DNA of 64,000 nucleotides, from positions 3,286,001 through 3,350,000 of the forward strand of contig NZ_CP063845.1 in NCBI RefSeq assembly GCF_021018745.1, read 5' to 3'. Shown here piece after piece: positions 1 to 64,000 of this stretch. Source of the DNA: Gloeobacter morelensis MG652769 (lineage in GTDB: Bacteria; Cyanobacteriota; Cyanobacteriia; Gloeobacterales; Gloeobacteraceae). A model generated the notes under the pieces. That model ran no database searches and had not been told where the DNA came from. It worked only from the letters and a program-made list of their open reading frames with translations. Every line of letters starts with the position of its first letter. Position 1 is the stretch's first letter. The translations under genes were made by a program, and so were the position numbers.

Positions 1-66
1 CCCTTTACAATTTGGGTGGCTTCCAGTTTTTTCGCTTTGCGGCCGTCTCGCTTCCAGGGGGTGCCT

Positions 67-723
67 GTGCGCTTTTCCAGCATCGGTTTGTGGGTTGTCA
101 CCGTGGCGCTCGGCCTGAGCAGTGCCGCTTCCGGTGGGGCACAGACCCCCACCTGCCCCCAGCGGGAGCCCCAGCGCTTTTCGGGCGTCGGCCTGGAGAT
201 GGGGTTCGATCCGGCAGGCTCGATGTCGGTACTTCGCGCCCTGGACAATAGCCCCGCCGCCCGCTCCGGCCTGCAGGCCGGGGACCGCGTCGTCGCCGTC
301 GACGGTGTGCCCGTGGCCAGGCTCAAAGGCGAAGCGGCTGCTCGCATCCGTGGTGAAACGGGCAGTTCGGTCAACCTGACGGTGCGCCGCGGCGAGTCTG
401 AATTCGATGCGGTGCTCACGCGCGAAGAGATTACGATGCCGCCGCGCTCGGTGGTGGGAATCGGCGTCACCCTGGGCGCCTCCAAAAAGGGTGAACCGAT
501 GATCCAGACGGTTCTGCCCAACTCTCCTGCCTCGGAAGCGGCTTTGCGAAGTGGTGATATCGTCGTCTCCGTGGACGGCAAACCCGTGGGTCAAGCCGCG
601 GACGGCGCGATCCAGGGTCTGCTGCGCGGTGAAGAGGGCGTCCCCGTCATGATTGGAATCCGCCGCAGCGGTCTGGTGACCGACTACAGCATCACCCGTC
701 TGCGGTTTGTCCCGGGCTGCTGA
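67..723 (+). CDS. Exported protein with two PDZ domains
   Basis: The product is about 218 residues with an N-terminal hydrophobic stretch (roughly residues 5-25) that looks like a signal peptide, followed by two PDZ-type modules. The first contains NSPAARSGLQAGDRVVAVDG and the second NSPASEAALRSGDIVVSVDG, the typical carboxylate-binding-loop and GD-x-hydrophobic signatures of HtrA/CtpA-type PDZ domains. No protease domain is present, so it is probably an adaptor or substrate-binding protein in the periplasm. The start is uncertain: GTG codons lie in frame at 16, 61 and 67. GTG at 67 is chosen because AGGGGG sits about five bases upstream. The frame is open to the window edge, so a longer N-terminus cannot be excluded. 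Confidence 0.72.
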   Translation: MRFSSIGLWVVTVALGLSSAASGGAQTPTCPQREPQRFSGVGLEMGFDPAGSMSVLRALDNSPAARSGLQAGDRVVAVDGVPVARLKGEAAARIRGETGSSVNLTVRRGESEFDAVLTREEITMPPRSVVGIGVTLGASKKGEPMIQTVLPNSPASEAALRSGDIVVSVDGKPVGQAADGAIQGLLRGEEGVPVMIGIRRSGLVTDYSITRLRFVPGC

Positions 724-729
724 TGGGTT

Positions 730-1512
730 CTACGAGCGCAGCGACGCTTCTTCTTCGACGTCGCTTTCAACATTTTTTTTAGTAAAACCCCAGGCGAAGA
801 TGGCCGCTACCACGCCGAGCACCACCCACTCCGGCGTCTCGAAGTGGAGCTTGGGGACCAGCTGGTTGGCCACCACTTCGGTCATCATCTTGAAGCCGAT
901 AAAGCCCACCGCCAGAAAAGCCGCCGTCTCCAGACGCACGAAGCGGTCGATGAGCTTGATAAACAGCTCTGCGACAAAGCGCATCGTGACGATTCCCAGG
1001 ATGCCGCCGACGATTACCACCCAGGCTTTGTCGCTAAAGGCCACCGCCGCGGTGATCGAATCGACCGAAAAGGCGATGTCGGTCAGCTCCACCAGCACGA
1101 TCACCCGCCAAAAAGGCGACAGGCGGCCGAGTGTCGCCCGAAAGAGCGGATTGCTCAGCAGCTTTTTCTCCTCGGCCACCACATCCTCGTCTTCGTCTTT
1201 GCCCTTGAGAAAGTGGCTGACCGCCAGATAAATCAAGTACAGGGCACCGGCCAACTTGAGCGGCCAGTTGTCGATGAGCCAGGCTGCAAACAGTACTGCA
1301 AAAAAACGAAAGACAAAGGCGCCGATGATCCCGTAGCGCAGCGAGCGACGGCGTTCTTCGTCGTTGGGCAGGGTGCGGGTGAGGGCGGCGAGCACTGCGG
1401 CGTTGTCCGCACTGAGAGCACCTTCCACGAAAACCAGGGCAAAGATAATGGCAAAATCCCAAGGCTCAACTCCGAGATCAAAGCCCAGGTGGTCGTAGAG
1501 GAATTCCCACAT
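730..1512 (-). CDS. TerC-family integral membrane protein
   Basis: This is a 260-residue polytopic membrane protein with about seven hydrophobic segments. The motif FVEGALSADNAAVLAAL near residue 30 and ELTDIAFSVDSITAA near residue 140 are the paired acidic transmembrane signatures of the TerC family. Those acidic residues are thought to help move metal ions, with manganese efflux reported for several members. A charged loop rich in Glu and Asp (KGKDEDEDVVAEEKK) lies in the middle. The gene stands alone, transcribed away from yjbQ, so the 1513-1632 gap probably holds divergent promoters. The link to tellurite resistance implied by the family name is not supported by the context. Confidence 0.85.
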   Translation of the reverse strand: MWEFLYDHLGFDLGVEPWDFAIIFALVFVEGALSADNAAVLAALTRTLPNDEERRRSLRYGIIGAFVFRFFAVLFAAWLIDNWPLKLAGALYLIYLAVSHFLKGKDEDEDVVAEEKKLLSNPLFRATLGRLSPFWRVIVLVELTDIAFSVDSITAAVAFSDKAWVVIVGGILGIVTMRFVAELFIKLIDRFVRLETAAFLAVGFIGFKMMTEVVANQLVPKLHFETPEWVVLGVVAAIFAWGFTKKNVESDVEEEASLRS

Positions 1513-1632
1513 CAGCAGTACCCTAAGCCTCCAGAAGATGACGCGAATTACAATGTGCTATGTCAATTATCTGCGCTATTGCAGGTCCGAGACATCGCAC
1601 TTCGACAGATATTCCGAGCATAGCGCCGCGCC

Positions 1633-2052
1633 ATGATGCACTACCAGCAGACACTCAAGCTGCAGACCCGAGGCCAGTCTCTCTACCCTATCACCGGGGC
1701 AGTGGGCGAAGTGGTGAATCAATCCGGTATACAAACGGGCTTATGCACCTTGTTTTTGCGCCACACTTCCGCCAGCCTGCTTATCCAGGAGAACGCCGAT
1801 CCCGATGTGCTGGCTGATCTGGAGAGCTTTTTGGCGAAGCTCGTGCCGGAGGACGCCCGGGCCTACCGCCACAACGCCGAGGGGCCGGACGATATGCCCG
1901 CCCATATTCGCACCGCCCTCACCCACACCAGCGAGAACATTCCGGTGAGCGACGGCCGGTTGGTCCTGGGCACCTGGCAGGGCATCTATCTTTGGGAACA
2001 CCGCCGCCACCGCCAACTGCGCGAGGTCGTGGTGCACATCGCCGGGGATTAA
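1633..2052 (+). CDS. YjbQ/UPF0047 family protein
   Basis: A compact cytosolic protein of 139 residues matching the YjbQ (UPF0047) family in length and motifs. LFLRHTSASLLIQENADPDV contains the conserved HTSA and N-x-DP residues, and the C-terminus has GTWQGIYLWEHR, the family's typical end. Some members have been linked to a secondary thiamine-phosphate synthase activity, but the physiological role is unsettled. The reading frame ends 25 bases before recD2 on the same strand, so the two may be cotranscribed. ATG at 1633 is preferred over the adjacent second ATG (codon 2) because it is the first in frame. Confidence 0.85.
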   Translation: MMHYQQTLKLQTRGQSLYPITGAVGEVVNQSGIQTGLCTLFLRHTSASLLIQENADPDVLADLESFLAKLVPEDARAYRHNAEGPDDMPAHIRTALTHTSENIPVSDGRLVLGTWQGIYLWEHRRHRQLREVVVHIAGD

Positions 2053-2077
2053 GGCCGGGCGTCCTCAAGCGATTAAA

Positions 2078-4324
2078 ATGGGGGGCATGGGACTGGCGAT
2101 GCAGCGATCGATCGAAGAGCCGGCAAGCGGACAACGCGACGAGACGCTCCAGGGCGTCGTCGAGCGCGTCACTTTCCACAACCCCCAGAACGGCTACACG
2201 ATCGCCCGGGTGGCGGTGCGCGGACTGGCGGATCTGGCGACGGTGGTGGGCAATTTTGCCCAGCTGCAGCCGGGCCAGACGATGCAATTTTGGGGTTGCT
2301 GGAAAGAGCACCCCCAGTACGGTCCCCAGTTCCTCGCCCATCGCCACGAGGAGACCCGCCCCGCCACCATTGGCGGCCTCGAAAAATATCTCGGATCGGG
2401 TCTGATCAAGGGCGTCGGGCCGGTGACCGCCCGGCGGATCGTTTCTCACTTCGGCCTGGCGTCGCTCGAAATTATCGAAGGCGACTGCAGCCGGCTCGCC
2501 GAGGTGCCGGGGGTGGGCGCCCACCGCATCCGGCTCATTCAGGCGGCCTGGCAGGAGCAAAAGGCAATCAAAGAAGTGATGCTCTTTTTGCAGTCGCACC
2601 AGGTGAACACCACCCACGCCGTCAAAATTTTCAAGACTTACGGCGATGCGGCGATCGAGCAGGTGCGCACCAACCCTTACCAGCTCGCCCAGGATATCTG
2701 GGGCATCGGCTTTCGCACCGCCGATCAGATCGCCCAGAACCTTGGGGTGGCCCCCGACAGCGACGAGCGCCTCAAAGCCGGGCTCCTCTACGCGCTCATC
2801 ACCGCCACCGAGGAGGGGCACTGCTACTTGCCGCTGGAGGAGATGCTCGATCAGGCCGTGGCGCTGCTGCGCCTGGAGGAAGTGGCCGAATCGGTCCGGC
2901 CGCGCCTGGTCGAGATGGCCCGCGCGTTGGTGCGCGAGGGACAGATCAAAGCGGAGCGGCCGTCAGGCGAGGCGGAAGCGCCCGTGGTCTGCTTCCAGCC
3001 GTCGCTGTGGCAGTGCGAGGTGGGCCTGGCGCAGCGGCTGTGCGAGCGCCCCCCTGCCCCGGTGGACACCGGCCGCGTCGAGGCGTGGCTCGAAAGATAC
3101 ACCCGCCACCACGGCCTGCAACTTTCGGCTGAACAGCGCCAGGCGGTCCTGCTCGCCGCCCGCGAACCGGTGACCGTCCTCACCGGCGGGCCGGGGACGG
3201 GCAAGACGCTCACCACCCGCGCCGTCGCCGCTCTATGGAAGGCGATGGGCAAAAAGGTTCTGCTCGCTTCCCCTACCGGCCGGGCCGCCCAGCGCCTGGC
3301 GGAGGTGAGCGGCCAGGAAGCGAAGACCATCCACCGGTTGCTCGAATTCGACCCGAGCACGATGGGCTTCAAGCGCTGTGCCGAAAATCCCCTCGACGCC
3401 CAGGCGTTTGTGATCGACGAAGCGTCGATGATCGACGTGGTACTCGCCTACAACCTGCTCAAGGCCGTCCCTGCGGGTGCGCAGGTGCTGCTGGTGGGCG
3501 ACCAGGACCAGTTGCCCAGCGTCGGCCCCGGCAACGTGCTGGCCGATCTGGTGCGCTCACCGGCCATCCCCACCGCCCGGCTCACCCAGGTCTTTCGCCA
3601 GGCCGCCGCGAGCCGCATCATCACCAACGCCCACCGCATCAACGCAGGCCAGATGCCGGACCTGGCGGGCGAGGGGTCGGATTGTCTTTTTATCGAAGCC
3701 CACGAGCCTGCGCAGGTGGTCGAGCACATTCGCGAATTCGTCGTGCAAGAGTTGCCCCGGCGGGGATTTCGCTCCCTGGCCGACGCCCAGGTGCTCTGCC
3801 CGATGAACCGGGGACTGGTGGGTTCCAACCACCTCAACACCGTCCTGCAGGAAGCGCTCAACCCCCTGACCCCCGGCGCTCAACAGCTCGATCGCGGCAG
3901 GCGGCTATTTCGAGTGGGCGACCGGGTGATTCAACTGCGCAACAACTACGACCTGGGGGTTTTCAACGGCGATCTGGGCACGATCGCGGGGATTGACTTT
4001 GAGAACCAGAAGCTTCAGGTGCAATTTTTCGAGCGCACCGTGGGCTACGACTTCGCCGATTTGAACGAACTGTCGCTTGCCTACGCGATCAGCATCCACA
4101 GAAGCCAGGGCAGCGAGTATCCGGTGGCGATTATCCCGGTGCACACCCAGCACTTTCCGATGCTCAGCCGCAACCTGCTCTATACCGGTCTGACCCGGGC
4201 GCGCCAACTGGCGGTGCTGGTGGGCACCCGCAAGGCCATTGCCATCGCCGTGCGCGAAGTGAAGGCCATGCAGCGCTACACGCGGTTGTCCGAAAGGCTC
4301 TCACCGCTGCGGGCAGACGAGTAG
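2078..4324 (+). CDS. recD2: RecD2-type ATP-dependent DNA helicase
   Basis: A 748-residue superfamily 1B helicase of the RecD2/YrrC type, which works 5' to 3' without RecBC partners. The N-terminal third carries an OB-like segment and helix-hairpin-helix motifs (VGPVTARRIVSHFG, VPGVGAHRIR). The motor follows: Walker A GGPGTGKT near residue 370, Walker B VIDEASMIDV near 446, DQDQLPSVGPG near 475, and the C-terminal motifs SIHRSQGSEYP and LYTGLTRAR. Length and domain order match full-length RecD2. Possible starts are ATG 2078, 2087 and 2099. The first is kept, but 2087 or 2099 would also give a complete protein. It likely acts in replication-fork or mismatch-associated repair, as in other bacteria. 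Confidence 0.92.
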   Translation: MGGMGLAMQRSIEEPASGQRDETLQGVVERVTFHNPQNGYTIARVAVRGLADLATVVGNFAQLQPGQTMQFWGCWKEHPQYGPQFLAHRHEETRPATIGGLEKYLGSGLIKGVGPVTARRIVSHFGLASLEIIEGDCSRLAEVPGVGAHRIRLIQAAWQEQKAIKEVMLFLQSHQVNTTHAVKIFKTYGDAAIEQVRTNPYQLAQDIWGIGFRTADQIAQNLGVAPDSDERLKAGLLYALITATEEGHCYLPLEEMLDQAVALLRLEEVAESVRPRLVEMARALVREGQIKAERPSGEAEAPVVCFQPSLWQCEVGLAQRLCERPPAPVDTGRVEAWLERYTRHHGLQLSAEQRQAVLLAAREPVTVLTGGPGTGKTLTTRAVAALWKAMGKKVLLASPTGRAAQRLAEVSGQEAKTIHRLLEFDPSTMGFKRCAENPLDAQAFVIDEASMIDVVLAYNLLKAVPAGAQVLLVGDQDQLPSVGPGNVLADLVRSPAIPTARLTQVFRQAAASRIITNAHRINAGQMPDLAGEGSDCLFIEAHEPAQVVEHIREFVVQELPRRGFRSLADAQVLCPMNRGLVGSNHLNTVLQEALNPLTPGAQQLDRGRRLFRVGDRVIQLRNNYDLGVFNGDLGTIAGIDFENQKLQVQFFERTVGYDFADLNELSLAYAISIHRSQGSEYPVAIIPVHTQHFPMLSRNLLYTGLTRARQLAVLVGTRKAIAIAVREVKAMQRYTRLSERLSPLRADE

Positions 4325-4343
4325 CCGCCCACGAACAGGACGA

Positions 4344-4365
4344 CTGTATACTTAATCGTGTACAG
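4344..4365. promoter_or_regulatory. Palindromic operator of the toxin-antitoxin pair
   Basis: Two 8-bp arms, CTGTATAC and GTGTACAG, are inverted around the 6-bp spacer TTAATC with a single mismatch. The palindrome ends 11 bases before the antitoxin ATG. Such placement is typical of an operator bound by the antitoxin (or toxin-antitoxin complex) for autorepression. The role is inferred from position and symmetry only. Confidence 0.55.
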
Positions 4366-4376
4366 CTTAGTAGATT

Positions 4377-4628
4377 ATGCAGGGACCGACGGTTAGAATC
4401 AGCGCTTCTGCGCACCGGACATTGAAGGAGCTGGCGGCCCGCTCGGGCGAATCGATGCAGACAGTTCTCGATCGCGCCGTCGAGGAGTACCGGCGGGGAC
4501 AATTTTTGGAGGAGGCCAACCGGGCATTTGCCGCTTTGCGCGACGACCCGGAGGCGTGGCAGGCGGAACTTGCAGAGCGTGAAATTTGGGACCATGCCCT
4601 GGCAGACGATCTTGGAGAGGAGCATTGA
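4377..4628 (+). CDS. Antitoxin of a MazEF-type pair (ribbon-helix-helix-like)
   Basis: An 83-residue acidic protein. The N-terminus (VRISASAHRTLKELAARSG, then a helix ending in VEEYRRG) resembles the ribbon-helix-helix DNA-binding fold found in many MazF partners rather than the AbrB fold of E. coli MazE. The C-terminal half (ALRDDPEAWQAELAEREIW) is the probable toxin-wrapping tail, and the final LADDLGEEH is strongly acidic. The stop codon overlaps the toxin start by three bases inside ATTGA, so the two are translationally coupled. An upstream palindrome at 4344-4365 suggests autoregulation. Confidence 0.8.
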   Translation: MQGPTVRISASAHRTLKELAARSGESMQTVLDRAVEEYRRGQFLEEANRAFAALRDDPEAWQAELAEREIWDHALADDLGEEH

Positions 4629-4963
4629 AGCCGGGGCGCGGCGAAGTGTGGCTGGCCGATCTTGATCCCACCCGGGGACGTGAGCAGGCAGGGCGTCGTC
4701 CCTGCCTGGTGGTTTCTGCCGATCCATTTAACCGGGGACCGGCGCAGCTGGTGGTCATACTGTTCATCACCAGCCGCGACAAAGGCATCCCGTTTCACGT
4801 GGGTCTTGAACCGCCGGAAGGCGGAGTGACGGTGCGCAGTTTTATCAAGTGCGAGGATGTCCGCTCGATCAGCCCGCAGCGGTTGACGGATAAATGGGGC
4901 GCTGTCCGCAACGAAACGCTTTTGGCCGTGGAGGATCGGCTGCGGATTTTGCTGTCGCTCTGA
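4625..4963 (+). CDS. MazF-family endoribonuclease toxin
   Basis: A 112-residue MazF/PemK family protein. The signature GEVWLADLDPTRGREQAGRR is followed by PCLVVSADPFNRG, then ITSRDKG and SFIKCEDVRSIS, covering the core beta-barrel and the conserved Arg and Ser/Thr active-site region of mRNA interferases. The chosen start is TTG at 4625: it has GGAGAGGAG just upstream and overlaps the antitoxin stop, the usual arrangement. An in-frame ATG at 4586 would begin deep inside the antitoxin gene and add 13 residues without family similarity. It presumably cleaves single-stranded RNA when not neutralised by the 4377-4628 product. Confidence 0.85.
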   Translation: MKPGRGEVWLADLDPTRGREQAGRRPCLVVSADPFNRGPAQLVVILFITSRDKGIPFHVGLEPPEGGVTVRSFIKCEDVRSISPQRLTDKWGAVRNETLLAVEDRLRILLSL

Positions 4964-5039
4964 CGATGGGTTGCCGGTTTTGTACAACAAGCAGAGCCAC
5001 AGACCTTCGCCCAGCCGAACGGTTGAACTGGATCCGATA

Positions 5040-7058
5040 TCAGATCGCTTTGCGCTTGCGCGAGAGGCTGGCGATGGCGCTCACCAGTTGGGCGATCTCG
5101 ACGGGCTTGGGCACGTGGCACTGAAAACCGGCCTGCAGGGCGTTTTTGAGATCTTCGCCGCGGGCGTAGGCGGTGAAGGCGATGGCGGGCAGGGTGTTGC
5201 CCCGGGAGCGCAACTCGCGGATCAGGGCGTAACCGTCCTCGCCGGGCATGCCGATGTCGCTGACCAATACGTCTGGTTTTTGGGCCGCGACGGCGCTTAG
5301 GGCTTCTCGGGCCGAACCGACCGTCACCACCTGCACGCCGTACTCGCCCAGGGCGGTGGCGACAAATTCGCGCGCGTCCACCTCGTCGTCGACGACCAGC
5401 ACCCGCAACCCCGCCAACCACTGTGCCAACTCGCTCAGCGCCTCGGTACGGCCATTGGGCTGGACGAGCTTCCCCTCGCCCTGAACGGGGGTGCCGTCGG
5501 CCAACAGCGGCAGGCTCACCATAAAAGTGGCTCCCTGCCCCTCGCCCGCGCTCGCGGCCGTGGCCGTGCCGCCGTGCAGTTCGACCAGGTGGCGGACAAT
5601 CGATAAGCCGAGGCCGAGGCCGCCGTGCACCCGGGTGCTGGTGCTGTCGGCCTGGCGGAAGCGTTCAAAGATGTGGTCCAAAAACGCGGGCGAGATGCCG
5701 ATCCCGTTGTCGCGGATCACCAGTTGCGCGTGGGTTTCATTTTGGGTAAGGACGACTTCGACCATGCCGCCCTGGGGCGTGAACTTGACGGCGTTGAAAA
5801 GCAGGTTCCAGGCGATCTGGTGCAGGCGGCCGACATCGCCCGACACCGGGCCGACGGCAGCGTCGATGCAGCAGCGCAACTGGATCTGCTTGGCGGCGGC
5901 GGCGGGCTGCACCGCCTCGATAGCCGATGCGATCACCCCGGAGAGTTCCAGTGGTCGAGTCTCCAGGCGCATCTGGCCGGTGACGATGCGCGAAATATCC
6001 AACAAATCTTCGATCAACCGGTTTTGCATGCGGGCGTTGCGCTCGATCGATTCGAGGGCGCCCACGGCGGCTTTCTCGTCGATGCGGCGGGCGCGCAGCA
6101 GTTGCGCCCAACCCAAAATCGAATTGAGCGGCGTGCGCAGCTCGTGGGAGACCATCGCCAGAAACTCGTCCTTCATACGGCTGGCTTGCTCCGCCTGCTG
6201 GCGGGCCACCTGCTCGCGCAGGATCTCGGCGCGGGCCTGCTCGGCCTGCCGGCGCTCGGTGATGTCGCGGAAGATGCAACGGACAGCCCGAGGTACCCCT
6301 TGGTCGAACTGGCAGTTGAGGGAACCTTCGACGGCGATCTCCCGGCCGCCCAGGGCCAAAAAGGCGACCTCCAGCCGCTCGAAGCGCTGGGATTGCTGCA
6401 CGCGCTCGAGGGCTTCGGCCAGCAGGGGCCGGTCGGCAGGGGCGACGACGTCGAAACAGGTCATCTTCTTCAGGTCATCTGCTGGATACGCAAGCGTCTC
6501 GCGCCAGGTGCGGTTGACGTACAGCAGGCGACCGTCGGGGGAAACAATCTCGATGAGATCGCTGGCGTTGTCCAAAAAGTCCTGCAGCTGCCGTTCGCTT
6601 GAGCGCAATTGCTGGTTGATGGCGACGAGGGCCTTGGCCTGCCGCTCGATTTCGGCGTTTTTGCGAAACAGGTCGATAAAGACGACCACCTTCGAGGTCA
6701 AGATGCTCGGGTTGATCGGTTTGAGTAGATAATCCACCGCTCCCAGGGCGTAACCCTTGAAGAGCAGACTGTCGTTGGCGCTGTAGGCGGTCAGGAAGAT
6801 GATCGGTGTGTGGGAGGAGCGCTCGCGTTGGCGGATGAGCTGGGCGGTCTCGAAGCCATCCATCCCCGGCATCTGCACATCGAGCAAGATCACGGCGAAA
6901 TCCTCACGCAGCAGGTGGCGCAGAGCCTCCGGGCCTGAACGGGCTTTGACCAGGTTCTGGCCCAACTCCCCTAAAACCGCTTCGAGGGCGAGCAAGTTCT
7001 CGGAGCGGTCGTCGACCAGCAGGATGTTGACGGGCTCAGCGGTACCGGGGGCGGGCAT
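5040..7058 (-). CDS. Hybrid histidine kinase (REC-PAS-HisKA-HATPase-REC)
   Basis: A soluble 672-residue hybrid kinase with no transmembrane segment. Order: an N-terminal receiver with phospho-acceptor Asp60 in [11 protein letters not shown], a short coiled coil (about 130-160), a PAS domain (about 160-275), HisKA with His305 in SHELRTPLN, HATPase_c with DNGIGIS and GLGLGLSIV, and a C-terminal receiver with [13 protein letters not shown]. The N-terminal receiver suggests phosphoryl input from another kinase. The gene starts three bases after the stop of the poly-HAMP kinase at 7062-11777, so the two are almost certainly cotranscribed, and that kinase is the obvious candidate partner. No DNA-binding output gene lies beside them. 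Confidence 0.9.
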
Positions 7059-7061
7059 GGG

Positions 7062-10000
7062 CTAGTGCTCCCGGCGCGACAACCAGACCCGCAGCAGCGA
7101 CAACAACTGCTCGGTGTCGACGGGTTTGGTGATGTAATCCGAAGCACCCGCCTCCAGGCACTTCTCGCGGTCGCCGCGCATCGCCTTGGCGGTGAGCGCC
7201 ACGATGGGCAGCTCTTTAAAGCGTGCCTGGCGACGGATGGCCGCCGTCGCCTCGTAGCCGTCCATCCCGGGCATCATCACGTCCATCAGGACCATGTCGA
7301 TGCCGGGAGTGCGCTCCAGAAGCGCGATGCCGTCGCTGCCGTTCTCGGCGTAGAGCACCTGCATGCCCTCCCGTTCGAGCGCGCTGGTGAGGGCAAAAAT
7401 ATTGCGCACGTCGTCGTCGACGATGAGCACTTTCCTGCCCGCCAGAATCGACCCCGAGTGGCGCAGCTGCTCGATGATCTGCCGCTGGGGCGCGGGCAAC
7501 TCCGCCTGCACCCGGTGCATGAAGCGGGCCGTCTCGTCGAGCAAGCGTTCGGCGGAGCGTTCGCCCTTGACGATCACCGCTTCGACCCGACGCTTGAGGT
7601 CGCGCTCCTGCTGGGGGGTAAGATCTCTGCCGGTGTAGACGATGACGGGCAGGTTCCAGGGGTCGGCAGAGCCCTTGATTTGCCCGAGCAGCGCCTGACC
7701 GTCCGCGTCGGGCAGCCCCAAATCGAGCACCACGCAGTCGAACGGTTCGCTTTGCAACAGGGCGAGCGCCTCCTGGGCGGTGGCGACCGCCTGCGAACGC
7801 ACATCGCCGCCGCCGATGAGTTCGACGATGCTCGTGCGCTGCGCCTCGTCGTCCTCGATTACCAGCAGATTCTTCACCTTGCGGTCGGCAAAGGCATGCA
7901 TGCGGGCAAAGATGTCTGCCATCTGCTCGCTGTCCACCGGTTTTTTCAAACAGGCGACCGCCCCGGATTGCAGGCCGCGCTGGCCGGCATCGTCCACCGA
8001 CAACAGGTGCACCGGGATGTGGCGGGTCGCAGGATCGTGCTTGAGCCGGTCGAGCACCGTCCAGCCGTCCATACCGGGCAGGTGGATGTCGAGCAAGACG
8101 GCGTGGGGCTGCAAGTCGCGGGCGGCGGCCAGCCCCGTCTCGCTGCCCAGGGCGACCACCGCCTTGAAGCCGTGGGTGCGGGCCAGATCGCACAGGATGC
8201 GCGCAAAGTTCGCGTCGTCCTCGATGATGAGCAGCACCCGGTCCTCCGGCTCGAGGTTGTCGCGATCGTCGTTTAACTCGGCGCGCGAGCGCCATCCCCT
8301 CTCCATGGCCGCGGCGGCTGCCCGCTCGCGGGTAACGCCGACCGGCTCGGGCAGGGCAAACAGTGCCCAGTCGCCCGCAGAATAGCCAGGTAGCGGGGCG
8401 TCGAGGGGCAAAAAGAGCGTAAAGGTGCTGCCGCGATCCGGTTCACTCTTCAGTTGGATTTCACCTCCCAGCAGCCGGGCGATCTCGCGGCTGATCGAAA
8501 GCCCGAGCCCGGTGCCGCCGTACTTGCGGCTGGTGCTGCCGTCGGCCTGCTGGAAAGCCTCGAAGATCACCCGCTGTTTGTCCGGGGCGATGCCGATGCC
8601 GGTGTCGATCACCGAGAAGGCCACCACGCCGCTCGCCCGATTGAGCGATTCGCTCGCAAGATCCCAGCCGCCGGTGGCCATCTCGACGCGCAGGGTGACC
8701 GAGCCCAGGGCCGTGAACTTGAAGGCGTTGGATAAAAGGTTCTTGAGCACCTGCTGCAGACGCTTGGGATCGGTGAGCATCGCCCTGGGCAGATTGGCGG
8801 CGCACTCGACGGCAAATTCGAGCCCCCGGTCGTTGGCTACCTGCCGGAAGATGCGCTCCATCTGGCTGCGCAGGTCCGCAAAGTGCATCTGCTCGATTTC
8901 GACCGACATCGTTCCCGACTCGATCTTGGCCAGATCGAGGATGTCATTGATCAGCCCTAGTAAGTCGGCACCCGCCGAGTGGATCGTGCGGCCATACTCC
9001 ACCTGCTTCTCCGAGAGGTTGCCCTCGGCGTTGTCCGAGAGCAACCGCGCCAGGATGAGCAGGCTGTTGAGCGGCGTGCGCAGCTCGTGGGACATGTTGG
9101 CCAGAAACTCGGACTTGTACTTGGAGGTGAGGGCCAACTGCCGCGCTTTTTCTTCGACCGACTGGCGGGCCTGTTCGATCTCGCGGTTCTTGCGCTCGAC
9201 TTCTTTGTTTTGTATTGACAGCAAGCGCGCCTTTTCCTGCAGCTGCTCGTTGGTCTGCTGCAGTTCTTCTTGCTGGCTTTTGAGGCGCTCCTCAGAAGCC
9301 TGCAGCGAGTTGGCCTGCTGCTCCAGGCGCTTGTTGGTGTCGGTGAGTTCGGTCTGCTGGCTTTGCAGTTCTTCGGCGAGCGACTGCGACTGCTTGAGCA
9401 ATTGCTCGGTGCGCATGCTGGCGGCGATCGTGTTGAGCACGATCGCGATGCTCTCGGTGAGCTGATCGAGAAAGGTGAGGTGGATCTCGCTGAAGGAGCG
9501 GAACGAAGCCAGTTCGATCACCGCCGTCACCTGCCCTTCAAAGAGCACCGGCAGCACGACGATGTTGAACGGCGCCGCCTCGCCCAGGCCGGAGCTGATC
9601 TTGATGTAATCGCCCGGCACATCGGTGAGCAAGATGCGCTCTTTTTCGAGGGCGCACTGGCCCACCAGCCCCTCGCCCAGGAAAAACCAGTTGGCCAGAC
9701 GCTTGCGCTCGCGGTAGGCGTAAGTGCTCAAGAGCTTGAGGCAGGGCCGGTTCTCGGCGCTGTCCATCAGATAAAACACCCCGTGCTGGGCGCTGACCAG
9801 CGGCGCCAACTCCGAGAGGATGAGCCGGGAGACCGCTTCGAGGTCGCGTTGCCCCTGCAGCACGCGGGTGAACTTGGCCAGGTTGGTCTTCAGCCAGTCC
9901 TGCTCGGTGTTCTTCTGGGTCGTCTCGCGCAGATTGGCGATCATCTGGTTGATGTTGTCCTTGAGGATCGCCACCTCGCCCTGGGCTTCGACGGCGATCG

Positions 10001-11777
10001 AGCGGGTGAGATCGCCCTTGGTCACCGCCGTGGCCACCTCGGCGATGGCGCGCACCTGGGTGGTGAGGTTGGCCGCCAGTTCGTTGACGTTGTCGGTCAG
10101 ATCGCGCCAGGTGCCCGAGGCGCCGGGCACGCGCGCCTGGCCGCCCAGTTTGCCTTCGATGCCCACCTCGCGCGCCACGGTGGTGACCTGGTCGGCAAAA
10201 GTGGCGAGCGTATCGATCATCTCGTTGATCGTCTCAGCCAGGGTCTCGATTTCGCCTTTGGCCTCCAGGACGAGCTTGCGCTTAAGATCGCCCCCCGCCA
10301 CCGCCGTCACGATCCGGGCGATGCCGCGCACCTGGGAAGTGAGGTTGCCGGCCATCGAGTTGACGTTGTCGGTCAGATCCTTCCAGGTGCCCGCTACGCC
10401 GGTCACCTGCGCCTGGCCGCCGAGTTTGCCTTCGGTGCCCACCTCGCGCGCCACGCGGGTGACCTCCGAAGCGAACGAATTGAGCTGGTCGACCATCGTG
10501 TTGATCGTGTTTTTGAGATCGAGGATCTCGCCTTTGACGTCGACGGTGATTTTCTTGGACAAATCGCCGCCCGCCACCGCTTTTGTGACTTCTGCAATGT
10601 TGCGCACCTGGGAAGTCAAGTTACCCGCCATCGAGTTGACGTTGTCGGTCAGATCCTTCCAGGTGCCCCCGACGCCGCGCACATAGGCCTGGCCGCCGAG
10701 TTTGCCTTCGGTGCCCACCTCGCGCGCCACGCGGGTGACCTCCGAGGCGAACGAATTGAGCTGGTCGACCATCGTGTTGATCGTGTTTTTCAGCTCAAGA
10801 ATTTCACCTTTGACCTCGACGGTGATTTTCTTGGATAGATCGCCGCCCGCCACCGCCGTGGTCACTTCTGCAATGTTGCGCACCTGGGCGGTCAGCGAGC
10901 CGGCCATCGAATTGACGTTGTCGGTCAGATCCTTCCAGGTGCCCGCCACCCCCCGCACCTCCGCCTGCACGCCCAGTTTGCCCTCAGAGCCCACCTCGCG
11001 CGCCACGCGGGTGACTTCTGAGGCAAACGAATTGAGCTGGTCGACCATCGTGTTGATCGTGTTTTTGAGATCGAGGATCTCGCCTTTGACCTCGACGGTG
11101 ATTTTCTTGGATAGATCGCCGCTCGCCACCGCCGTGGTCACCTCCGCGATGTTGCGCACCTGGGAGGTCAAACTCCCCGCCATGAAGTTGACGTTGTCGG
11201 TCAGATCCTTCCAGGTGCCCGCCACCCCCCGCACCTCGGCCTGCACGCCCAGCTTGCCCTCGGTGCCTACCTCGCGCGCCACGCGGGTGACCTCTGAGGC
11301 AAAAGAACCGAGTTGCTCAACCATGACATTGACGATCTGAGCTGTCTGCAAAAACTCGCCCTGCAGCGGTCGGCCGTCCAGTTCGGTGGGAATGCGCTGC
11401 GAGAGATCGCCGTTGGCCACCGCCCGGATGACGCGGGTGGTCTCGGTGGTAGGTTGGGCCAGATCGGTGATCAGGGTGTTGATGGACTCGACGCAGAATG
11501 TCCAGGCGCCCGCAGCATCGTTTAGAGCAACGCGCTGGTTGACCTTGCCTTCCTTGCCGACCGCATTGCCCACCCGGCTCAATTCGACGCTCAAGTGCTC
11601 GTTGAGGGCAATGATCTCATTGAGTGTGGCGGCGATTTCGCTGCTGGTGCCTGTCCCTTCTGTGGGCATGCGCACCGAAAAATTGCCGCTTTTGACGGCA
11701 GCAAGCGTTCCGAGCAGTTGATCGAGATCCAGAGAGGCCGATTCGGCTTTGGCTTTTTTGCGGCTGACTGCGGGCAT
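7062..11777 (-). CDS. Giant poly-HAMP hybrid histidine kinase with three receivers
   Basis: A 1571-residue cytosolic hybrid kinase resembling the fungal group III (Nik1/Os-1) layout. The first 620 or so residues alternate canonical HAMP units (for example [19 protein letters not shown]) with divergent ones ([15 protein letters not shown], then [15 protein letters not shown]). A GAF-like domain follows at about 640-785, a coiled coil rich in Gln and Glu at about 790-885, HisKA with His near 896 ([10 protein letters not shown]), HATPase_c ([17 protein letters not shown]), then three receivers with [22 protein letters not shown] and [11 protein letters not shown]. No membrane helix is visible, so poly-HAMP is probably the sensor, as in osmosensing homologues. 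AAGGA lies six bases before the ATG. Confidence 0.9.
9990..11280 (-). repeat. Tandem 276-bp repeats encoding the poly-HAMP array
   Basis: Inside the large kinase gene the block GACGTTGTCGGTCAGATC recurs near 10086, 10362, 10638, 10914 and 11190, a strict 276-bp (92-codon) period. Each unit encodes one canonical plus one divergent HAMP. The three central units are nearly identical at DNA level, which suggests recent duplication or ongoing gene conversion and makes the array prone to copy-number change. Boundaries are approximate. Confidence 0.85.
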
Positions 11778-11987
11778 GGCTTTCCTTCAGCGTCCGTGAG
11801 GCGATCACTAAAATAGTGCACAGCAAGCCGGCAAAGTACCCGCGACTTATGGGCGTTGCGCCGAAGTCAGGCGACCGTCCAGGTTGCGAAAAACGCTACA
11901 AGCTCACAGAGTTTATCGACGATCGATCCGTTTGAAATCCGCCCGTGGATAGAAATTCTGGTCCCTCAGCCGTTTGGAGTGCGTAGG

Positions 11988-14804
11988 TTACTTCGCCTCC
12001 AGCCAGTTGGGACCGGCGTTGAGTTCGACTTTGAGGGGCACCAGCAGGTCGAGGGCATTTTCCATCCCGGAGCGGATCAACGGTTCGACCTCGGGCCGCT
12101 CCTCGGGGGGCATCTCGAAGACCAGTTCGTCGTGCACCTGCAGCAACAGCCGGGTGCGGCGGCCTGCGAGGGTTTTCTCAAGCCGCACCATGGCGATTTT
12201 GATGATGTCGGCGGCGGTGCCCTGGATGGGGGCGTTGAAGGCAGCGCGCAAAGCCCCCTCGCGGTCGCGCTGATTGAGTTGGCCGAGTCCCCGAAAGTAG
12301 CGGCGCCGTCCCAGCAGGGTCTCGACGTACCCTTGCTCAACGGCCATCCGGCGGGTCTGCTCCATAAAACTAAACACCGCCGGGTAGCGCCGGTAGAACG
12401 CTTTGATAAAATCCTCCGCCTCGGCGGCGCTCACCCCCGTTTCACGGGCGAAGCGGCGCGCTCCCATGCCGTAGACGACACCGTAGTTGATGATCTTGGC
12501 GAGGCGCCGCTCTTCGGAGGTGACCTCCTCGCGGCCCAGCAGCAGCCGGGCGGTGAGGGTGTGCACGTCGCCCCCGCTCTGGAACGCTTCGAGGAGCACC
12601 GGCTCCTGCGTCAGGTGCGCCAGGATGCGCAGCTCAATTTGCGAGTAGTCGGCCGCCACCAACAGCCACCCCGGCTCCGGGACAAAGCCCCGGCGGATGC
12701 GCCGCGAAAAGGACGTGCGCACCGGAATATTCTGCAAGTTGGGGTTGGAACTGGAGAGGCGACCGGTCGTAGTCACCGTCTGGTTGAAGTCGGTGTGCAC
12801 CCGGTCGGTGCGCGGGTCGACCAGCAAAGGCAGTGCGTCGACGTAGGTGGATTTGAGCTTGGCGAGGGTGCGATAGCTCAAAATCGCTTCGACGATTGGG
12901 TGGTCGTCGCGCAGCTTCTCGAGCACCGCCGCGTCGGTGGAGTAGCCCAGCGAAGTCTTGCGGCTTTTTTTGGCATTGAGGCCAAGTTTGTTAAAGAGCA
13001 AGTCGCTCAGTTGTTTGGGAGAACCCAGGTTGAATTTGCTGCCCGCCAGGGTGTAGGCCTCCTGTTCGAGCAACTCCAGGTCGCGGTCGAGTTCTTGGGC
13101 CAACTCGCCCAGGTAGGCTTTGTCGATGCGGATGCCCCGCTCCTCCATGCGCGCGAGCACCGGCTCCAGGGGCACCTCGATCTCCTTGAAGATGCCCGCC
13201 AGGCGCGGGTCTTCGTCGAGCTTCGCCTGCAGCACCGGCACCAGCCGCAGGGTGACGGCGGCGTCCTCGCCGCAGTAGCGGCTCACCGCCGCGATCTCCA
13301 CCGCGTCGATGGTCTGACCCTTGGGCACGAGCGCCTCGTAGGAGCCCATGGTGATTTGCAAGTGATTCTGGGCGAGGGTCGTGAGGTTGTGCTTGCCCTC
13401 CGGGTCAAGGACGTAGCTTGCGAGCATCGGATCGAAGGCGATGCCCGCCAGGGCGACCCCGTAGTTGCGCAGCACCAGCCAGTCGTACTTGGCGTTCTGC
13501 AGCACCTTGGGCCGCTCGCTGTCCTGCCAATAGGGCGTCAGGGCCGCCACGACCGCGTCGGTTTGCAGGTTGGGGCCTTGCAGGTGGGCCAGGGGCAAAT
13601 AGTAAGCCACTCCCGGTTCCCAGGCGCAACCGATCCCCACCAATCGGGCGTGGCGCGGATCGAGGTTGTTGGTCTCAGTATCCCAGGCCACCAGGCCATC
13701 CTGGGCAAGTAGCGCGCCGAGAAAAGCTTGGAAAGCCTCGGCAGTCTGCACGACGCGCACCTCCAGATCCATGGGGACGCTCGGGGCAAAGTCGAACCAC
13801 AGCTCGTCCGCGCTGGCGGTACCCACGCCGGTCAGCGGATTGTCGGCCTCCTCGTTCAATGCCGCCGGGCGCGCGGACGGGGTGCCGCCAAAACTGCGCT
13901 GCAACCGCTGCAACTGGCGCAAAAACGACCGAAATTCGAGTTTTTCGAGCAGCGGCGCCACGCGCTCGGCGTCGAAGCCGACCAATCGGCAGGCCTCAAA
14001 ATCGACGACCAGCGGCACGTTCGTCTCGATGGTGGCCATCCAGTAGGAGTGGCGGGCGTCCTCGACCCCTTCTTTGAGCTTTTTGCCCAGCGCGCCGGGG
14101 ATCGTGTCCACCGCTTCGATGAGCCGGGTAAGCGAGCCGTACTCTTCGAGCAACCTGACGGCGCCCTTGGCACCGATGCCGCGTACCCCGGGGATGCGGT
14201 CGGAACTGTCGCCGCACAGGGCCTTGTAATCGACCACCTGCCGGGGGGCGATCCCGAGCTTCTCTTTGACCTGGGCGGGGCCGAATTCTTCGGTGCCGGT
14301 GCGCGTATTCTGGTGCAGTACGCGGATCGAGCCACCCGGAGCGCCCTCGTCGGTGATGAGCTGAAATAAATCTTGATCGCCGCTTAAGATCTTGACGTCA
14401 TAACCCTGGCCGGCTCCATGCACCGCCAGAGTCCCGATCAGATCGTCCGCTTCGTAGCCCGGCAACTCGAACTGGGGCAGGTCGAGGGCGGTGAGAATCT
14501 CGCGCAAATTCTGCAGATCGTCGATAAATTCATCCGGGGTCTCGGCGCGGCCGGACTTGTAGGTGGCATCGACTTCGTGGCGAAAAGTCGGCATGCGCGT
14601 ATCGAAGGCCACCGCCACCATCGACGGCTTGTCGCGCTCGATGGCGTCGAGCAACAGTTTCAAAAAGCCGAACGAGACACTCGTGGGGGTGCCGCCGGAG
14701 GTGCGCAGGCCGGTCTCGCCGCCGCGCACGTAGGCGAAGTAGGCACGGTAGGCCAAAGAGTGACCGTCCACCAACAGCAACACCGGCGCGCTCGAATCTG
14801 GCAT
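11988..14804 (-). CDS. polA: DNA polymerase I
   Basis: A 938-residue family A polymerase with all three domains. The 5' nuclease occupies about 1-300 (VDGHSLAYRAYFA, GYEADDLIGTLA, LSGDQDLFQL, GVRGIGAKGAVRLL). The 3'-5' exonuclease begins near 370 and keeps the catalytic acidic motif (WDTETNNLDP), so proofreading looks intact, unlike in many Gram-positive or Thermus enzymes. The polymerase domain shows motif A DYSQIELRILAH near 717, motif B RLAKIINYGVVYGMG and motif C VHDELVFE near 893. It acts in Okazaki fragment maturation and excision repair. It is a single-gene unit whose 3' end faces the start of the poly-HAMP kinase across a 210-bp spacer. Confidence 0.95.
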   Translation of the reverse strand: MPDSSAPVLLLVDGHSLAYRAYFAYVRGGETGLRTSGGTPTSVSFGFLKLLLDAIERDKPSMVAVAFDTRMPTFRHEVDATYKSGRAETPDEFIDDLQNLREILTALDLPQFELPGYEADDLIGTLAVHGAGQGYDVKILSGDQDLFQLITDEGAPGGSIRVLHQNTRTGTEEFGPAQVKEKLGIAPRQVVDYKALCGDSSDRIPGVRGIGAKGAVRLLEEYGSLTRLIEAVDTIPGALGKKLKEGVEDARHSYWMATIETNVPLVVDFEACRLVGFDAERVAPLLEKLEFRSFLRQLQRLQRSFGGTPSARPAALNEEADNPLTGVGTASADELWFDFAPSVPMDLEVRVVQTAEAFQAFLGALLAQDGLVAWDTETNNLDPRHARLVGIGCAWEPGVAYYLPLAHLQGPNLQTDAVVAALTPYWQDSERPKVLQNAKYDWLVLRNYGVALAGIAFDPMLASYVLDPEGKHNLTTLAQNHLQITMGSYEALVPKGQTIDAVEIAAVSRYCGEDAAVTLRLVPVLQAKLDEDPRLAGIFKEIEVPLEPVLARMEERGIRIDKAYLGELAQELDRDLELLEQEAYTLAGSKFNLGSPKQLSDLLFNKLGLNAKKSRKTSLGYSTDAAVLEKLRDDHPIVEAILSYRTLAKLKSTYVDALPLLVDPRTDRVHTDFNQTVTTTGRLSSSNPNLQNIPVRTSFSRRIRRGFVPEPGWLLVAADYSQIELRILAHLTQEPVLLEAFQSGGDVHTLTARLLLGREEVTSEERRLAKIINYGVVYGMGARRFARETGVSAAEAEDFIKAFYRRYPAVFSFMEQTRRMAVEQGYVETLLGRRRYFRGLGQLNQRDREGALRAAFNAPIQGTAADIIKIAMVRLEKTLAGRRTRLLLQVHDELVFEMPPEERPEVEPLIRSGMENALDLLVPLKVELNAGPNWLEAK

Positions 14805-14875
14805 GGCTTGAGAACAAGTGTCGCCAACCAGTCTGGCATATCAGGTGCCAGGTGCCAGGGTGCCCCTACTGACAC

Positions 14876-15646
14876 CTACTTGCGATGCTGCCCAGGAAAG
14901 TGATCGATGTGCGCCCGGCCCTCGAAGATAAGCTGCTGGTTGCGGATGCGCAGGCGGTGCACGCGCAGGGTCGCCCCATCCAGGTTGAACTTGTCGAGAT
15001 CCATAATCCGATTGAACTGGGCTACGAACAGATGGCCCAACTGGCAGGCCTCCTCGCTTTGGCCTTCAAAGTCGGTTTGATCGAGCACGATGCGGCGCTG
15101 CTCTTCGGTGGCGAGGTGGGCCTTGAAGCGCAGCGGCTCGCTGCGCCCCGATTGCTCGAAGACAATTTCGGTCTTGAAATCCATCCAGTTGTCATCCAGC
15201 AACTGCACCCGCGTCTGGCGGATGGCGAGCGTCTCGTCGCCGCCCTCGACGCGCATGCCCCGCATCTTCGAGAGCACCAGCGGCGCCTCGAAGGCGGTGT
15301 TGATGTCCTCCTCGCGCAGCACCACCGAAGCGATGGCCTCGGTGGGCCGTTGCAGGCGCACCCGCCCCCCCAGCATCGCGCCGAGGTCGACGGCGATCGC
15401 GTCGGTGTCGACGCGCAGGCTCTCGACGCGAAACTGGTTTTTGATCACCATGCCGCGCCCGCGCAGGTTGAAGCTGTCGATCGCCCCCTGCAGGAGCTTG
15501 GACATCGGCTGGCAATAGATGCCAATCTGCAGATCCTCAACTTTGCTGAGAAGCGCGCGGATCGCTGCCGCCACCACCGAGTTGATCAGCTGCTCGCCGG
15601 CGTCGGCGCGGCCGCCGGCTGCCGGAAACGGAAATGGGAGCATCAT
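14876..15646 (-). CDS. DUF2993 family protein
   Basis: A 256-residue protein that matches the DUF2993 (LmeA-like) family common in cyanobacteria and actinobacteria. Visible features are GEQLINSVVAAAIRALLSKV near the N-terminus, LLQGAIDSFNLRGRGMVIK, and a beta-rich body with repeated LR and V-x-L-R-E patterns. Members are thought to be lipid-associated tubular proteins, but function here is unknown. The frame stays open far upstream across the porin region. ATG at 15646 (a double ATG) is chosen because protein similarity starts there and everything upstream is antisense to the SLH porin. It is divergent from the porin, with 234 bp between the starts. Confidence 0.75.
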   Translation of the reverse strand: MMLPFPFPAAGGRADAGEQLINSVVAAAIRALLSKVEDLQIGIYCQPMSKLLQGAIDSFNLRGRGMVIKNQFRVESLRVDTDAIAVDLGAMLGGRVRLQRPTEAIASVVLREEDINTAFEAPLVLSKMRGMRVEGGDETLAIRQTRVQLLDDNWMDFKTEIVFEQSGRSEPLRFKAHLATEEQRRIVLDQTDFEGQSEEACQLGHLFVAQFNRIMDLDKFNLDGATLRVHRLRIRNQQLIFEGRAHIDHFPGQHRK

Positions 15647-15880
15647 AAGTTCTCTGTCACAGGGCAAGGGAAGACGGCAGTCCCTCATACGCATCCTATT
15701 ACAAAACTTTACGGCGTCAAAACCGCCGTTGCGCTCCCTTCCTGTAGGTGTAATGATGCCTATGAGCCTTCCACCTGTGAAGCTTTGGAAGATCTTGCGT
15801 CGGAATCGGCGTTGTGTAGTAGCATCGTTGAAGGCTGGAAAAGGTGTGTTCTGGCTCTGTGCTTTGTGAGGAGTATGAAA

Positions 15881-17635
15881 ATGCGAAAGCCAAGCTTGCT
15901 TGCTGGAACGATAGGGCTTCTGACCCTCCTGGGTCTGGCCGGTCCGGCGCTTGCGGAACCTTCCGACACCCAACAGATCGACCAGTACCTGCAGCAGGGT
16001 ATGGGAGATTCCGTCGCTCAAGTCAACTCGGTCTCCGAACTGACCGACGTTGATCCCAACTCCTGGGCCTTCCAGGCGCTCAAATCCGTCGTCGAGCGCT
16101 TCGGCTGCCTCGAGGGTTATCCCAATAAAACGTACCTGGGCAACCGCCCAACCTCGCGCTATGAGTTTGCCGCCGGTCTGAACGCCTGCCTTGAGAAGGT
16201 CAACGAACTGATTACCGCGTCGACCGCCGACAAGGCCACCAAAGAAGACCTGGCCACGCTGCAGCGCCTTCAAGAAGAATTCCGCAACGAACTGGCCGCC
16301 CTGCGCGGTCGCGTCGATGCCCTGGAGGCCAAGACCAAGGACATCGAATCGAAGCTGTTCAACGTCAACTCCAAGTTGGACGCCTCGGTGGTCATGGCGG
16401 CCACGATCGGCGGCGGCGACACCAGCAAGTTCTTCTTCACGCCGGTACCGGTGGGTGTGGGTCCGTCCTACGGCGACTCGCAGTTTTCCCGCTTCGTTGC
16501 CACCGGCGACGCCAACGCTCCGGCAACTGCGCTGCCCTCCCGCGCCCTCGGTGAAGCCAACGCCAGCTTTACCGCCCGCACCAGCCTCAACATCCGCGCC
16601 ACCTTCACGGGCACCGACGAATTGCTCGTGCGCATGCGCGGCGTCGCTGGCCAGGATCTGGGTGCGGTCTTCCAGGGCATCGCGAGCGGCCTGGGCACCC
16701 AATTTTATGCCCTCGGCCCCGGCAACAACGCCTACGACGGTTCGACCGTCGGCGGCGGCGTCGACGGTCGCGCCCCGGTCTCCTTCGACAAGATTCGCTA
16801 CACGACCAACCTGTTTAGCGATTCGTTCCGAATCTTCGTCGGACCGCGCATCGACATCTTCGAATTTATCGACACCAACTCCTTCGCCAACAACGAAGAA
16901 GTGGATTTCTCCAGCGGTTTCTTCATCAACAACCCGCTGACGACCTTTATCTTCGCCGGACCCGGCGGCGGCTTCGACTTTCAGATTGGCGACTTCCTGG
17001 CCATCCGCGCCATCTACATCGCCCCCACCGGCGGTGCGGCCGGTACCCGCAGCGGTTCGAGCGTTCCCTTCGGCGGCTCGGGTCTTTTTGGCGGCTCCTA
17101 CACCGCCGTGGGCGAACTGGAAATCAACCCGATCAAGACCGCGTCGATCAAGTTGCAGTACGCCCACTTCCTGGAGCAGGGCGCGGTGCTGGGTACGCTT
17201 CTTAACGGCTCTGGAACCTCCGGCGTGACCGACGTCTACGCAGCCAACGTCGAGTGGGCGATCTTCCCCAGCCTCGCTATCTTCGGCCGCTACGGCTACG
17301 GCAACAGCCGCATCAACGGCGTCGCCTCGACCACCTTCACCGAGATCGAATCGAGCACCTGGCAGGCCGGTTTCGCCCTGCCCGGCCTCTTCGGTCCCGG
17401 CAACACGTTCGCCGCAGCTTACGGCCAGCCCATCCGGGTCAACAGCGGTCAATTCGCCACGGGCCTCTCCTTCGTGCCGAGCGCATCCGAGGGCAACGTC
17501 GAGGTGTTCTACCGCTTCCAGGTCAGCGACCGCCTGAGCCTGACGCCGGACGTGCAGTTCTACATCAACCCGGTCAACTCCAACTCCAACGCCGGGATCA
17601 CGGTGGGCACCATCCGCGCCACCTTCACGTTCTAG
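15881..17635 (+). CDS. SLH-domain outer-membrane porin (OprB type)
   Basis: A 584-residue exported protein. A signal peptide ends at GPALA near residue 26. An SLH domain follows (VSELTDVDPNSWAFQALKS to TSRYEFAAGLNACLEKVN, about 45-105), which anchors to peptidoglycan-linked polysaccharide. Next come a coiled coil (LQRLQEEFRNELAALRGRV) and a long beta-barrel region ending in the C-terminal aromatic IRATFTF, typical of outer-membrane barrels. This SLH plus coiled coil plus barrel layout is the standard cyanobacterial porin. ATG at 15881 is chosen over 15875 because TGAGGAG then sits seven bases upstream. A strong terminator follows at 17651, so the gene is monocistronic and likely highly expressed. 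Confidence 0.93.
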   Translation: MRKPSLLAGTIGLLTLLGLAGPALAEPSDTQQIDQYLQQGMGDSVAQVNSVSELTDVDPNSWAFQALKSVVERFGCLEGYPNKTYLGNRPTSRYEFAAGLNACLEKVNELITASTADKATKEDLATLQRLQEEFRNELAALRGRVDALEAKTKDIESKLFNVNSKLDASVVMAATIGGGDTSKFFFTPVPVGVGPSYGDSQFSRFVATGDANAPATALPSRALGEANASFTARTSLNIRATFTGTDELLVRMRGVAGQDLGAVFQGIASGLGTQFYALGPGNNAYDGSTVGGGVDGRAPVSFDKIRYTTNLFSDSFRIFVGPRIDIFEFIDTNSFANNEEVDFSSGFFINNPLTTFIFAGPGGGFDFQIGDFLAIRAIYIAPTGGAAGTRSGSSVPFGGSGLFGGSYTAVGELEINPIKTASIKLQYAHFLEQGAVLGTLLNGSGTSGVTDVYAANVEWAIFPSLAIFGRYGYGNSRINGVASTTFTEIESSTWQAGFALPGLFGPGNTFAAAYGQPIRVNSGQFATGLSFVPSASEGNVEVFYRFQVSDRLSLTPDVQFYINPVNSNSNAGITVGTIRATFTF

Positions 17636-17650
17636 TCGCCGCCAACGCAC

Positions 17651-17685
17651 AAAAAACCGCCCGGCAGAAATGCCGGGCGGTTTTT
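17651..17685 (+). terminator. Rho-independent terminator after the SLH porin
   Basis: A perfect 15-bp stem (AAAAACCGCCCGGCA with TGCCGGGCGGTTTTT) around a GAAA tetraloop lies 16 bases past the porin stop. The A/T outer stem lets it act in both directions, but only the plus-strand porin needs it here. Confidence 0.93.
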
Positions 17686-17739
17686 GCTATGCACCGGTTC
17701 CTGCGCCATGGCGCCGGGGGGCCGGTATCATGAAGAACT

Positions 17740-18066
17740 ATGACAACACAAACACCTCTACCGCCCGAATCGACCGATTACCCTGCTTCCCGCCGCATCC
17801 TCGCCGGGGTGGGCTGGGGCGTCCTGTGGGGAGGCGGGATCGCCGCGGTGATTTTTCCGCTGGTGGCCGCCAATCTGACTGTGGGTATCTTGCTGGCGCT
17901 GATCATTTTGATCGCCATCGCGATGGGCATCTCGCTGCACTGGAACGCCGCGCGCGAACCCTGCCCCAAATGCGCCACGGTATTTACCGCTACCCCCAGT
18001 GGCGGACGCTGCCCCAGGTGCGGCGAGCGGGTGCGGGTGGTGGATCGCCGCATGGTCAAGATCTGA
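17740..18066 (+). CDS. Small membrane protein with C-terminal zinc ribbon
   Basis: A 108-residue protein of unknown function. Two hydrophobic segments span about residues 20-45 and 48-67. The C-terminal tail carries two cysteine pairs, PCPKC and RCPRCGER, spaced as in a zinc ribbon or rubredoxin-like knuckle. The tail is basic (RVRVVDRRMVK). The protein is probably anchored in the inner membrane with the zinc finger in the cytoplasm. ATG at 17740 follows the porin terminator by about 55 bp, so it has its own promoter. It converges with the sulfatase gene, the two stops lying 10 bp apart. Confidence 0.7.
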   Translation: MTTQTPLPPESTDYPASRRILAGVGWGVLWGGGIAAVIFPLVAANLTVGILLALIILIAIAMGISLHWNAAREPCPKCATVFTATPSGGRCPRCGERVRVVDRRMVKI

Positions 18067-18076
18067 ACCATCTGAG

Positions 18077-20581
18077 CTACGGGTAGGGGATATCGCGCAC
18101 CAGTTCTCCTGTACCGGCGTCGCGCAACTGGAGCTTCAGCACGCCGCTGTCCGGGTTGGCAAGCAGCACGGCCAGTTCTGCCTTGCCGCTGCCGTTGGTG
18201 TCGGCCAGTACCTCCAGGTCTCTGGCCAGAAAGTTCTTGTCGAAGGTGATCTGCCGGCTTGCTCCGCTTGCTATGCCTTTGAGAATCACTTGATTGGCGT
18301 GAGCCTGGCCTGTCCCGAGCACGGCAATCTCGGGGCCGCCCTCAGCTGCCACCATCGCCATGGCCCGGGCGTACACCAGGCCGGGATAGTCGAGGGTCGC
18401 TATCGTGGTGCCGGTCTTGCTGTCTTTGACCGTGACGCTGACCGGCGCGTTGCCCTGGAGGACGGCGACTTCAGGGGCGCCGTTGCCGCTGAGATCCGGC
18501 AAGCCGACCAGGTCAGGCACACCCGTCACGCTCTGGAGGGTAACCGAACTGAGGGTCTGCTTGCTGAGCGGGTCAATCACTTGATAGTACGGGTCGGCGG
18601 GCTGCTGCGAACCGGCCACCTCCTTGAGCCTCGAAAGCCAGAGCACCACGAATTCGGGTTTGCCGTTGCCGTTGATATCCGGTATCCAGCCGAAGGTGGC
18701 CGGCTCCTGGGCAGCCAGTCCTCCCGCAGGCGGCGCACCGAGCGAAACGGTGGTCTTGCGGCCCGTTCTGGTGTCGAACAACTCGATGCGCCCCTCCTTG
18801 CCGGAGAGCACGGCAATTTCGGGGTAGCCGTTGCCGCCGAGGTCGGGATAGACATCTAGCTTGCCGACATCGCCAGACGGACGCACTTCGCGGATCAGTG
18901 CACCGCTGAGGGAGTCGCGCACCTCGATGAGCCGGCCGCTCTTATCGGCGCTCAGGCTCTGCACCGCCACCTCGTAGGCACCGTTGCCGTTGACGTCCGG
19001 CAGGGCAATCGCTTCGACCTCCGGGAAGAGATCGTCCCGGTAAGTCATTTGGCCCAGCAACCCACCGTCGCGGGCAGATTTGCGGTAGACGCGGTACCGG
19101 TTGGGCCAGGCGGTCATGTCCGTGCGCAAAACGGCCGGGTTGTTCTCGCCCACTTTTTCAAGCAAGTTGTTGCCGAAGGAGGGACTGTGCACCAGCAGGT
19201 AGGGTGCCATGCCCTTGGTGCTGTAGCGCATCTGGGCGAGGGTTGTCTGCAGTTCCGCCACCTGCGCGCCGTAATCCGCCACACCCACGGCGTTGTCCAG
19301 TTCGTAAGGGTCGCCAATCAGGTTATAGAGTTCCTGCTCCCCCGCCAGGTTTTCCATATATTTCCAGGCGGTTGAGCGCACGCCCGCGTGGGTGGGGGTC
19401 AGTTGCCAGCCCTCGAACAAGAACTGCTCGCGCCAGGAGACTGCCTGTCCTTTGAGAATCGGCAGCAGGCTGCGGCCGTCCACGGTCGCGGGAATCGCGA
19501 TACCGGCCGCCTCGGCGATCGTGGCGGTCAGATCCATGTTGAGCACCAGCAGCTCCTCCTGCCTGGCTGCGGTGGACACGCCCGGGAAGGAAACGACCAT
19601 CGGTACGCGCAGGCTCTCCTCGTAGCTGCAGCCTTTTTCCCACCAGCGGTGCTCTCCCCAGGTCAAACCGTTGTCCGAGGTGAAGATGACCAGGGTGTTC
19701 TCCCGCTGCCCGGTGCTCTCGAGGGCCTTGAGGATCGACTCGACGCCGTCGTCGACCGCCAAAAGCATCTCCAGATAGGCCTGGCGTTCTTTGTCGTAAT
19801 CGGTCTGGGTCTGGGGGCTGGCCGGGCGCAGCTTCTGCACCCAGGTGGGCTTGTCTGAGACATCCTGTTCGTTGTAGTTGGGCGGGCGCCAGGGGGGGAC
19901 ATCGGCGTAGCGCCCGGCGTGCCTTGGTGCGGGGGTATAGGGAGCATGGGGGGCAAACGGTGCTAGAAACAGGAAAAAAGGCTTGTCGCTTGCTGCCGAA
20001 TTGGTGATGAAGGCCACGGCCTTCTGGGTCAGCACATCGGTGGAGTAGTTGGATTCGCTGCGCCCATAGTCTTCGGTGGTGCCGTTGGCGTTGATCCGGT
20101 AATTGTAGTAACCGGCTAGTTGAAAGGTCTGCCATTCGTCCCACCCGGGGGGCGTGTAGAACGCCGAGTAGCTGTAGCCGTTGAAGTATTTACCGAATAG
20201 ACCGGTGCGATAGCCGCTCTCCTGCAGCCAGACCGGGAGCGTCGAAGCGTCGTAGAAGGCGAGTGCTCCGCCAAAAGGCGCGTCGTTGCCCAGCACGCCG
20301 TGGTTGTGCGGGTAGCGGCCGGTCAAGATCGTGGCCCGCGACGGACAGCACAGCGATTGACCTGCGAAGGCGTTGGTGAAGGTGACCCCCTGAGAAGCGA
20401 GCTGCGACTGGAGTTTGGGCATGTACGCGAGGGTGTTCCAGGCCTGGTCGTCTGTCACGATGAGCACGACATTGGGCGGGGGGGCGGCGATAGCTGCGGC
20501 GGTGCTCAAGAACATCCCAATGGCGGCGGTCGCGGCAGAAGCGAGGGCGGATGGCACGGCGGTGGGCGGGCTGCTGTTCAT
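18077..20581 (-). CDS. Exported sulfatase with C-terminal propeller-like repeats
   Basis: An 834-residue exported sulfatase. After a signal peptide (about 1-33) come VLIVTDDQAW with the metal-binding Asp44-Asp45 pair and LCCPSRATILTGR, in which Cys78 is the residue expected to become formylglycine. GYRTGLFGKYFNGYS resembles the glucosamine-6-sulfatase/SULF subgroup. The catalytic part ends near 500. The remaining 330 residues hold about six repeats of the form PD-x-NGNG-x-PE-x-AVL (LPDVNGNGAYEVAVQ, YPDLGGNGYPEIAVL and others), related to FG-GAP/VCBS propeller blades. It is the last gene of a seven-gene operon, with GAGGTGA seven bases before ATG. Substrate is unknown. Activity would need a formylglycine-generating enzyme, which is not in this window. 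Confidence 0.88.
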   Translation of the reverse strand: MNSSPPTAVPSALASAATAAIGMFLSTAAAIAAPPPNVVLIVTDDQAWNTLAYMPKLQSQLASQGVTFTNAFAGQSLCCPSRATILTGRYPHNHGVLGNDAPFGGALAFYDASTLPVWLQESGYRTGLFGKYFNGYSYSAFYTPPGWDEWQTFQLAGYYNYRINANGTTEDYGRSESNYSTDVLTQKAVAFITNSAASDKPFFLFLAPFAPHAPYTPAPRHAGRYADVPPWRPPNYNEQDVSDKPTWVQKLRPASPQTQTDYDKERQAYLEMLLAVDDGVESILKALESTGQRENTLVIFTSDNGLTWGEHRWWEKGCSYEESLRVPMVVSFPGVSTAARQEELLVLNMDLTATIAEAAGIAIPATVDGRSLLPILKGQAVSWREQFLFEGWQLTPTHAGVRSTAWKYMENLAGEQELYNLIGDPYELDNAVGVADYGAQVAELQTTLAQMRYSTKGMAPYLLVHSPSFGNNLLEKVGENNPAVLRTDMTAWPNRYRVYRKSARDGGLLGQMTYRDDLFPEVEAIALPDVNGNGAYEVAVQSLSADKSGRLIEVRDSLSGALIREVRPSGDVGKLDVYPDLGGNGYPEIAVLSGKEGRIELFDTRTGRKTTVSLGAPPAGGLAAQEPATFGWIPDINGNGKPEFVVLWLSRLKEVAGSQQPADPYYQVIDPLSKQTLSSVTLQSVTGVPDLVGLPDLSGNGAPEVAVLQGNAPVSVTVKDSKTGTTIATLDYPGLVYARAMAMVAAEGGPEIAVLGTGQAHANQVILKGIASGASRQITFDKNFLARDLEVLADTNGSGKAELAVLLANPDSGVLKLQLRDAGTGELVRDIPYP

Positions 20582-20638
20582 CGGTGGTCACCTCGTTGCA
20601 ATGGAAGGGTCAGATCAAACGGATTTGCGTTTGCGCAT

Positions 20639-22051
20639 TTAAGAGGTCACCCGGAAGCGGCGGGCGCTGGTCGCTGTGCCGGCCGCAGTGGTGACGGCGA
20701 TCGGGCCGCTGGTCGCTCCTGCGGGCACGATGGCGGTGATCTGTGTGCCTGAGATCACGGTGAATTGGGCGCCCACGCCGCCAAAGGTCACGGCGGTGGT
20801 GCCGGTAAAACCGGTGCCGGTGATCGTCACCTCGGTGCCGACCGGCCCGCGCCGGGGGGTAATGGAGTCGATCACGGGTGCTGCGGTCCCGTCGCCGGTG
20901 TTGATGAGCACCCCGACGTTGCTGGCAAAACCGTTGGCGACCGCCAGGTCGAGATCGCCGTCCCCGTCGAAGTCGCCTGCCTCGACGCCGGTGGCCCCGT
21001 CGCCGCCGGTGGCGAAGGTGAGTGCGGCGGTGAAGGTGCCGTTGCCGTTCCCCGGCAGCACCGAGACGTTGCCGGCATCCCTGCGGTTGGCGGTGATCAC
21101 ATCCAAATCGCCGTCCTCGTCGAGATCACCGATGGCAATGGCCACGGGATAATCGCCCACGGCAAAGTTGCGGGTGGCGCCGAAGGTGCCGTTGCCGTTG
21201 CCCAGCAGTACCGAGACGTTGTCGACGCCGCGGTTGGCTGTGACGAGATCCAGATCGCCGTCTCCCTCGAGATCGCCCACGACGACATCGGAGGTGCCGC
21301 CCGCAGCAGGGTAATTCTGGGGAGCTGCGAACGTGCCGTTGCCGTTGTTCAACAGTACCGAGACGCTGCCGGAAAAGACGTTGGCCGTCACCAGGTCCGG
21401 GTCGCCGTCACCTTCAAAGTCCGCGATGGCCAACGCAGAGGGGCCGGAGCGGGAGGGAAGGACAAGGTTGCGGGGCGCACCGAAGGTACCGTTGCCGTTG
21501 TTCGACAGCAGCGAAAGATTGTCGGAGTAGCGGTTGACACTGATCAGGTCGAGATCGCCATCGCCGTCGAGATCGCCTGCCGCCACGTCGGCGGGAAACG
21601 TTCCGTTGACTGGATAGTTCACAGCCGTGGCAAAGGTACCGTTGCCCCTACCCGTCAGCACCGAGAGATTTCCTGAAGTGGTGTTGGCCGAGATCGCGTC
21701 GAGATTGCCGTCGCCGTTGAGATCGGCCAGGGTGGGGACATAGGGCCTGCTGCCGACCGGGAAGTTCTGCAAAGTTCCGAAGGTGCCGTTACCGTTGCCC
21801 AGCAGTGCGGAGAGCGCGCTGTTGCCGAGGTTGGCGGTGACGATGTCGAGGGTGCCGTCTCCATCGAGATCGCCGATGGTCATACCGCGAGGGGTATCCC
21901 CCACGCCAAAAGTCTGCGCAGGAGCAAATCCTATCTGTGCCTGAACTGGTGCGGCGCTCAGCGCCAGCGTCGAGGCCAACCCGAAACCGATAAGCCGCGC
22001 TTTTCGGCTGGATAGGGTCGGGAGCAGTGTCGAAAAGATCTTGAGAAGCAT
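20639..22051 (-). CDS. Exported FG-GAP/VCBS propeller with C-terminal IPT/TIG domain
   Basis: A 470-residue secreted protein. The signal peptide ends near APVQAQ (residue 39). Seven calcium-binding-like FG-GAP repeats follow, each with D-x-DGDG-x-LD (for example GDLDGDGTLDIVTANL and GDLEGDGDLDLVTANR), interleaved with LLGNGNGTF motifs. Seven repeats fit one seven-bladed beta-propeller. The last 85 residues form an immunoglobulin-like IPT/TIG domain (ITPRRGPVGTEVTITGTGF). The likely role is carbohydrate or protein binding outside the inner membrane. It sits 38 bp after the hydrolase gene and 57 bp before the sulfatase gene in the same operon. Its ribosome-binding site is weak. Confidence 0.85.
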   Translation of the reverse strand: MLLKIFSTLLPTLSSRKARLIGFGLASTLALSAAPVQAQIGFAPAQTFGVGDTPRGMTIGDLDGDGTLDIVTANLGNSALSALLGNGNGTFGTLQNFPVGSRPYVPTLADLNGDGNLDAISANTTSGNLSVLTGRGNGTFATAVNYPVNGTFPADVAAGDLDGDGDLDLISVNRYSDNLSLLSNNGNGTFGAPRNLVLPSRSGPSALAIADFEGDGDPDLVTANVFSGSVSVLLNNGNGTFAAPQNYPAAGGTSDVVVGDLEGDGDLDLVTANRGVDNVSVLLGNGNGTFGATRNFAVGDYPVAIAIGDLDEDGDLDVITANRRDAGNVSVLPGNGNGTFTAALTFATGGDGATGVEAGDFDGDGDLDLAVANGFASNVGVLINTGDGTAAPVIDSITPRRGPVGTEVTITGTGFTGTTAVTFGGVGAQFTVISGTQITAIVPAGATSGPIAVTTAAGTATSARRFRVTS

Positions 22052-22089
22052 AATAAGTACCCGATGAAACGACCTTTATGAACAGCGCA

Positions 22090-23091
22090 TTAAAAACAGG
22101 CCCACTCCCGTGCGTAGGCAAAGTCGCGCTCGTTGGCGGGAGCGGTGTGGGGTTTGTCGGTGGGAGTGGTGAGTTCCACCCAGTTGTGATTAGGATTCGA
22201 TTCGCTTGTGGATTTTCGCAGGCCGAGCGTCTTGTAGTTAGCTGCGATCCCCGCGTAGTATTGATCACCCTGGTGCACCACCCCCCGAATGCGCTCGACG
22301 GGCGTTTGCCAGGACTTTTCGCCCACCCAGTGGGCGGAGACGGTCTCGACCGAGCCTCTGGGTGGGTCGGCCTGCGTGGTGGAATCGACCGGGGAGGCCA
22401 GAAAACACAAACGCTCGACGGTTTGATCCCGGGCGAGGTACCCAGCGTGTCCTCCACCCTGGCTGCTACCCCCCAGGCGCAGCTTGCGCCAGTTGATGGT
22501 CTTGCCGCTGATCGCGGCTGGAAAGGGAAAGTCCGCGGGCAGGTAACGCTTGAGAAAACCGATAAGCGCGTCGAGGCGATGGACGATGCTGTTGGCCTGA
22601 TCGACCTGCACCTCCGAAGCGACCGATGTGCCGTAGACAATCTCTTCGCGAACCGCTCCGTAGCAGCTGCTGCGGTTGCCGCAGAGGGTGCCGACCGGAT
22701 CGGCGTTGGCATGGGCCAGCGAGATCACCAGGTAGTTTTGGGCCATCCCCTCCTCCATGCTCTGGCCGGGGGTGAACAACTCCTGACCGGGATCGAACGG
22801 TTTGCCGCCCGAGCCCAGCAGATATAGAAATACTCCTTGCAGGCGATCGAGATGCTTGGGAATGCCCACGACATGGTAGCCGTAGCCCCGGCCGGAACCG
22901 TCGTCGATGGTGCGGTCGGTGAGGCTCGGTTGGATGGCGCAGACGACACCGGCAGGCACGTCGAGCTGGCTGTCGGTTCTCTCCGGACAGACGGCCACCG
23001 GTTGCGCCTGCGCCGGGGCAAGCCATAGGACGGTGCCTACCGATAAACTGCTCAAAGTAAACTGAACGCACGGGTGGATGCAGCGCGGCAT
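22090..23091 (-). CDS. Exported GxSxG hydrolase-like protein (paralogue B)
   Basis: A 333-residue exported protein with a signal peptide ending at QAQ (residue 30). RLGGSSQGGGHAGYLARD carries a GxSxG nucleophile elbow with candidate Ser210, as in alpha/beta hydrolases. A conserved Cys pair (TLCGNRSSCYG) and terminal Cys residues suggest disulfides and periplasmic or extracellular location. It is clearly paralogous to the product of 27474-28481: shared stretches include VCAIQPSLTD versus VCVIQPSLTD, GYGYHVVG, EGMAQ versus EGIAQ, and P-x-DKPHT versus P-x-NKPHT. The general look recalls the poorly studied BPSS1187-type family. An esterase role is an inference. AGGAG lies six bases before ATG. 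Confidence 0.7.
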   Translation of the reverse strand: MPRCIHPCVQFTLSSLSVGTVLWLAPAQAQPVAVCPERTDSQLDVPAGVVCAIQPSLTDRTIDDGSGRGYGYHVVGIPKHLDRLQGVFLYLLGSGGKPFDPGQELFTPGQSMEEGMAQNYLVISLAHANADPVGTLCGNRSSCYGAVREEIVYGTSVASEVQVDQANSIVHRLDALIGFLKRYLPADFPFPAAISGKTINWRKLRLGGSSQGGGHAGYLARDQTVERLCFLASPVDSTTQADPPRGSVETVSAHWVGEKSWQTPVERIRGVVHQGDQYYAGIAANYKTLGLRKSTSESNPNHNWVELTTPTDKPHTAPANERDFAYAREWACF

Positions 23092-23127
23092 AGGATTCTC
23101 CTGGGTGGATGGGCGTGGCGGACCCCG

Positions 23128-24303
23128 CTACGGCTGAGCCGGCCCGAGCCCGGTGTCGACGCGGTAGATCGAAGTGGTGCCGGGGACGGAGATGCTCGTG
23201 AAGTAGATATACGGTCCTTTGTCGGTGATGAAGACCTCCGGATCGAGGCGTACCCTCGCTTCGGGCGCGCTCAGCTGCCGGTAGAGGGGAGCGGCCGGAT
23301 CAACCCCCGCAAGCCAGATGTCCGACGGGGTGATGAGCTTTTCTTCACTGGTGCCGCTCACGGTCGAAGTCGTCATCGAAATGTACGATTTGCCGTTGTG
23401 CACAAGGATTTCTGGAGACAGGATGTACGGCCCGACCGATGGGGGCCTCAGCGCATGGATCTTTTGCCAGAGGCCATCGATTTTGCGGTACACGTCGATG
23501 CGCAGTTCGGCCACGACGGTAAACAATACGTATTCGTTGTTGAACTCCGGGGCCCGCCACATGACACTGGCCGATTTGGAGACGGAGTCGAAGGTGAGCT
23601 GTTCGTAAACTTTGGTGTCGATGTCGTACAGGTACACCTGCGAGACGCCCTGGGCATCCAATTTGTTGACCAGCATGGCGCGCAGCCCCGGCACCCAGCG
23701 GCCCGGAAACAGGGTGCCGGACAGAATCTCTTCGCTAGCCGGGTCGTCGAGTTTGCGCCAGTAGTTGCGCACCTGGACGATCGACTCGCTTTCGAAGTAG
23801 TAGGCGTAGGAAATGCGCGGCTCGGAATCAGCGGCGTCGGGGCTGCCGAAGGGCAAATAGCGGTTGGCGCTGCCCGGCAGAACCTCGCCAAGCCAGTCAG
23901 TGCCGTCGAAGCGGGCGCGGCCGATAGCAAAGCGACCCTCGCCGTCGTACTTGGTATAGACCACCTGGGCTCCGGCGCTCGAGAACGCCCACTCGGGTCC
24001 GTTGCGGGTCAGTTTTGGCGGCACCGCCCCGGTGTCCACCAGCACGCCTTTGCCGTTGCGCGGTGAGAAGCGGCCGCTTCTGCGGCTGACCTCGCCTACC
24101 CAGACATTGCCCTCGCCGTCGATCCAGCAAAAGCGGCCCCCCGCTTGATCAAATTCCGGATCGCTGATGCCCACTTGCGGCCCGGCGATCAAAACATCTT
24201 CGCCAACCTGGGCCAGGGAAGGCGGCTGCCAGGCCAGGGCCGCGCAGCTAAAAAGCATCGCAACAACGGCATAACGAGAAAAACCGAGGGAAGGGAAATG
24301 CAT
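23128..24303 (-). CDS. Exported TolB-like beta-propeller protein (paralogue 1)
   Basis: A 391-residue exported protein beginning with a signal peptide (about 1-30, ending SLAQ). The body is beta-rich with blade-like repeats such as GGRFCWIDGEGNVWVGEV, GAQVVYTKYDGEGR, VYLYDIDTKVYEQLT and SYISMTTSTV, reminiscent of TolB/WD40-like propellers. It is strongly related to the product of 41107-42261 over the whole length (DPEFDQ, VDTGAVP, NGPEW, VHNGKSYI, DPEVFIT, GPYIYF, YRVDTGLGP). ATG at 24303 is chosen over GTG at 24309 because CGGAG then has a nine-base spacing. No catalytic motif is visible. It is fourth in the sulfatase operon, so it probably binds the same substrate or scaffolds the enzymes. 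Confidence 0.72.
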   Translation of the reverse strand: MHFPSLGFSRYAVVAMLFSCAALAWQPPSLAQVGEDVLIAGPQVGISDPEFDQAGGRFCWIDGEGNVWVGEVSRRSGRFSPRNGKGVLVDTGAVPPKLTRNGPEWAFSSAGAQVVYTKYDGEGRFAIGRARFDGTDWLGEVLPGSANRYLPFGSPDAADSEPRISYAYYFESESIVQVRNYWRKLDDPASEEILSGTLFPGRWVPGLRAMLVNKLDAQGVSQVYLYDIDTKVYEQLTFDSVSKSASVMWRAPEFNNEYVLFTVVAELRIDVYRKIDGLWQKIHALRPPSVGPYILSPEILVHNGKSYISMTTSTVSGTSEEKLITPSDIWLAGVDPAAPLYRQLSAPEARVRLDPEVFITDKGPYIYFTSISVPGTTSIYRVDTGLGPAQP

Positions 24304-24372
24304 GGTCACTAACTCCGGAATGGAAAGAACGTGTCTTGAAAAAGTGGAGGATGGAAGAGCCCTATGAACCGG

Positions 24373-25902
24373 CTAGCGAAAAAAGCCCTGGGAGGTGCCG
24401 ATTTTGCCGACCACAGCGTCTTCGAATCCGGCACTGGTGAGGGTGGTATCGCCCCATTGGGCGGTACCCTCGAAAAATCCGCAGTAGATATAGTTGCCCA
24501 GGTTGTCGGCGGCCACGGCGTAGGAATAATCATTTCCCGAACCGCCCGTGGGCGTGCTGAGCGAGAGCGGTGCCCCGCTCGCGCCGTCGAGTAAGCCGAT
24601 CAAAAAGTCGGTGCCGCCCTGGGAGCGCACCCGCGTCGAACCGAAGGTGAACCGGCCGCTGTAGGCCCCGGCGATGATCACGTTGCCGCCGATGTCGAAG
24701 TCCACCTCGGTACCCTCGTCGTCGCGACGGCCGCCGAACCCGCGGACCCACACCAGATCGCCGCCGCCGGTCAACCGGGCGACAAAGATATCCTCACCGC
24801 CTGCGGAGGTGAGGACGGTGGAGGTACCCAGGACGTTGAAACTGTTTTCAAACTTGCCCCCGAGCACCAGATCGCCGCCAGTCCCGGCCACCCCCCGTAT
24901 GACGTCGTCGCCGGTGCCGCCGATGGAGCGCGCCCACAGCCAGTCGCCGCCGGGGCCGAGGCGACCGATAAACGCGTCGGCCCCCCCCGCCGCGGTCAGG
25001 CTCGTCGAGCCGTGGCGCGTCGTGCCCTCCAACTGCCCGCCCACAAAGATATCCCCGGTGCCGTCCCTGGCCAGGCCGAGCGCCCGCGCCTGATTGGTCG
25101 CGCCGGGAGTCTGCCCCTCGGTGCGCTGCACCCACTGGAAATTGCCGTCGCTGTCGTATTTGACGATAAAACCGTCGAAATCGGCCGTCACCCCCACCGG
25201 CGGGGTGCCGTCGAAACTGACCCGGGTCGTCTGGTCGCCGCCAAAGGTTCCGGAGATGATCACAGCTGTGGCGTCGACTACACATTCCGAGCCCAGCACC
25301 GGGATGGCCAGGTTCGAGACGACCTGTGCTCCCGGCGTCACATTGCCGGAGACGTACCGCCCGCTCGCTCTGGCCCAGAGCACCTCGCCGTCCGGGTTGA
25401 GTTTGACGGTGAAGGCGTCGGGAGCCAGCCTGCGGCTGTTGGGGGGCGGCACCAGGTTGGAAGTGAGGGTTGTACCGCCGAAGCGAACGGTGCCCGTGAA
25501 TAGCCCGGTGACGTAGACATTGCCCACCGCATCCACGCAGTTGGCCAGCGCCTGATCCTGCAGGGTGGAGCCGAAGGACCTGGCCCAAAGCAGCGCGCCC
25601 TCCGGGCTATATTTGGCCACGGCGATGTCCTCTTCACCGGCACTGGTGAGCGTCGTGCCGGAGTTTGAAAATGTGGCGGTGTCGCCGAAGGTGCCGCTCA
25701 GATAGATGTTCCCGGCATCATCGGTGTCGACCCCGCGCCAGATCTCGGTGGGGATCCCCCCCTCGCGGTAGGTGGCGCTGCCCATCCGTTGCGCCCAGGT
25801 GGTGGGCTGGGCGTGCAGAGGGCCGTAAATGGCCGCTCCCAGCAGCAAAGTGCCGCCGAAGGAGAGGACCAACGAAAGTCGCAGCATTTGAGGTGTCAGC
25901 AT
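24373..25902 (-). CDS. Exported SBBP-type seven-bladed propeller protein
   Basis: A 509-residue exported protein with a signal peptide (about 1-31). It contains seven repeats of the SBBP type, each with a core like GNIYLSGTFGDTATF, then LTSAGEEDIAVAKY and LLWARSFGS. Variants include GNVYVTGLFTGTVRF, GDIFVGGQLEGTTRH and GNVIIAGAYSGRFTF. Seven copies fit a single seven-bladed propeller. No catalytic residues are evident. It lies 27 bp after sulfatase A and 69 bp before the TolB-like gene in the same operon, so it likely serves as a binding or scaffolding subunit. AGGA precedes ATG by nine bases. Confidence 0.83.
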   Translation of the reverse strand: MLTPQMLRLSLVLSFGGTLLLGAAIYGPLHAQPTTWAQRMGSATYREGGIPTEIWRGVDTDDAGNIYLSGTFGDTATFSNSGTTLTSAGEEDIAVAKYSPEGALLWARSFGSTLQDQALANCVDAVGNVYVTGLFTGTVRFGGTTLTSNLVPPPNSRRLAPDAFTVKLNPDGEVLWARASGRYVSGNVTPGAQVVSNLAIPVLGSECVVDATAVIISGTFGGDQTTRVSFDGTPPVGVTADFDGFIVKYDSDGNFQWVQRTEGQTPGATNQARALGLARDGTGDIFVGGQLEGTTRHGSTSLTAAGGADAFIGRLGPGGDWLWARSIGGTGDDVIRGVAGTGGDLVLGGKFENSFNVLGTSTVLTSAGGEDIFVARLTGGGDLVWVRGFGGRRDDEGTEVDFDIGGNVIIAGAYSGRFTFGSTRVRSQGGTDFLIGLLDGASGAPLSLSTPTGGSGNDYSYAVAADNLGNYIYCGFFEGTAQWGDTTLTSAGFEDAVVGKIGTSQGFFR

Positions 25903-25929
25903 GATCTAATTTCCTGTGGGTCCGTTGGT

Positions 25930-27477
25930 TTATTGGTCTTCGAGCTCTCGGCAAGTGGTGCCGCTGCACAGACGCAGCTCAGAGGCGAGCGCACCGAGGG
26001 CGGCGGCTGTGTCGGGTTGGTCAAGGTGTCGGCTTTCGAGTTGGGTGGGATCGGCGTCTAGCGCGTACAGTTCCCGCTCGCCGTTGTCGAATTCGATAAA
26101 GACCGTGTTGGGGTAATCGGTGTCGCGGCTGCCGGTGCGCACACCGGTGCTGTTGCCGGAACCGCGTACGTCGCCGTGTTCCAGCAAAAAGCGCTTGCGC
26201 CATCCCGGCAGTTCGGGATTGGCCAAAAGCGGCACCAGCGACCGGCCGTCCACCGTCAACGTTGGGGTAGCCCCTGCCCACGCGGCGATGGTCGGGGCCA
26301 GGTCGATGTTGACCGCCAGTTGCCCGACCAGGCGCGCTGCCGTGCTGTCCGGCAACCGCACGACCAGAGGCACCCGGATCGATTCCTCGTAAATCACGTT
26401 CTTGCCGGTCAGGCGGTGCTGGCCGAATAGATAACCGTTGTCCGAGGTGAAAAGCACGATCGTGTTGCCCAGGACGCCGCGGCGCTCGAGGGCGGCGATG
26501 AGCGAGGCCGTCAGATCGTCGACGGCGCGCAGCGATTCGATCTGATCGCGGTAGATGTTGCCCAGACAGTCGATGCTGCGCTCGCTGAGCAGGGGGGCCG
26601 CCTGCACCCAGGTGGGTTTGTCGGAAACGTCCTGTTCGTTGAAGGCCGCTCCCTGGGGCAGCGGTACCTGGCTGGCGCTGCCCTGGTGGCGCGGCGCCGG
26701 GCGAATCGAGCGCAGGCTGTTGGGAAACAGACGGCAGGAGGAAACGCCGGGGGCCACCTCGAAGTGCGGGGCCACGGGGGCCACGCTCAAAAAGAAGGGT
26801 GCTGTGGCGGCCGCGTCGACAAACGCCACCGCCCGCTCGGCCAGAACGTCCGTCTGGTACTCCTCCGGCGGTTCGGCCGGATCTTCGCCGTAGTCAATCA
26901 GCGTGCCGTTGTCGTTGAGCACGTAGTTGTACATGGTGCCGGTGATCAGTGCCTGCCAGTCGTCCCAGCCCGGCGGAATATAGGTCGGATCGTCCAGGGG
27001 GCTGCGCCGGTTGCGGTCGGACCCGTAGCCGTTCAGGTACTTGCCGATATACCCGGTCCGGTAGCCCGCCGCGTCCAGCCAGGTGGCAATCGTCGATCGA
27101 TCGTCGAAGGCCGAAATAGACCCGTCCGGCGGGGTATTGCTCTCGACGCCATGGTTGTGGGTGTACTGCCCGGTCAACAAAGTCGCCCGCGAAGGACAAC
27201 ACAGCGACTGGGTGGTGAAAGACTGTCTGAAGCGGGTGCCCTGATTGACCAGCCGACTGGCGATCGCCGGCAAAAATCCCCGGCCCAATGCCTCGTCGAA
27301 CACCTGCTCAGAAAGATCGTCGGTCATGATCACCACGACATTGGGGGGCTGCTGGGCAACGGCCGCCGTCGACATCAGTGCCAGGCCCAGCCACAAGCAC
27401 ACGGCACACCGGACAAGCCCGGCCCAGGCAAGCGACCCCGGATTTGGACGGTGTTGAAAAGTGCCGGCTGTTTTCAT
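25930..27477 (-). CDS. Exported sulfatase (paralogue A)
   Basis: A 515-residue sulfatase with a signal peptide ending near AVAQ (residue 42). The metal-binding pair Asp53-Asp54 sits in VVIMTDDLSE. The formylglycine motif is LCCPSRATLLTGQ with Cys93, followed by YTHNHGVE. GYRTGYIGKYLNGYG and NEQDVSDKPTWVQ are shared with the sulfatase at 18077-20581, showing common ancestry. Unlike that protein it has no C-terminal propeller and is close to the usual family length. The start codon overlaps the stop of the upstream hydrolase in ATGA, so the two are translationally coupled. TGAGGA is six bases before ATG. Substrate unknown; the motifs lean to the glucosamine-6-sulfatase/SULF subgroup. Confidence 0.9.
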   Translation of the reverse strand: MKTAGTFQHRPNPGSLAWAGLVRCAVCLWLGLALMSTAAVAQQPPNVVVIMTDDLSEQVFDEALGRGFLPAIASRLVNQGTRFRQSFTTQSLCCPSRATLLTGQYTHNHGVESNTPPDGSISAFDDRSTIATWLDAAGYRTGYIGKYLNGYGSDRNRRSPLDDPTYIPPGWDDWQALITGTMYNYVLNDNGTLIDYGEDPAEPPEEYQTDVLAERAVAFVDAAATAPFFLSVAPVAPHFEVAPGVSSCRLFPNSLRSIRPAPRHQGSASQVPLPQGAAFNEQDVSDKPTWVQAAPLLSERSIDCLGNIYRDQIESLRAVDDLTASLIAALERRGVLGNTIVLFTSDNGYLFGQHRLTGKNVIYEESIRVPLVVRLPDSTAARLVGQLAVNIDLAPTIAAWAGATPTLTVDGRSLVPLLANPELPGWRKRFLLEHGDVRGSGNSTGVRTGSRDTDYPNTVFIEFDNGERELYALDADPTQLESRHLDQPDTAAALGALASELRLCSGTTCRELEDQ

Positions 27478-28481
27478 AGCGAATCCTCAGAAGCAAAACA
27501 GGCCCAGGCGCGGGCATCGACTAGATCCCGGTGGTTGGCGGGGGAGGTGTGGGGCTTGTTGGTGGGTATGTTCACCGCCAACCAGTCGTTGTTGGGGGTG
27601 AGGGTGCTGGTGGAGCGCCTGAGCCCCAGGGCGCGGAAGTTGGTGGTGATGCTCTCGTAGCTGCCGTCCTGGCGGTGGACCACCCCTTTGAGCCGCTCGG
27701 CGGGGGTCTGCCAACCCTCCTGGGCGATCCAGTCCACGGCCGAGTAACGGGTGGTGCTCTCGGTGGTCACAGCGACGGTGTCCACCGGCGAAGCGAGAAA
27801 GCAGACCCCCTCCGTGGGGTAATCGTGGGCAATGTATCCGGCGTGTCCTCCTCCCTGGCTGCTGCCGCCCAGGCGCATCGCCTGCCAATCGATAGCGGCG
27901 CCGCGGATGGCCTGCGGCATGACCACCCCATCGGGCATGTTCGCTTTGAGGTAGGCCACCAGGGCTGAGAGGCGGTGCATAATGCTCTGCTCAGGGGGAA
28001 TTTCCACTGCCGCCGAGACCGGTGAGCCGTAGATAATTTCTTGCCGGGCCGGGCCGTAACATTCACCGTCGTTGCCGCACAGATCGGCGACCGCCACATC
28101 GTTGGGATAGGCAAGCTGCAGGACCACAAAGCCCTGGGCGATCCCCTCCTCGACGATCGAAAGGCTGGGAAGGCTCTGGCTGACCGGGTCGTAGGGCTTG
28201 CCGTTGGTGCCCATCAAGTAGAAAAACACCCCCCGGGCGGCGGCGATGTCCGTGGGCAGACCGACGACGTGGTAGCCGTAACCCAGGTTGGTGGTGCCCC
28301 GATCGGCAACCTCGGGATCGGTGAGACTGGGCTGAATGACACAGACCACCCCGGCGGCGGTGTCGTGTTGGGCGTGCGCCCCGCTCGGGCACAGGGCGGT
28401 AGCAGCCTGAGCCGACATAGACTGCAGCGAGCATGCCAGAACGGCTCCGACCAGCGATGCGAAGCATGTGCGGATATTCAT
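27474..28481 (-). CDS. Exported GxSxG hydrolase-like protein (paralogue A)
   Basis: A 335-residue exported protein and the first gene of the sulfatase operon. The signal peptide ends near SAQA (residue 26). RLGGSSQGGGHAGYIAHD provides a GxSxG elbow with candidate Ser208. The Cys pair DLCGNDGECYG and terminal WACF match paralogue B at 22090-23091. The frame is open upstream to 28565, but ATG at 28481 is chosen because CAGGAG sits seven bases before it and the signal peptide starts there. The stop overlaps the sulfatase A start by four bases. The pairing hydrolase-then-sulfatase implies joint action, perhaps on a substituted polysaccharide or an ester-bearing glycan. Function is inferred. Confidence 0.72.
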   Translation of the reverse strand: MNIRTCFASLVGAVLACSLQSMSAQAATALCPSGAHAQHDTAAGVVCVIQPSLTDPEVADRGTTNLGYGYHVVGLPTDIAAARGVFFYLMGTNGKPYDPVSQSLPSLSIVEEGIAQGFVVLQLAYPNDVAVADLCGNDGECYGPARQEIIYGSPVSAAVEIPPEQSIMHRLSALVAYLKANMPDGVVMPQAIRGAAIDWQAMRLGGSSQGGGHAGYIAHDYPTEGVCFLASPVDTVAVTTESTTRYSAVDWIAQEGWQTPAERLKGVVHRQDGSYESITTNFRALGLRRSTSTLTPNNDWLAVNIPTNKPHTSPANHRDLVDARAWACFASEDSL

Positions 28482-28755
28482 AGTCGAACTCCTGAGAACC
28501 GGCAAAAACGGGTCGTAGGTTGCGGCTGTGACAGACCAAGCCAAGCGAATCCGCCCGCTTCCCAACCAAGGGGACGCAGTAAAATGCGAACCTAGAGCAC
28601 ACCCATACCGGCCGTGCGGGCTTCAGCCGCAATCGACCACAACGTGGGTGCAGGGCAGGGAAGACCGAGATTACGCAAACCGTCAGGTCTCAACCTGCGA
28701 ATATCACAGTCGCTCGAAAACCATAGAACTGCTGGTAGTACCTGGCAACGGCACT

Positions 28756-28789
28756 GCGCTGCCTGCCCTAAACTTTGGGCAGGCGGCGC
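28756..28789. other. Strong hairpin in intergenic region
   Basis: Arms GCGCTGCCTGCCC and GGGCAGGCGGCGC (one G-T pair) enclose an 8-base loop TAAACTTT. Only a TTT follows on the plus strand, so it is not a textbook terminator. It may be part of a structured RNA or a relic of a mobile element. Confidence 0.5.
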
Positions 28790-28884
28790 TTTCCAGGGAA
28801 AAAACTCTTTGCGTTCGGTGCAGCCGAACTGCAACGGAACCAAAAACACAGATCTTTGTACATGATGCGTTACTCACAAACGTG

Positions 28885-29443
28885 GAAGGGAATAAACTGG
28901 GGAAACCGAAACCGCCTGGGGACTTCTCTCACTTATAGGTTGATGCATAACCGGCTATGCAGCTAGCGTCTAAACGCTTAGGAACAAAGACGGATAGCCA
29001 TCGACCCCCGGGTGGTTTTTGCACCGACCGTCTGAAGCCTGTCTTTGTACAAAACAACAAGACCAAAGAGTTGCATGAATTTTGGGACAAGCAGCAGGTG
29101 ATGCGATATTTCCAATCGCACGGGCGAGTGCAGCAGCGACGGGCGACTGCAGATTGCAGTCTATAAACCGGCGCTTTCAAGTTTGATCAAAAAATGTCAA
29201 ATCCAAAATCTCAGCTGCATCGCCGATGGTCAGAACGGCCGGATGCAGGCGGCATCGACGGCGCTCCGCTTCAATCGCCGCTGAGCCGTGCTGTGCTCAC
29301 CAATCCTGGGCGGCCGGAACACTGAGGGCAAACTGTTTTGCATGGTATTGACCTGTGAACTAGGAAGGGAAACAAAACCGAAACTCGAAACCTACCCTTA
29401 ACCTCTTCAACCTATAGTAGACACCCCAAATCGACTATGCAGC
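28885..29443. repeat. Degenerate direct repeat bracketing about 480 bp
   Basis: Two stretches, about 28885-28965 and 29363-29443, share in the same order the blocks GGAAGGGAA, AACCGAAAC, ATAG and CTATGCAGCT, with spacing differences between blocks. The repeated unit is roughly 80-90 bp, with copies about 480 bp apart. This could be decayed ends of an inserted element or two copies of an unknown regulatory or RNA unit. Confidence 0.4.
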
Positions 29444-29509
29444 TGTTTAGTAAAGTGATGTTTTGATAATGTCAGCCCATCTGAATAAATGGGCGCAAGC
29501 ATGGACCTT

Positions 29510-29533
29510 ATTCTGTTTTTTCTGAAACAGAAT
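29510..29533. other. Inverted repeat downstream of ftsX
   Basis: Perfect 9-bp arms ATTCTGTTT and AAACAGAAT around a 6-base loop, 20 bases past the ftsX stop on the minus strand. There is no T-run on the minus strand after it, so a terminator role for ftsX is possible but weak. Confidence 0.4.
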
Positions 29534-29553
29534 GCAAACCGCTACGTGGTCTT

Positions 29554-30435
29554 TCAACGGATAGCCCGACGCACGGCAATCAGACTGCCGAGCATACCCA
29601 GGGCGATGCCCACGCCGAGCAAGATGAGCGGCAGGGTGAACGCAGCGCGCTCCGAGGGCTGCCATTGCAAAAACGGCAGCAGTTCGAGCTGTTTTTGGGC
29701 GACAACACGGCTGGTGGCTTCGATCAACCCCCAGGCGATCAGCGCTCCGGCCACTCCGAAGGCGAGCCCTTCGAGGATGAACGGCATCGAGATGCGCAGA
29801 GGGGTGGCCCCCACCAGCTGCATCACTTCGATTTCTTTGCGCCGCGACTGGACGATAAGCCGGATGGTCGAAGTGATCACCGCCACAGTCGCCACCCCCA
29901 GAACGGCGGTGAGGGCAAGCCCCATCCAGCGCATCGCCTGCTGGATCTGATCGAGCCTCTGGGCCGCCTCGGAGCCGTAGCTCACCTCCTCCACCCCTTC
30001 GATCTGCTGGATCTGGGCGGCCAGGGGCGCCACCGCCTCCGGCTGGGCGATGCGCACCCGCAGGCTGTCGACCAGCGGGTTGCCCCCCAGGCTTTCGCCC
30101 GGATCGCTTCGCACTCCGAGGTCTTTTTTGAGGGCCGCCCAGGCCTGCTCCTTCGAGACGCTTTTGATTTCGTCGACACCCACCAGCGTGCGCAAATCCG
30201 GCTCCACGGCAGCAGCGCGCACACCGGGATCCAAGTAAATCGAGATTTCCAGGCGGCTGCCCAGATCGGAGACCGCGTCCTGCAACTGCCAGGAGGCCCG
30301 CAATCCCAGCCCCAACAAAAACAGCAGCACCGCCAGGGTGCTCACGGCGGACCAGATCATCCAGAGGTTGCGCCGCAGGCCGGTAAACGCCTCGCGCAAC
30401 AGATAATCCACCTGGGTAGTGACGCGCTGGATCAT
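29554..30435 (-). CDS. ftsX: Cell-division ABC transporter permease FtsX
   Basis: A 293-residue FtsX. The layout is classic: a cytoplasmic N-terminus ([16 protein letters not shown]), TM1 (residues 20-45), a periplasmic loop (about 46-165, [19 protein letters not shown]) and three C-terminal helices with [21 protein letters not shown] after TM2. With FtsE it couples ATP hydrolysis to activation of septal peptidoglycan hydrolases. The start is placed at ATG 30435. An open extension to 30546 overlaps ftsE and lacks family character. The gene begins 13 bases after the ftsE stop, so it is cotranscribed with it. Confidence 0.92.
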
Positions 30436-30448
30436 GGTGTGGGGACGT

Positions 30449-31177
30449 TCAGGTGAGCACCGGCAGTTCCCGCAGGATGCCGGCTTCGAGGCGGACGACA
30501 CGGCGGGCAAAGGCCTCGACGAGTTGTTCGTTGTGGCAGGTGACAATCACCGTGACGCCCAGATCGTGCAGGCGCTTGAGAATCTGCAGCACCGACCAGG
30601 CGTTGTGGGCGTCCAGGTTGCCGGTGGGTTCGTCCGCGAGCAACAGCGGCGGCGTGTGCACCACCGCCCGGGCGATGCTCACCCGCTGCTGCTCGCCTCC
30701 CGAAAGCTGGTCCGGAAAGCAGGCGGCCTTGGGGGCGAGGCCCACCATGCGCAAAGTCGGTCCTACCCGCCGCTGGATCTCAGCCCGGCTCGCGCCCTGG
30801 GCGTGCAGGACGACGGCGACATTCTCCTCGACGGTTTTGGTGGGGATCAGTTGATAGTCCTGAAAGACGACGCCGATGCGGCGGCGCAGGTGGGCAAGCG
30901 CCCGACCGCGCAGGCGATGGAAGAGATTGCCCTCGATTTCGACCTGGCCCTCGGTGGGCGCCTCGGCCCCGTAGAGCAATTTGAGCAGCGTCGATTTGCC
31001 CGCCCCGGACGGGCCGGTGATAAACAAAAAATCGCCTTTGCGGATCTGGAGATTGACACTGTGCAGACCGCGGCAGCCGTTGGGATAGACTTTGCTGACA
31101 TTGTGCAAACAGGCGATCGCCTCGCCGACAAACCCGGTGCCGTCTGCCTCGGTTGGGGTGGATGGCAAGTCGAACAT
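30449..31177 (-). CDS. ftsE: Cell-division ABC transporter ATP-binding protein FtsE
   Basis: A 242-residue ABC ATPase. Walker A is GPSGAGKST, the signature [14 protein letters not shown], Walker [13 protein letters not shown], and the switch histidine is in [26 protein letters not shown] and [16 protein letters not shown] are typical FtsE phrases. The start at ATG 31177 has GAGGAG ten bases upstream. It overlaps the stop of the upstream glycosyltransferase by one base (TGATG), so translation is coupled. Together with ftsX downstream it forms the FtsEX complex at the division site. Confidence 0.93.
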
Positions 31178-31902
31178 CAACGGCCCACTCCTCTTAAGAT
31201 GGCCAGGGCGAACCTGGGCAAGGCCAGCATGCGTTTGGCCCGCCAGGGTTCGCGGTACAGGCGATAGAGCCACTCCAGATAGTTCTCGCGCAGCCAGCGG
31301 GGGGCGCGCTCTTTGCTCCCCGACCAGATGTCGAAGCTGCCCCCGACGCCGACAAAGACCACGTTGGTCAGCCGCCTGCGGGCCCGCTCAATCCAGTACT
31401 CCTGCTTGGGCACTCCCAGTCCGGCCAACACCAGCTGCGGCCGGCTGTGGGCGATGCCTTCGAGGAGCGCCGATTCTTCGTCCGGACCAAAAAATCCGTC
31501 GCGCGCCCCTGCCACCACCAGGCCCGGGTACTGCCGCCGCCAGCCCTCTCCGACCGCCTCGGCCACCCCAGGAGCCGCGCCCAGCAAAAAGATGCGGGTG
31601 TGTCGGGGAGCCAATTGCTGGAGGGCCGATTCGACCAGGTCGATGCCCGCGCAGCGGCGTACCCGGCGTCCAACCCGCTGCAAAGCCCAGACCACCCCTG
31701 CCCCGTCGGGCACCACCAGGTCAGCCCGGCGAATCAAACGGGCCAGACGCTCCTCGCGCTGGGCGAGCATCGCCATCTCGGCGTTGAGGGTAATCACATA
31801 GCCCCCCTGGCCCGCTTCCACCAGTTCGACGAGCGCATGGGTATAATCTGCGGACAGGTGTACAGGCAGATCCAAAATTGGTGCGGTGGGTAAAGCAGTC
31901 AC
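31177..31902 (-). CDS. WecG/TagA/CpsF family glycosyltransferase
   Basis: A 241-residue protein of the GT26 (WecG/TagA/CpsF) family. The conserved phrases are VITLNAEMAMLAQRE, ADLVVPDGAGVVWALQ, FLLGAAPGVAE and LGVPKQEYWIE, plus the C-terminal WLYRLYREPWRAKRM. The family transfers UDP-linked N-acetylmannosaminuronic acid or N-acetylmannosamine to lipid carriers in teichoic acid, enterobacterial common antigen or capsule synthesis. The start is GTG at 31902. Its stop overlaps the ftsE start by one base, so surface-polysaccharide synthesis and FtsEX are expressed together. The exact sugar is not readable from sequence. Confidence 0.88.
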   Translation of the reverse strand: MTALPTAPILDLPVHLSADYTHALVELVEAGQGGYVITLNAEMAMLAQREERLARLIRRADLVVPDGAGVVWALQRVGRRVRRCAGIDLVESALQQLAPRHTRIFLLGAAPGVAEAVGEGWRRQYPGLVVAGARDGFFGPDEESALLEGIAHSRPQLVLAGLGVPKQEYWIERARRRLTNVVFVGVGGSFDIWSGSKERAPRWLRENYLEWLYRLYREPWRAKRMLALPRFALAILRGVGR

Positions 31903-32040
31903 GAAAGGTCCAGATGACCAAGATCATGACAATCTAACCACTCCGCCCCCCCGCTTGGCAACCGCAACGGCAGTCTGCTACAGCTTGACACCGCTCAGGG
32001 GACGGTCACACCGCCCAAAAAACACCTGCCGCGCTGCTCT

Positions 32041-32571
32041 CTACCTGCCCCAGCGATCGAGCAGATGCAGAATTTTTTCGACCACCCGGCCGAGGGCCTC
32101 GAGGCGGGGAGAGTATGCGCGATTGTCTTCTTCGAGCAGCACCGCCTCACCCTGGCGCACCCAGAGCACCGCGCCGCGGCCAGGGGTCCAGGCGAGCCAA
32201 TCGCGCACCCGGCTTGGCGAACACAGGATCTCGTGCAAGATCACCAGGTCGAACTGTTCGCAGCGCTGCAGGGCTTCGAGCTGGTGCAGGCCGTCCGCAA
32301 TCGAGCTTGCCTGCACCCGCCGGTTGCGTCCGGAGCCGGTGAGCAATTGCCAGGCCGCCGTGTGGCTGCCGCCGTCGACCACCGCACAGTTCCAGCCTGC
32401 GCGGTTCAATTCGCTGACCAGCCGCAGCAGGCGCGAGCGGGGGGTGCGCAAAGACCAGCGGCGCAAAAACACGTCGAGCAACAACTGCGGCGAGCGCTCC
32501 GGCAAAACAACCGGGGCGGCGGGTGCGACAACGGGCAACGGGCGGAGTGCTACCATCGGCTTGCAGGCCAT
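32041..32571 (-). CDS. Unknown protein, 176 residues
   Basis: The family is not recognised. The sequence begins with a Pro/Val-rich segment (VALRPLPVVAPAAPVVLPE), followed by a basic helix (RSRLLRLVSELNRAGWNCAVVDGG) that looks like the first helix and strand of a Rossmann-type domain. Later segments VQASSIADGLHQLEAL and DLVILHEILCS suggest an alternating alpha/beta fold. No signal peptide or membrane helix is evident. It could be a divergent P-loop or RecA-like accessory protein, but no Walker motif is visible. It lies between the glycosyltransferase (137 bp away) and ndhE on the same strand. The alternative start at ATG 32556 removes five residues. Confidence 0.55.
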   Translation of the reverse strand: MACKPMVALRPLPVVAPAAPVVLPERSPQLLLDVFLRRWSLRTPRSRLLRLVSELNRAGWNCAVVDGGSHTAAWQLLTGSGRNRRVQASSIADGLHQLEALQRCEQFDLVILHEILCSPSRVRDWLAWTPGRGAVLWVRQGEAVLLEEDNRAYSPRLEALGRVVEKILHLLDRWGR

Positions 32572-32624
32572 GAACGACTGTCCATATCCTACACGCGACT
32601 GGGACGCTTGTCCAGGTTTTTAGT

Positions 32625-32933
32625 TCACCACTTGAGCAAATTGAAGTTTTCCATGTCGATAGTGTCGCGGTTGCGGTAGATGGCGAGCACGATGGCCAGT
32701 CCCACCGCCGCTTCCGCCGCCGCCACGGTGATCACGAATATGGCGAACACTTGGCCGCGGATGTTGTTGGGATCGAGAAAGTTCGAAAAGGCAATGAGGT
32801 TGATGTTGACGGCGTTGAGCAACAGCTCGATGGACATGAGCACCCGCACGGCGTTGCGGGAGGTGACCAGGCCGTAGAAGCCGATGCAGAACAAGGCGGC
32901 GCCGACGAGCAAAAAGGCGTTGAGGCTGGGCAT
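32625..32933 (-). CDS. ndhE: NDH-1 subunit NdhE (NuoK)
   Basis: A 102-residue membrane subunit with three hydrophobic helices. [24 protein letters not shown] holds the conserved Glu of TM2 and the Asn-rich end, and [20 protein letters not shown] holds the second membrane Glu, both important for proton translocation in NuoK. ATG at 32933 is used; the open frame continues upstream inside ndhG but is not homologous. It is 16 bases after the ndhG stop. In cyanobacteria it forms part of the ferredoxin-dependent photosynthetic NDH-1 complex. Confidence 0.95.
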
Positions 32934-32949
32934 GGCGGGCGGTGTCTCC

Positions 32950-33543
32950 TTAGCGGCGGCCGGTGGGGGTGGTGTCGACCTCTTCGCGGGGACGCTCCGG
33001 CAGGGCGAGGGGCTCGGGTTCTCCCTCGACGCGGTCGGGAAGGTACTCGCGCTGGGCGAGGATGATGGCACCGACCATGGCCAGCAGCAGCAGCACCGAG
33101 GCCACTTCAAAGGGCAGCAAAAATTCGCTGAAAAAGCGCTTGCCGATCTCGACGACGGTGTTCATCGCCACCGGCTCCTGGATCTGCCAGGGAACCTGGA
33201 AGATGCAGACGGCCAAAAGTGCAAACAGTCCCGCGCAGACCAGACCGGTCACGGCGTTGCGCGGCGAGAAGGCCGGCCGGTCGGTGGGGATGCGCTTGTT
33301 GACCAGCATGATCGCAAACAAGATGAGCACATTGACCGCGCCGACGTAAATCAAAATCTGGGCGGCGGCGACAAAATCGGCGTTGAGCAGCACGTAGAGC
33401 CCGGCAGCACCAATAAAGACCAGGCCCAACAAAAAGGCGGAGTGGACCATGCTGCGCAGGAGCACCACCCCCGCCGCCCCACCGAGCACGATGGCGGTGA
33501 GGATGACAAACGAAACCAGTTGAACCCCTTCAGAAAATGTCAC
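32950..33543 (-). CDS. ndhG: NDH-1 subunit NdhG (NuoJ)
   Basis: A 197-residue membrane subunit with five predicted helices. [40 protein letters not shown] is the typical NuoJ TM2-TM3 region containing the pi-bulge helix; it is written here in family order, residues about 41-80. The C-terminal tail ([17 protein letters not shown]) is hydrophilic and acidic. Its start overlaps the ndhI stop by four bases, so translation is coupled. It belongs to the proton-pumping membrane arm. Confidence 0.94.
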
Positions 33544-34181
33544 TCGCCCTCCTTCTTGGCGTCGGTGCCGCTACTCTGGTCGGCCGGGCGCAACCGGGCG
33601 ACGATCTCCTCGGGCAATTCTCCGGCGCGGCGGCTACCGGGATCCTCAAGGTGGCCGTCCATGACTCCCTTGGGCAGGTAGGCCAGTTCGCGAATCGGGC
33701 GCACCACCGGGTCGTCGGTGACCCGGGTGGGCAGCCGTCCGAGGGCGACATCGTCGTAGTTGAGTTCGTGGCGGTCGTAGACCGAAAGCTCGTATTCCTC
33801 GGTCATCGACAGGCAACTGGTGGGGCAGTACTCGACACAGTTGCCGCAAAAGATGCAGACGCCAAAATCGATCGAATAGGAGTTGAGCTCTTTTTTCTTG
33901 GTCTCTTTGTTGAACTCGTAATCGACCACGGGCAGGTTAATCGGGCAGACGCGCACGCACACTTCGCAAGAAATGCACTTGGGCCGCTCGAAGTGGATGC
34001 GCCCGCGAAAGCGCTCCGACGGGATGAGCTTTTCGTATGGGTACTGGACGGTGACCGGTTTTCGGCGCATGTGGTCGAAGACGACCCCCATGCCCTGACC
34101 GATATACTTGGCCGACTCCAGCACATCCCTGGCATAGCCACCAACTTTTTCCAGGAACTTTACCATTGCTAATATGCTCAT
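33540..34181 (-). CDS. ndhI: NDH-1 subunit NdhI (two [4Fe-4S] ferredoxin-like)
   Basis: A 213-residue iron-sulfur subunit. Two cluster motifs are visible: [12 protein letters not shown] and [12 protein letters not shown], each C-x2-C-x2-C-x3-[20 protein letters not shown] precedes them, as in NdhI of plants and cyanobacteria. The C-terminal 60 residues ([15 protein letters not shown] and a charged tail) are longer than in bacterial NuoI. It links the peripheral arm to the membrane arm. It is the first gene of the run ndhI-ndhG-ndhE. ndhA, which normally precedes ndhI in cyanobacteria, is not adjacent: the upstream neighbour is the divergent PrsW gene. Confidence 0.95.
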
Positions 34182-34299
34182 TCGAGATCACGCTTCATTT
34201 TAAGATCATTCGTTTACACAGGCCAGAAGCCCGCGCGCGGGGGAGCGGCTGACTGCCCCGCGGGCGAGCGCCTAAGATGAAAGCAGGGAGTACAAATCG

Positions 34300-36090
34300 A
34301 TGACTTTCGCGGTGCCCAACTTCTTGCTGATCGCAGCCGCCATCGCCCCAGCCCTGTTTTTGCTGGCTCTGCTCGCCCTGCTTCCCAAGAGCGTCACGCG
34401 CTGGGCGGCGCCGCGCCCGCTGTGGACCGTGGCCATCGCCACCCTCACCGGGGTGGGTTCGGCGTTTATCGCCCTGCCGGTCGAGATGCTGCTCACCTCC
34501 ACCCCCTGGAGGATCACCAACCTCGGGGTGCTCGCGGTGTTTGCCCTGGTGGCGGCGGGGCTTGCGGAGGAGGGGGCCAAATATCTGGTCGTGCGCTTTT
34601 ACAGCTGGCGGCTTGCGACATTTCGCGAGCGCTACGACGGTCTGCTCTACTGCGGGGCGGTCGGTCTCGGTTTCGGTGCGCTCGAAAATATCTTCTACGT
34701 CAGCGAAGGGGGCCTGGAGACCGCGATGGTGCGCGCCCTCACCGCCGTCCCCTTCCACGGCATGCTCGGGCTGGTGATGGGCTATTTTTTGGGCCGGGCC
34801 AAGGTGCGGCAACTGGCTGGAGAGCGCTGGGGCGGCCTGCACGTGCAGGGGCTCTTCTGGGCGGTGCTGTTCCATGGGCTCTACGACTTTTTTGCCTTTC
34901 AGGCAAGCCAGATAGCCCTGGTGCTGTTGAATGGCCTGCTGGTGGTCATGGCCATCTGGTGCCTGCGGGCGGTGATTTCTACGCGCGCGCTCTCCCCGAG
35001 TTGGGGTGGGTGCGAACCGGCGGCTCCCAGCCCCTTCGTGCCGCCCCCGGCCGTGGCGCGCAATCCGGTGCTGGCGGGGATCTTAGGTCTGATTCCGGGC
35101 CTGGGTCAGTTCTATAACCGTGAGGGGCAGAAGGGCCTTTTTTTGTTGGCGGCCGGGATCATGAACCTGGTGCTGCTCGCTTCGGTATGGCTGCTTTTGA
35201 ATGCTCCCCAGGCTGCGATCGAGGCGCTGTTTGTGCTGGCCGGTTTGAGTCTCGCCATCAAGCCGGAGCAGTTTATCCAGACGCTCGCGGCGGCACCGGT
35301 GCTGCAGATTTTGCTTGCCCTCAACGCCGTCTTTTGTCTTTTGAGTGCTTTTGACGCCTACCGCGCCGCCCGCTCGGGCCGATTCGACTATCTCGAAGCA
35401 CCAGAAAAGCGCATCCGCTTTTTGCAAACATTTAGTGCTTCCTACGTCGGCCACGTGCTGTTGCTGTTTTTTGCGGTCCTGGTGCCGGTGATCGCCGGGG
35501 GTGGCCCCAAGGGCCAGGGGGAGCAGCCGGGGCAAATCGGCACCATCGAATTTGACCTGGTGACCACGCCCAAAAAACTCGACGGCTTCAGCGGCAAACC
35601 CGAGGGCACCGCCAAGGGGACCGCCAAGAAAAACGCCCCCAAAGTGGTCGCCCAAAAAAGCGCCCCGGTTCCCGTGCCGGGTCCGCAAGCGCCCAAGGCC
35701 CAGGAGGCGCAGGAGGCCAGGGGGCTGCCGCGCTCCTACAACGAATATTTGTCCTGGAAGATCCGCCGCTACCACGACCTCTACTTCGACCGGGTGGGCA
35801 CCGGTCAGTACACGGTGGTACAGTACGAGATCGACTCGGTGGGCAACGTCACCAACGTCCAGGTGCTCTACGACCACACCACCGCCCCCGGCGATGTGGC
35901 GGAACTGGCCGCCGAGACCGTCCGCCGCCTCGACCCGGCTTTGCCTTTGCCCGCGGGCATCCGCTCGGTGACGATCACCGAACTATTCTGGGACGGTTCG
36001 CCCATCGGCTCGCCCGGCTCCCTTGAGCAGCGCCTGAGCGAACTGCCCGACGGGCGCGAGGTGCTGCCGTACCCGCCCGAGCAGTCCTAG
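34300..36090 (+). CDS. PrsW-type intramembrane protease fused to TM2-like and TonB-C-like domains
   Basis: A 596-residue polytopic protein. Residues 1-240 match the PrsW/CPBP-type protease core: Glu90-Glu91 in AEEGAKY, ALENIFY near 130, His153 in PFHGMLG and FHGLYDFF with His192, all conserved active-site positions. Next comes a TM2-like segment (about 255-300) with GLIPGLGQFYN, then four or so more helices. After a Lys/Pro/Ala-rich linker (about 400-480) a C-terminal domain (about 490-590) resembles TonB-C (YEIDSVGNVTNVQVLYDHTT). The PrsW family cleaves membrane anti-sigma factors in Bacillus. The fusion suggests a regulated protease reaching the periplasm. It converges with nth, the stops lying three bases apart. 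Confidence 0.78.
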   Translation: MTFAVPNFLLIAAAIAPALFLLALLALLPKSVTRWAAPRPLWTVAIATLTGVGSAFIALPVEMLLTSTPWRITNLGVLAVFALVAAGLAEEGAKYLVVRFYSWRLATFRERYDGLLYCGAVGLGFGALENIFYVSEGGLETAMVRALTAVPFHGMLGLVMGYFLGRAKVRQLAGERWGGLHVQGLFWAVLFHGLYDFFAFQASQIALVLLNGLLVVMAIWCLRAVISTRALSPSWGGCEPAAPSPFVPPPAVARNPVLAGILGLIPGLGQFYNREGQKGLFLLAAGIMNLVLLASVWLLLNAPQAAIEALFVLAGLSLAIKPEQFIQTLAAAPVLQILLALNAVFCLLSAFDAYRAARSGRFDYLEAPEKRIRFLQTFSASYVGHVLLLFFAVLVPVIAGGGPKGQGEQPGQIGTIEFDLVTTPKKLDGFSGKPEGTAKGTAKKNAPKVVAQKSAPVPVPGPQAPKAQEAQEARGLPRSYNEYLSWKIRRYHDLYFDRVGTGQYTVVQYEIDSVGNVTNVQVLYDHTTAPGDVAELAAETVRRLDPALPLPAGIRSVTITELFWDGSPIGSPGSLEQRLSELPDGREVLPYPPEQS

Positions 36091-36093
36091 CGA

Positions 36094-36792
36094 TCAAGGC
36101 AGAACCGCACCGGCCGCATCGCGCCTCTCCAGTTCTGCTGTCAGTTCCCGGCTGCCGGGACAATCTTCGACCAGTGGACAGGCCGTACAGCGGGGAGCAC
36201 CCGCTACACAGCACTTGCGGCCGTGCTCGACCATCCAGTTGTTCCAGCTGCGCCAGGCGTCGCGCGGCAGGCAGTCCATCAGATCGCGCTCGATTTTGGC
36301 GGCGTCGGTCGAGTCGGTCAGCCCCAACAGTTTTGAGATGCGCCGCACATGCGTGTCCACCGCCACGCCCTCGACGAGGCCGTAGCAGTCAGCCAGCACC
36401 AGATTGGCGATCTTGCGGGCCACCCCCGGCAGGGCGGTCAGTTCTGCCATCGTGGCCGGCACTTTGCCTGCGTGGCGTTCGAGCAAAAGCCGGCCGATGG
36501 CCATCAAGTTGCGCGCCTTGGTCGGACCGAGACCGGTGGGGCGCACCAGGGGCAGCAGTTCGTCGTAATCGGCAGCGGCGAAGGCGGCCGGGTCGGGATA
36601 GCGGGCAAACAGCGCCGGGGTGATCTTGTTGACCCGCTCGTCTTTGCACTGGGTGGCAAGCACCGTCGCCACCAGATACTCGAACGGGTTGGTGCTGGCG
36701 AGCCCCAGCGTCAGACCCTGGGGATAGGCCACCTTCAGCTTTACCAGCAGGCGTTTGGCCCGGGCAGGACGCTCTTGCCGGATTGCACTCAT
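36094..36792 (-). CDS. nth: Endonuclease III
   Basis: A 232-residue base-excision repair glycosylase/AP lyase acting on oxidised pyrimidines. LPGVARKIANLVLADCYG is the helix-hairpin-helix with the catalytic Lys (the family form is GVGRKTAN, so RKIAN is a mild variant). VDTHVRRISKLLGL carries the catalytic Asp. The [4Fe-4S] cluster loop C-x6-C-x2-C-x5-C is intact near the C-terminus (CVAGAPRCTACPLVEDC). The N-terminal 15 residues are basic. Its start faces the Ser/Thr kinase gene at 36863, so the 70-bp gap may hold divergent promoters. Confidence 0.95.
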   Translation of the reverse strand: MSAIRQERPARAKRLLVKLKVAYPQGLTLGLASTNPFEYLVATVLATQCKDERVNKITPALFARYPDPAAFAAADYDELLPLVRPTGLGPTKARNLMAIGRLLLERHAGKVPATMAELTALPGVARKIANLVLADCYGLVEGVAVDTHVRRISKLLGLTDSTDAAKIERDLMDCLPRDAWRSWNNWMVEHGRKCCVAGAPRCTACPLVEDCPGSRELTAELERRDAAGAVLP

Positions 36793-36862
36793 CGGTTGCC
36801 GGGTGGAGGAACATTCTCAAAGATGCCACATCCTGGGTGGCCGGTTTTATCCATAGCGTGCA

Positions 36863-38281
36863 GTGTGCCCAGCTACGATAGGCTCGAGCCCCTTGGACCA
36901 TCCGGCATTGAGTGGAGCTTTCGCCCGCCCCGACACCCTGGTCGGCCGCACGGTCGGCCGCTACCGTCTGGTGGAAAAAATCGGGGCGGGCGGCATGGGT
37001 TCGGTCTATCGGGCGGTGCATATCGAGATCGAAGATCTGGTGGTGGCCGTCAAGTTACTCCTGCCGGGTTTGATCGACGACGAAGCGCTGCGCCGCCGCT
37101 TTAAAGACGAAGCGGCCATCTGTGCGCGCCTGAGCGAACGCAGCTCCCACATTGTTCAGATTCGCGACTACGGCATTCTCGAAGATCTCGACTTGCCGTA
37201 CTTCACGATGGAATATTTGCAGGGCCGCTCGCTGCAGCACCTGATGCACAAGGTGGCAGCACCCGTGCAGCAGGGCCTGGCCATCGCCCGTCAGATTTGT
37301 CTGGGTCTGCAGGTTGCCCACGGCATGGGTGTCGTGCACCGCGACCTCAAGCCGAGCAACATCCATCTGATCCCCGACCCGCAACTGGGTGAGAAGGTCA
37401 AACTGCTCGATTTTGGGATCGCCCGGCTGGTGCGCGACGCCCAGCGCGGTCCGCTCACCCAGGGGTATCTGGGCACCCCGCAGTATTCTTCGCCCGAACA
37501 GTTGCGAGGACTGGAAATAGACACCCGGGCGGACATTTACAGCCTTGGGATGATCCTCTATGAGCTTTTTTCCGGGGTGTGCCCGTTTGCGGTCGAAGAT
37601 CAAAACTTCGAAACCTGGTACGTCCTGCACACCGAGGGCGAGCCGTCGCCGATGGCCGCCGCCAACCCCCGCCAACCGGTTCCCCCGGCTGTCGAACAAC
37701 TGGTGCTCCACTGCCTGGCCAAAAAACCAGCAGATCGCCCGGCAGGCGTGAGCGAAGTCCTCGAACGGCTGGAGCTGGTCATCGGTCATCTGCCCCCTGC
37801 CCCGCCCGCCGCGGCCATCCCGCCGCCGCTACCCACCATTACCCTGAGTGCAGAGCAAGTGGCGCACCTGGAGAAGCAGCTGGCCACCCAGGTGGGACCG
37901 ATTGCGCCGACGCTGGTGCGCCGGGCTCTAGGTTCCTCCCACACCCCCGGCGAACTGGTGGAGCAATTGGCGGCCCAACTGCCCGCTACCCAGCGCGAAA
38001 AGTTTAGCCGAATGGTACTGGCCAATCTATCCGCGCAAACATCCGCCGCCCCTGCCCCAGAGGTGCGCGAGGGTACCGTTCCGCCGGTGCCGCGCCTCGA
38101 TCCGCGCTTTGTCGAGCGCTGCGCTCACGAACTGAGCCGATTGGTGGGACCGATCGCCGCCTTTTTGCTCCAGAGTGCCCTTAAAGACACACCGCCCACC
38201 CCGGCGGTACTGGTGGAGCGGCTCGCCGCCCTGGTAGGCGATCAGGTCAAGGCCGAACAGCTGCGCCGGAAGCTGCTTTAG
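36863..38281 (+). CDS. PknB-type Ser/Thr protein kinase with tandem C-terminal helical repeats
   Basis: A 472-residue eukaryote-like kinase. The Gly-rich loop is IGAGGMGSVYRA, the ATP-binding Lys is in VAVKLLL, the catalytic loop is HRDLKPSN, DFG is in LLDFGIARL, and SSPEQLRG forms the P+1 region. The kinase ends near 300. A Pro-rich linker follows, then two copies of a 55-residue helical unit: VGPIAPTLVRRALGSSHTP (about 340) and VGPIAAFLLQSALKDTPP (about 425). The same kind of unit occurs in other cyanobacterial signalling proteins, but its function is unknown. No membrane helix is present. Start is GTG 36863; a TTG inside GGCATTGAGTGG is an alternative. Confidence 0.87.
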   Translation: MCPATIGSSPLDHPALSGAFARPDTLVGRTVGRYRLVEKIGAGGMGSVYRAVHIEIEDLVVAVKLLLPGLIDDEALRRRFKDEAAICARLSERSSHIVQIRDYGILEDLDLPYFTMEYLQGRSLQHLMHKVAAPVQQGLAIARQICLGLQVAHGMGVVHRDLKPSNIHLIPDPQLGEKVKLLDFGIARLVRDAQRGPLTQGYLGTPQYSSPEQLRGLEIDTRADIYSLGMILYELFSGVCPFAVEDQNFETWYVLHTEGEPSPMAAANPRQPVPPAVEQLVLHCLAKKPADRPAGVSEVLERLELVIGHLPPAPPAAAIPPPLPTITLSAEQVAHLEKQLATQVGPIAPTLVRRALGSSHTPGELVEQLAAQLPATQREKFSRMVLANLSAQTSAAPAPEVREGTVPPVPRLDPRFVERCAHELSRLVGPIAAFLLQSALKDTPPTPAVLVERLAALVGDQVKAEQLRRKLL

Positions 38282-38296
38282 AACCTGATGTCCGGT

Positions 38297-39199
38297 TCAG
38301 CGCGGCTGCTGGTTGAGCAGTTTGAGGGCGATCTCCAGGCTCGACTTCATGCGGTTGAAGGCGGAAGCGAGCACACCGATTTCATCGGCGGCATCCTCGG
38401 CAAAATCCGCCTCGGTCTTGCCGGTGCTCACCGCGTCGGCGGTAGCGGCCATGCGGCTGATGCGCGAGACGACGGTGCGCCTGAGCAGTTCGTTGACCAG
38501 AAAGACCAGCACCGCGAAGATGCCCACCAGCACGCCCACCACCAACACCCACGAACGCTGGGCGCTCGCGTAGACCTCGTCCACCGGCACCGAGATCACC
38601 TGGGCGGCAATCACCTGGCCCACCTTCCAGCCGAAGCCGTTGTCGGGGCCGTAGGTGATGATCAAATTCTTGGGGGCCACTTCCGGGGTGCTGTGGCATT
38701 GCAGGCAACTGGGAGAATCGACCTTGAGCGGCCGGGCGATATAGAAAACGTCGCCGCCCGGTTGGCTGCGAAAGCCGGTCAACTCTTTGATAGTTGGGTC
38801 GGCGGCGAAACGGGCCACCAGGGCCGCCTCAAAATCGTCGGCCTTGTCGCGCAGGTTAGTGGGGTTGGGGGCGGCTTCTTTGTAGACAAAATTGCGGTAG
38901 TCGCTGTTTTTGCGCAGACCCTCGAAGACCTCGTTGGCAGCAAAGCCCGAAGCCGTCTCGGAGATGAACACGGGTGAGGTCGCCGCTTTGTCTTTCAGCA
39001 AGGGTTTGATGCGGACGTCGGTGTAGTTGCGCACCGCGTTAATCGTCTGCAACAGAGCCGCCGCCTTGTCCGCCACTTCATCCTGGGCACGCTGCTCCAG
39101 GACCAGCGACAGGACCGTAGCACTTGCCACCAGACCGCCTGCGAAGACGACGATCGCCACCAGGCTGAATTTGGTCCTCAGCTTCAGATTTTTCAACAT
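38297..39199 (-). CDS. Membrane sensor with heme-c Tll0287-like domain and HAMP
   Basis: A 300-residue membrane protein. TM1 (about 11-33) precedes a periplasmic domain (34-215) of the DUF3365/Tll0287 type, with the covalent heme motif CLQCHS (Cys165, Cys168, His169). TM2 (about 218-243) leads to a HAMP-like stretch (RRTVVSRISRMAATADAVS) and a short coiled C-terminus (DEIGVLASAFNRMKSSLE). There is no kinase or methyl-accepting domain, so the signal must pass to another protein. The heme could sense redox state, gas or light. It is divergent from the PhnD-like gene, 121 bp between the starts, hinting at a functional link. Confidence 0.82.
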   Translation of the reverse strand: MLKNLKLRTKFSLVAIVVFAGGLVASATVLSLVLEQRAQDEVADKAAALLQTINAVRNYTDVRIKPLLKDKAATSPVFISETASGFAANEVFEGLRKNSDYRNFVYKEAAPNPTNLRDKADDFEAALVARFAADPTIKELTGFRSQPGGDVFYIARPLKVDSPSCLQCHSTPEVAPKNLIITYGPDNGFGWKVGQVIAAQVISVPVDEVYASAQRSWVLVVGVLVGIFAVLVFLVNELLRRTVVSRISRMAATADAVSTGKTEADFAEDAADEIGVLASAFNRMKSSLEIALKLLNQQPR

Positions 39200-39320
39200 G
39201 GCTCGCTCCCATTCCGTGCGCGTCTGTTATTAGGTACGCTCAATAGGGCGTCGTGGCCCCAAGTGGGGCAATGTAAGCCGCAAAATATTCCTCCCAGGCC
39301 GCGCTGCAGGGCGCTTTACC

Positions 39321-40241
39321 ATGGCAATGCTGTACAACAACTTCAAAGCAAAAAGCCGCGCAGCGACCCAAAGCACCCCGTCGCGGTGGTGGCTGCTGTG
39401 GCTGCTGCCGCTGTGGCTGGTGGCAGGCTGCTCCGAGGCGCCCGCGGACCGCATGGGCAAGCTTACCCTCGGTACCGTCAGCTACGACGAGGGCCAGCAG
39501 ACGCTCGATCGCTACGCGCGCTTCAAGGACTATCTGGCCCAGCAGACCCAGAGCGTCGTCGAAGTCGAACCCGCCTACAACGAGCAGCGCGCCCTGGAGC
39601 GCATCCGCAGCCGCTCCTGGTCGCTGGTCTTTGCTTCTCCCGGCCTGACGGCCCTTGCCATCCGACAGGCGCAGTACGAACCGCTCTTTCCGCTGCAGGG
39701 CGTCAACAACCGCCGCTCGATTTTGGTGGTGCGCAAAGACAGCCCCGTGCGCGCCATCGCCGATCTGGCCAACCGGCCGTTCGCCCTCGGCCAGGTAGGC
39801 TCGGTCACCGGGTATTACTTTCCGCTCTACAACCTCTACGGGCTCACCCTCTCAGAATTGATGTTCGCCCCTACCCCCAGGATGGTGCTGGAGTGGGTGG
39901 CCTCCGGCAAAGCCGCCGCCGGGGCTCTTTCAAAAGAAGAATTCGATCAGCAGGCTGCCCAGATTGCCGGGGCAGCCTTTCGCATTCTGGCGGCCGACTC
40001 CCACGCAGTACCGACCGGCGCATTGCTGGTGAGCCCCGCCATCGAGCGCAACCGCCAGGAACAACTGCGCAAAATCCTCCGCGAAACTCCGAGCATTCTC
40101 GCCCAGGAGGCCGGTTTTATCCCAAACGCTCCCCTACCCGACTACGGCTATCTCTTTTCGGTCGTCGAGCGGGTGCGCTCGATCTTTCCCGATACTCCCA
40201 ATGCAGCCCAGCTCAAACCTGCCCGACTTTTTAAACAGTAA
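39321..40241 (+). CDS. PhnD-like phosphate/phosphonate-type substrate-binding lipoprotein
   Basis: A 306-residue periplasmic binding protein. The signal peptide with lipobox LVAGC puts the lipidated Cys at residue 37. The mature part has TLGTVSYDEGQQTLDRYARF, ERIRSRSWSLVFASPGLTA and LVVRKDSPVRAIADLANRP, all phrases typical of the PhnD/SBP_bac_3-like family. No ABC permease or ATPase gene lies nearby, so it may serve as a sensor-associated binding protein. Divergence from the heme-HAMP sensor at 38297-39199 fits such a role. Ligand is not predictable. A hairpin at 40240-40261 likely ends the transcript. Confidence 0.85.
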   Translation: MAMLYNNFKAKSRAATQSTPSRWWLLWLLPLWLVAGCSEAPADRMGKLTLGTVSYDEGQQTLDRYARFKDYLAQQTQSVVEVEPAYNEQRALERIRSRSWSLVFASPGLTALAIRQAQYEPLFPLQGVNNRRSILVVRKDSPVRAIADLANRPFALGQVGSVTGYYFPLYNLYGLTLSELMFAPTPRMVLEWVASGKAAAGALSKEEFDQQAAQIAGAAFRILAADSHAVPTGALLVSPAIERNRQEQLRKILRETPSILAQEAGFIPNAPLPDYGYLFSVVERVRSIFPDTPNAAQLKPARLFKQ

Positions 40242-40261
40242 AGCCGCCAGCGCGGCGGTTT
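40240..40261 (+). terminator. Likely terminator of the PhnD-like gene
   Basis: The arms AAAGCCGCC and GGCGGTTT pair (one bulged G) around a short loop, beginning at the stop codon and ending in a short T-run. Stem of about eight pairs, moderate strength. Confidence 0.6.
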
Positions 40262-40354
40262 CACTGCGATTTATAAACAACCCGGCCGGCCGCAAGGTCG
40301 TGCTCTAAAATTACAGAGCAAGACTTGATATATAAGTATATGGAGAACATTGCC

Positions 40355-40891
40355 ATGGCAGACGAGCACGCGGTCGTGGGCACCTTTGCGAGCCACGATG
40401 ATGCGGAAGCCGCCGTGCTGGCCCTTGAGAAGGCCGGTTTCGACATGCACAAAATCTCGATTATCGGCAAGGACTACCGCACCACCCAGCAGGTGCGCGG
40501 CTTTTTGACCTGGCGGGATACCGCCAAAGAAGGGGCGGTTTCGGCGGGTTACTGGGGCGGCTTCTTTGGAGGGCTCTTCGGCATTCTGGTGGGGGCGGGG
40601 GTGCTGTTTATTCCCGGCGTCGGCCAGGTGGTCATTGCAGGCCCCATCGCCGGGGTGCTGGCCGGCTGGCTCGAAGGATTGCTGTTGGGCGCGGCGGGCG
40701 GTGCGGCGGCGGGCGGTCTGGTGGGGGCGTTGGTCGGCCTGGGTATCCCCGAGGGCAAGGCGATCAAATACGACAGCGACATCCAGGCGGGCAAATTTTT
40801 GGTGCTGGTCACCGGTGGCGAGGAGGACCGCGCGCGGGCCGAGCAGGCGCTCGCAGCGGCCGGCCTGGCCACAGCGGAAGTGACGGCCTGA
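40355..40891 (+). CDS. General-stress-like glycine-zipper membrane protein
   Basis: A 178-residue protein. Residues 1-40 form a small ferredoxin-fold-like unit (VVGTFASHDDAEAAVLALEK) also seen in general stress protein 17M-like families. A glycine-rich hydrophobic core (about 65-130, GGFFGGLFGILVGAGVLF, then GLLLGAAGGAAAGGLVG) looks like membrane-inserting glycine zippers. The last 40 residues (KFLVLVTGGEEDRARAEQAL) resemble the first unit again. ATG at 40355 is chosen because GGAGA is eight bases upstream; ATG 40340 is also in frame. Function is unknown. The gene faces the tRNA-Pro gene. Confidence 0.75.
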   Translation: MADEHAVVGTFASHDDAEAAVLALEKAGFDMHKISIIGKDYRTTQQVRGFLTWRDTAKEGAVSAGYWGGFFGGLFGILVGAGVLFIPGVGQVVIAGPIAGVLAGWLEGLLLGAAGGAAAGGLVGALVGLGIPEGKAIKYDSDIQAGKFLVLVTGGEEDRARAEQALAAAGLATAEVTA

Positions 40892-40921
40892 TTTTCGCTT
40901 TGTCAGGTGTCCTGAGAGCTA

Positions 40922-40994
40922 TCGGGATGACAGGATTCGAACCTGCGACCTCAGAGTCCCAAACTCCGCGCGCTACCACCTGCGCCACATCCCG
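40922..40994 (-). tRNA. tRNA-Pro (anticodon UGG)
   Basis: On the minus strand a 73-nt cloverleaf folds with acceptor CGGGATG/CATCCCG, D-stem GCGC/GCGC, anticodon stem CGGAG/CTCTG with loop TTTGGGA (anticodon TGG, Pro), T-stem with TTCGAAT and discriminator A. No CCA is encoded. A possible -10 box TATAGT (minus strand, 41007-41012) lies just upstream. Confidence 0.95.
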
Positions 40995-41106
40995 GCAGAC
41001 CAGACCACTATAGCCAGAACGAACGTCGCCCTGGCGACTGCCGCCCCTTCCCGGTTGTGATAGCAATACTTTGTGCTCAAACGGTTCTGCGTTTTTGGAT
41101 CCTTCC

Positions 41107-42261
41107 ATGCATAAAAAGCTGTGTGTGTGCGCCCTTACGCTTCTGACCCCCCTGGCGATTGCAGGGGCCTGGCGACCACCCTTGCCCGCCGCTGCCCAGA
41201 GCGGGCCGACCGATGTGCTGGTCTCCGGCCCGAGCGAGGTGGTCGATCCGGAATTCGACCAGCAATTCGCGCGCTTCACCTGGAATGACGACCAGGGCAA
41301 CGTCTGGATCGGCAAGGTCGATCAGGCCACGGGTGATTTTTTGCCGCCCGCCGGCAACAACATTCTGGTGGACACCGGTGCGGTGCCGGTCGCCGTCTCC
41401 GGCAACGGTCCTGAGTGGGTCTACACCGCCGCCGGTCCCCAGATCGTCTACACCAAGTACGGAACCAACGGGCGCATCGCCGTCGCCCGCGCCCGGGAGA
41501 ACGGCTCAGTCTGGTCAGGCGGGATCATCGAAGACGGCGAGAACCGCACCTTTCCCATCGGCAGCCAGGACCGCCGGGATCCGGCCCCCAGGCTTTCCTA
41601 TGTCGGGCGCAACAGTGCCGGCAAGCAGGTGACCCTCTGGCGCGAACTCGACGATGCCGCCTCCGAAGCAGAAGTCCCCAACGCCCTGCCGCCGGGCGGG
41701 CGCTGGGTACCCGGCAGGCGCGAGCTGGTCTTCATCGGCAAAGCCGGCCGGAGCCGACAGGCGTTTCGCTACGACGTCGATAGCCAGCAACTCGAACAAC
41801 TCACCGACGACACCGGTCAAAAATTCAACATCCTCATGTGGCAGGCGCCGGAATTCGACAATGAGTACGTGTTTTTTACGCTGACCGACGAGACCTCGAT
41901 CGGGGTGTACCGCCAAATCGCAGGCACCTGGACGAAGATCAATACGCTCAAGCCGCCCGCGGCGGGTCAGTACATCTGGTCGCCGGAAGTGTTCGTGCAC
42001 AACGGCAAGTCCTACATTTTCATGGTGACTTCAACCAGCCGCGATCAAAATAGCCGCACTGTGCCGACCGATATCTGGATGGCGGGTATCGAGCCGGATG
42101 CGCCCTTCTACCGGCAGGTAAGCGATACGTCGCTCAAAGTGCGCAAAGATCCGGAAGTATTTATCACCGCCCAGGGACCGTATATCTATTATCTTGCTTT
42201 GCCGGATCCGCAGACGAGTACGATCTACCGGGCGGACACGGGGCTGGGGCCGACCCGATAA
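41107..42261 (+). CDS. Exported TolB-like beta-propeller protein (paralogue 2)
   Basis: A 384-residue exported protein with a signal peptide ending near PAAAQ (residue 32). Blade-like segments include FARFTWNDDQGNVWIGKV, GPQIVYTKYGTNGR, RQAFRYDVDSQQLEQLT and EYVFFTLTDETSIGVY. It aligns from end to end with the operon protein at 23128-24303 (VLVSGP versus VLIAGP, VDTGAVP, NGPEWVYT, APEFDNEYV, VHNGKSYIF, TIYRADTGLGP). No catalytic motif seen. It stands alone next to tRNA-Pro, outside the sulfatase operon. ATG 41107 is preferred to 41071 because the signal peptide begins there. It converges with the gene at 42269, seven bases apart. Confidence 0.75.
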   Translation: MHKKLCVCALTLLTPLAIAGAWRPPLPAAAQSGPTDVLVSGPSEVVDPEFDQQFARFTWNDDQGNVWIGKVDQATGDFLPPAGNNILVDTGAVPVAVSGNGPEWVYTAAGPQIVYTKYGTNGRIAVARARENGSVWSGGIIEDGENRTFPIGSQDRRDPAPRLSYVGRNSAGKQVTLWRELDDAASEAEVPNALPPGGRWVPGRRELVFIGKAGRSRQAFRYDVDSQQLEQLTDDTGQKFNILMWQAPEFDNEYVFFTLTDETSIGVYRQIAGTWTKINTLKPPAAGQYIWSPEVFVHNGKSYIFMVTSTSRDQNSRTVPTDIWMAGIEPDAPFYRQVSDTSLKVRKDPEVFITAQGPYIYYLALPDPQTSTIYRADTGLGPTR

Positions 42262-42268
42262 GCCGTTG

Positions 42269-42520
42269 CTAGCCGGTCTTGCCCACCGCCTCCTGGGGGC
42301 GGACAGTCTCCTTGGCGGCCGAGGGCCGGCCTTTGCGGGCGGCGGCGGTGCTCAGCCAGTTGATACACTTTTTGGCGTAAAAGCTCGCCTGCTCCGGTGT
42401 TGAGACCAGGATCCGCGGTTCATGGTAAGTGCGACCCTGCGGATCGGTCAGTTCGGCCAGGGTGCCGTCGGCCACCGGGTACACGCGGATGGTCCAGCCT
42501 TTGTAGTGGATTGTTGGCAT
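42269..42520 (-). CDS. Small unknown protein, 83 residues
   Basis: The family is not recognised. The N-terminus MPTIHYKGWTIRVYPVADG followed by LAELTDPQGRTYHEPRILVS suggests a small beta-sheet domain, then a helix with one Cys (FYAKKCINWLST) and a basic tail. No signal peptide or membrane helix. Cytosolic. ATG at 42520 is chosen; the open frame continues upstream without protein character. It is separated from plsY by about 130 bp. Confidence 0.6.
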   Translation of the reverse strand: MPTIHYKGWTIRVYPVADGTLAELTDPQGRTYHEPRILVSTPEQASFYAKKCINWLSTAAARKGRPSAAKETVRPQEAVGKTG

Positions 42521-42651
42521 TTGGGGTAGCTCTCGGAGGTTGCGGAAGGGGGTAGCCCTGAGCAGCCGTGTCGCACCGTTCAGAACTCCTGCACCCTTGA
42601 GCAACAGATTAAGAATTAATTGTGAAGATTGGGGGAAGACCCCACCGCTGC

Positions 42652-43269
42652 TCAGCGCGCAGCCGGGTCGCCGATTTTGGGTTCGGTGCCCCTGAGCAAC
42701 CGCTCGATATTGCCGCGGTGGCGCCAGACGACATAGATGCCGCCCAAAAGACCGAACAGGGTATACGGCAGCGGCGCTCCCCACAGATAAAAGCACAGCG
42801 GGGTGGCGGCGGCTGCGACTATAGAAGCGAGCGAGACGATGCGGGTGAGCGCGAAGCAGACGCCCCAGACGGTAGCCACGGTGAGCGCCACCGGCCAGTG
42901 CATGCCCAACAGCAGACCGACGCTCACCGCCACCGACTTGCCCCCCCGAAAGGCGAGCCACACCGGCCAACTGTGGCCGACGATAGCCGCAAGGCCCGCT
43001 CCCAGGACAATCCAGTTTCCGGCCTCTTCGCTGCCTGCCAGGGTACGGGCAAGCCAGACGGTAAAAAAGCCCTTGAAGACATCGAACAGCAGCACCGCCG
43101 CCGCCGGACCCTTACCGAGGGTGCGCAGCACGTTGGTAGCCCCGGTCGAACCGGAGCCAAATTCGCGGATGTCGATATTTTTGAGCCGGCGGCCGGCCAG
43201 ATAGCCTGCCGGCAGCGAGCCGACCAGGTAGGAGGCCGCCCAGATGCCGAGCGCCAGCGGCCAGTTCAT
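42652..43269 (-). CDS. plsY: Glycerol-3-phosphate acyltransferase PlsY
   Basis: A 205-residue membrane enzyme that uses acyl-phosphate to acylate glycerol-3-phosphate, the first step of membrane lipid synthesis. Family motifs: SYLVGSLPAGYLAGRR, REFGSGSTGATNVLRTLGKG, VGHSWPVWLAFRGGKSVA. Six to seven membrane helices. ATG at 43269 overlaps the stop of the DUF3119 gene by four bases, so translation is coupled; the frame extends further upstream but is antisense to nothing known and lacks homology. Confidence 0.95.
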   Translation of the reverse strand: MNWPLALGIWAASYLVGSLPAGYLAGRRLKNIDIREFGSGSTGATNVLRTLGKGPAAAVLLFDVFKGFFTVWLARTLAGSEEAGNWIVLGAGLAAIVGHSWPVWLAFRGGKSVAVSVGLLLGMHWPVALTVATVWGVCFALTRIVSLASIVAAAATPLCFYLWGAPLPYTLFGLLGGIYVVWRHRGNIERLLRGTEPKIGDPAAR

Positions 43270-43703
43270 CGCCGTTGTACCGTAGGAGGCAAGAATTTTT
43301 CGAGGCCCGCCACCAGTTGGCGGCGGCTGAAGAGCATGGGGATGAAGTGGGGGCTGTAGACCTCGCGAAAGTAAAACAAAATCGGCACCCCCGGCCAGAA
43401 CACCCGCCAGCTGAGCCATTCGCTGTACGGGAAACTCACTACCCGGCGGCGGTACTGCCAGACTTCAAAGGCTTCCGCCGCGAAGATGATGCGCACGGTG
43501 AGCGTCTGAAAGCCGAGAAAAAGCCCAAATACGATCAAGGCCAATCCCACCCCAAGCACCCAACCGGTCGCCAGGACGCCCAGAACGAACACCGCCAGGC
43601 TCAACCAGGGGCGCGGGGCAACGACGATCTTGCCCGTCTCGGGGGGCGCGAACGGGTCACTGGAGCGGAGGCGGTCCACGGGCGGTGCGCTGCGGAGGGC
43701 CAT
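43266..43703 (-). CDS. DUF3119 family membrane protein
   Basis: A 145-residue protein with two adjacent hydrophobic helices (about 32-65). The second half, FEVWQYRRRVVSFPYSEWLS and FPGV-like VPILFYFREVYSPHFIPMLF, matches the DUF3119 family found in cyanobacteria and plastid-bearing plants. Function is unknown. Stop and start overlap with plsY in ATGA, so a role near membrane lipids is possible. Confidence 0.8.
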   Translation of the reverse strand: MALRSAPPVDRLRSSDPFAPPETGKIVVAPRPWLSLAVFVLGVLATGWVLGVGLALIVFGLFLGFQTLTVRIIFAAEAFEVWQYRRRVVSFPYSEWLSWRVFWPGVPILFYFREVYSPHFIPMLFSRRQLVAGLEKFLPPTVQRR

Positions 43704-43819
43704 CCTATCGTACCGCGCCTGGGAACTTCCCTAGACGCCTTTGAGTCGGGGGGCAGGGCCACTGGCTACCCCCTCTGAAGCGATGCCAGCGGCTTTGACT
43801 GGATTCGAGAGCGGACGCG

Positions 43820-44980
43820 ATGGAATCGTCGATCCAACCGATTTCGATAGGTGCACTCATCGACGGGCGTTACCGTCTGACGCGCTATATCGATGGCGGC
43901 GGCATGGGCAAAGTTTACGAAGCTGTCGATACGTGCCTTGGGGATAAGCCCGTTGCCGTCAAGCTCCTGCAACAGAATTTCAACGTCGATGACCAGCTTT
44001 TTGAGCAATTGCGCCGCCGCTTCGAGCAGGAGGCCCAACTGTGCGCCCTGCTGGGCGGTCAGCACGGCATTATCGCGGTGAGCGACTACGGTCTGGACGG
44101 TCCGCAGCCTTATCTGGTGATGGAGTACCTGGGGGCAGCCCCCAGGGGCCGCAGCCTGAAAGAACTGGTGAGCACCGAAGGGCCGCTTTCCCCTGAGCGC
44201 ACCGTCCGCCTGGCGGTGCAAATTTGTGAGAGTCTTCAGTACGCCCACGGTGTGCGCACCCACCTGGGGGGGCGGCAAATTACCGGGGTGGTGCACCGGG
44301 ACATCAAGCCCAGCAACATTTTTGTGATCGACCGCGCTCTGGTGGGGGAGACCACCAAGGTGCTCGACTTCGGCATCGCCAAGGCGGTGAGCGATGTGAC
44401 CATCGCCATGGGCACCAATATGGGTTTTGTCGGTACCTGCGACTACGCTTCTCCCGAGCAGTTGCGCGGTGAAGAACTCGACGCGCGCTCGGACATTTAT
44501 TCGCTGGGCATCGTGCTCTACCAGATGCTCACCGGCCAGTTGCCTCTACAGCCCAAGACCCACTCCTTCGCGGGTTGGTACCAGGCCCATAACCACGAAA
44601 GTCCTGTTCCCCTCCCCAGACTGGCAGGTGGCCAAGCGATTCCCCCCCGAGTGGCTGCCGTTGTGATGGCCTGCCTCGAAAAAGAGCCCGCCCGCCGCCC
44701 CACCTCGATGCAGGAGTTGAGCCAGAGGCTGCAGGACGGGCTGTTCAAAACCGCCCCCGAGCCGGTCGCCCCTGAGCGCAAAGCGCCCCCGCCCGCTTCC
44801 GATGAAGCGCTCGGGGCCGCCCTTGCCGCCGCCTGGCCGGTGCTGCGCGAGCGCATGGAGCGCTGGCGTTCGCAGGCGCTCGATCGACTTGAGAAGCTGC
44901 CCGGACGCATCCGGCTGGGTGTGGGCCTGCTCGCGGCGGCCCTCGCCCTGAAGATGGGCCGCCGAAAGTGCGACGATTGA
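43820..44980 (+). CDS. PknB-type Ser/Thr protein kinase, membrane-anchored
   Basis: A 386-residue eukaryote-like kinase. Gly loop IDGGGMGKVYEA, Lys in VAVKLLQ, HRDIKPSN, DFG in VLDFGIAKAV and YASPEQLRG are all present, so it should be active. The C-terminal part (about 310-386) has a Pro/Ala linker, an Ala/Arg helix and a final hydrophobic segment LGVGLLAAALALKMG that could anchor the protein by its tail. It differs from the kinase at 36863 in lacking the tandem helical units. mogA follows 22 bp downstream on the same strand and may be cotranscribed. Confidence 0.87.
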   Translation: MESSIQPISIGALIDGRYRLTRYIDGGGMGKVYEAVDTCLGDKPVAVKLLQQNFNVDDQLFEQLRRRFEQEAQLCALLGGQHGIIAVSDYGLDGPQPYLVMEYLGAAPRGRSLKELVSTEGPLSPERTVRLAVQICESLQYAHGVRTHLGGRQITGVVHRDIKPSNIFVIDRALVGETTKVLDFGIAKAVSDVTIAMGTNMGFVGTCDYASPEQLRGEELDARSDIYSLGIVLYQMLTGQLPLQPKTHSFAGWYQAHNHESPVPLPRLAGGQAIPPRVAAVVMACLEKEPARRPTSMQELSQRLQDGLFKTAPEPVAPERKAPPPASDEALGAALAAAWPVLRERMERWRSQALDRLEKLPGRIRLGVGLLAAALALKMGRRKCDD

Positions 44981-45002
44981 ATCGACCGTTCCCAATGCGA
45001 CT

Positions 45003-45533
45003 ATGAGTGCCATCAAAATCGGCATCCTCACCGCCTCCGACCGGGCGAGCACCGGTATCTACGAGGATCTCTCCGGCCCGGCCATCGTCGAGACTTTAAA
45101 CCGCTTTTTGCTGAGTGCCTGGCAGCCGGTCTACCGGCTGATCGGCGACGAGCGCGCGCTCATCGAAGCGGAACTGATGCGCCTTGTCGACGAAGAAGGG
45201 TGCTGCCTGGTGGTCACCACCGGCGGCACCGGCCCGGCGCTGCGCGACGTCACCCCTGAAGCCACCGAGGCGATCTGCGAAAAGATGCTGCCGGGTTTTG
45301 GCGAACTGATGCGCGCCGTCTCGCTCAAGTACGTGCCCACGGCCATCCTTTCGAGGCAAACCGCCGGTATCCGCGGCAGGGCCCTGATTATCAACCTGCC
45401 CGGCAAGCCCAAGTCCATTCGCGAGTGCCTGGAGGCGGTTTTTCCGGCGGTGCCCTACTGCATCGACCTGATCGGCGGCCCCTATCTGGAGACCAACCCC
45501 GAAATCATCCAGGCTTTCCGTCCCAGGTCTTAG
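45003..45533 (+). CDS. mogA: Molybdopterin adenylyltransferase MogA
   Basis: A 176-residue MoaB/Mog domain protein. IGILTASDRASTGIYEDLSGPA and TTGGTGPALRDVTPEATE are the substrate-binding signatures, followed by LPGKPKSIRECLEAVFPAVP, the MogA C-terminal motif. It adenylates molybdopterin before molybdenum insertion. Length suits MogA rather than the longer MoeA. No other molybdenum cofactor gene is in the window. It follows the kinase gene by 22 bp. Confidence 0.92.
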   Translation: MSAIKIGILTASDRASTGIYEDLSGPAIVETLNRFLLSAWQPVYRLIGDERALIEAELMRLVDEEGCCLVVTTGGTGPALRDVTPEATEAICEKMLPGFGELMRAVSLKYVPTAILSRQTAGIRGRALIINLPGKPKSIRECLEAVFPAVPYCIDLIGGPYLETNPEIIQAFRPRS

Positions 45534-45609
45534 GACAAATGGTACCGGTCGGCTCTCTGATGGAAGAAGAATGCGGTTTGCCGCGCCGATTTCCAGCAAA
45601 GGAGAAGCG

Positions 45610-45942
45610 ATGAAGATCACCCAACCGGAAGCATTGGCCTGCCTGAAGATCATGGTGCGCGTGGCGATGGCGGACGGCTATCTCAAGGAGGACGAACGCC
45701 TCGCCATCGGGCTTGCCAGTCGTTCGATGGGCCTGCGCGACGAGCTGAGCATCGAGACGCTGATGGTCAAAGAGGACAGCCTCGAAGAACTGCTCGTCAA
45801 AGTGCAAAGCCCGGAGGCCCGCACTGCTCTACTCAAAGCCGCCGCCTCGATGTCCGCCGTGGACGGCGAGCGCAGCCCTGAGGAGCAGGCGATGCTCGAT
45901 CAAATTGAAGCTGCTTTTCGGGCGCCGAATCCGGGTGCTTGA
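45610..45942 (+). CDS. TerB-like protein
   Basis: A 110-residue all-helical protein of the TerB type: ALACLKIMVRVAMADGYLKEDERLAI, then AASMSAVDGERSPEEQAMLDQIE, giving the two acidic metal-binding loops (ADGYLKEDE and VDGERSPEE). The family is named after tellurite resistance but is widespread and linked to metal or membrane stress. AAAGGAG seven bases before ATG 45610 decides the start; an upstream ATG at 45571 is in frame. It follows mogA by 76 bp. Confidence 0.82.
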   Translation: MKITQPEALACLKIMVRVAMADGYLKEDERLAIGLASRSMGLRDELSIETLMVKEDSLEELLVKVQSPEARTALLKAAASMSAVDGERSPEEQAMLDQIEAAFRAPNPGA

Positions 45943-45998
45943 AGTGGCAGGCCGGGCACCGTGTTAGGGTCGGCGGTGCTGGGCCCAGTGGATAGAGC

Positions 45999-46727
45999 AT
46001 GTCCCGCGTTTCGATTGTGATTCCGGCACTTAACGAAGCGACCAGTCTCGGTCGAACTTTACGGCTATTGGGAGCGCTCGACCCGCCCGCCCATGAGATT
46101 TTGGTGGTCGACGGCGGCAGCGGCGACGGGACTGTCGCTGTTGCCCGTGCGTTCGGGGTGCGGGTGCTGGAGAGTCCTCGGGGGCGGGCGAGGCAGATGA
46201 ACTGGGGAGCGGAGGTTGCCACAGGTGATATTTTGTGCTTCCTGCACGCCGATACGCTGGTTCCAGATGACTGCGTGGAGATAATCATGCGCACCCTGGC
46301 CAATCCGAATACCGCCTGCGGCGGGTTCGTCTCACTGATGGCGGGTTCTGAGACGACCCGCTGGGGCATCTCGCTGCACAACTACCTCAAAACGTATTAC
46401 GCGCCGCTGCTGTTTCGGCCGCGCCTGTTTTTCAAGGGGTTGCGGCTGCTGTTTGGTGATCAGGTGATTTTTTGCCGTCGTTCACAGTTTCTGGAGTGCG
46501 GGGGCTTCGACCCGCAAATGGTGATCTTGGAAGAGGCGGATCTGTGTTTGAAGCTGGTGCGCTTTGGCCACATCCGTCAAGTAAACCGGGTAGTGCAATC
46601 TTCGGATCGCCGGGTAGCCCGCTGGGGGGCGCTCAAGGCCACCGCTATCTACATGTACATTGGTCTTTTATGGGGTTTTGGTGCCTCGCCAACCTACCTG
46701 AAGCGTTTCTACGCCGATATCCGCTAG
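45999..46727 (+). CDS. TIGR04283-type family 2 glycosyltransferase
   Basis: A 242-residue GT-A glycosyltransferase. VSIVIPALNEATSLGRTL, EILVVDGGSGDGT and RGRARQMNWGA form the nucleotide-sugar site, and FLHADTLVP provides the metal-binding DxD-like motif. GDQVIFCRR and LEEADLCLKL follow. These phrases fit the TIGR04283 group, sometimes linked to arsenosugar or photosynthetic-membrane sugar pathways. The C-terminus is a membrane-associated helix. No sugar partner gene lies nearby, so the acceptor is unknown. Confidence 0.82.
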   Translation: MSRVSIVIPALNEATSLGRTLRLLGALDPPAHEILVVDGGSGDGTVAVARAFGVRVLESPRGRARQMNWGAEVATGDILCFLHADTLVPDDCVEIIMRTLANPNTACGGFVSLMAGSETTRWGISLHNYLKTYYAPLLFRPRLFFKGLRLLFGDQVIFCRRSQFLECGGFDPQMVILEEADLCLKLVRFGHIRQVNRVVQSSDRRVARWGALKATAIYMYIGLLWGFGASPTYLKRFYADIR

Positions 46728-46849
46728 GCCAGATTTAGGCACGCGGAGGCGCCGGGCCGCTCCGATTCAAGCTGCCCGTCACGGTGGCCCGACTGTCTAT
46801 CGACGGAGTATCGGTGCGGGTGGAAATGGTCGATTCTGATAACGTGGCC

Positions 46850-47521
46850 TCAGTGCGGTAGCGGCATGCCCAGCGATTGGGCAAACCGCTGCAGCTTATC
46901 AGGATTGCGGACGCCGTAGATCGTTCGGATGCCCGCTTCGGCGATGTCGAAAGTCATGGCGCTGTGCAGATTTCCGGCGACAAGAAAGGCGATCCCCGGC
47001 TGGCCGTTGATCACCGTCGGCACGAGCGTGAAGTGGCCTACGCGCCGCCTGAGGGCCACGAAGAACCGCGCCACCCGGGCAGCTCCCTGCAGGGGCCGGA
47101 GCGTGGCTGCCACTTTGCCGCCGCCATCCCCGACCAGGGTAACTTCCGGGGCGAGTACCGCGAGCAGCCCTTCAAGATCCCCGCCGGAGCAGGCCTGGAG
47201 GAACCGGGCCACCAGCTTTTCGCTGTGGGAGCGCGACGATCGAAAGCGCGGCTGCCGCTCGGCCAGATGCCGCCGGGCGCGTCTGAGGATCTGGCGGCAG
47301 TTGACCGGACTTTTCTCCACAATCCGGGCAATCTCAGCGTGGTCGTACTCGAAGACTTCGCTGAGCAGAAACACCGCCCGCTCTAGCGGCGAAAGGCTTT
47401 CGAGCAGCACCAAAAACGCCATCGACAGCGAATCGATCAGTTCGCTTTGCTGAAGCGGATCAGCGGTCGCCTGCGCGAGCGGTTCCGGCAGCCACGGTCC
47501 CACATACTGCTCGCGCCGCAC
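46850..47521 (-). pseudogene. 5'-truncated ECF sigma factor (SigJ/ECF41-like)
   Basis: The readable part encodes region 4 and the C-terminal extension: LSPLERAVFLLSEVFEYDHAEIA with helix-turn-helix SPVNCRQILRRARRHL, then a SnoaL-like tail (about 100-220). RREQYVGPWLPEPL at the start is the typical ECF41 phrase that normally follows region 2. Region 2, which binds the -10 box and core polymerase, is missing. In frame upstream only CHLRSAR continues the family likeness, then unrelated codons run to a stop at 47618-47620 and no ATG is present. The first GTG (47521) lacks a clear ribosome-binding site. It is probably a dead remnant, though a region-4 fragment could still act. Confidence 0.75.
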
Positions 47522-47638
47522 GCGGGCGGAGCGCAGGTGACAGGCTGCCGACGGCGCGTCCCTTTGGTGATGTGTCCCAAGGGGCGGAAGGTCGGCAAAG
47601 AAGATACAGTGGTAAGGCTATTGTCAAACGGATGGCAA

Positions 47639-48226
47639 GTGCAAACCCGACAGCGCTATTACACCCCCGGTGAATACCTGGCCCAGGAGGAAGTTGCCGA
47701 ATTTCGCAGCGAGTACCGCAGCGGAGAAATTGTACCGATGACCGGCGGCTCGATCAATCACAATCAAATTGCGGGAAATATTTATGCAGTTTTGAAATCG
47801 GCACTGCGTACGAAAGATGCAAAGCCCTACATCGGCGATTTGCGGGTGTGGATACCGCGCTATCAGCTGTATACTTACCCGGATGTATTGGTGATTCAAG
47901 GCTCGCCTGCTTTCCAGTCCGAGCGCACCGATACGATCTTAAATCCTTGTTTGATTTTCGAGGTTCTTTCAAAGTCCACCAAAAATTATGATCGTACCGA
48001 TAAGTTCCGCTACTACCGTTCTATCTCGGAGCTTTGCGAATACATCTTGGTCGATCAGTATACCGTTGGAATTGAGCAGTATACAAAAAGCGATGATACC
48101 ACCTGGTTGTTTCGAACTATCGAGTCCAACTCCAGTAAGATTGTACTTGCTTCAGTAGGCCTGGAGATCTCAGTTTCAGATATCTACGAAGGCGTTGATT
48201 TTGACTTGAAAGAAATAGAAGAATAA
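47639..48226 (+). CDS. Uma2 family PD-(D/E)xK endonuclease-like protein
   Basis: About 195 residues of the Uma2 (DUF820) family, which is expanded in cyanobacteria. RYYTPGEYLAQEEVAEFRSE and MTGGSINHNQIAGNIYAVL are family hallmarks. The nuclease-fold residues are in YPDVLVIQG and LIFEVLSKST (PD...ExxxK). Its biological role is unproven. The start is uncertain: GTG at 47639 gives the usual N-terminus, while TTG 47621 and GTG 47609 are also in frame. Base composition is AT-richer than its neighbours, suggesting recent transfer. It sits beside the broken sigma gene, so its arrival may be linked to that truncation. Confidence 0.8.
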   Translation: MQTRQRYYTPGEYLAQEEVAEFRSEYRSGEIVPMTGGSINHNQIAGNIYAVLKSALRTKDAKPYIGDLRVWIPRYQLYTYPDVLVIQGSPAFQSERTDTILNPCLIFEVLSKSTKNYDRTDKFRYYRSISELCEYILVDQYTVGIEQYTKSDDTTWLFRTIESNSSKIVLASVGLEISVSDIYEGVDFDLKEIEE

Positions 48227-48286
48227 GTCGGCACCGCCGATAAATCCGACAAGACCGGCGCGATAAAGCGACGATAGCCCTCCGGG

Positions 48287-48916
48287 TTAACCCAGGCGCT
48301 CACGCCTTCCGGCGGCACCGTCTATCAAAAATTGCACGGCCCGCCGAATATACGTCTCATAGGCCTCGCCCGAAGGCTCGAAAAGCAGAGCGTGGAACAT
48401 GATGCCGCTCACGAAGTCGAAAAACAGGCCGTTGTCGGTGTCGCGGCGGATCTCCGCCCTCGCCTTGGCGCGCTCCAGGATCGTACCGAAAGCTTCGCGG
48501 CGGGGCATCAGGTACTTGGTTGCGTAGATGCGGGCGAACTGGGGACTGGTGGTGGCCGAGCTGATAATCATCGCCATCGTCTGGCGGGCAAGCGGGGTCT
48601 GCACCATCTGAATCGCTTCTGCCAGCAAGCTGTCGATGTCCGTCTGCAGGCTGCCGGTATCCGGAACCGCCACTTCCTGGCGCAGCGTTTCGATGGCATC
48701 GGCGACCAGTTCTTCTTTGGAGGCGTAGCGCCGGTAGATGGTCGGCTTGCTCACCCCGGCGCGAACGGCGACGGCTTCGATACTCATCGCCTGATAGCCC
48801 ACCTCCGCCAACAGTTCGACGGCCGCTCCAAGAATGGCCTGGTCGGCGCGCGAACTGCGCGGTCGGCCCGGTAGGCTTTTGGTCTGTTCGTTCTCGGCGC
48901 TCACCCCAGAAAGCAT
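48287..48916 (-). CDS. TetR family transcriptional regulator
   Basis: A 209-residue repressor. The N-terminal helix-turn-helix is ILGAAVELLAEVGYQAMSIE followed by VAVRAGVSKPTIYRRYASKEEL, the TetR signature. The C-terminal ligand domain is helical. ATG at 48916 is chosen with GGGGGAAGG upstream; a TTG at 48928 is less likely. It is divergent from the Coq4-like gene, and a perfect palindrome at 48964-48978 in the shared promoter is the probable operator. The ligand is unknown. Confidence 0.9.
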   Translation of the reverse strand: MLSGVSAENEQTKSLPGRPRSSRADQAILGAAVELLAEVGYQAMSIEAVAVRAGVSKPTIYRRYASKEELVADAIETLRQEVAVPDTGSLQTDIDSLLAEAIQMVQTPLARQTMAMIISSATTSPQFARIYATKYLMPRREAFGTILERAKARAEIRRDTDNGLFFDFVSGIMFHALLFEPSGEAYETYIRRAVQFLIDGAAGRRERLG

Positions 48917-48963
48917 ACCTTCCCCCAAGCACCGACGGGCCCTTGACCGGCAAACGCTGGTTT

Positions 48964-48978
48964 ACGATACTGTATCGT
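48964..48978. promoter_or_regulatory. Palindromic TetR-type operator
   Basis: Perfect 7-bp inverted arms ACGATAC and GTATCGT around one base, in the gap between the divergent tetR and coq4-like genes. Its location fits binding by the product of 48287-48916 to control both genes. Confidence 0.7.
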
Positions 48979-49009
48979 ATCTTTATTGTTCGAGTGAGAA
49001 GGAGAGCCT

Positions 49010-49528
49010 ATGGACGGCAAAGCCCGCCCGCTTTACCTGGACAAAGGCAGCACCCAAACTCTGCGGGAGGGGCTTGAGGAGTACTACGCCGCCTACCCGA
49101 ACCTCACCGACCCGAGGGAGCTTAGCGAGGCGTTCGCCCGGATCATCCTGGCCCACGACGTTTCGCATGTGGTGTACGGGTGCGACACAGGCATGTACGA
49201 CGAGCTGAAGTTATTGCCTTTGACCTGGTGGACGAGCGACTATCACTTCAGCGATCACCTGCGTACGCTTAGAGATCCCGTCATCGGCCCGGCGGTTGCC
49301 ATCATGTACGACGATTTGATCAAACAGCACGGGACATTGTGGTTGTACGGCTCGATGTTCGTCGAATTTCCGAAGTTGGTGCCGGAACTAACCGCTCTGT
49401 GGTTGAGAAATCGCAAGCGGCAACGTTTTGTGCCGTTTCTGCAATTCGAACCGCTCCTGGATCGCCCGCTGCTGGATATTCGCGAGGAATTTGAGTTGCT
49501 GCCGTTCGTCGGGCGTACAACGACTTGA
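49010..49528 (+). CDS. Coq4-like protein
   Basis: A 172-residue protein with the Coq4 zinc-site pattern HDxxHx11E: His49, Asp50, His53 and Glu65 in AHDVSHVVYGCDTGMYDE. The rest (LPLTWWTSDYHFSDHLRTL and PEFP-like VEFPKLVPELTALWL) is helical, as in Coq4. Coq4 organises and catalyses steps of ubiquinone synthesis, yet cyanobacteria make plastoquinone, so the role here must differ. GGAGA lies five bases before ATG. The divergent tetR and its operator imply induction by a small molecule. Confidence 0.7.
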   Translation: MDGKARPLYLDKGSTQTLREGLEEYYAAYPNLTDPRELSEAFARIILAHDVSHVVYGCDTGMYDELKLLPLTWWTSDYHFSDHLRTLRDPVIGPAVAIMYDDLIKQHGTLWLYGSMFVEFPKLVPELTALWLRNRKRQRFVPFLQFEPLLDRPLLDIREEFELLPFVGRTTT

Positions 49529-49568
49529 GAGTGATCCTTTTGAGGAGTGCGGTAGAAGGCCCGCGGGC

Positions 49569-49604
49569 TTGACACCGGTAGGCAGTACGCACGAGAATAC
49601 GTAC
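49569..49604 (+). promoter_or_regulatory. Promoter and inverted repeat before the PrlF-type antitoxin
   Basis: TTGACA at 49569-49574 and GAGAAT at 49593-49598 give a possible promoter with an 18-bp spacer. Arms GTACG (49585-49589) and CGTAC (49600-49604) invert over the -10 region, a plausible autoregulatory site. Confidence 0.45.
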
Positions 49605-49620
49605 ATTGGGAGATTGTACG

Positions 49621-49953
49621 ATGGCAAGCTATACAGGTTCGGTCACTACCTCGGGCAACTCCAGGGCATTGCGGGTCGAGAAGGCATTTTTCCAGGCTAA
49701 TCCGGAGTTTGCGCAGCAGAACAAGGTCGTCGTTTACGAAATTGGTCCCGGTACCGTGCTTGTCAAGGCGATAGACGCTTTGGGCGACGATGGCGAGGAA
49801 GATCCGGTCATGGCCACTTTTCTCAGTTTTCTGGACAACGACATCAAGAACCACCCCACCCGCGTCACACCCCTGGATGAAGAGCTCTGGGCTGAGATTG
49901 ACAAACTTGTCGACGGTGTCAAATTCGTTGAAGACGATAATACAGATAGCTGA
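49621..49953 (+). CDS. PrlF-type antitoxin, partner missing
   Basis: A 110-residue protein. The N-terminus (GSVTTSGNSRALRVEKAFF, then NKVVVYEIGPGTVLVKAI) looks like a swapped-hairpin AbrB domain. The C-terminus (ATFLSFLDNDIKNHPTRVTP then LDEELWAEIDKLV) matches PrlF (SohA), the antitoxin of YhaV. A YhaV toxin should follow directly, but only about 90 bp without coding likeness separate it from the pentapeptide gene. So this is an orphan antitoxin. ATG 49621 follows a weak site; 49606 is an alternative. Confidence 0.68.
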   Translation: MASYTGSVTTSGNSRALRVEKAFFQANPEFAQQNKVVVYEIGPGTVLVKAIDALGDDGEEDPVMATFLSFLDNDIKNHPTRVTPLDEELWAEIDKLVDGVKFVEDDNTDS

Positions 49954-50042
49954 CAAGGTCACCCAGGAAAGGCAAGCAATCACAGTATTGACTTGCCGCC
50001 GTTGAAGAAATAACCTATTCGTGAGCGCTTTGTGGATACGAA

Positions 50043-50583
50043 ATGTCAAGAGTTTCGTTTAGGGTAATCTCAACATCTGCTGCAGTATTGCTTGTATTTG
50101 CAATCTCAGGTCCGGTTTTCTGTCCCGTGTTGGCTCAAACAAAGGGTGGCCCAGTAGGCAAAGCCGCCGTTGCCGAATTAATGCGCTCTCGCCAGTGCGT
50201 CTCATGCAACCTGGCCGGAGCAGATTTAAATAATGTGGATTTAAGCGGCGTGGATCTAAGTTTTGCAAGCCTTCGGGCGGTAAACCTTCGTGGCAGTAAT
50301 CTGACAGGTGCACTGTTGAACGGGGCCGACTTACGCGGGGCGAAGATCGAAGGCGCCAACCTTACAGGTGTGGGTTGTCTCAACTGCAATCTCGGCGGGG
50401 CGAGCTTGCGTGGGGCGACAATGGCAGGCCCTGGACAATGCCGATTTGACAGGGGCTGATTTGTCCAATACAGATTTTGCCAGGGCAGGAGGTCGTGCCA
50501 GGAGTACCATAGGGGCAATCCTCCCAGACGGTACTATTTGCCGTCCGCCTGCCACCAGTCCTGGCGTATGCCCTTACCGTTGA
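50043..50583 (+). pseudogene. Frameshifted exported pentapeptide-repeat gene
   Basis: The first frame runs from ATG 50043 to 50459 and encodes a signal peptide (about 1-31), MRSRQCVSCNLAGADL and tandem A(D/N)LxG repeats. Near 50426 the repeats switch to the next frame, which continues NADLTGADLSNTDF and ends at 50583 with TIGAILPDGTICRPP. Removing one G in the GCAGGCCCTGG run near 50426 rejoins both frames into a protein of about 180 residues. It may be a true pseudogene or a sequencing error. Confidence 0.72.
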
Positions 50584-50883
50584 GCCAATTTTTTATTTCG
50601 AATCACGAGACCAGAAGCCTAGACAATAATTAGTTGTTTGGAATTAAAGCTAATTTGTAAAGGCTTTTAAGCAGCAGGAGCCGGCCTCCGCAGCATCAGC
50701 CGGATGTTTGCCAGGTAAGACTCTGACTCTGGACCTTGTGTTTTTCTACAATCGGCTACTTATCTGCCGACAGGTGACGAAGTGGTTGTCGTGCGCGTGG
50801 TACACGGTGCCCGTGATGCACAGGCGATTGCCGAACGTGGAGGGTTCAGCACGTGAAACACAGACATTGCCGGACCGGCACAA
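50584..50883 (+). pseudogene. Gap with a relic of a ParE/RelE-type toxin
   Basis: A roughly 300-bp gap with AT-rich start. From about 50760 to the stop at 50854-50856 one frame reads YLPTGDEVVVVRVVHGARDA, the typical C-terminal end of ParE/RelE toxins. Just upstream the shifted frame reads LVFFYNR, which resembles the preceding strand of the same family. No start codon, antitoxin or complete frame is present, so it is a decayed fragment. Confidence 0.5.
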
Positions 50884-53418
50884 CTACCCGATAATCAGCA
50901 CCCACAGTCCACACGCCAGGGTCAGAAGCCCGAGATGCTGCGGCAAAAGTGATCGCACCGGTAGGCGCGCGATTTTTTGGGTAAGCCAGACGCTCAGCGG
51001 CACCGACGCGATCAACAAAGCCCCCTGCAAGAAAGTGATCACCGCCGGATGGGCGACCAGCACCGGCAGGTCCGTTCCGGCAAGTCCGAACGTGGCCAGG
51101 GTGACCGGGACAATTCTGCCGGCTTCCCCGAGGCCCAGGTTTAAGTAATGGGCGAGGGTGCCCCCCAGCACCAGGGGCAAATAGCCATAGGCCAATTCGA
51201 CGAACGGCCGGGAGTTCTGCCCGCGTGCCACCAGGCGAAACAGGCCGTGGGCTGCGAGCGGCACTAGGGCTGGGACGGCCAGGGCAATCAGTGCCAGCGC
51301 CAGATGCGCTCCAAACGCCTCGATCCCCCATGGCCAGCCGAGTCGGCTCTGCACCTCGGGTAAGCGGTGCAGAAAAACGCCGCCCAACAGCAACAGCAAC
51401 AGCGCCACCTCGTAGCTGCGCGGGACGTGGGTCGTCCACAGTTCGATGCCGGGTGGGCGGAGATTGAGTTCGACCGAGCGGTGCGGGCAGGCTTTGAGGC
51501 AGGTCATACAGAGCACGCAGTCGCGGTTGTCCTCGAGCTGGGCGGGGTGGGAGTAGAGTGGACAACCGCCGGTCGCCTGGCCTTCGTCCTTGGCGGGACC
51601 GCCTTTGTAGCACTGGTAGGTGGTGCAGGTGGCCGAGCAGATGCCTTGCTGGGCACGCAGTTCGGTGACGGCGAGTTTGGCGAATAGACCGTTCATACCG
51701 CCAATCGGACAGAGATACCGGCACCAGAAGCGCCGCTCGAAGATCAGCGAACAGACCACCGCTCCGCCAGTAATCAGCAGCAGCAGCCAGGCGGAGAGAT
51801 AAGCGGTGTTTTGCAAGTCCCACAGTTCTTCCCACAGAAAAATCAGGACGAACAGGGCAAAGAGAAACCAGCCGCCCCAGCGCTCGGCCTGCTCACGGGG
51901 CCAGCGCCCGAGGGCGCGCGGGAAGATAATCAGCGAAACTTTTTGGACGATTTCTCCCCAGATCATGAAGGGGCAGACCGCGCACCAGAGGCGGCCCACG
52001 AAGGGGAAACCGACCAGTACCAGCGGCCACCACCAGGCCCAGAACATATTGAGCGCAAAGTTCTCCTCGCGCTGTTGCGGCCCGACAAAGAGCACGGCGA
52101 CGATGAAGACAAAAAAACCGGCCGTAAACCCGAAGTTGATCCGGTCGGGCCACCAGGGACTGCGCAAAAAGTTCCTCAGCCACGGAGATCCATTCAGCAA
52201 GTTGGCGCGAAAGCGTTTTTTGCGCCCCTGGGCAGGCCAGAAGACTTCTTCGCCCAGTTCGCGCGCCCCGGCCGCCTGGGCGACGGCGCGGCTGACCAGG
52301 GTGGCCAGTTCTGCAAGGTTGCCTGGAAAGTCGTAGCTCTGCAAACGCCTGAGCGCCTCGGGGCTCACGCGCGGTTTGAAGGGCAACCCCTCGGATCGGA
52401 CCAGCAAATTGAGGTAGTAATCGACCTGCACGGCGATGTCGCCCTTGCGCACCCGCAGCGGCGGCACCTTGATGACGTGGCCCATCAGTCGCTCCAGGCC
52501 CGAGAACGCTTTTTCAGAAACCAGCACAACGCGGGCGCGCAGGGACCGGGCCGCCGGCAAGGTCGCTTCTGTGCGGGCAACCGGTTGGTAAGTGCCGGTG
52601 GCAAGCATCCGCTCCAGCGCGGCAAACAGCTCCGCGCTCAGATCCTGGATGTTGTTGAGCACCAGCGTGCCCTCCCCCAACCATTCGATGAGGCCGGGCC
52701 GCCCGCCCGCGCGGCCGAACAGATCGGCGCCCCCCGGCTGGACGGTAGCGCAGTTGACCTGGATGACGGGTTCGCGGCGGGCGGGGGAGCCGAAGTGGAT
52801 GAGGGCCGCCGCGTTGTCCTTTTCGAGGCCCGGTTCGCCGAAGATGAGCACGGGCTTGCGATCGGCCGCGGCCGCCCGGATTTGCCGACGCAGGGTGGCG
52901 GCGTAGCGGCTTTTGCCCACGATGCCCCGGCGGGCGCGGGTAATCAAATAGGGCCTGAGGGCGGCAGCGCGCTCCTGCTCGTAATTGAGTTGGGCGGCCA
53001 GTTGCGCCACTTCCGCCGCCAGCACCCCCGGCAGAGCGCGGGCGATCTCAGGATGACGGGCGGCAAGGTCGCGAAAGCGCGCCGCCGGAACGGTCCAAAG
53101 CCGGCAGTCGGTAAGGGTGATGAGCGTCCGTTGCCCGGGCTGCTCCATCAGCAGTTCGACCAAATGCACCACCGATCCTGGAAGCAAACTGGTCGCGGCG
53201 GCCGGGCCGCCGGGACTGGTGCGGTAACTTTCGAGGCGACCTGCTTTGAGAATAATCAGTTCTTCAGCAGGACTGTCTTCGAGTACCAGCCGCCGGTTGG
53301 CCTGGACTGGGCGCTCTACCAGAGCGCCCGCCAAATCGGCAAGGGCCGTCTCACCCAGCGCTGCGAAGAGGGTATTTTCACGAAGCCAGGGGATGGCCTC
53401 GGCGGCGGTCGGCTGCAT
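50884..53418 (-). CDS. Fusion of cNMP-type sensor, degenerate NtrC-type AAA+ and membrane ferredoxin
   Basis: An 844-residue protein in three parts. Residues 1-130 form a cyclic-nucleotide-binding-like domain (LFAALGETALADLAGAL, DSPAEELIILKAGRLE). Residues about 165-400 resemble a sigma-54 activator AAA+ domain (VIQVNCATV, YDFPGNLAEL), but Walker A is the aberrant GEPGLEKDN, Walker B is LVLNNIQD with both acidic residues lost, and the GAFTGA loop is absent. The C-terminal half is polytopic, like NapH/NosR membrane ferredoxins: CAVCPFMIWGE, CRYLCPIGG and a ferredoxin motif CVLCMTCLKACP. It may move electrons under control of the sensor part. Cyanobacteria lack sigma-54, so transcription activation is unlikely. 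Confidence 0.82.
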   Translation of the reverse strand: MQPTAAEAIPWLRENTLFAALGETALADLAGALVERPVQANRRLVLEDSPAEELIILKAGRLESYRTSPGGPAAATSLLPGSVVHLVELLMEQPGQRTLITLTDCRLWTVPAARFRDLAARHPEIARALPGVLAAEVAQLAAQLNYEQERAAALRPYLITRARRGIVGKSRYAATLRRQIRAAAADRKPVLIFGEPGLEKDNAAALIHFGSPARREPVIQVNCATVQPGGADLFGRAGGRPGLIEWLGEGTLVLNNIQDLSAELFAALERMLATGTYQPVARTEATLPAARSLRARVVLVSEKAFSGLERLMGHVIKVPPLRVRKGDIAVQVDYYLNLLVRSEGLPFKPRVSPEALRRLQSYDFPGNLAELATLVSRAVAQAAGARELGEEVFWPAQGRKKRFRANLLNGSPWLRNFLRSPWWPDRINFGFTAGFFVFIVAVLFVGPQQREENFALNMFWAWWWPLVLVGFPFVGRLWCAVCPFMIWGEIVQKVSLIIFPRALGRWPREQAERWGGWFLFALFVLIFLWEELWDLQNTAYLSAWLLLLITGGAVVCSLIFERRFWCRYLCPIGGMNGLFAKLAVTELRAQQGICSATCTTYQCYKGGPAKDEGQATGGCPLYSHPAQLEDNRDCVLCMTCLKACPHRSVELNLRPPGIELWTTHVPRSYEVALLLLLLGGVFLHRLPEVQSRLGWPWGIEAFGAHLALALIALAVPALVPLAAHGLFRLVARGQNSRPFVELAYGYLPLVLGGTLAHYLNLGLGEAGRIVPVTLATFGLAGTDLPVLVAHPAVITFLQGALLIASVPLSVWLTQKIARLPVRSLLPQHLGLLTLACGLWVLIIG

Positions 53419-53589
53419 ACAGTAGAAGCGTTCGCGCGTATTAATTATGGTGCACCGGATCTGTCGGCGCCATCACACCCCCATACCGGCCGAGCGGTGA
53501 TAATGTGCGGATGGTTGCGACGATCACTTTTCAGGAAACCTGAAGTGCCCTCGGATCGTCCAGCTGCGTAGATTCAAAAGTGGGTACCC

Positions 53590-55167
53590 ATGCAAGGTTA
53601 TACGCTGCCCCCGGAATTAAAACTGCCCGTCGCCGACAGCCCCGGCATCGGCGTCGTCCTTTTGCCCGAGTCGCTCGACTGGAACTTGATCCGCTCGCTG
53701 AGCGGCAAACTTGCAGAAGAACTGCGCTCCCTCGTGCCGCTCGCCTTTTATAATAAACAGCTGTATCTGGGTAGCTTCAGCGCCCTCACCGAGGCCGATC
53801 TGCGCCGCCTGCGCGAGAAGCTCCCCTGCGACATTCGCGCACTGACCCTCGCCTCCTCCGAGGTCCGCCGCTGGTGGCAAATCGGGCGCGAGCGGCTGCC
53901 GGAATATTTTCAGAGCGCCGGAGGCGGCGGTCTTGAGCCCCTCGCAGCGTCGGAGCCCTCGGTGGCCATCACCATCGGCTCCGACGGCACCCCCGAGGGC
54001 AAGCGCATCAGCGCCCAGCTGCAAAGGCTCCTCAACGAAGCACTCAAAAGCCGCGCCAGCGACATCCACCTCGAATCGCAGGAAGACGGCCTCAGGGTGC
54101 GCTTTCGCATCGACGGCCTCCTGCGCGAGATGGGCACTTTTCCGGTTGCCGAGAGCAAAGCACTCATCTCGCGGGTCAAGGTGCTTGCCGAACTCGACAT
54201 CGCCAACCACAGAAGTCCCCAGGACGGCCGGGTCACCCAAGAAATCAACGGCCAGCTGGTCGATTTGCGCGTGAGCACCCTGCCCTGCCTGCACGGCGAA
54301 AAGGCCGTTCTGCGGCTGCTGCCCAAGAACAACACCTTCACGCTGCTGGAAGAGCTGGGTTTCGACGCGGCGGATCTGGCCACCTACCGCGGTTGGCTCA
54401 GTCGCGCCCAGGGGTTGATTTTGATCACCGGTCCCACCGGTTCGGGCAAGACCAGCACGCTCTACACCAGCCTGCGCGGCATCCTCAAGCCCGAGTGCAA
54501 CATTGTCACTATCGAAGATCCGATCGAATACCAGCTGGCCGGCATCAACCAGGTGCAGGTGCACCCGAAGGCGGGACTCACCTTCGCCAGCGGCCTGCGC
54601 TCGATTCTCCGGCAGGATCCCGACATCATCATGGTGGGTGAAATCCGCGACCTGGAGACCGCCCAGACGGTATTCCAGGCGGCGATGACCGGCCACCTGG
54701 TGCTGTGCACGCTGCACACCAACGACGCGCCCAGTGCTGTGAGCCGCTTGCTCGACATGCAGGTGGAACCGTATTTGATCGCCGGGGCACTGGTGGGGGT
54801 GGTCGCCCAGCGGCTGGTGCGCCGGGTGTGCCGCCACTGCGGCGAACCGTACTGCCCCGACAGCGTCGATCTGCAGCGGCTCAAACTGGACGCCCATCCC
54901 GAGTACGCCAATGTTCCGCTCGAATGGAAGCGCGCCCGCGGCTGCCAGCACTGCTTCGGGTCGGGCTACTTCGGCCGCGAGGGCATCTTCGAGGTGATGG
55001 AAGTCGACAACCACCTGCAGGGGCTCATCCACGCCCGCGCCTCCAACGCCGAAATCACCACCTACCTGCGCGCGCGCAACATCCGCTCGCTGCCCGAGGC
55101 CGGCATCGCCAAGGTCATGGAGGGCAGCACCACCATTGAGGAACTTCTGCGGGTTGTGTCAGTCTAG
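53590..55167 (+). CDS. gspE: Type II secretion/type IV pilus-type ATPase (GspE)
   Basis: A 525-residue secretion ATPase. Walker A is GPTGSGKTS (about residue 283), the Asp box and Walker B lie in DPDIIMVGEIRDLETA, and the His box is in TGHLVLCTLHTNDA. A zinc-binding tetracysteine (VCRHCGEPYC, then GCQHCFGSG) lies at about 415-460, as in GspE/PilB. SRASDIHLES is the N2 motif. It powers pilus or pseudopilus assembly. The start ATG 53590 has a weak ribosome-binding site. It opens a plus-strand operon with the secretin 21 bp downstream; no GspF or PilC gene is nearby. Confidence 0.93.
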   Translation: MQGYTLPPELKLPVADSPGIGVVLLPESLDWNLIRSLSGKLAEELRSLVPLAFYNKQLYLGSFSALTEADLRRLREKLPCDIRALTLASSEVRRWWQIGRERLPEYFQSAGGGGLEPLAASEPSVAITIGSDGTPEGKRISAQLQRLLNEALKSRASDIHLESQEDGLRVRFRIDGLLREMGTFPVAESKALISRVKVLAELDIANHRSPQDGRVTQEINGQLVDLRVSTLPCLHGEKAVLRLLPKNNTFTLLEELGFDAADLATYRGWLSRAQGLILITGPTGSGKTSTLYTSLRGILKPECNIVTIEDPIEYQLAGINQVQVHPKAGLTFASGLRSILRQDPDIIMVGEIRDLETAQTVFQAAMTGHLVLCTLHTNDAPSAVSRLLDMQVEPYLIAGALVGVVAQRLVRRVCRHCGEPYCPDSVDLQRLKLDAHPEYANVPLEWKRARGCQHCFGSGYFGREGIFEVMEVDNHLQGLIHARASNAEITTYLRARNIRSLPEAGIAKVMEGSTTIEELLRVVSV

Positions 55168-55188
55168 ACGGGCGTCCATCGGAGAAAA

Positions 55189-57084
55189 ATGCACGTGAAA
55201 CCCTGGCTCAGCTGGCCCGCCGGACTCCTGCTCGCCGGTTATCTGGGGACTGCGGCCTGGGCCGCCCCCCTGGTGGGCATCGACGTGGAAGGCAACACCC
55301 TGCGCATTCGGACCACGGGAACGGTCGCCTTTCAAATCGAGCGCAACACCCCCAACGAGGTGGTGCTGTTTTTGCCTGGCACCGAACCGGGTACCGCGGC
55401 CGCCACCCAGGAAACGGCCGCCGGGACGGTGAGCGTGCAGGCGGTGGCCGGGGGTCTGCGCCTTTCCTTTAAGCCCCGCGCCCTGGGCAGTACCTACCAG
55501 GTCGTCGCGGGTCCAGCGGTGGCGGACAGCCAGACGATCGAAATTCGCGGCTCGGGGGGACTGGCAACGGTGCCGCCCCCGCCGCCCACAGCCCAGACGC
55601 CGCCAGTTTCACCTGAAGAGCGGGTGAGCCTGAAGGTGCGCGACGGTGATGTCAAAGACACGCTCGCGCTGCTCGGGCGGGTGGCCAGGGCCAACGTCGT
55701 CACCGAAAGCTCGGTCAGCGGCCGGGTCTCGCTCAACCTTGAGCAGGTCACCTTCAACGACGCCCTCACCGCCGTCGCCCAGGTGGCGGGCCTCACAATC
55801 AACAAATCCGAAGGCAATGTCTATGTGGTGAGCCAAACCAAAAGCGGCCTGTCCCAGCTGCCCGTGCCCACTACCCCCGGCGGCGCCGACCCGAGCAAGC
55901 GACCGGTCAGCTTCAGCGTCAAAAGCGCCGAACTGGGCACCGTGGTCGAAAATATCTCCAACCAGGCGGGGGCGCAGCTCATCATCAAAGGCCAACTCTC
56001 CGACCGGGTGACCGGCCGGGTCTCGGGTCTCCCCTTCGAGGAAGCCCTCGGCCAACTGCTCAACGGCACCCGCTACGGCTTTGTGCGCGAGGGCCGGACC
56101 TATCTCATCGGCGATGCCACCCCCGGTACGCCCACCAGCCGGGCCATCGAGCGCACGGAGGCGATCGCCCTCTCGTTCACCCAGGCGAAGAACGTACCCA
56201 AGCTCATCCCGGCGAGCCTCACCCAATTTGTCAAAATCGACGAGCCGCGCAACGCCGTGGTGGTGAGCGGCACCGACGTGCTGCGCACCCGGGTGCGCAA
56301 CTTGCTGCAGCAGATCGACAAACCCCTGCGCCAGGTGGTCTTCGAAGTGAAGATTGTCGAACTGAGCGATATCGGCTCGCGCGAACTGAACGCCCTGCGC
56401 ACCATCCAGTCCGGCAGCGCCGTCTCGCCCGGCAACACCGCTCCTTTGAGCCTGGGTGGTTTATTATCGCCACCCACCTCGTTTGCCACCTTCAACGACA
56501 TTGCCCGCGCCATCGTCGTGATCAACGGGCTGATCACCGAGAACAAAGCGCGGGTGGTCACCGACACCAAGCTCAACACGATCACCGGTCAAAAAGCGTC
56601 GATCGATGTGCAGACCGACATCAACTTGATTCTCAATCAGCTGACCAACGTCAGCGGGGCGACGGTCAACAACACCACCCTCAGCACCATCCGCGCCGGC
56701 ACCGTGGTCGAGTTGACCCCCACCGTCCAGGCCGACGGCAACGTGCTGGCCGAGTTGAGTGTCGAGTCCTCTGTGCCTCAGGGCACCACCACGGTGACCT
56801 CGGCCGGCACGACCGTTCCCCCGAACATCGCCCGGCGCAAGGTCAAAAATATCATCCTGGTCAAAGACGGCCAGACCCTCGAAATCGGCGGGCTCATCCA
56901 GACCACCAATCGCGAGAACATCACCCGTGTGCCGTTTTTTGGCTATATCCCGCTTATCGGTCAGCTGTTCAGCAACACCAATGTGAGCCTAGAACAGAGC
57001 GAACTGGTGGTCTTCATCACCCCGCGCGTGCGCGACGTGCAGCCTTTGCCCGACACCAAACTGCCTCTGGAGCCGCCGCGGTGA
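55189..57084 (+). CDS. Secretin with AMIN-like and N-domains
   Basis: A 631-residue outer-membrane channel. A signal peptide (about 1-25) precedes an AMIN-like beta domain (VGIDVEGNTLRIRTTG), then a Pro-rich linker, STN/N1 repeats (VKDTLALLGRVARANVV, AELGTVVENISNQAG), and the secretin core with VFEVKIVELSD and ending in FGYIPLIGQLFSN, then ELVVFITPRV. AGAAAAA with GGAG precedes ATG by six bases. It forms the outer-membrane pore for a secretion or pilus system. Stop overlaps the next gene by four bases. Confidence 0.92.
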   Translation: MHVKPWLSWPAGLLLAGYLGTAAWAAPLVGIDVEGNTLRIRTTGTVAFQIERNTPNEVVLFLPGTEPGTAAATQETAAGTVSVQAVAGGLRLSFKPRALGSTYQVVAGPAVADSQTIEIRGSGGLATVPPPPPTAQTPPVSPEERVSLKVRDGDVKDTLALLGRVARANVVTESSVSGRVSLNLEQVTFNDALTAVAQVAGLTINKSEGNVYVVSQTKSGLSQLPVPTTPGGADPSKRPVSFSVKSAELGTVVENISNQAGAQLIIKGQLSDRVTGRVSGLPFEEALGQLLNGTRYGFVREGRTYLIGDATPGTPTSRAIERTEAIALSFTQAKNVPKLIPASLTQFVKIDEPRNAVVVSGTDVLRTRVRNLLQQIDKPLRQVVFEVKIVELSDIGSRELNALRTIQSGSAVSPGNTAPLSLGGLLSPPTSFATFNDIARAIVVINGLITENKARVVTDTKLNTITGQKASIDVQTDINLILNQLTNVSGATVNNTTLSTIRAGTVVELTPTVQADGNVLAELSVESSVPQGTTTVTSAGTTVPPNIARRKVKNIILVKDGQTLEIGGLIQTTNRENITRVPFFGYIPLIGQLFSNTNVSLEQSELVVFITPRVRDVQPLPDTKLPLEPPR

Positions 57085-59369
57085 AACGCATCCGTAGTCG
57101 CCGGGGCTTCACCCTGGTGCTGGTGCTGCTTTTAGGAGCGATTTTGCTGGTGGTGGGGACGACCGTCTTCTCGGTCTCAGTCAACAACTCCCGCGCCACC
57201 ACCGGCGAGCGATCGCGCACCGAAGCGTATTTGTCGGCAGAATCGGCCCTCACCCATGTCCGCAGCCGCATGGGCCGCCAGTTGCTCGCGATGAACGACC
57301 GGGGCGAGGCGGTCTTTGCCGAGGATACCGGCCCGTTTGGTCTTTACCGCCGCGAGGGCAAATTTTATCTGGGGTACGCCAAGCTTTCCTTCGACGGCAC
57401 TGTGCTCGGCATGCACGATCTGATGAGCCCCGAGCCCCTGCCCGATACCTTCGAAGCTACGGCCCTCAAAGAAGGCACCCCGAATCAGCGCTGGTGGGTG
57501 CATCAGCTGGGGGCGGTGCGCTGGATCCCGCTGTCGGTGGCCGAGGCGGTCGAGGGCGGCGGCCTGTTGCCGGTGGCGGCCCGCCAGGTGGAGGTCGTGG
57601 GCGAGAGCGGCGGCGACGGCAGTGACGGACGTCAGGCGGTGGCCCAGACGTTGCGCCTGGCGGTGGATTTGAACGCCCAAGCGGTCACCCGCCGCCCGGA
57701 AGTTGCCCTGGGAGTAGTCTCCGTCGCCAAGGTCAACCCGGAACCACTGCCGCCTTTTAGCCTGAAAGTCGCCCAGGAGCAACCGAGCCGCATCCGCATC
57801 GAAGGGCCGGTGCTCGTCGATACGCCCAAAGTCGAAGGGGACTGGGCGCGATTGGAGGGTCAGGCCAAATTCACTGTCACCGCACCGCGCAACCCCGACA
57901 CCGGCTCCTCCTACGGCGAGAGCACCGACGGTACCCCCGCCCGGCCCCTCAACCCGGACTTGTTCAAGTTTGCCAACGACAAAGAAAAGACGATCCTCAG
58001 CCAGGGGGGCGACCGCCGCTTCGCCCGGCCGGGCAAAATTGACCTGGAGGCCGACTTCGAGAGCTTCGAGGAGTCCGAAAGCCCCGGCACCCTGCAACTC
58101 ACCGTGCCGCTGGCAGAATTGATCGGCCAGGCGGGCACCACCTTCCGCAAAGATTTCAACGACGCCAACAACATCCTCAACCCGCGCGGCGAGACGATCT
58201 ACGACGCCAAAAAAGCGGAGTTTGACTTTAATAAAGCCCGGCGCGGCATATTTTATCTGCCCGACCGCACGCTGTTGTTGCGCGGCCAGCCGTTCAAAGT
58301 CTTCACCTACAAGGGCCGGGGCACCCTGGTGGTCACCAGTAGCAGCAGTTGTTTGTCGCTGGAAAATGCCAGCCTGGTGCCGCTGGGGGCGGGGGACAGC
58401 CTGACGATCGTCTGTGCCCTCAAGCCGCCGGATCCGAAGGCCCCGGCGGCCGCCGGGGCGGCAGGAACAGGCGCTTCCACCCCCGGCGGTTCGACAACCT
58501 CCTCCACTCCAGCCGGATCCACCCTGCCCGGTGCCCCGGTGCCCCCGGGCGGCGCCTCCGGCCCCGGCGGCTCTACCACCACCGGTCGTCCCGGCCAGCC
58601 GAACGCCACCCCGGCGGGACCGCCCCCCAAGCCGCCCGCCATCAAGATGTCCTTCTCCAGCGGCATCCCGGTGACGGTACTGGCCAACGCCCGCGGTATT
58701 CCCCTGACCGTCGAGCGCAAGGATCTCGAACGCGACATCGGTGCCCCGCCCAACCTGCCCACCACCCTCCGGCGGCTGATTAGCGGCGTCACCGTGGACG
58801 GCATCAGCATCCCGAGCGGTGCTCGGGCGGTCACCCTCGACCGGCGCAACTACATCCTGGCCCGCCTTTCGGAGCGGGACGCGCCTGAGGTGCTCGTCTC
58901 CATCGGCGTCAACAGCCGCCGCCAGCAAGGCTCGCTCCAGCGCGAGAGCGTGCGCGGCGAAGCGCAGGTGGTGCCCCTGATGCGGTTGCAGGCCCAGGTC
59001 TTCAGCAATGGTCCCTTCTTGAGCGAAGGGAGCGCGCGGTTGGTGGGCTCGCTGATTGCCCCGGCCATTGCCATCGGTCCGCCCCGCTACGCCCCCAATA
59101 CCCAAAATCTGCTCTACGGGGATAATAGTTACGGCCTGCGGGTCCAGTTCGACGCCGTCTACCGACGCACCCCCCCGACCGTCGGCGCCCAACTGATGAC
59201 CTTCCGGCCCCGGCAGCGCCCCGAACCGTTCGCACCGGTGCCGGTGGCCCGCGTCGACGGTGCCCTCTGGCAGCGCTTCAACTTCGACCAGTGGCGCACC
59301 CCCCCCGCCTCCACACCGGCCGAGACCACTGAGACTACCGAGACCACCAGCTCAACGGGTACGCTTTGA
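57081..59369 (+). CDS. Giant GspK/PilX-like minor pseudopilin
   Basis: A 762-residue protein with a prepilin-type N-terminus: RRGFTLVLVLLLGAILLVV, cleavage expected after Gly9. The mature +5 residue is Leu, not Glu, as in GspK, the tip pseudopilin. The family is usually 300-450 residues, so this one is unusually large. A Gly/Pro/Thr-rich linker (about 455-525) separates the first half from a beta-rich second half. It starts at GTG 57081 inside the secretin stop (GTGA) and overlaps the next gene by four bases (TTGA). It likely caps the pseudopilus. Confidence 0.75.
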   Translation: MKRIRSRRGFTLVLVLLLGAILLVVGTTVFSVSVNNSRATTGERSRTEAYLSAESALTHVRSRMGRQLLAMNDRGEAVFAEDTGPFGLYRREGKFYLGYAKLSFDGTVLGMHDLMSPEPLPDTFEATALKEGTPNQRWWVHQLGAVRWIPLSVAEAVEGGGLLPVAARQVEVVGESGGDGSDGRQAVAQTLRLAVDLNAQAVTRRPEVALGVVSVAKVNPEPLPPFSLKVAQEQPSRIRIEGPVLVDTPKVEGDWARLEGQAKFTVTAPRNPDTGSSYGESTDGTPARPLNPDLFKFANDKEKTILSQGGDRRFARPGKIDLEADFESFEESESPGTLQLTVPLAELIGQAGTTFRKDFNDANNILNPRGETIYDAKKAEFDFNKARRGIFYLPDRTLLLRGQPFKVFTYKGRGTLVVTSSSSCLSLENASLVPLGAGDSLTIVCALKPPDPKAPAAAGAAGTGASTPGGSTTSSTPAGSTLPGAPVPPGGASGPGGSTTTGRPGQPNATPAGPPPKPPAIKMSFSSGIPVTVLANARGIPLTVERKDLERDIGAPPNLPTTLRRLISGVTVDGISIPSGARAVTLDRRNYILARLSERDAPEVLVSIGVNSRRQQGSLQRESVRGEAQVVPLMRLQAQVFSNGPFLSEGSARLVGSLIAPAIAIGPPRYAPNTQNLLYGDNSYGLRVQFDAVYRRTPPTVGAQLMTFRPRQRPEPFAPVPVARVDGALWQRFNFDQWRTPPASTPAETTETTETTSSTGTL

Positions 59370-59890
59370 AGAAAGTTGTTCTATGGACGGCCGTCGCTCT
59401 GCTGCTGACTACCGGCAGCGCCGACGCCTACCGCATCTTGCAGGGGATTGTCCTGCCGCCTGTCGCCGACAACCCGCCGGTGCGCATCGACGGGATCTCC
59501 AGCAGTCTCCAGGACAAGGAGTATCAGGGCATCAATCTGATCTGGGATACGACCATCACCTACCGCAATACTTCCGCTAAGCCCGTCGACCGCCTGGAAG
59601 TCGAAATCTCGATGGCCGATGTCCAGGGAACGATCATGGCCCGCCTCACCTGTCCGTTTGCAGCCAACCTGCAGCCTGAGGCGGGCGACCGCTTGCGCCT
59701 GCGCGAACTGTACCTGGCCTGGCCGGGGGCGATCGTCGCCGCCCAACTCAAATTGGTCGTCTTTGCCGACGGCGAGCGCTGGCCAGCGGGCGACAAGCCT
59801 ACCGCCGAGGCGATCCCCGCCCTTTCTGCCGGACCCAAACCGACACTTGCCCAAACCCCCATCTGCCGCAATGACATCCCCCGCCGTTAA
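59366..59890 (+). CDS. Small exported protein of unknown function
   Basis: A 174-residue protein with a signal peptide (VVLWTAVALLLTTGSADA, about 1-22). The body (YRILQGIVLPPVADNPPVR, NLIWDTTITYRNTSAKPVD) looks like a beta-sandwich of an immunoglobulin or pilus-associated kind. Starts at TTG 59366 inside the pseudopilin stop. The coupling suggests a part or chaperone of the secretin system. Its 3' end overlaps the next gene by 20 bp in another frame. Confidence 0.68.
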   Translation: MKKVVLWTAVALLLTTGSADAYRILQGIVLPPVADNPPVRIDGISSSLQDKEYQGINLIWDTTITYRNTSAKPVDRLEVEISMADVQGTIMARLTCPFAANLQPEAGDRLRLRELYLAWPGAIVAAQLKLVVFADGERWPAGDKPTAEAIPALSAGPKPTLAQTPICRNDIPRR

Positions 59891-61196
59891 GCTCGTCGTC
59901 ATCGACGACGACCCAACCGGATCCCAGACGGTCCACGGCTGCCTGCTGCTGATGCAGTGGGATGTCGAGACGCTCAAATTGGGCATCGCCGACGATTCGC
60001 CCCTGATGTTCATTTTGGCCAACACCCGCGCCCTCGACCCCGAGCGCGCCGCCGAGACGACGCGCGCCGTCTGCCGCAACCTCAAAACAGCCCTGGCCGA
60101 GGCGGGGGTGGCCGATTATCTGCTGGTGAGCCGCTCCGATTCGACCCTGCGGGGTCACTATCCCCTCGAGACCGATGTGATCGCCCAGGAGATGGGGCCG
60201 ATCGACGCCCACTTTCTGGTGCCCGCCTTTCTCGAAGGGGGCCGGCTCACCCGCGACAGCGTCCATTACCTGAACGGTGTGCCGGTGCACGAGACCGAAT
60301 TTGCCCGCGACTCGGTCTTCGCCTACCGCCACAGCTATCTGCCCGCCTACATCGAAGAGAAGACCGGTGGGCGCACCCCGGCTGAAGCCGTCGAGCGCCT
60401 GCTACTGTCCGATATCCGTGGGGAGTGTCTGCAGGAGCGGCTGATCGCGCTGCGGGATAATCGCAGCGTCGTCGTGGACGCGGAGGTTCAAGACGATCTC
60501 GACCGCTTTGCCCGGGTGCTGCTGCGCTCGGTGGAGCGGGGCAAACGGTTTTTGTTGCGCAGCGCCGCCAGTGTGCTGACGGCCCTCGCTGCTCTACCCC
60601 CCCAGCCGGTCCCCGCCGAGGCGATGGCGTCCTTCGTGCGCGGCGGCCGGCCGGGGGCGGTGATTGTCGGATCGCACGTGCGCAAGACCACCGAGCAGCT
60701 CGAACGGTTGCTCCAGGAGCCCGGCACCGCCGGGATCGCCGTGGAGGTGGAGCAGCTCCTGGCGGGGGGGGAAGCGGCGCGCACCGAGTTGCTCGCCGAA
60801 GTACATGCCGCCGTGGCGGCGGCCCACACCCGAGGCGAGACGCCCGTCGTCTACACCAGCCGTCGGGAGCTGACTTTCCCGGATGTGCAGACGCGCCTGG
60901 CCTTCGGTGAGACGGTCTCGGGGTTGCTCATGGCCGTGGAGCGCCACCTGCCGCCGACCATCGGCTATCTGGTGAGCAAAGGGGGCATCACCTCCAACGA
61001 CACCCTCAGCCGGGGACTCGCCCTGCGCACCGCCCGGCTTTTGGGCCAGATCCTACCCGGCTGTTCGGTGGTGCGCACCCCGGCCGAACATCCCGATTTT
61101 CCGGATCTGCCGGTGGTGCTCTTTCCGGGCAACGTCGGGGACAAAGAAGCACTGGCGGTGGTCTATCGCCGGCTGTCCCGGCCTGCAAAAAAATAG
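59871..61196 (+). CDS. Four-carbon acid sugar kinase family protein (DUF1537)
   Basis: A 441-residue kinase-like protein. VVIDDDPTGSQTVHG and VSRSDSTLRGHYP form the sugar-binding N-domain, while YLVSKGGITSNDTLSRGL belongs to the nucleotide-binding C-domain of the OtnK/YgbK type, which phosphorylates four-carbon acid sugars. ATG 59871 is chosen because homology starts there. No aldolase or isomerase of that pathway lies nearby, so the substrate is unknown. Confidence 0.85.
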   Translation: MTSPAVKLVVIDDDPTGSQTVHGCLLLMQWDVETLKLGIADDSPLMFILANTRALDPERAAETTRAVCRNLKTALAEAGVADYLLVSRSDSTLRGHYPLETDVIAQEMGPIDAHFLVPAFLEGGRLTRDSVHYLNGVPVHETEFARDSVFAYRHSYLPAYIEEKTGGRTPAEAVERLLLSDIRGECLQERLIALRDNRSVVVDAEVQDDLDRFARVLLRSVERGKRFLLRSAASVLTALAALPPQPVPAEAMASFVRGGRPGAVIVGSHVRKTTEQLERLLQEPGTAGIAVEVEQLLAGGEAARTELLAEVHAAVAAAHTRGETPVVYTSRRELTFPDVQTRLAFGETVSGLLMAVERHLPPTIGYLVSKGGITSNDTLSRGLALRTARLLGQILPGCSVVRTPAEHPDFPDLPVVLFPGNVGDKEALAVVYRRLSRPAKK

Positions 61197-61220
61197 GTGC
61201 CGGGGGATTTCCCCCGGCAC
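61185..61220 (-). terminator. Terminator of the minus-strand small gene
   Basis: Perfect 10-bp arms GTGCCGGGGG and CCCCCGGCAC around ATTT. Read on the minus strand the hairpin is followed by TATTTTTTT, so it ends the gene at 61241-61471. It overlaps the 3' end of the plus-strand kinase-like gene. Confidence 0.8.
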
Positions 61221-61240
61221 CCGGCTGGAGCGGAAGCAAA

Positions 61241-61471
61241 TCAAGAATGCATCGGCACCTGGGCCACGAGCGCGTCGATGTCGCTCAGCTGGTGATCCAC
61301 AGCCCAGTAAGTCACCGGCAGGGGCTTACTCAAGGCGCAACCCACCGCCAGCATCAACCCCAGGGCGGTGCGTGGAAAGCTTTTGTACTCGTGGGTAAAG
61401 GCCACGTCGATGGCCGCTGCCTGGACGATCACGCGGGTGTTGGCGATGCCAAAATCATCGGAGTTTTTCAT
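61241..61471 (-). CDS. Small unknown protein, 76 residues
   Basis: The family is not recognised. ANTRVIVQAAAIDVAFTHEY suggests a strand and helix; then ALGLMLAVGCALSKPLPV is mildly hydrophobic, and the tail is HQLSDIDALVAQVPMHS. GGAG sits six bases before ATG 61471, and a strong terminator follows, supporting a real gene. Cytosolic or weakly membrane-bound. Confidence 0.6.
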   Translation of the reverse strand: MKNSDDFGIANTRVIVQAAAIDVAFTHEYKSFPRTALGLMLAVGCALSKPLPVTYWAVDHQLSDIDALVAQVPMHS

Positions 61472-61581
61472 CACAATCTCCTGGAATGCAGAGGGAAAAG
61501 CAGTGGATGCAGGGGCAGATATTGCGTGTGTCTCTAACTGTCATCTATAAATAAATACGCGCGATAATGCACCGCAGGAGC

Positions 61582-63033
61582 TCAATTTGGCCCCCCGGGA
61601 GGGCAAAAGTTTTGTAAACAGTTTGCCTTCGCAGGGCGCGACTTTGGAGCGATCGCCTTGCGGCCTGGGGCGTATCGGGATTCCAGAGCACCGACAATTT
61701 GCCGGGCCACCTCCGTTTGATCGGCAAAGCCGGATTGCAGCGGCCGATCGAAGCTTTCGGACCACAGTTGCACACCGCTATGGGCATCGACAAGCTGGCT
61801 GACTACGCGGATGTGCCCGCCAGTGCGGCGCACACTGCCGCTGAGCACTGCCTCGGTGCTGAAGGGTCGGCGCAGGTGGTGATGGCTCCCGCCCGTGGCC
61901 GCCCGCCCGGCGATGACCGTAAAGCGCCCGGTTTTGCCCAGCTGATCGGCGAGATCGACTGCGACGCCTTTGCCGAAGTAGGCGCTCCGGCCGTCGCCGC
62001 TCAAGTTCTCGAAAGGTAGTACGGCAATGGCCCGGCGGGCGGGGGGGACGGCAGCCTGCAACGACCACCATCCGAGGGCCACCGCCAGACAGGCTGCAGC
62101 CATTGCCGTTGCCAGCCGCCGGTGGGCACGGATTGGCCGCAGCAGCGTGCCCGTCTGCGGCCACGGCAGAGCCTGGCCCGTCAGGTGGCGCTCGATGGCC
62201 AGGGAAAATGCCGCCACCGATCCGAAGCGATCGAGGGGATCTTCGCAGAGCGCCTTGAGCACAAGACTTGCAAGCGGACCGGACAGTTTTCCGGTGAGCG
62301 GCTGCGGGTTTGCGTCCCCTGGCCGCCGGCCGCTCAGCAACTCGCACAGCACCACCGCCAGGGAATACTCATCGCTAGCCGGGGTGATCGCTTCGCCTTT
62401 GATTTGCTCCGGTGAGGCGTACCCGGGCGTCAAAAGCCGGGTCATCGACTGGCTGAACACGGCGGTGGCCTCAGGGTCGGCGGGCAACAACTTGGCGATC
62501 CCAAAATCGAGCAGCCTGGGATTGCCCTCCGTGTCGATCAAAATATTGGCAGGCTTGAGATCGCGGTGGATCACCCGGTGGGCGTGGGCATAGTGCACTG
62601 CCTCGCAAACTTTAAGAAACAGCCGCAGCCGTTCGTCTACACCCAGTTTCTGTTTGTTGCAGTAGAGATTGATGGGCTGCCCTTCGACGTAGTCCATCAC
62701 CAGATAAGGCATACCCTGCTCGGTGGTGCCGCCGTCGAGCAGACGGGTGATGTACGGATGATCGAGGCTTGCGAGGATCTGCCGCTCGCCGATGAACCGT
62801 TCGCGCAAGCCCGGTCCATGCAGTTGCGGTTGGAGAATTTTGACGGCGGCGCGCTTGTCGAACTGGCCGTCGTCGCGCTGCGCCAGGTAGACCGCCCCCA
62901 TGCCGCCCCGGCCGAGCGGCCGGATAATCCTGTACGCTCCCAGGCGTTGACCGGCGCTGAGCGGTTCCTCGCCCATCGATTGAGCGGCTGCGCACCGATA
63001 TTCATCGTGCTGCGGTGGTGGTTCGACTGCCAT
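61582..63033 (-). CDS. PknB-type Ser/Thr protein kinase with TolB-like C-terminal domain
   Basis: A 483-residue receptor-type kinase. LGRGGMGAVYLA, AAVKILQ, HRDLKPAN, LLDFGIAKL and YASPEQIKG are all intact. After the kinase (about 30-285) comes one membrane helix (about 310-330, LATAMAAACLAVALGWWSL). The C-terminal 150 residues (IAVLPFENLSGDGRSAYF, VLSGSVRRTGGHIRVVSQL) match the TolB-N/FlgO-like domain often placed after kinases or cyclases. It would sense or bind something outside the inner membrane. Confidence 0.88.
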   Translation of the reverse strand: MAVEPPPQHDEYRCAAAQSMGEEPLSAGQRLGAYRIIRPLGRGGMGAVYLAQRDDGQFDKRAAVKILQPQLHGPGLRERFIGERQILASLDHPYITRLLDGGTTEQGMPYLVMDYVEGQPINLYCNKQKLGVDERLRLFLKVCEAVHYAHAHRVIHRDLKPANILIDTEGNPRLLDFGIAKLLPADPEATAVFSQSMTRLLTPGYASPEQIKGEAITPASDEYSLAVVLCELLSGRRPGDANPQPLTGKLSGPLASLVLKALCEDPLDRFGSVAAFSLAIERHLTGQALPWPQTGTLLRPIRAHRRLATAMAAACLAVALGWWSLQAAVPPARRAIAVLPFENLSGDGRSAYFGKGVAVDLADQLGKTGRFTVIAGRAATGGSHHHLRRPFSTEAVLSGSVRRTGGHIRVVSQLVDAHSGVQLWSESFDRPLQSGFADQTEVARQIVGALESRYAPGRKAIAPKSRPAKANCLQNFCPPGGPN

Positions 63034-63256
63034 GGTCCCCTCGATGCTCTGTACCCTGTACCGGTGTCCCCCGTACTTAGTACGCCGCCCGGCACCCCAG
63101 CGGGATCTCGATTGCGCCCAACGACCCGCAGGGCAGGGAGAGTTTGCCTAAGGGGCTTCTCATCAAAACTTCACAAAGCGCTCATTGCTGTCCCTGAGTA
63201 TAAAGACATGAGCCCAGAGCGCTCAAAAACACACTTTCAGCCCAGGAGATACCGCC

Positions 63257-63595
63257 ATGTACCGCCGCTTTGCTCCCGTCCTCGCCGCTTTTGCCCTCGT
63301 CGCCTTCTCCGTTCCCGCTTTGGCCGTCGACAAAGGTCTGCGCTCGCAGTACCCCGGCCTGAGCGTCCAACAGGTCAAAGACATCCAGACCGGCAAGACC
63401 GCCGCTCCTACCCTGAGCGCCGAGGGCGGCCGCCTCGGTGGGGTGGTCTTCAGCCCCGGCGCCGAGCAGTGCATCGACAACCCGCGTTTCAACCCGGACA
63501 ACGACGAGAGCGGTCCGCGCGCTTCGGAGCCGTACACCGATTCGACGCCCTACGCGGGCACCGCGACCGCCCTGGCAAGCGTCAACTGCCGCTAA
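63257..63595 (+). CDS. Small exported protein of unknown function
   Basis: A 112-residue protein with a clear signal peptide (FAPVLAAFALVAFSVPALA, cut near 23). The mature part is short and hydrophilic, with LSVQQVKDIQTGKTAAPTLS and two Cys residues (EQCIDNPRF and the terminal NCR) that may form a disulfide. AGGAG lies ten bases before ATG. Two hairpins follow, the second at 63717 a good terminator. Family not recognised. Confidence 0.7.
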   Translation: MYRRFAPVLAAFALVAFSVPALAVDKGLRSQYPGLSVQQVKDIQTGKTAAPTLSAEGGRLGGVVFSPGAEQCIDNPRFNPDNDESGPRASEPYTDSTPYAGTATALASVNCR

Positions 63596-63716
63596 GGGCT
63601 GGAGCCGGGGGTGGCCTTCGCTGCCCCCGGGTATCGGTTGCCCCGTCGGCCGATCAGCGCGGCCGGACAATAGAGTTTTCCTGCCGGATGCGGCGGGTCT
63701 AGCGCTGAAAGGTGAT

Positions 63717-63747
63717 AGGTGAGGCCCCGGTGGGTCTCACCTTTCTT
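63717..63747 (+). terminator. Rho-independent terminator
   Basis: Arms AGGTGAGGCC and GGTCTCACCT (one G-T pair) around CCGGTG, followed by TTCTT. A weaker GC hairpin (CCGGGGG at 63605 with CCCCCGG at 63624) precedes it. Probably ends the 63257-63595 transcript. Confidence 0.75.
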
Positions 63748-63808
63748 GTCAGGCGATCGACGACTCATGGACGCGGCTGGCTACGATGAATCAGCCGATC
63801 AATTCACC

Positions 63809-64000
63809 ATGTCCCTCCGTCCCGCCCTCCCCACCGACAGCCCCGCGATCGCCTACCTGGCCTACCTGGCGAACCGTTCCCACCTGACGTTGGCTCCCTA
63901 CGATCTGTTTTTGCCCGGTGCTTTTGAGCAGCGGCTGGGGGTAATCGAGCAGTTGGTACGCGCCCGCACGGTGACCTGGTTTCACTGGTCGCACTTCGTG
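63809..64000 (+). CDS. Acetyltransferase-like gene, cut by window end
   Basis: The first 64 codons read LRPALPTDSPAIAYLAYLA, the typical start of GNAT acetyltransferases, then SHLTLAPYDLFLPGA. The acetyl-CoA-binding motif lies beyond the window, so the assignment is tentative. Confidence 0.5.
   Translation, partial: MSLRPALPTDSPAIAYLAYLANRSHLTLAPYDLFLPGAFEQRLGVIEQLVRARTVTWFHWSHFV

Follow-up and report, generated by a model that had tools for sequence, protein, structure and literature searches.

Organization of the seven-gene locus

The window analyzed here, a 64,000-nucleotide stretch of the Gloeobacter morelensis MG652769 genome (NZ_CP063845.1, 3286001-3350000), contains seven minus-strand genes at 28481-18077 that form an operon-like unit, in the order g7, g6, g5, g4, g3, g2 and g1 from first to last. 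The first gene, g7 (27474-28481), encodes a putative exported serine hydrolase of the BPSS1187 family (335 aa), and g6 (25930-27477) encodes the predicted exported Cys-type S1 sulfatase B (515 aa, with an LCCPSR motif at 93). These are followed by g5 (24373-25902) for an SBBP beta-propeller protein of 509 aa, g4 (23128-24309) for a TolB-like beta-propeller protein of 393 aa with a GTG start, and g3 (22090-23091) for a second putative hydrolase of the BPSS1187 family (333 aa). The unit ends with g2 (20639-22051), encoding an FG-GAP propeller with a C-terminal TIG domain (470 aa), and g1 (18077-20581), encoding sulfatase A (834 aa, LCCPSR at 78). The intergenic gaps from g7 to g1 are -4, 27, 63, 36, 38 and 57 bp, the g7/g6 overlap being an ATGA at 27474-27477. 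All open reading frames lie where the first-pass annotation had placed them, with gaps below 70 bp and the single overlap. The mix that it had described (two sulfatases, two GxSxG hydrolases, and SBBP, TolB-like and FG-GAP/TIG proteins) was recovered by family matches, for g4 at the level of fold only.

Upstream, a non-coding stretch of over 1 kb separates g7 from the gene of an FtsX-like protein (29554-30546, minus strand), which was named from sequence reading and marks the insertion point discussed below. It adjoins an FtsE-like gene (30449-31273, minus strand). Downstream, a plus-strand gene at 17740-18066, which encodes a 108-aa protein with a zinc-ribbon-like C-terminus, converges on g1 and ends 10 bp from it.

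Export and transcription signals

Inspected by eye, the N-termini of six of the seven products have basic, hydrophobic and AxA-like regions. Signal peptides had been claimed for all seven; g1 has no lysine or arginine ahead of its hydrophobic stretch. By hydropathy alone, shuffled N-termini equalled the real ones in 1-16% of cases. The products probably reach the periplasm, envelope or sheath.

The seven genes would be co-transcribed as one operon. The possibility, raised in the first-pass annotation, that an internal promoter and terminator divide the unit found no counterpart in the sequence: no minus-strand promoter match was found within the operon, and the terminator-like matches stay at shuffle level (13, versus 11.2 expected from shuffles). 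We rejected candidate terminators after g3 and g7, as the matches sit on the 3' coding sequence of the WACF end conserved in both proteins and occur at shuffle frequency.

The non-coding DNA directly upstream of g7 includes a conserved leader of ~530 bp (28482-29012, minus strand) that travels with the unit and is a candidate promoter/operator region. It is 92% identical to the corresponding region of G. violaceus and 83% identical to that of Aphanocapsa lilacina. A near-invariant block of ~70 bp, which includes part of an inverted repeat, lies at its far end (at about 28922-28990). No Rfam family matched the leader at E values up to 1, and a riboswitch was rejected on this ground.

Two predicted formylglycine sulfatases

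Both sulfatases match the Pfam family PF00884 well above its cut-off of 25 bits, g1 with 196 bits (9.6e-58) and g6 with 173 bits (1.2e-50). The sulfatase domain of g1 spans residues ~36-452, and its C-terminal half gave an FG-GAP_3 match (1.5e-5) just below the Pfam cut-off; this half is a feature absent from the first-pass annotation. In an alignment that included relatives from Fischerella and Rubrobacter, residues D44, D45, C78, P80, S81, R82, K131, H212, D303, N304 and K316 are invariant. From knowledge of the family, we take these to include the metal-site DD and DN pairs and the catalytic R, K and H. Each protein thus has the PF00884 domain, the C-x-P-S-R signature and the metal and catalytic residues of an S1 formylglycine sulfatase, in a genome that also encodes a maturase (see below), and we assign both to the Cys-type formylglycine sulfatases, with predicted activity. 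In a small tree, the two sulfatases do not group together.

The best PDB sequence match of both proteins is the N-acetylglucosamine-6-sulfatase 5g2v (2.6e-55 for g1 and 8.1e-37 for g6). In the SulfAtlas classification, GNS, SULF and the Volvox arylsulfatase belong to S1_6, and the bacterial mucin-desulfating enzymes belong to S1_11 (PMC5066984). With the GlcNAc-6-sulfatase types S1_11 (5g2v, 7p24) and S1_6, g1 and g6 have in common the domain, the CCPSR signature and the metal and catalytic residues; however, they are distant in identity, their KxH site reads KYFN or KYLN, sulfatase A adds the FG-GAP-like C-terminal half, and the likeness comes from PDB ranking rather than from a SulfAtlas clade.

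The GKYLNGY motif found in place of KWH recalls GNS. Extracellular arylsulfatases of green algae are induced by sulfur starvation and are believed to scavenge sulfate. The sulfatases of green algae belong to the GNS/SULF branch (PMC4659905), and the Volvox arylsulfatase shares S1_6 with GNS (PMC5066984). These relationships favor the main functional rival to the interpretation that we propose below, namely that the operon is induced by sulfate starvation, its sulfatases free sulfate from environmental esters and the other genes aid capture. We consider such scavenging unlikely, as neither a sulfate transporter nor a regulator is linked to the unit and the remaining five genes go unexplained.

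The first-pass annotation had called the unit unexpected in a cyanobacterium. Individual parts are indeed rare: the g6-type sulfatase occurs in three of the 386 sampled cyanobacterial genomes and the g4 family in two, G. morelensis being included in both counts and the other g4 occurrence being one distant relative. As a general statement it was too strong, since PF00884 proteins are present in all 11 genomes checked and secreted cyanobacterial sulfatases have been reported from Shark Bay mats. Those encoded by the Shark Bay cyanobacterial MAGs all carry signal peptides, and the authors regarded them as needed to modify the cells' own envelopes (PMC9723792).

Plasmid-borne relatives of g6 (34-37% identity) are found in Nonomuraea, Rubrobacter and Fischerella, with none of the other genes of the unit beside them in the annotated neighborhoods (the Nonomuraea record is unannotated). 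A plasmid of Rubrobacter tropicus resembles the locus in that an operon of overlapping genes encodes two sulfatases, of which one is g6-type and 38% identical, but this operon includes an arylsulfotransferase and lacks propeller and BPSS1187 genes.

Putative hydrolases of the BPSS1187 family

Against the curated NCBIfam cut-off of 125 bits for NF047580, g7 scored 183 bits and g3 146.7 bits; no Pfam family matched either protein. The function of this family is uncharacterized, and the Burkholderia BPSS1187 gene appears in the papers found only as a PCR target or marker. Each of 18 homologues keeps the GxSxGGG motif along with one Asp, two His and six Cys; in g7 these invariant features include a GGSSQGGG motif with S208, together with D234, H269 and H311. 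The six invariant cysteines suit an exported protein. The motif and invariant residues fit a putative exported serine hydrolase of the alpha/beta type. No solved relative was detectable in PDB, a distant profile search gave chance hits only, and the fold model (pLDDT 44) was too poor for a structure search or for confirming an alpha/beta fold.

The two hydrolases are 49% identical and are not sisters in the tree, and we interpret them as old paralogues rather than products of local duplication. Duplication of a hydrolase-sulfatase pair was likewise rejected, given this topology and the unpaired sulfatases. G. morelensis, G. violaceus and A. lilacina have five BPSS1187 copies each, G. kilaueensis has a single one, and a related family has two.

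Propeller proteins

Of the three stand-alone propellers, g2 has eight FG-GAP_3 repeat matches (PF13517, 6.6e-71) and a TIG domain (PF01833, 1.3e-12). The SBBP match of g5 (PF06739) is marginal but above the gathering score (22.6 versus 20.5 bits), and its NCBIfam match NF047494 (1.2e-22) is below the cut-off of that family. No Pfam or NCBIfam family matched g4. A shallow-alignment model of this protein (pLDDT 54) is all-beta, with best fold matches to TolB, prolyl-peptidase, lectin and WD40 propellers, so that 'TolB-like propeller' is a fair description of the fold predicted by this low-confidence model. A role as TolB of the Tol-Pal system was rejected, as the likeness is at fold level, no TolB family matched and no tol-pal genes lie beside g4. 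Each Gloeobacter genome carries 7-12 members of the g4 family.

Conservation and origin of the island

The same seven genes are found in the same order and at the same place in G. violaceus, where g2 is tandemly duplicated, and in the draft metagenome-assembled genome of A. lilacina. Conservation of the order in related genomes, proposed earlier as a check on the unit, is thereby confirmed. Protein identities between G. morelensis and G. violaceus are 81-98%, and the dN/dS values are 0.14, 0.27, 0.17, 0.16, 0.09, 0.16 and 0.19 for g1 to g7, respectively. Gloeobacter genomes otherwise retain little of their local gene order (PMC13237429), which lends weight to the order shared here. Given the kept order and purifying selection in related genomes, we judge the arrangement to be well beyond chance. 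One gene is broken in A. lilacina: g1 lacks nucleotides 125-482 and 792-2309, including the CCPSR site. As its remainder is 92-97% identical, the loss would be recent or an artefact of the draft assembly.

In G. kilaueensis and in a second genus of the family, ftsE, ftsX, the 108-aa gene and a porin gene are contiguous, forming a clean empty site with no trace of the seven genes. This arrangement in two outgroups suggests that the genes entered the common ancestor of the three genomes carrying them, and we conclude from these comparisons that an island of ~11 kb was gained within Gloeobacter, between ftsEX and the porin gene. The G+C content of the island (63.8%) is the same as that of its flanks; if foreign, the island has therefore ameliorated. 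A phage or plasmid origin was rejected, as BPSS1187 has no match among plasmids and the G+C content does not deviate. As far as tested, the unit is restricted to one Gloeobacter lineage, and its parts belong to exported families expanded in Gloeobacterales.

The single BPSS1187 gene of G. kilaueensis lies elsewhere in its genome. It is fused to TIG repeats and is surrounded by five g4-type genes, an SBBP protein gene and a GloVer-repeat protein gene, with no sulfatase beside the cluster. The cluster thus unites four of the five kinds of part found in the island, side by side but in another order, on other strands and in another genome place, with the BPSS1187-TIG fusion and without sulfatases. 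It follows that the association of hydrolase, propeller and TIG recurs without sulfatases. This cluster, the arrays of their own that TolB-like genes also form, the old divergence of g3 and g7 and the loss of sulfatase A in A. lilacina would all suit the main sceptical rival, in which lineage-expanded exported proteins are co-expressed at the surface with no common substrate and the sulfatases are cargo. We find this improbable in view of the exact order kept in three lineages despite poor neighborhood conservation in Gloeobacter (PMC13237429), the strong purifying selection, and the short gaps with one overlap.

Formylglycine maturation

Maturation of formylglycine sulfatases requires a formylglycine-generating enzyme (FGE) or a radical-SAM maturase. 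There are two PF03781 genes in the G. morelensis genome. One of them is assigned as a genuine FGE by its paired-cysteine motif, GGSYLCSETHCQRYHVAAR (pattern GGSxLC...CxRYxxAAR), and lies outside the operon, beside a third sulfatase. The other was rejected as an FGE, as it is EgtB-like and is followed by an EgtD-like frame. An intact FGE gene is also present in A. lilacina, beside other sulfatases.

The sole FGE-like sequence of G. violaceus is a truncated pseudogene that is interrupted by an in-frame stop and does not extend into the C-terminal half. No anaerobic maturase (anSME) reaches the cut-off in this genome, the sole radical-SAM match being far below it. Both operon sulfatases of G. violaceus are nevertheless intact, with CCPSR kept and under purifying selection. 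Either a maturase has gone unrecognized, or formylglycine is not needed, or the loss of FGE is too recent to show. Under the second option, the proteins would have the sulfatase fold but would act, at least in G. violaceus, as phosphodiesterases or binding proteins that need no formylglycine. Pseudogenization of FGE, the lack of a detected maturase and the dN/dS of 0.14-0.16 for the sulfatases speak for it, but every copy retains the complete formylglycine signature, G. morelensis and A. lilacina do encode an FGE, and another maturase could exist, so that we regard it as very unlikely. The persistence of two intact sulfatases alongside a truncated maturase gene poses a sharp question in G. violaceus.

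Comparison with known systems and proposed function

No characterized Gloeobacter sulfatase cluster was found in the literature searched, which leaves out most subscription journals, nor was a named system that matches the mix, in agreement with the first-pass annotation. The locus is a real operon-like unit that combines known families in a way previously undescribed in that literature. It resembles sulfatase-containing polysaccharide utilization loci in that a single operon encodes several sulfatases, predicted to be exported, together with putative esterases. In contrast to such loci, it has no transporter or regulator (and no sulfotransferase) within the unit, and no glycoside hydrolase, polysaccharide lyase, SusCD-like or ABC importer in the seven genes or their immediate flanks. 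Its assignment as a utilization locus was rejected for this lack of depolymerase and import genes. The same gap makes it highly unlikely that the unit serves to catabolize, for carbon, a sulfated polymer of foreign (algal, moss or animal) origin, even though sulfatases are often part of such loci and the Gloeobacteraceae, which acquired genes for ribose uptake, may grow photomixotrophically (PMC13237429).

The first-pass annotation had suggested extracellular processing of a sulfated polymer. The grouping of predicted exported sulfatases with putative hydrolases in an operon-like unit agrees with this. The sulfated and polymeric nature of the substrate is not established, given the missing glycosidase, lyase, transporter, regulator and sulfotransferase, the clustering of part types without sulfatases in G. 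kilaueensis and the FGE pseudogene of G. violaceus. Our tentative reading, which we hold at somewhat less than an even chance, is that the secreted products of the island operon strip sulfate and acyl groups from an extracellular polymer of the cell surface or the environment, perhaps the cell's own sheath. All products would be exported together, and in the periplasm, envelope or sheath the two sulfatases resembling GlcNAc-6-sulfatases would take sulfate esters off an extracellular glycan. The two BPSS1187 serine hydrolases would probably take ester-linked acyl groups off the same glycan, and the three stand-alone propellers and the propeller-like tail of sulfatase A may bind or hold it. The likeliest target would be a sulfated sheath polysaccharide of the cell itself or its mat, so that the operon would remodel or recycle a surface polymer and release sulfate.

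We favor remodeling of the own sheath for two reasons: the unit encodes neither a depolymerase nor an importer, and sulfatases of other cyanobacteria are secreted, with the envelope as their presumed target (PMC9723792). This reading is weakened by the lack of a depolymerase, transporter or sulfotransferase, by the truncated FGE of G. violaceus, where no anSME reaches the cut-off yet the two sulfatases are intact, by the broken sulfatase A of A. lilacina, a draft genome, and by the absence of a solved relative of BPSS1187 together with its poor fold model. A broader version, in which sulfatases, BPSS1187 hydrolases and propellers make up one exported Gloeobacter-only assembly for envelope remodeling, with the G. 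violaceus sulfatases matured independently of FGE or working without formylglycine, seems to us quite unlikely.

Gloeobacter is a basal branch of the cyanobacteria that lacks thylakoids, and its sheath handling is little understood. The operon offers a defined, lineage-specific target for studying this process, and also a functional handle on the BPSS1187 family.

Sequence divergence within the operon and the g4 family

Between G. morelensis and G. violaceus, the synonymous divergence of g1, g5, g6 and g7 is 0.13-0.14, and the values for the three genes at 20639-24309, namely g2 (FG-GAP/TIG protein, 0.44), g3 (BPSS1187, 0.24) and g4 (TolB-like propeller, 0.38), exceed these 2-3 times. Possible explanations for the raised divergence of g2-g4 are recombination or gene conversion with paralogues. 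One paralogue of g4 (41071-42261, plus strand, 51% identical) is found as a solitary gene elsewhere in the window. In addition, g4-type genes on mixed strands form arrays of three to five in G. morelensis and G. violaceus (L081 and L082), and one copy in these arrays is interrupted by a stop codon. The family appears to be actively gaining and losing genes.

Upstream leader

Within the non-coding leader upstream of g7, a block of ~70 bp (28922-28990) is near-invariant in three species, and its G. violaceus copy sits inside a 23-nt inverted repeat. We consider this block a candidate operator or promoter.

Sulfatases, maturase and BPSS1187 proteins in related genomes

In G. violaceus, the gene for the sulfatase maturase FGE (locus L096, 1474-1989; G001:C1:2948310-2948750) is truncated and carries an in-frame stop, which makes it a pseudogene; its first half is 71% identical to the intact Aphanocapsa lilacina FGE, and no maturase at or above the cut-off was identified in the G. 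violaceus genome. In the A. lilacina MAG, two deletions break sulfatase A and remove its active site (locus L029, 8774-9247), reflecting either biology or a draft-assembly artefact. A related Gloeobacterales genome encodes two BPSS1187 proteins side by side (L031, 6516-13862; 1226 and 1115 aa), each fused to a long TIG-repeat tail.

Follow-up and report, generated by a model that had tools for sequence, protein, structure and literature searches.

A cyanobacterial protein combining a CRP-fold domain, a degenerate bEBP-type AAA+ domain and a putative membrane Fe-S domain

VpsR and FleQ are soluble DNA-binding transcription factors and, as AAA+ regulators of the bEBP type, are able to work without canonical sigma-54 activation. 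NosR, which we take to be a looser comparison for the membrane domain described here, has an N-terminal extracytoplasmic FMN-binding domain. TyrR, DhaR and HupR are bEBP relatives that lack a functional GAFTGA motif and work with sigma-70 (PMC3162934). The 844-residue protein considered below is a new combination of these known kinds of domain and is conserved in many cyanobacteria. Common as it is across that phylum, no description of it was found in the open-access literature searched.

The likeness to VpsR and FleQ lies in the fold and sequence of the AAA+ domain (E 2.6e-33 for VpsR, Z 24 for FleQ), and VpsR likewise has no GAFTGA loop and has Asn in place of the Walker B aspartate. However, where VpsR and FleQ carry a DNA-binding domain, the cyanobacterial protein has a membrane domain with the cysteines of an Fe-S protein. 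With the NapH/MauN type (TIGR02163) it shares membrane helices bearing CX2-3CP motifs, followed by ferredoxin cysteines, but it has five more helices at its C-terminus, is fused to a soluble half and has no conserved partner genes. A general Pfam scan gave no match to an FMN-binding domain.

Gene, domain layout and distribution

The window, meaning the whole 64,000-nucleotide stretch of DNA that was analysed, comes from the 5.1-Mb genome of Gloeobacter morelensis. The gene lies at 50884..53418 on the minus strand, as do all the features below, and is one open reading frame with an ATG start and no internal stop. It is probably monocistronic, lying between a divergent gene upstream (53590, plus strand) and a convergent one downstream (50043-50459, plus strand). 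The divergent stretch at 53590-57084 encodes a GspE/PilB-like ATPase and secretin-like genes, and four loci have the ATPase gene among the neighbours. The initial annotation had read a sensor, an AAA+ domain and a membrane ferredoxin as parts of one protein; the same single frame is present in 115 further distinct proteins, which bears this out and rules out a sequencing error or a false fusion.

Pfam finds cNMP_binding at residues 36-122 (E 3.3e-12), Sigma54_activat at 166-286 (1.3e-13) and, C-terminal to these, AAA_lid_14 at 322-384 (2.6e-9) and Fer4_5 at 543-582 (8.7e-7). The CRP-fold domain takes up residues 8-130 (53029..53397; PF00027) and is joined by a helical linker, residues 131-164 (52927..53028; helix 129-157 in the structure model; dN/dS 0.06-0.16), to the AAA+ core, residues 165-318 (52465..52926; PF00158), and its lid, residues 319-396 (52231..52464; PF25601). 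The AlphaFold model of the whole protein, whose input was without two rows from plasmid records, has a mean pLDDT of 85 and a pTM of 0.55, so confidence extends to the individual domains and not to how they are arranged. Mean identity is highest in the Fe-S segment (86%), followed by 58% in the AAA core and 44% in the sensor.

The sensor resembles the CRP/FNR-type cNMP-binding domains in its Pfam match and in its fold (Z about 17 against solved cNMP domains by VIA-align), and its pLDDT is mostly 85-95, with one patch at 72-77. It differs from them in lacking an HTH and in its phosphate-binding cassette, where the Glu is found in 106 of 116 orthologues and the Arg in just 35; the cassette of a divergent paralogue group, group B, is different again. 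The domain is missing altogether from all eight proteins of a further group, group C, from the protein at locus L133 and from some orthologues (L029, L031), all of which still have the AAA+ and membrane parts. Control by a cyclic nucleotide, proposed at first, should therefore not be assumed.

A scan of GTDB contigs gave 325 relatives or loci, of which 80 were kept, all cyanobacterial; outside the cyanobacteria, the search for the full architecture covered plasmids. The nearest named relative is from Aphanocapsa lilacina HA4352-LM1 (94% identity). Matches at E 0.001 or better occur in 46 of 59 relatives, short domain-only matches included, and matches at 1e-15 in 74 of 292 genomes of the phylum, one of them being a plain bEBP match. 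The counts of motifs given here rest on 116 distinct orthologous proteins (group A), and a tree built from the membrane part recovers group B and group C as single groups, both with full support. Two genomes carry 1121-residue versions (L026:277-3642 and L027:277-3642), in which one sensor is followed by two tandem pseudo-AAA+ domains, both without the catalytic glutamate.

The degenerate AAA+ domain and the absence of sigma-54

The AAA+ domain derives from the bEBPs, as its resemblance to a sigma-54 activator had suggested from the start: PF00158 is above cut-off, and residues 161-400 of the model superimpose on FleQ, NtrX, NtrC1 and PspF with Z 22-24 and an rmsd of about 2-3 A over some 225 residues (VIA-align). 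By sequence profile the best solved relatives are NifA (E 2e-34) and then VpsR. In place of the C-terminal HTH of sigma-54 activators, which Pfam does not find, stands the membrane Fe-S domain.

Judging from its motifs, the domain is catalytically dead. The Walker B motif reads TLVLNN (52651..52668), with Asn-Asn for Asp-Glu; NN is found in 114 of the 116 orthologues, SN in one and DH in one. In the alignments the L1 loop is deleted, leaving RAGGRPG at its site (52693..52713), and neither GAFTG nor GAYTG is found in any of the 116, so the reported loss of the Walker B acids and of the GAFTGA loop stands. The arginine-finger segment (FREDLYYRL in active bEBPs) is gone at 52471..52515, where NifA has an insertion relative to the protein's profile. 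Walker A is degenerate as well: GEPGLEKDN (52813..52839) has a Glu for the second glycine and retains the lysine, Lys200, which is present in 116/116, while the second glycine position is Glu in 84 of the orthologues and Gly in 28. Taken together, the NN at Walker B, the loss of the GAFTGA and arginine-finger segments and the degenerate Walker A predict a domain that does not hydrolyse ATP.

Could intact motifs survive in the relatives? For Walker A they do in part: about a quarter of group A members have GxxGxGK, and group B mostly has GSGKT or GTGKT. For Walker B none is intact. Group B has versions such as IDN, IDQ, LDN and LNN; group C, with Walker A as GEPGLEKDN, has IDQ, LDQ or more decayed forms. 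Every member listed, whether of group A, B or C, is without the Walker B glutamate, and the GAFTGA loop is missing from all three groups; by their sequences, these losses are common to the groups and the decay of Walker A differs among them. The AAA part is not decaying at present, given its dN/dS of 0.12-0.25 against three congeners, and appears to be preserved in its dead form.

That cyanobacteria lack sigma-54, as had been assumed for this DNA, agrees with the finding that sigma-54 and its activators are absent from 29 cyanobacteria (PMC3162934). In the window genome and 58 relatives, RpoN (PF04552) was over cut-off in 0 of 59 genomes, and in the sample of the phylum in 1 of 292. That one match, in a Nostoc-like genome (G170), is an orphan frame of about 200 residues (L164:3915-4523) that matches the RpoN DNA-binding domain at E 2.3e-16, with a visible RRTVTKY box. 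The 844-residue protein is the only strong PF00158 match of the window genome, and the remaining matches listed, at E of about 1e-7 or above, are weak and probably belong to other AAA+ proteins. What appears to be the genome's only strong bEBP-type AAA+ protein is, by its motifs, dead, under purifying selection, and found where sigma-54 is absent.

Two further observations concern this domain family. In another class of the phylum, a frame in genome G153 (L163:1749-3710) has two tandem bEBP AAA+ domains with GAYTGA and GSFTNA loops and an intact FLDE Walker B, and that genome has no PF04552 match at 1e-5. A role in a defence system was considered for the 844-residue protein and rejected, the PADLOC matches being confined to the AAA part of RtcR-like regulators; PHROGs gave two weak matches, to families of unknown function.

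The membrane Fe-S domain

Nine membrane helices are predicted from the model and from hydropathy. The first four lie within residues 422-560 (51739..52155), as model helices 422-445, 454-481, 508-532 and 539-559, and the other five within residues 668-842 (50893..51417), which also hold the invariant E670, Y744, E765 and Q798. A CX2CP motif with C479 and C482 (51970..51984) and a CX3CP motif with C566 and C570 (51706..51723; PF12801) are followed by a ferredoxin-like segment (51487..51639) with C594, C598, C603, C619, C634, C637, C640 and C644. All 12 cysteines are invariant in the 116 orthologues and in groups B and C as well, and with the Fer4_5 match they uphold the proposed fusion of the AAA+ domain to a membrane ferredoxin. 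The eight ferredoxin-type cysteines would suffice for two [4Fe-4S] clusters, and the segment probably faces the cytoplasm, as four helices precede it after a soluble N-terminus. It is from the invariant cysteines alone that we infer electron transfer.

The description of this domain as NapH/NosR-like holds for the CX2-3CP motifs and the ferredoxin cysteines, but the relationship is a distant one (TIGR02163 gives 36 bits against a curated cut-off of 213). No PDB fold matched the membrane half at E 0.001 or better, and the best VIA-align scores (Z 5.4, to unrelated helical proteins) are uninformative. In the ferredoxin-like segment the pLDDT is below 50 at residues 591-615 and 623-636.

A free-standing relative occurs in Deinococcus ficus (WP_027463891.1, a 4Fe-4S membrane protein); its membrane domain is homologous, with 31.8% identity over 93% of that domain. 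It and its haloarchaeal relatives share the order of the CX2-3C and ferredoxin cysteines but, unlike the cyanobacterial protein, have no CRP-fold or AAA+ part. The gene upstream of WP_027463891.1 encodes an unrelated His-rich protein.

Possible roles and gene neighbours

A dead bEBP-type domain that is conserved, fused to an Fe-S module and found where sigma-54 is absent is most naturally read as an AAA+ domain reused for a scaffold or switch. We tentatively favour an Fe-S redox protein in the membrane that is controlled by a recycled AAA+ domain without hydrolytic activity. The nine-helix C-terminal half, with its cysteines facing the cytoplasm, would hold two [4Fe-4S] clusters and a four-cysteine CX2-3CP site, and electrons would move, in one direction or the other, between a partner in the membrane, for instance quinone, and an electron donor or acceptor in the cytoplasm. 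The former sigma-54 activator would have lost ATP hydrolysis, inter-subunit sensing and the loop that contacts sigma-54 and retained its fold and the Walker A lysine. Its most likely role is that of an adaptor, working by oligomerisation or conformational change, which tells the redox module what state the N-terminal CRP-fold domain, or a nucleotide bound to the protein, is in. The single frame found in 115 further proteins, the 12 invariant cysteines, the bEBP-like AAA fold, the conserved defects and the purifying selection on the AAA part support this, as do the greater conservation of the AAA core than of the sensor and the sensor-less members that keep the AAA+ and membrane parts together. 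It is weakened by the poor model at the Fe-S segment, by the lack of a clear PDB match for the membrane fold and by the uncertain inter-domain arrangement. It is also weakened by the neighbours of group A, among which there is no recurring redox partner. There is no conserved neighbourhood, the top neighbour family recurring in at most 17 of 110 loci, and a functional partner drawn from the group A neighbours was rejected for that reason.

The same orphan status, frequent among genes for signalling proteins, favours a reading that runs the other way. The Fe-S domain in the membrane would then be a redox sensor, and the pseudo-AAA+ and CRP-fold half would be its output, binding a partner protein for which a transcription factor, the sigma-70 RNA polymerase or a cyclase are candidates. 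TyrR, DhaR and HupR, which act with sigma-70 without a working GAFTGA (PMC3162934), offer a precedent. However, the protein has neither a DNA-binding domain nor an effector enzyme, it is the Fe-S and membrane module rather than the soluble half that is most conserved, and nine helices with invariant Glu, Tyr and Gln residues exceed what a sensor needs. We regard this direction, and the partners with it, as possible but somewhat unlikely.

Alternatively, the AAA+ domain could act, in the manner of VpsR and FleQ, as a receptor for a nucleotide or second messenger, in which binding of ATP or c-di-GMP without hydrolysis is the controlling signal. VpsR, the second-best solved relative, is close in its Walker B (GTLLLND against GTLLLNN) and also has no L1 loop; a c-di-GMP-bound structure exists for FleQ, and the titles of the VpsR entries name c-di-GMP binding. 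All orthologues have the P-loop lysine, and group B keeps GSGKT or GTGKT. On the other hand, the Glu that most orthologues have at the second P-loop glycine should hinder phosphate binding. Such a receptor is compatible with an adaptor that governs a redox module, and as an explanation of its own we consider it unlikely. Far less probable still is an ordinary Fe-S membrane protein with an inert, tolerated, vestigial CRP-fold and AAA+ half: the lost catalytic motifs and the free-standing relatives in Deinococcus and haloarchaea would fit it, but the AAA part is under purifying selection, the degenerate motifs are strictly conserved and no intact cyanobacterial frame without the AAA+ part was found among those sampled.

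If the favoured reading of a redox protein under a recycled AAA+ domain is true, an ATPase domain has switched trade, from activating transcription to serving as part of a membrane redox protein. One could go further, doubtfully, and see in it the last bEBP-type AAA+ domain of a lineage without sigma-54, now a ring or switch that responds to nucleotide without hydrolysing it and gates electron flow through the membrane Fe-S module, with one branch devoted to sulfide or cysteine metabolism.

That branch would be group B, whose neighbours give a concrete way into function. Seven of the 11 loci, which come from several families, have the group B gene next to cysteine synthase (CysK) or one gene away from it; in three of them the intergenic gap measures 6, 18 or 37 bp. 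Other neighbours vary by locus and include SQR-like flavoproteins (below the NCBIfam cut-offs and named by likeness only), rhodanese, DsrE, D1, Rieske and heterodisulfide-reductase-like genes. These neighbours suggest a sulfur or redox role for group B, in which the membrane module would probably serve sulfide or cysteine metabolism; this does not have to apply to group A. A sensor-less group B protein at L148:10203-10604 stands in a setting that differs from the cysteine synthase loci, being followed by a DUF1636 gene and a precorrin-reductase-like gene.
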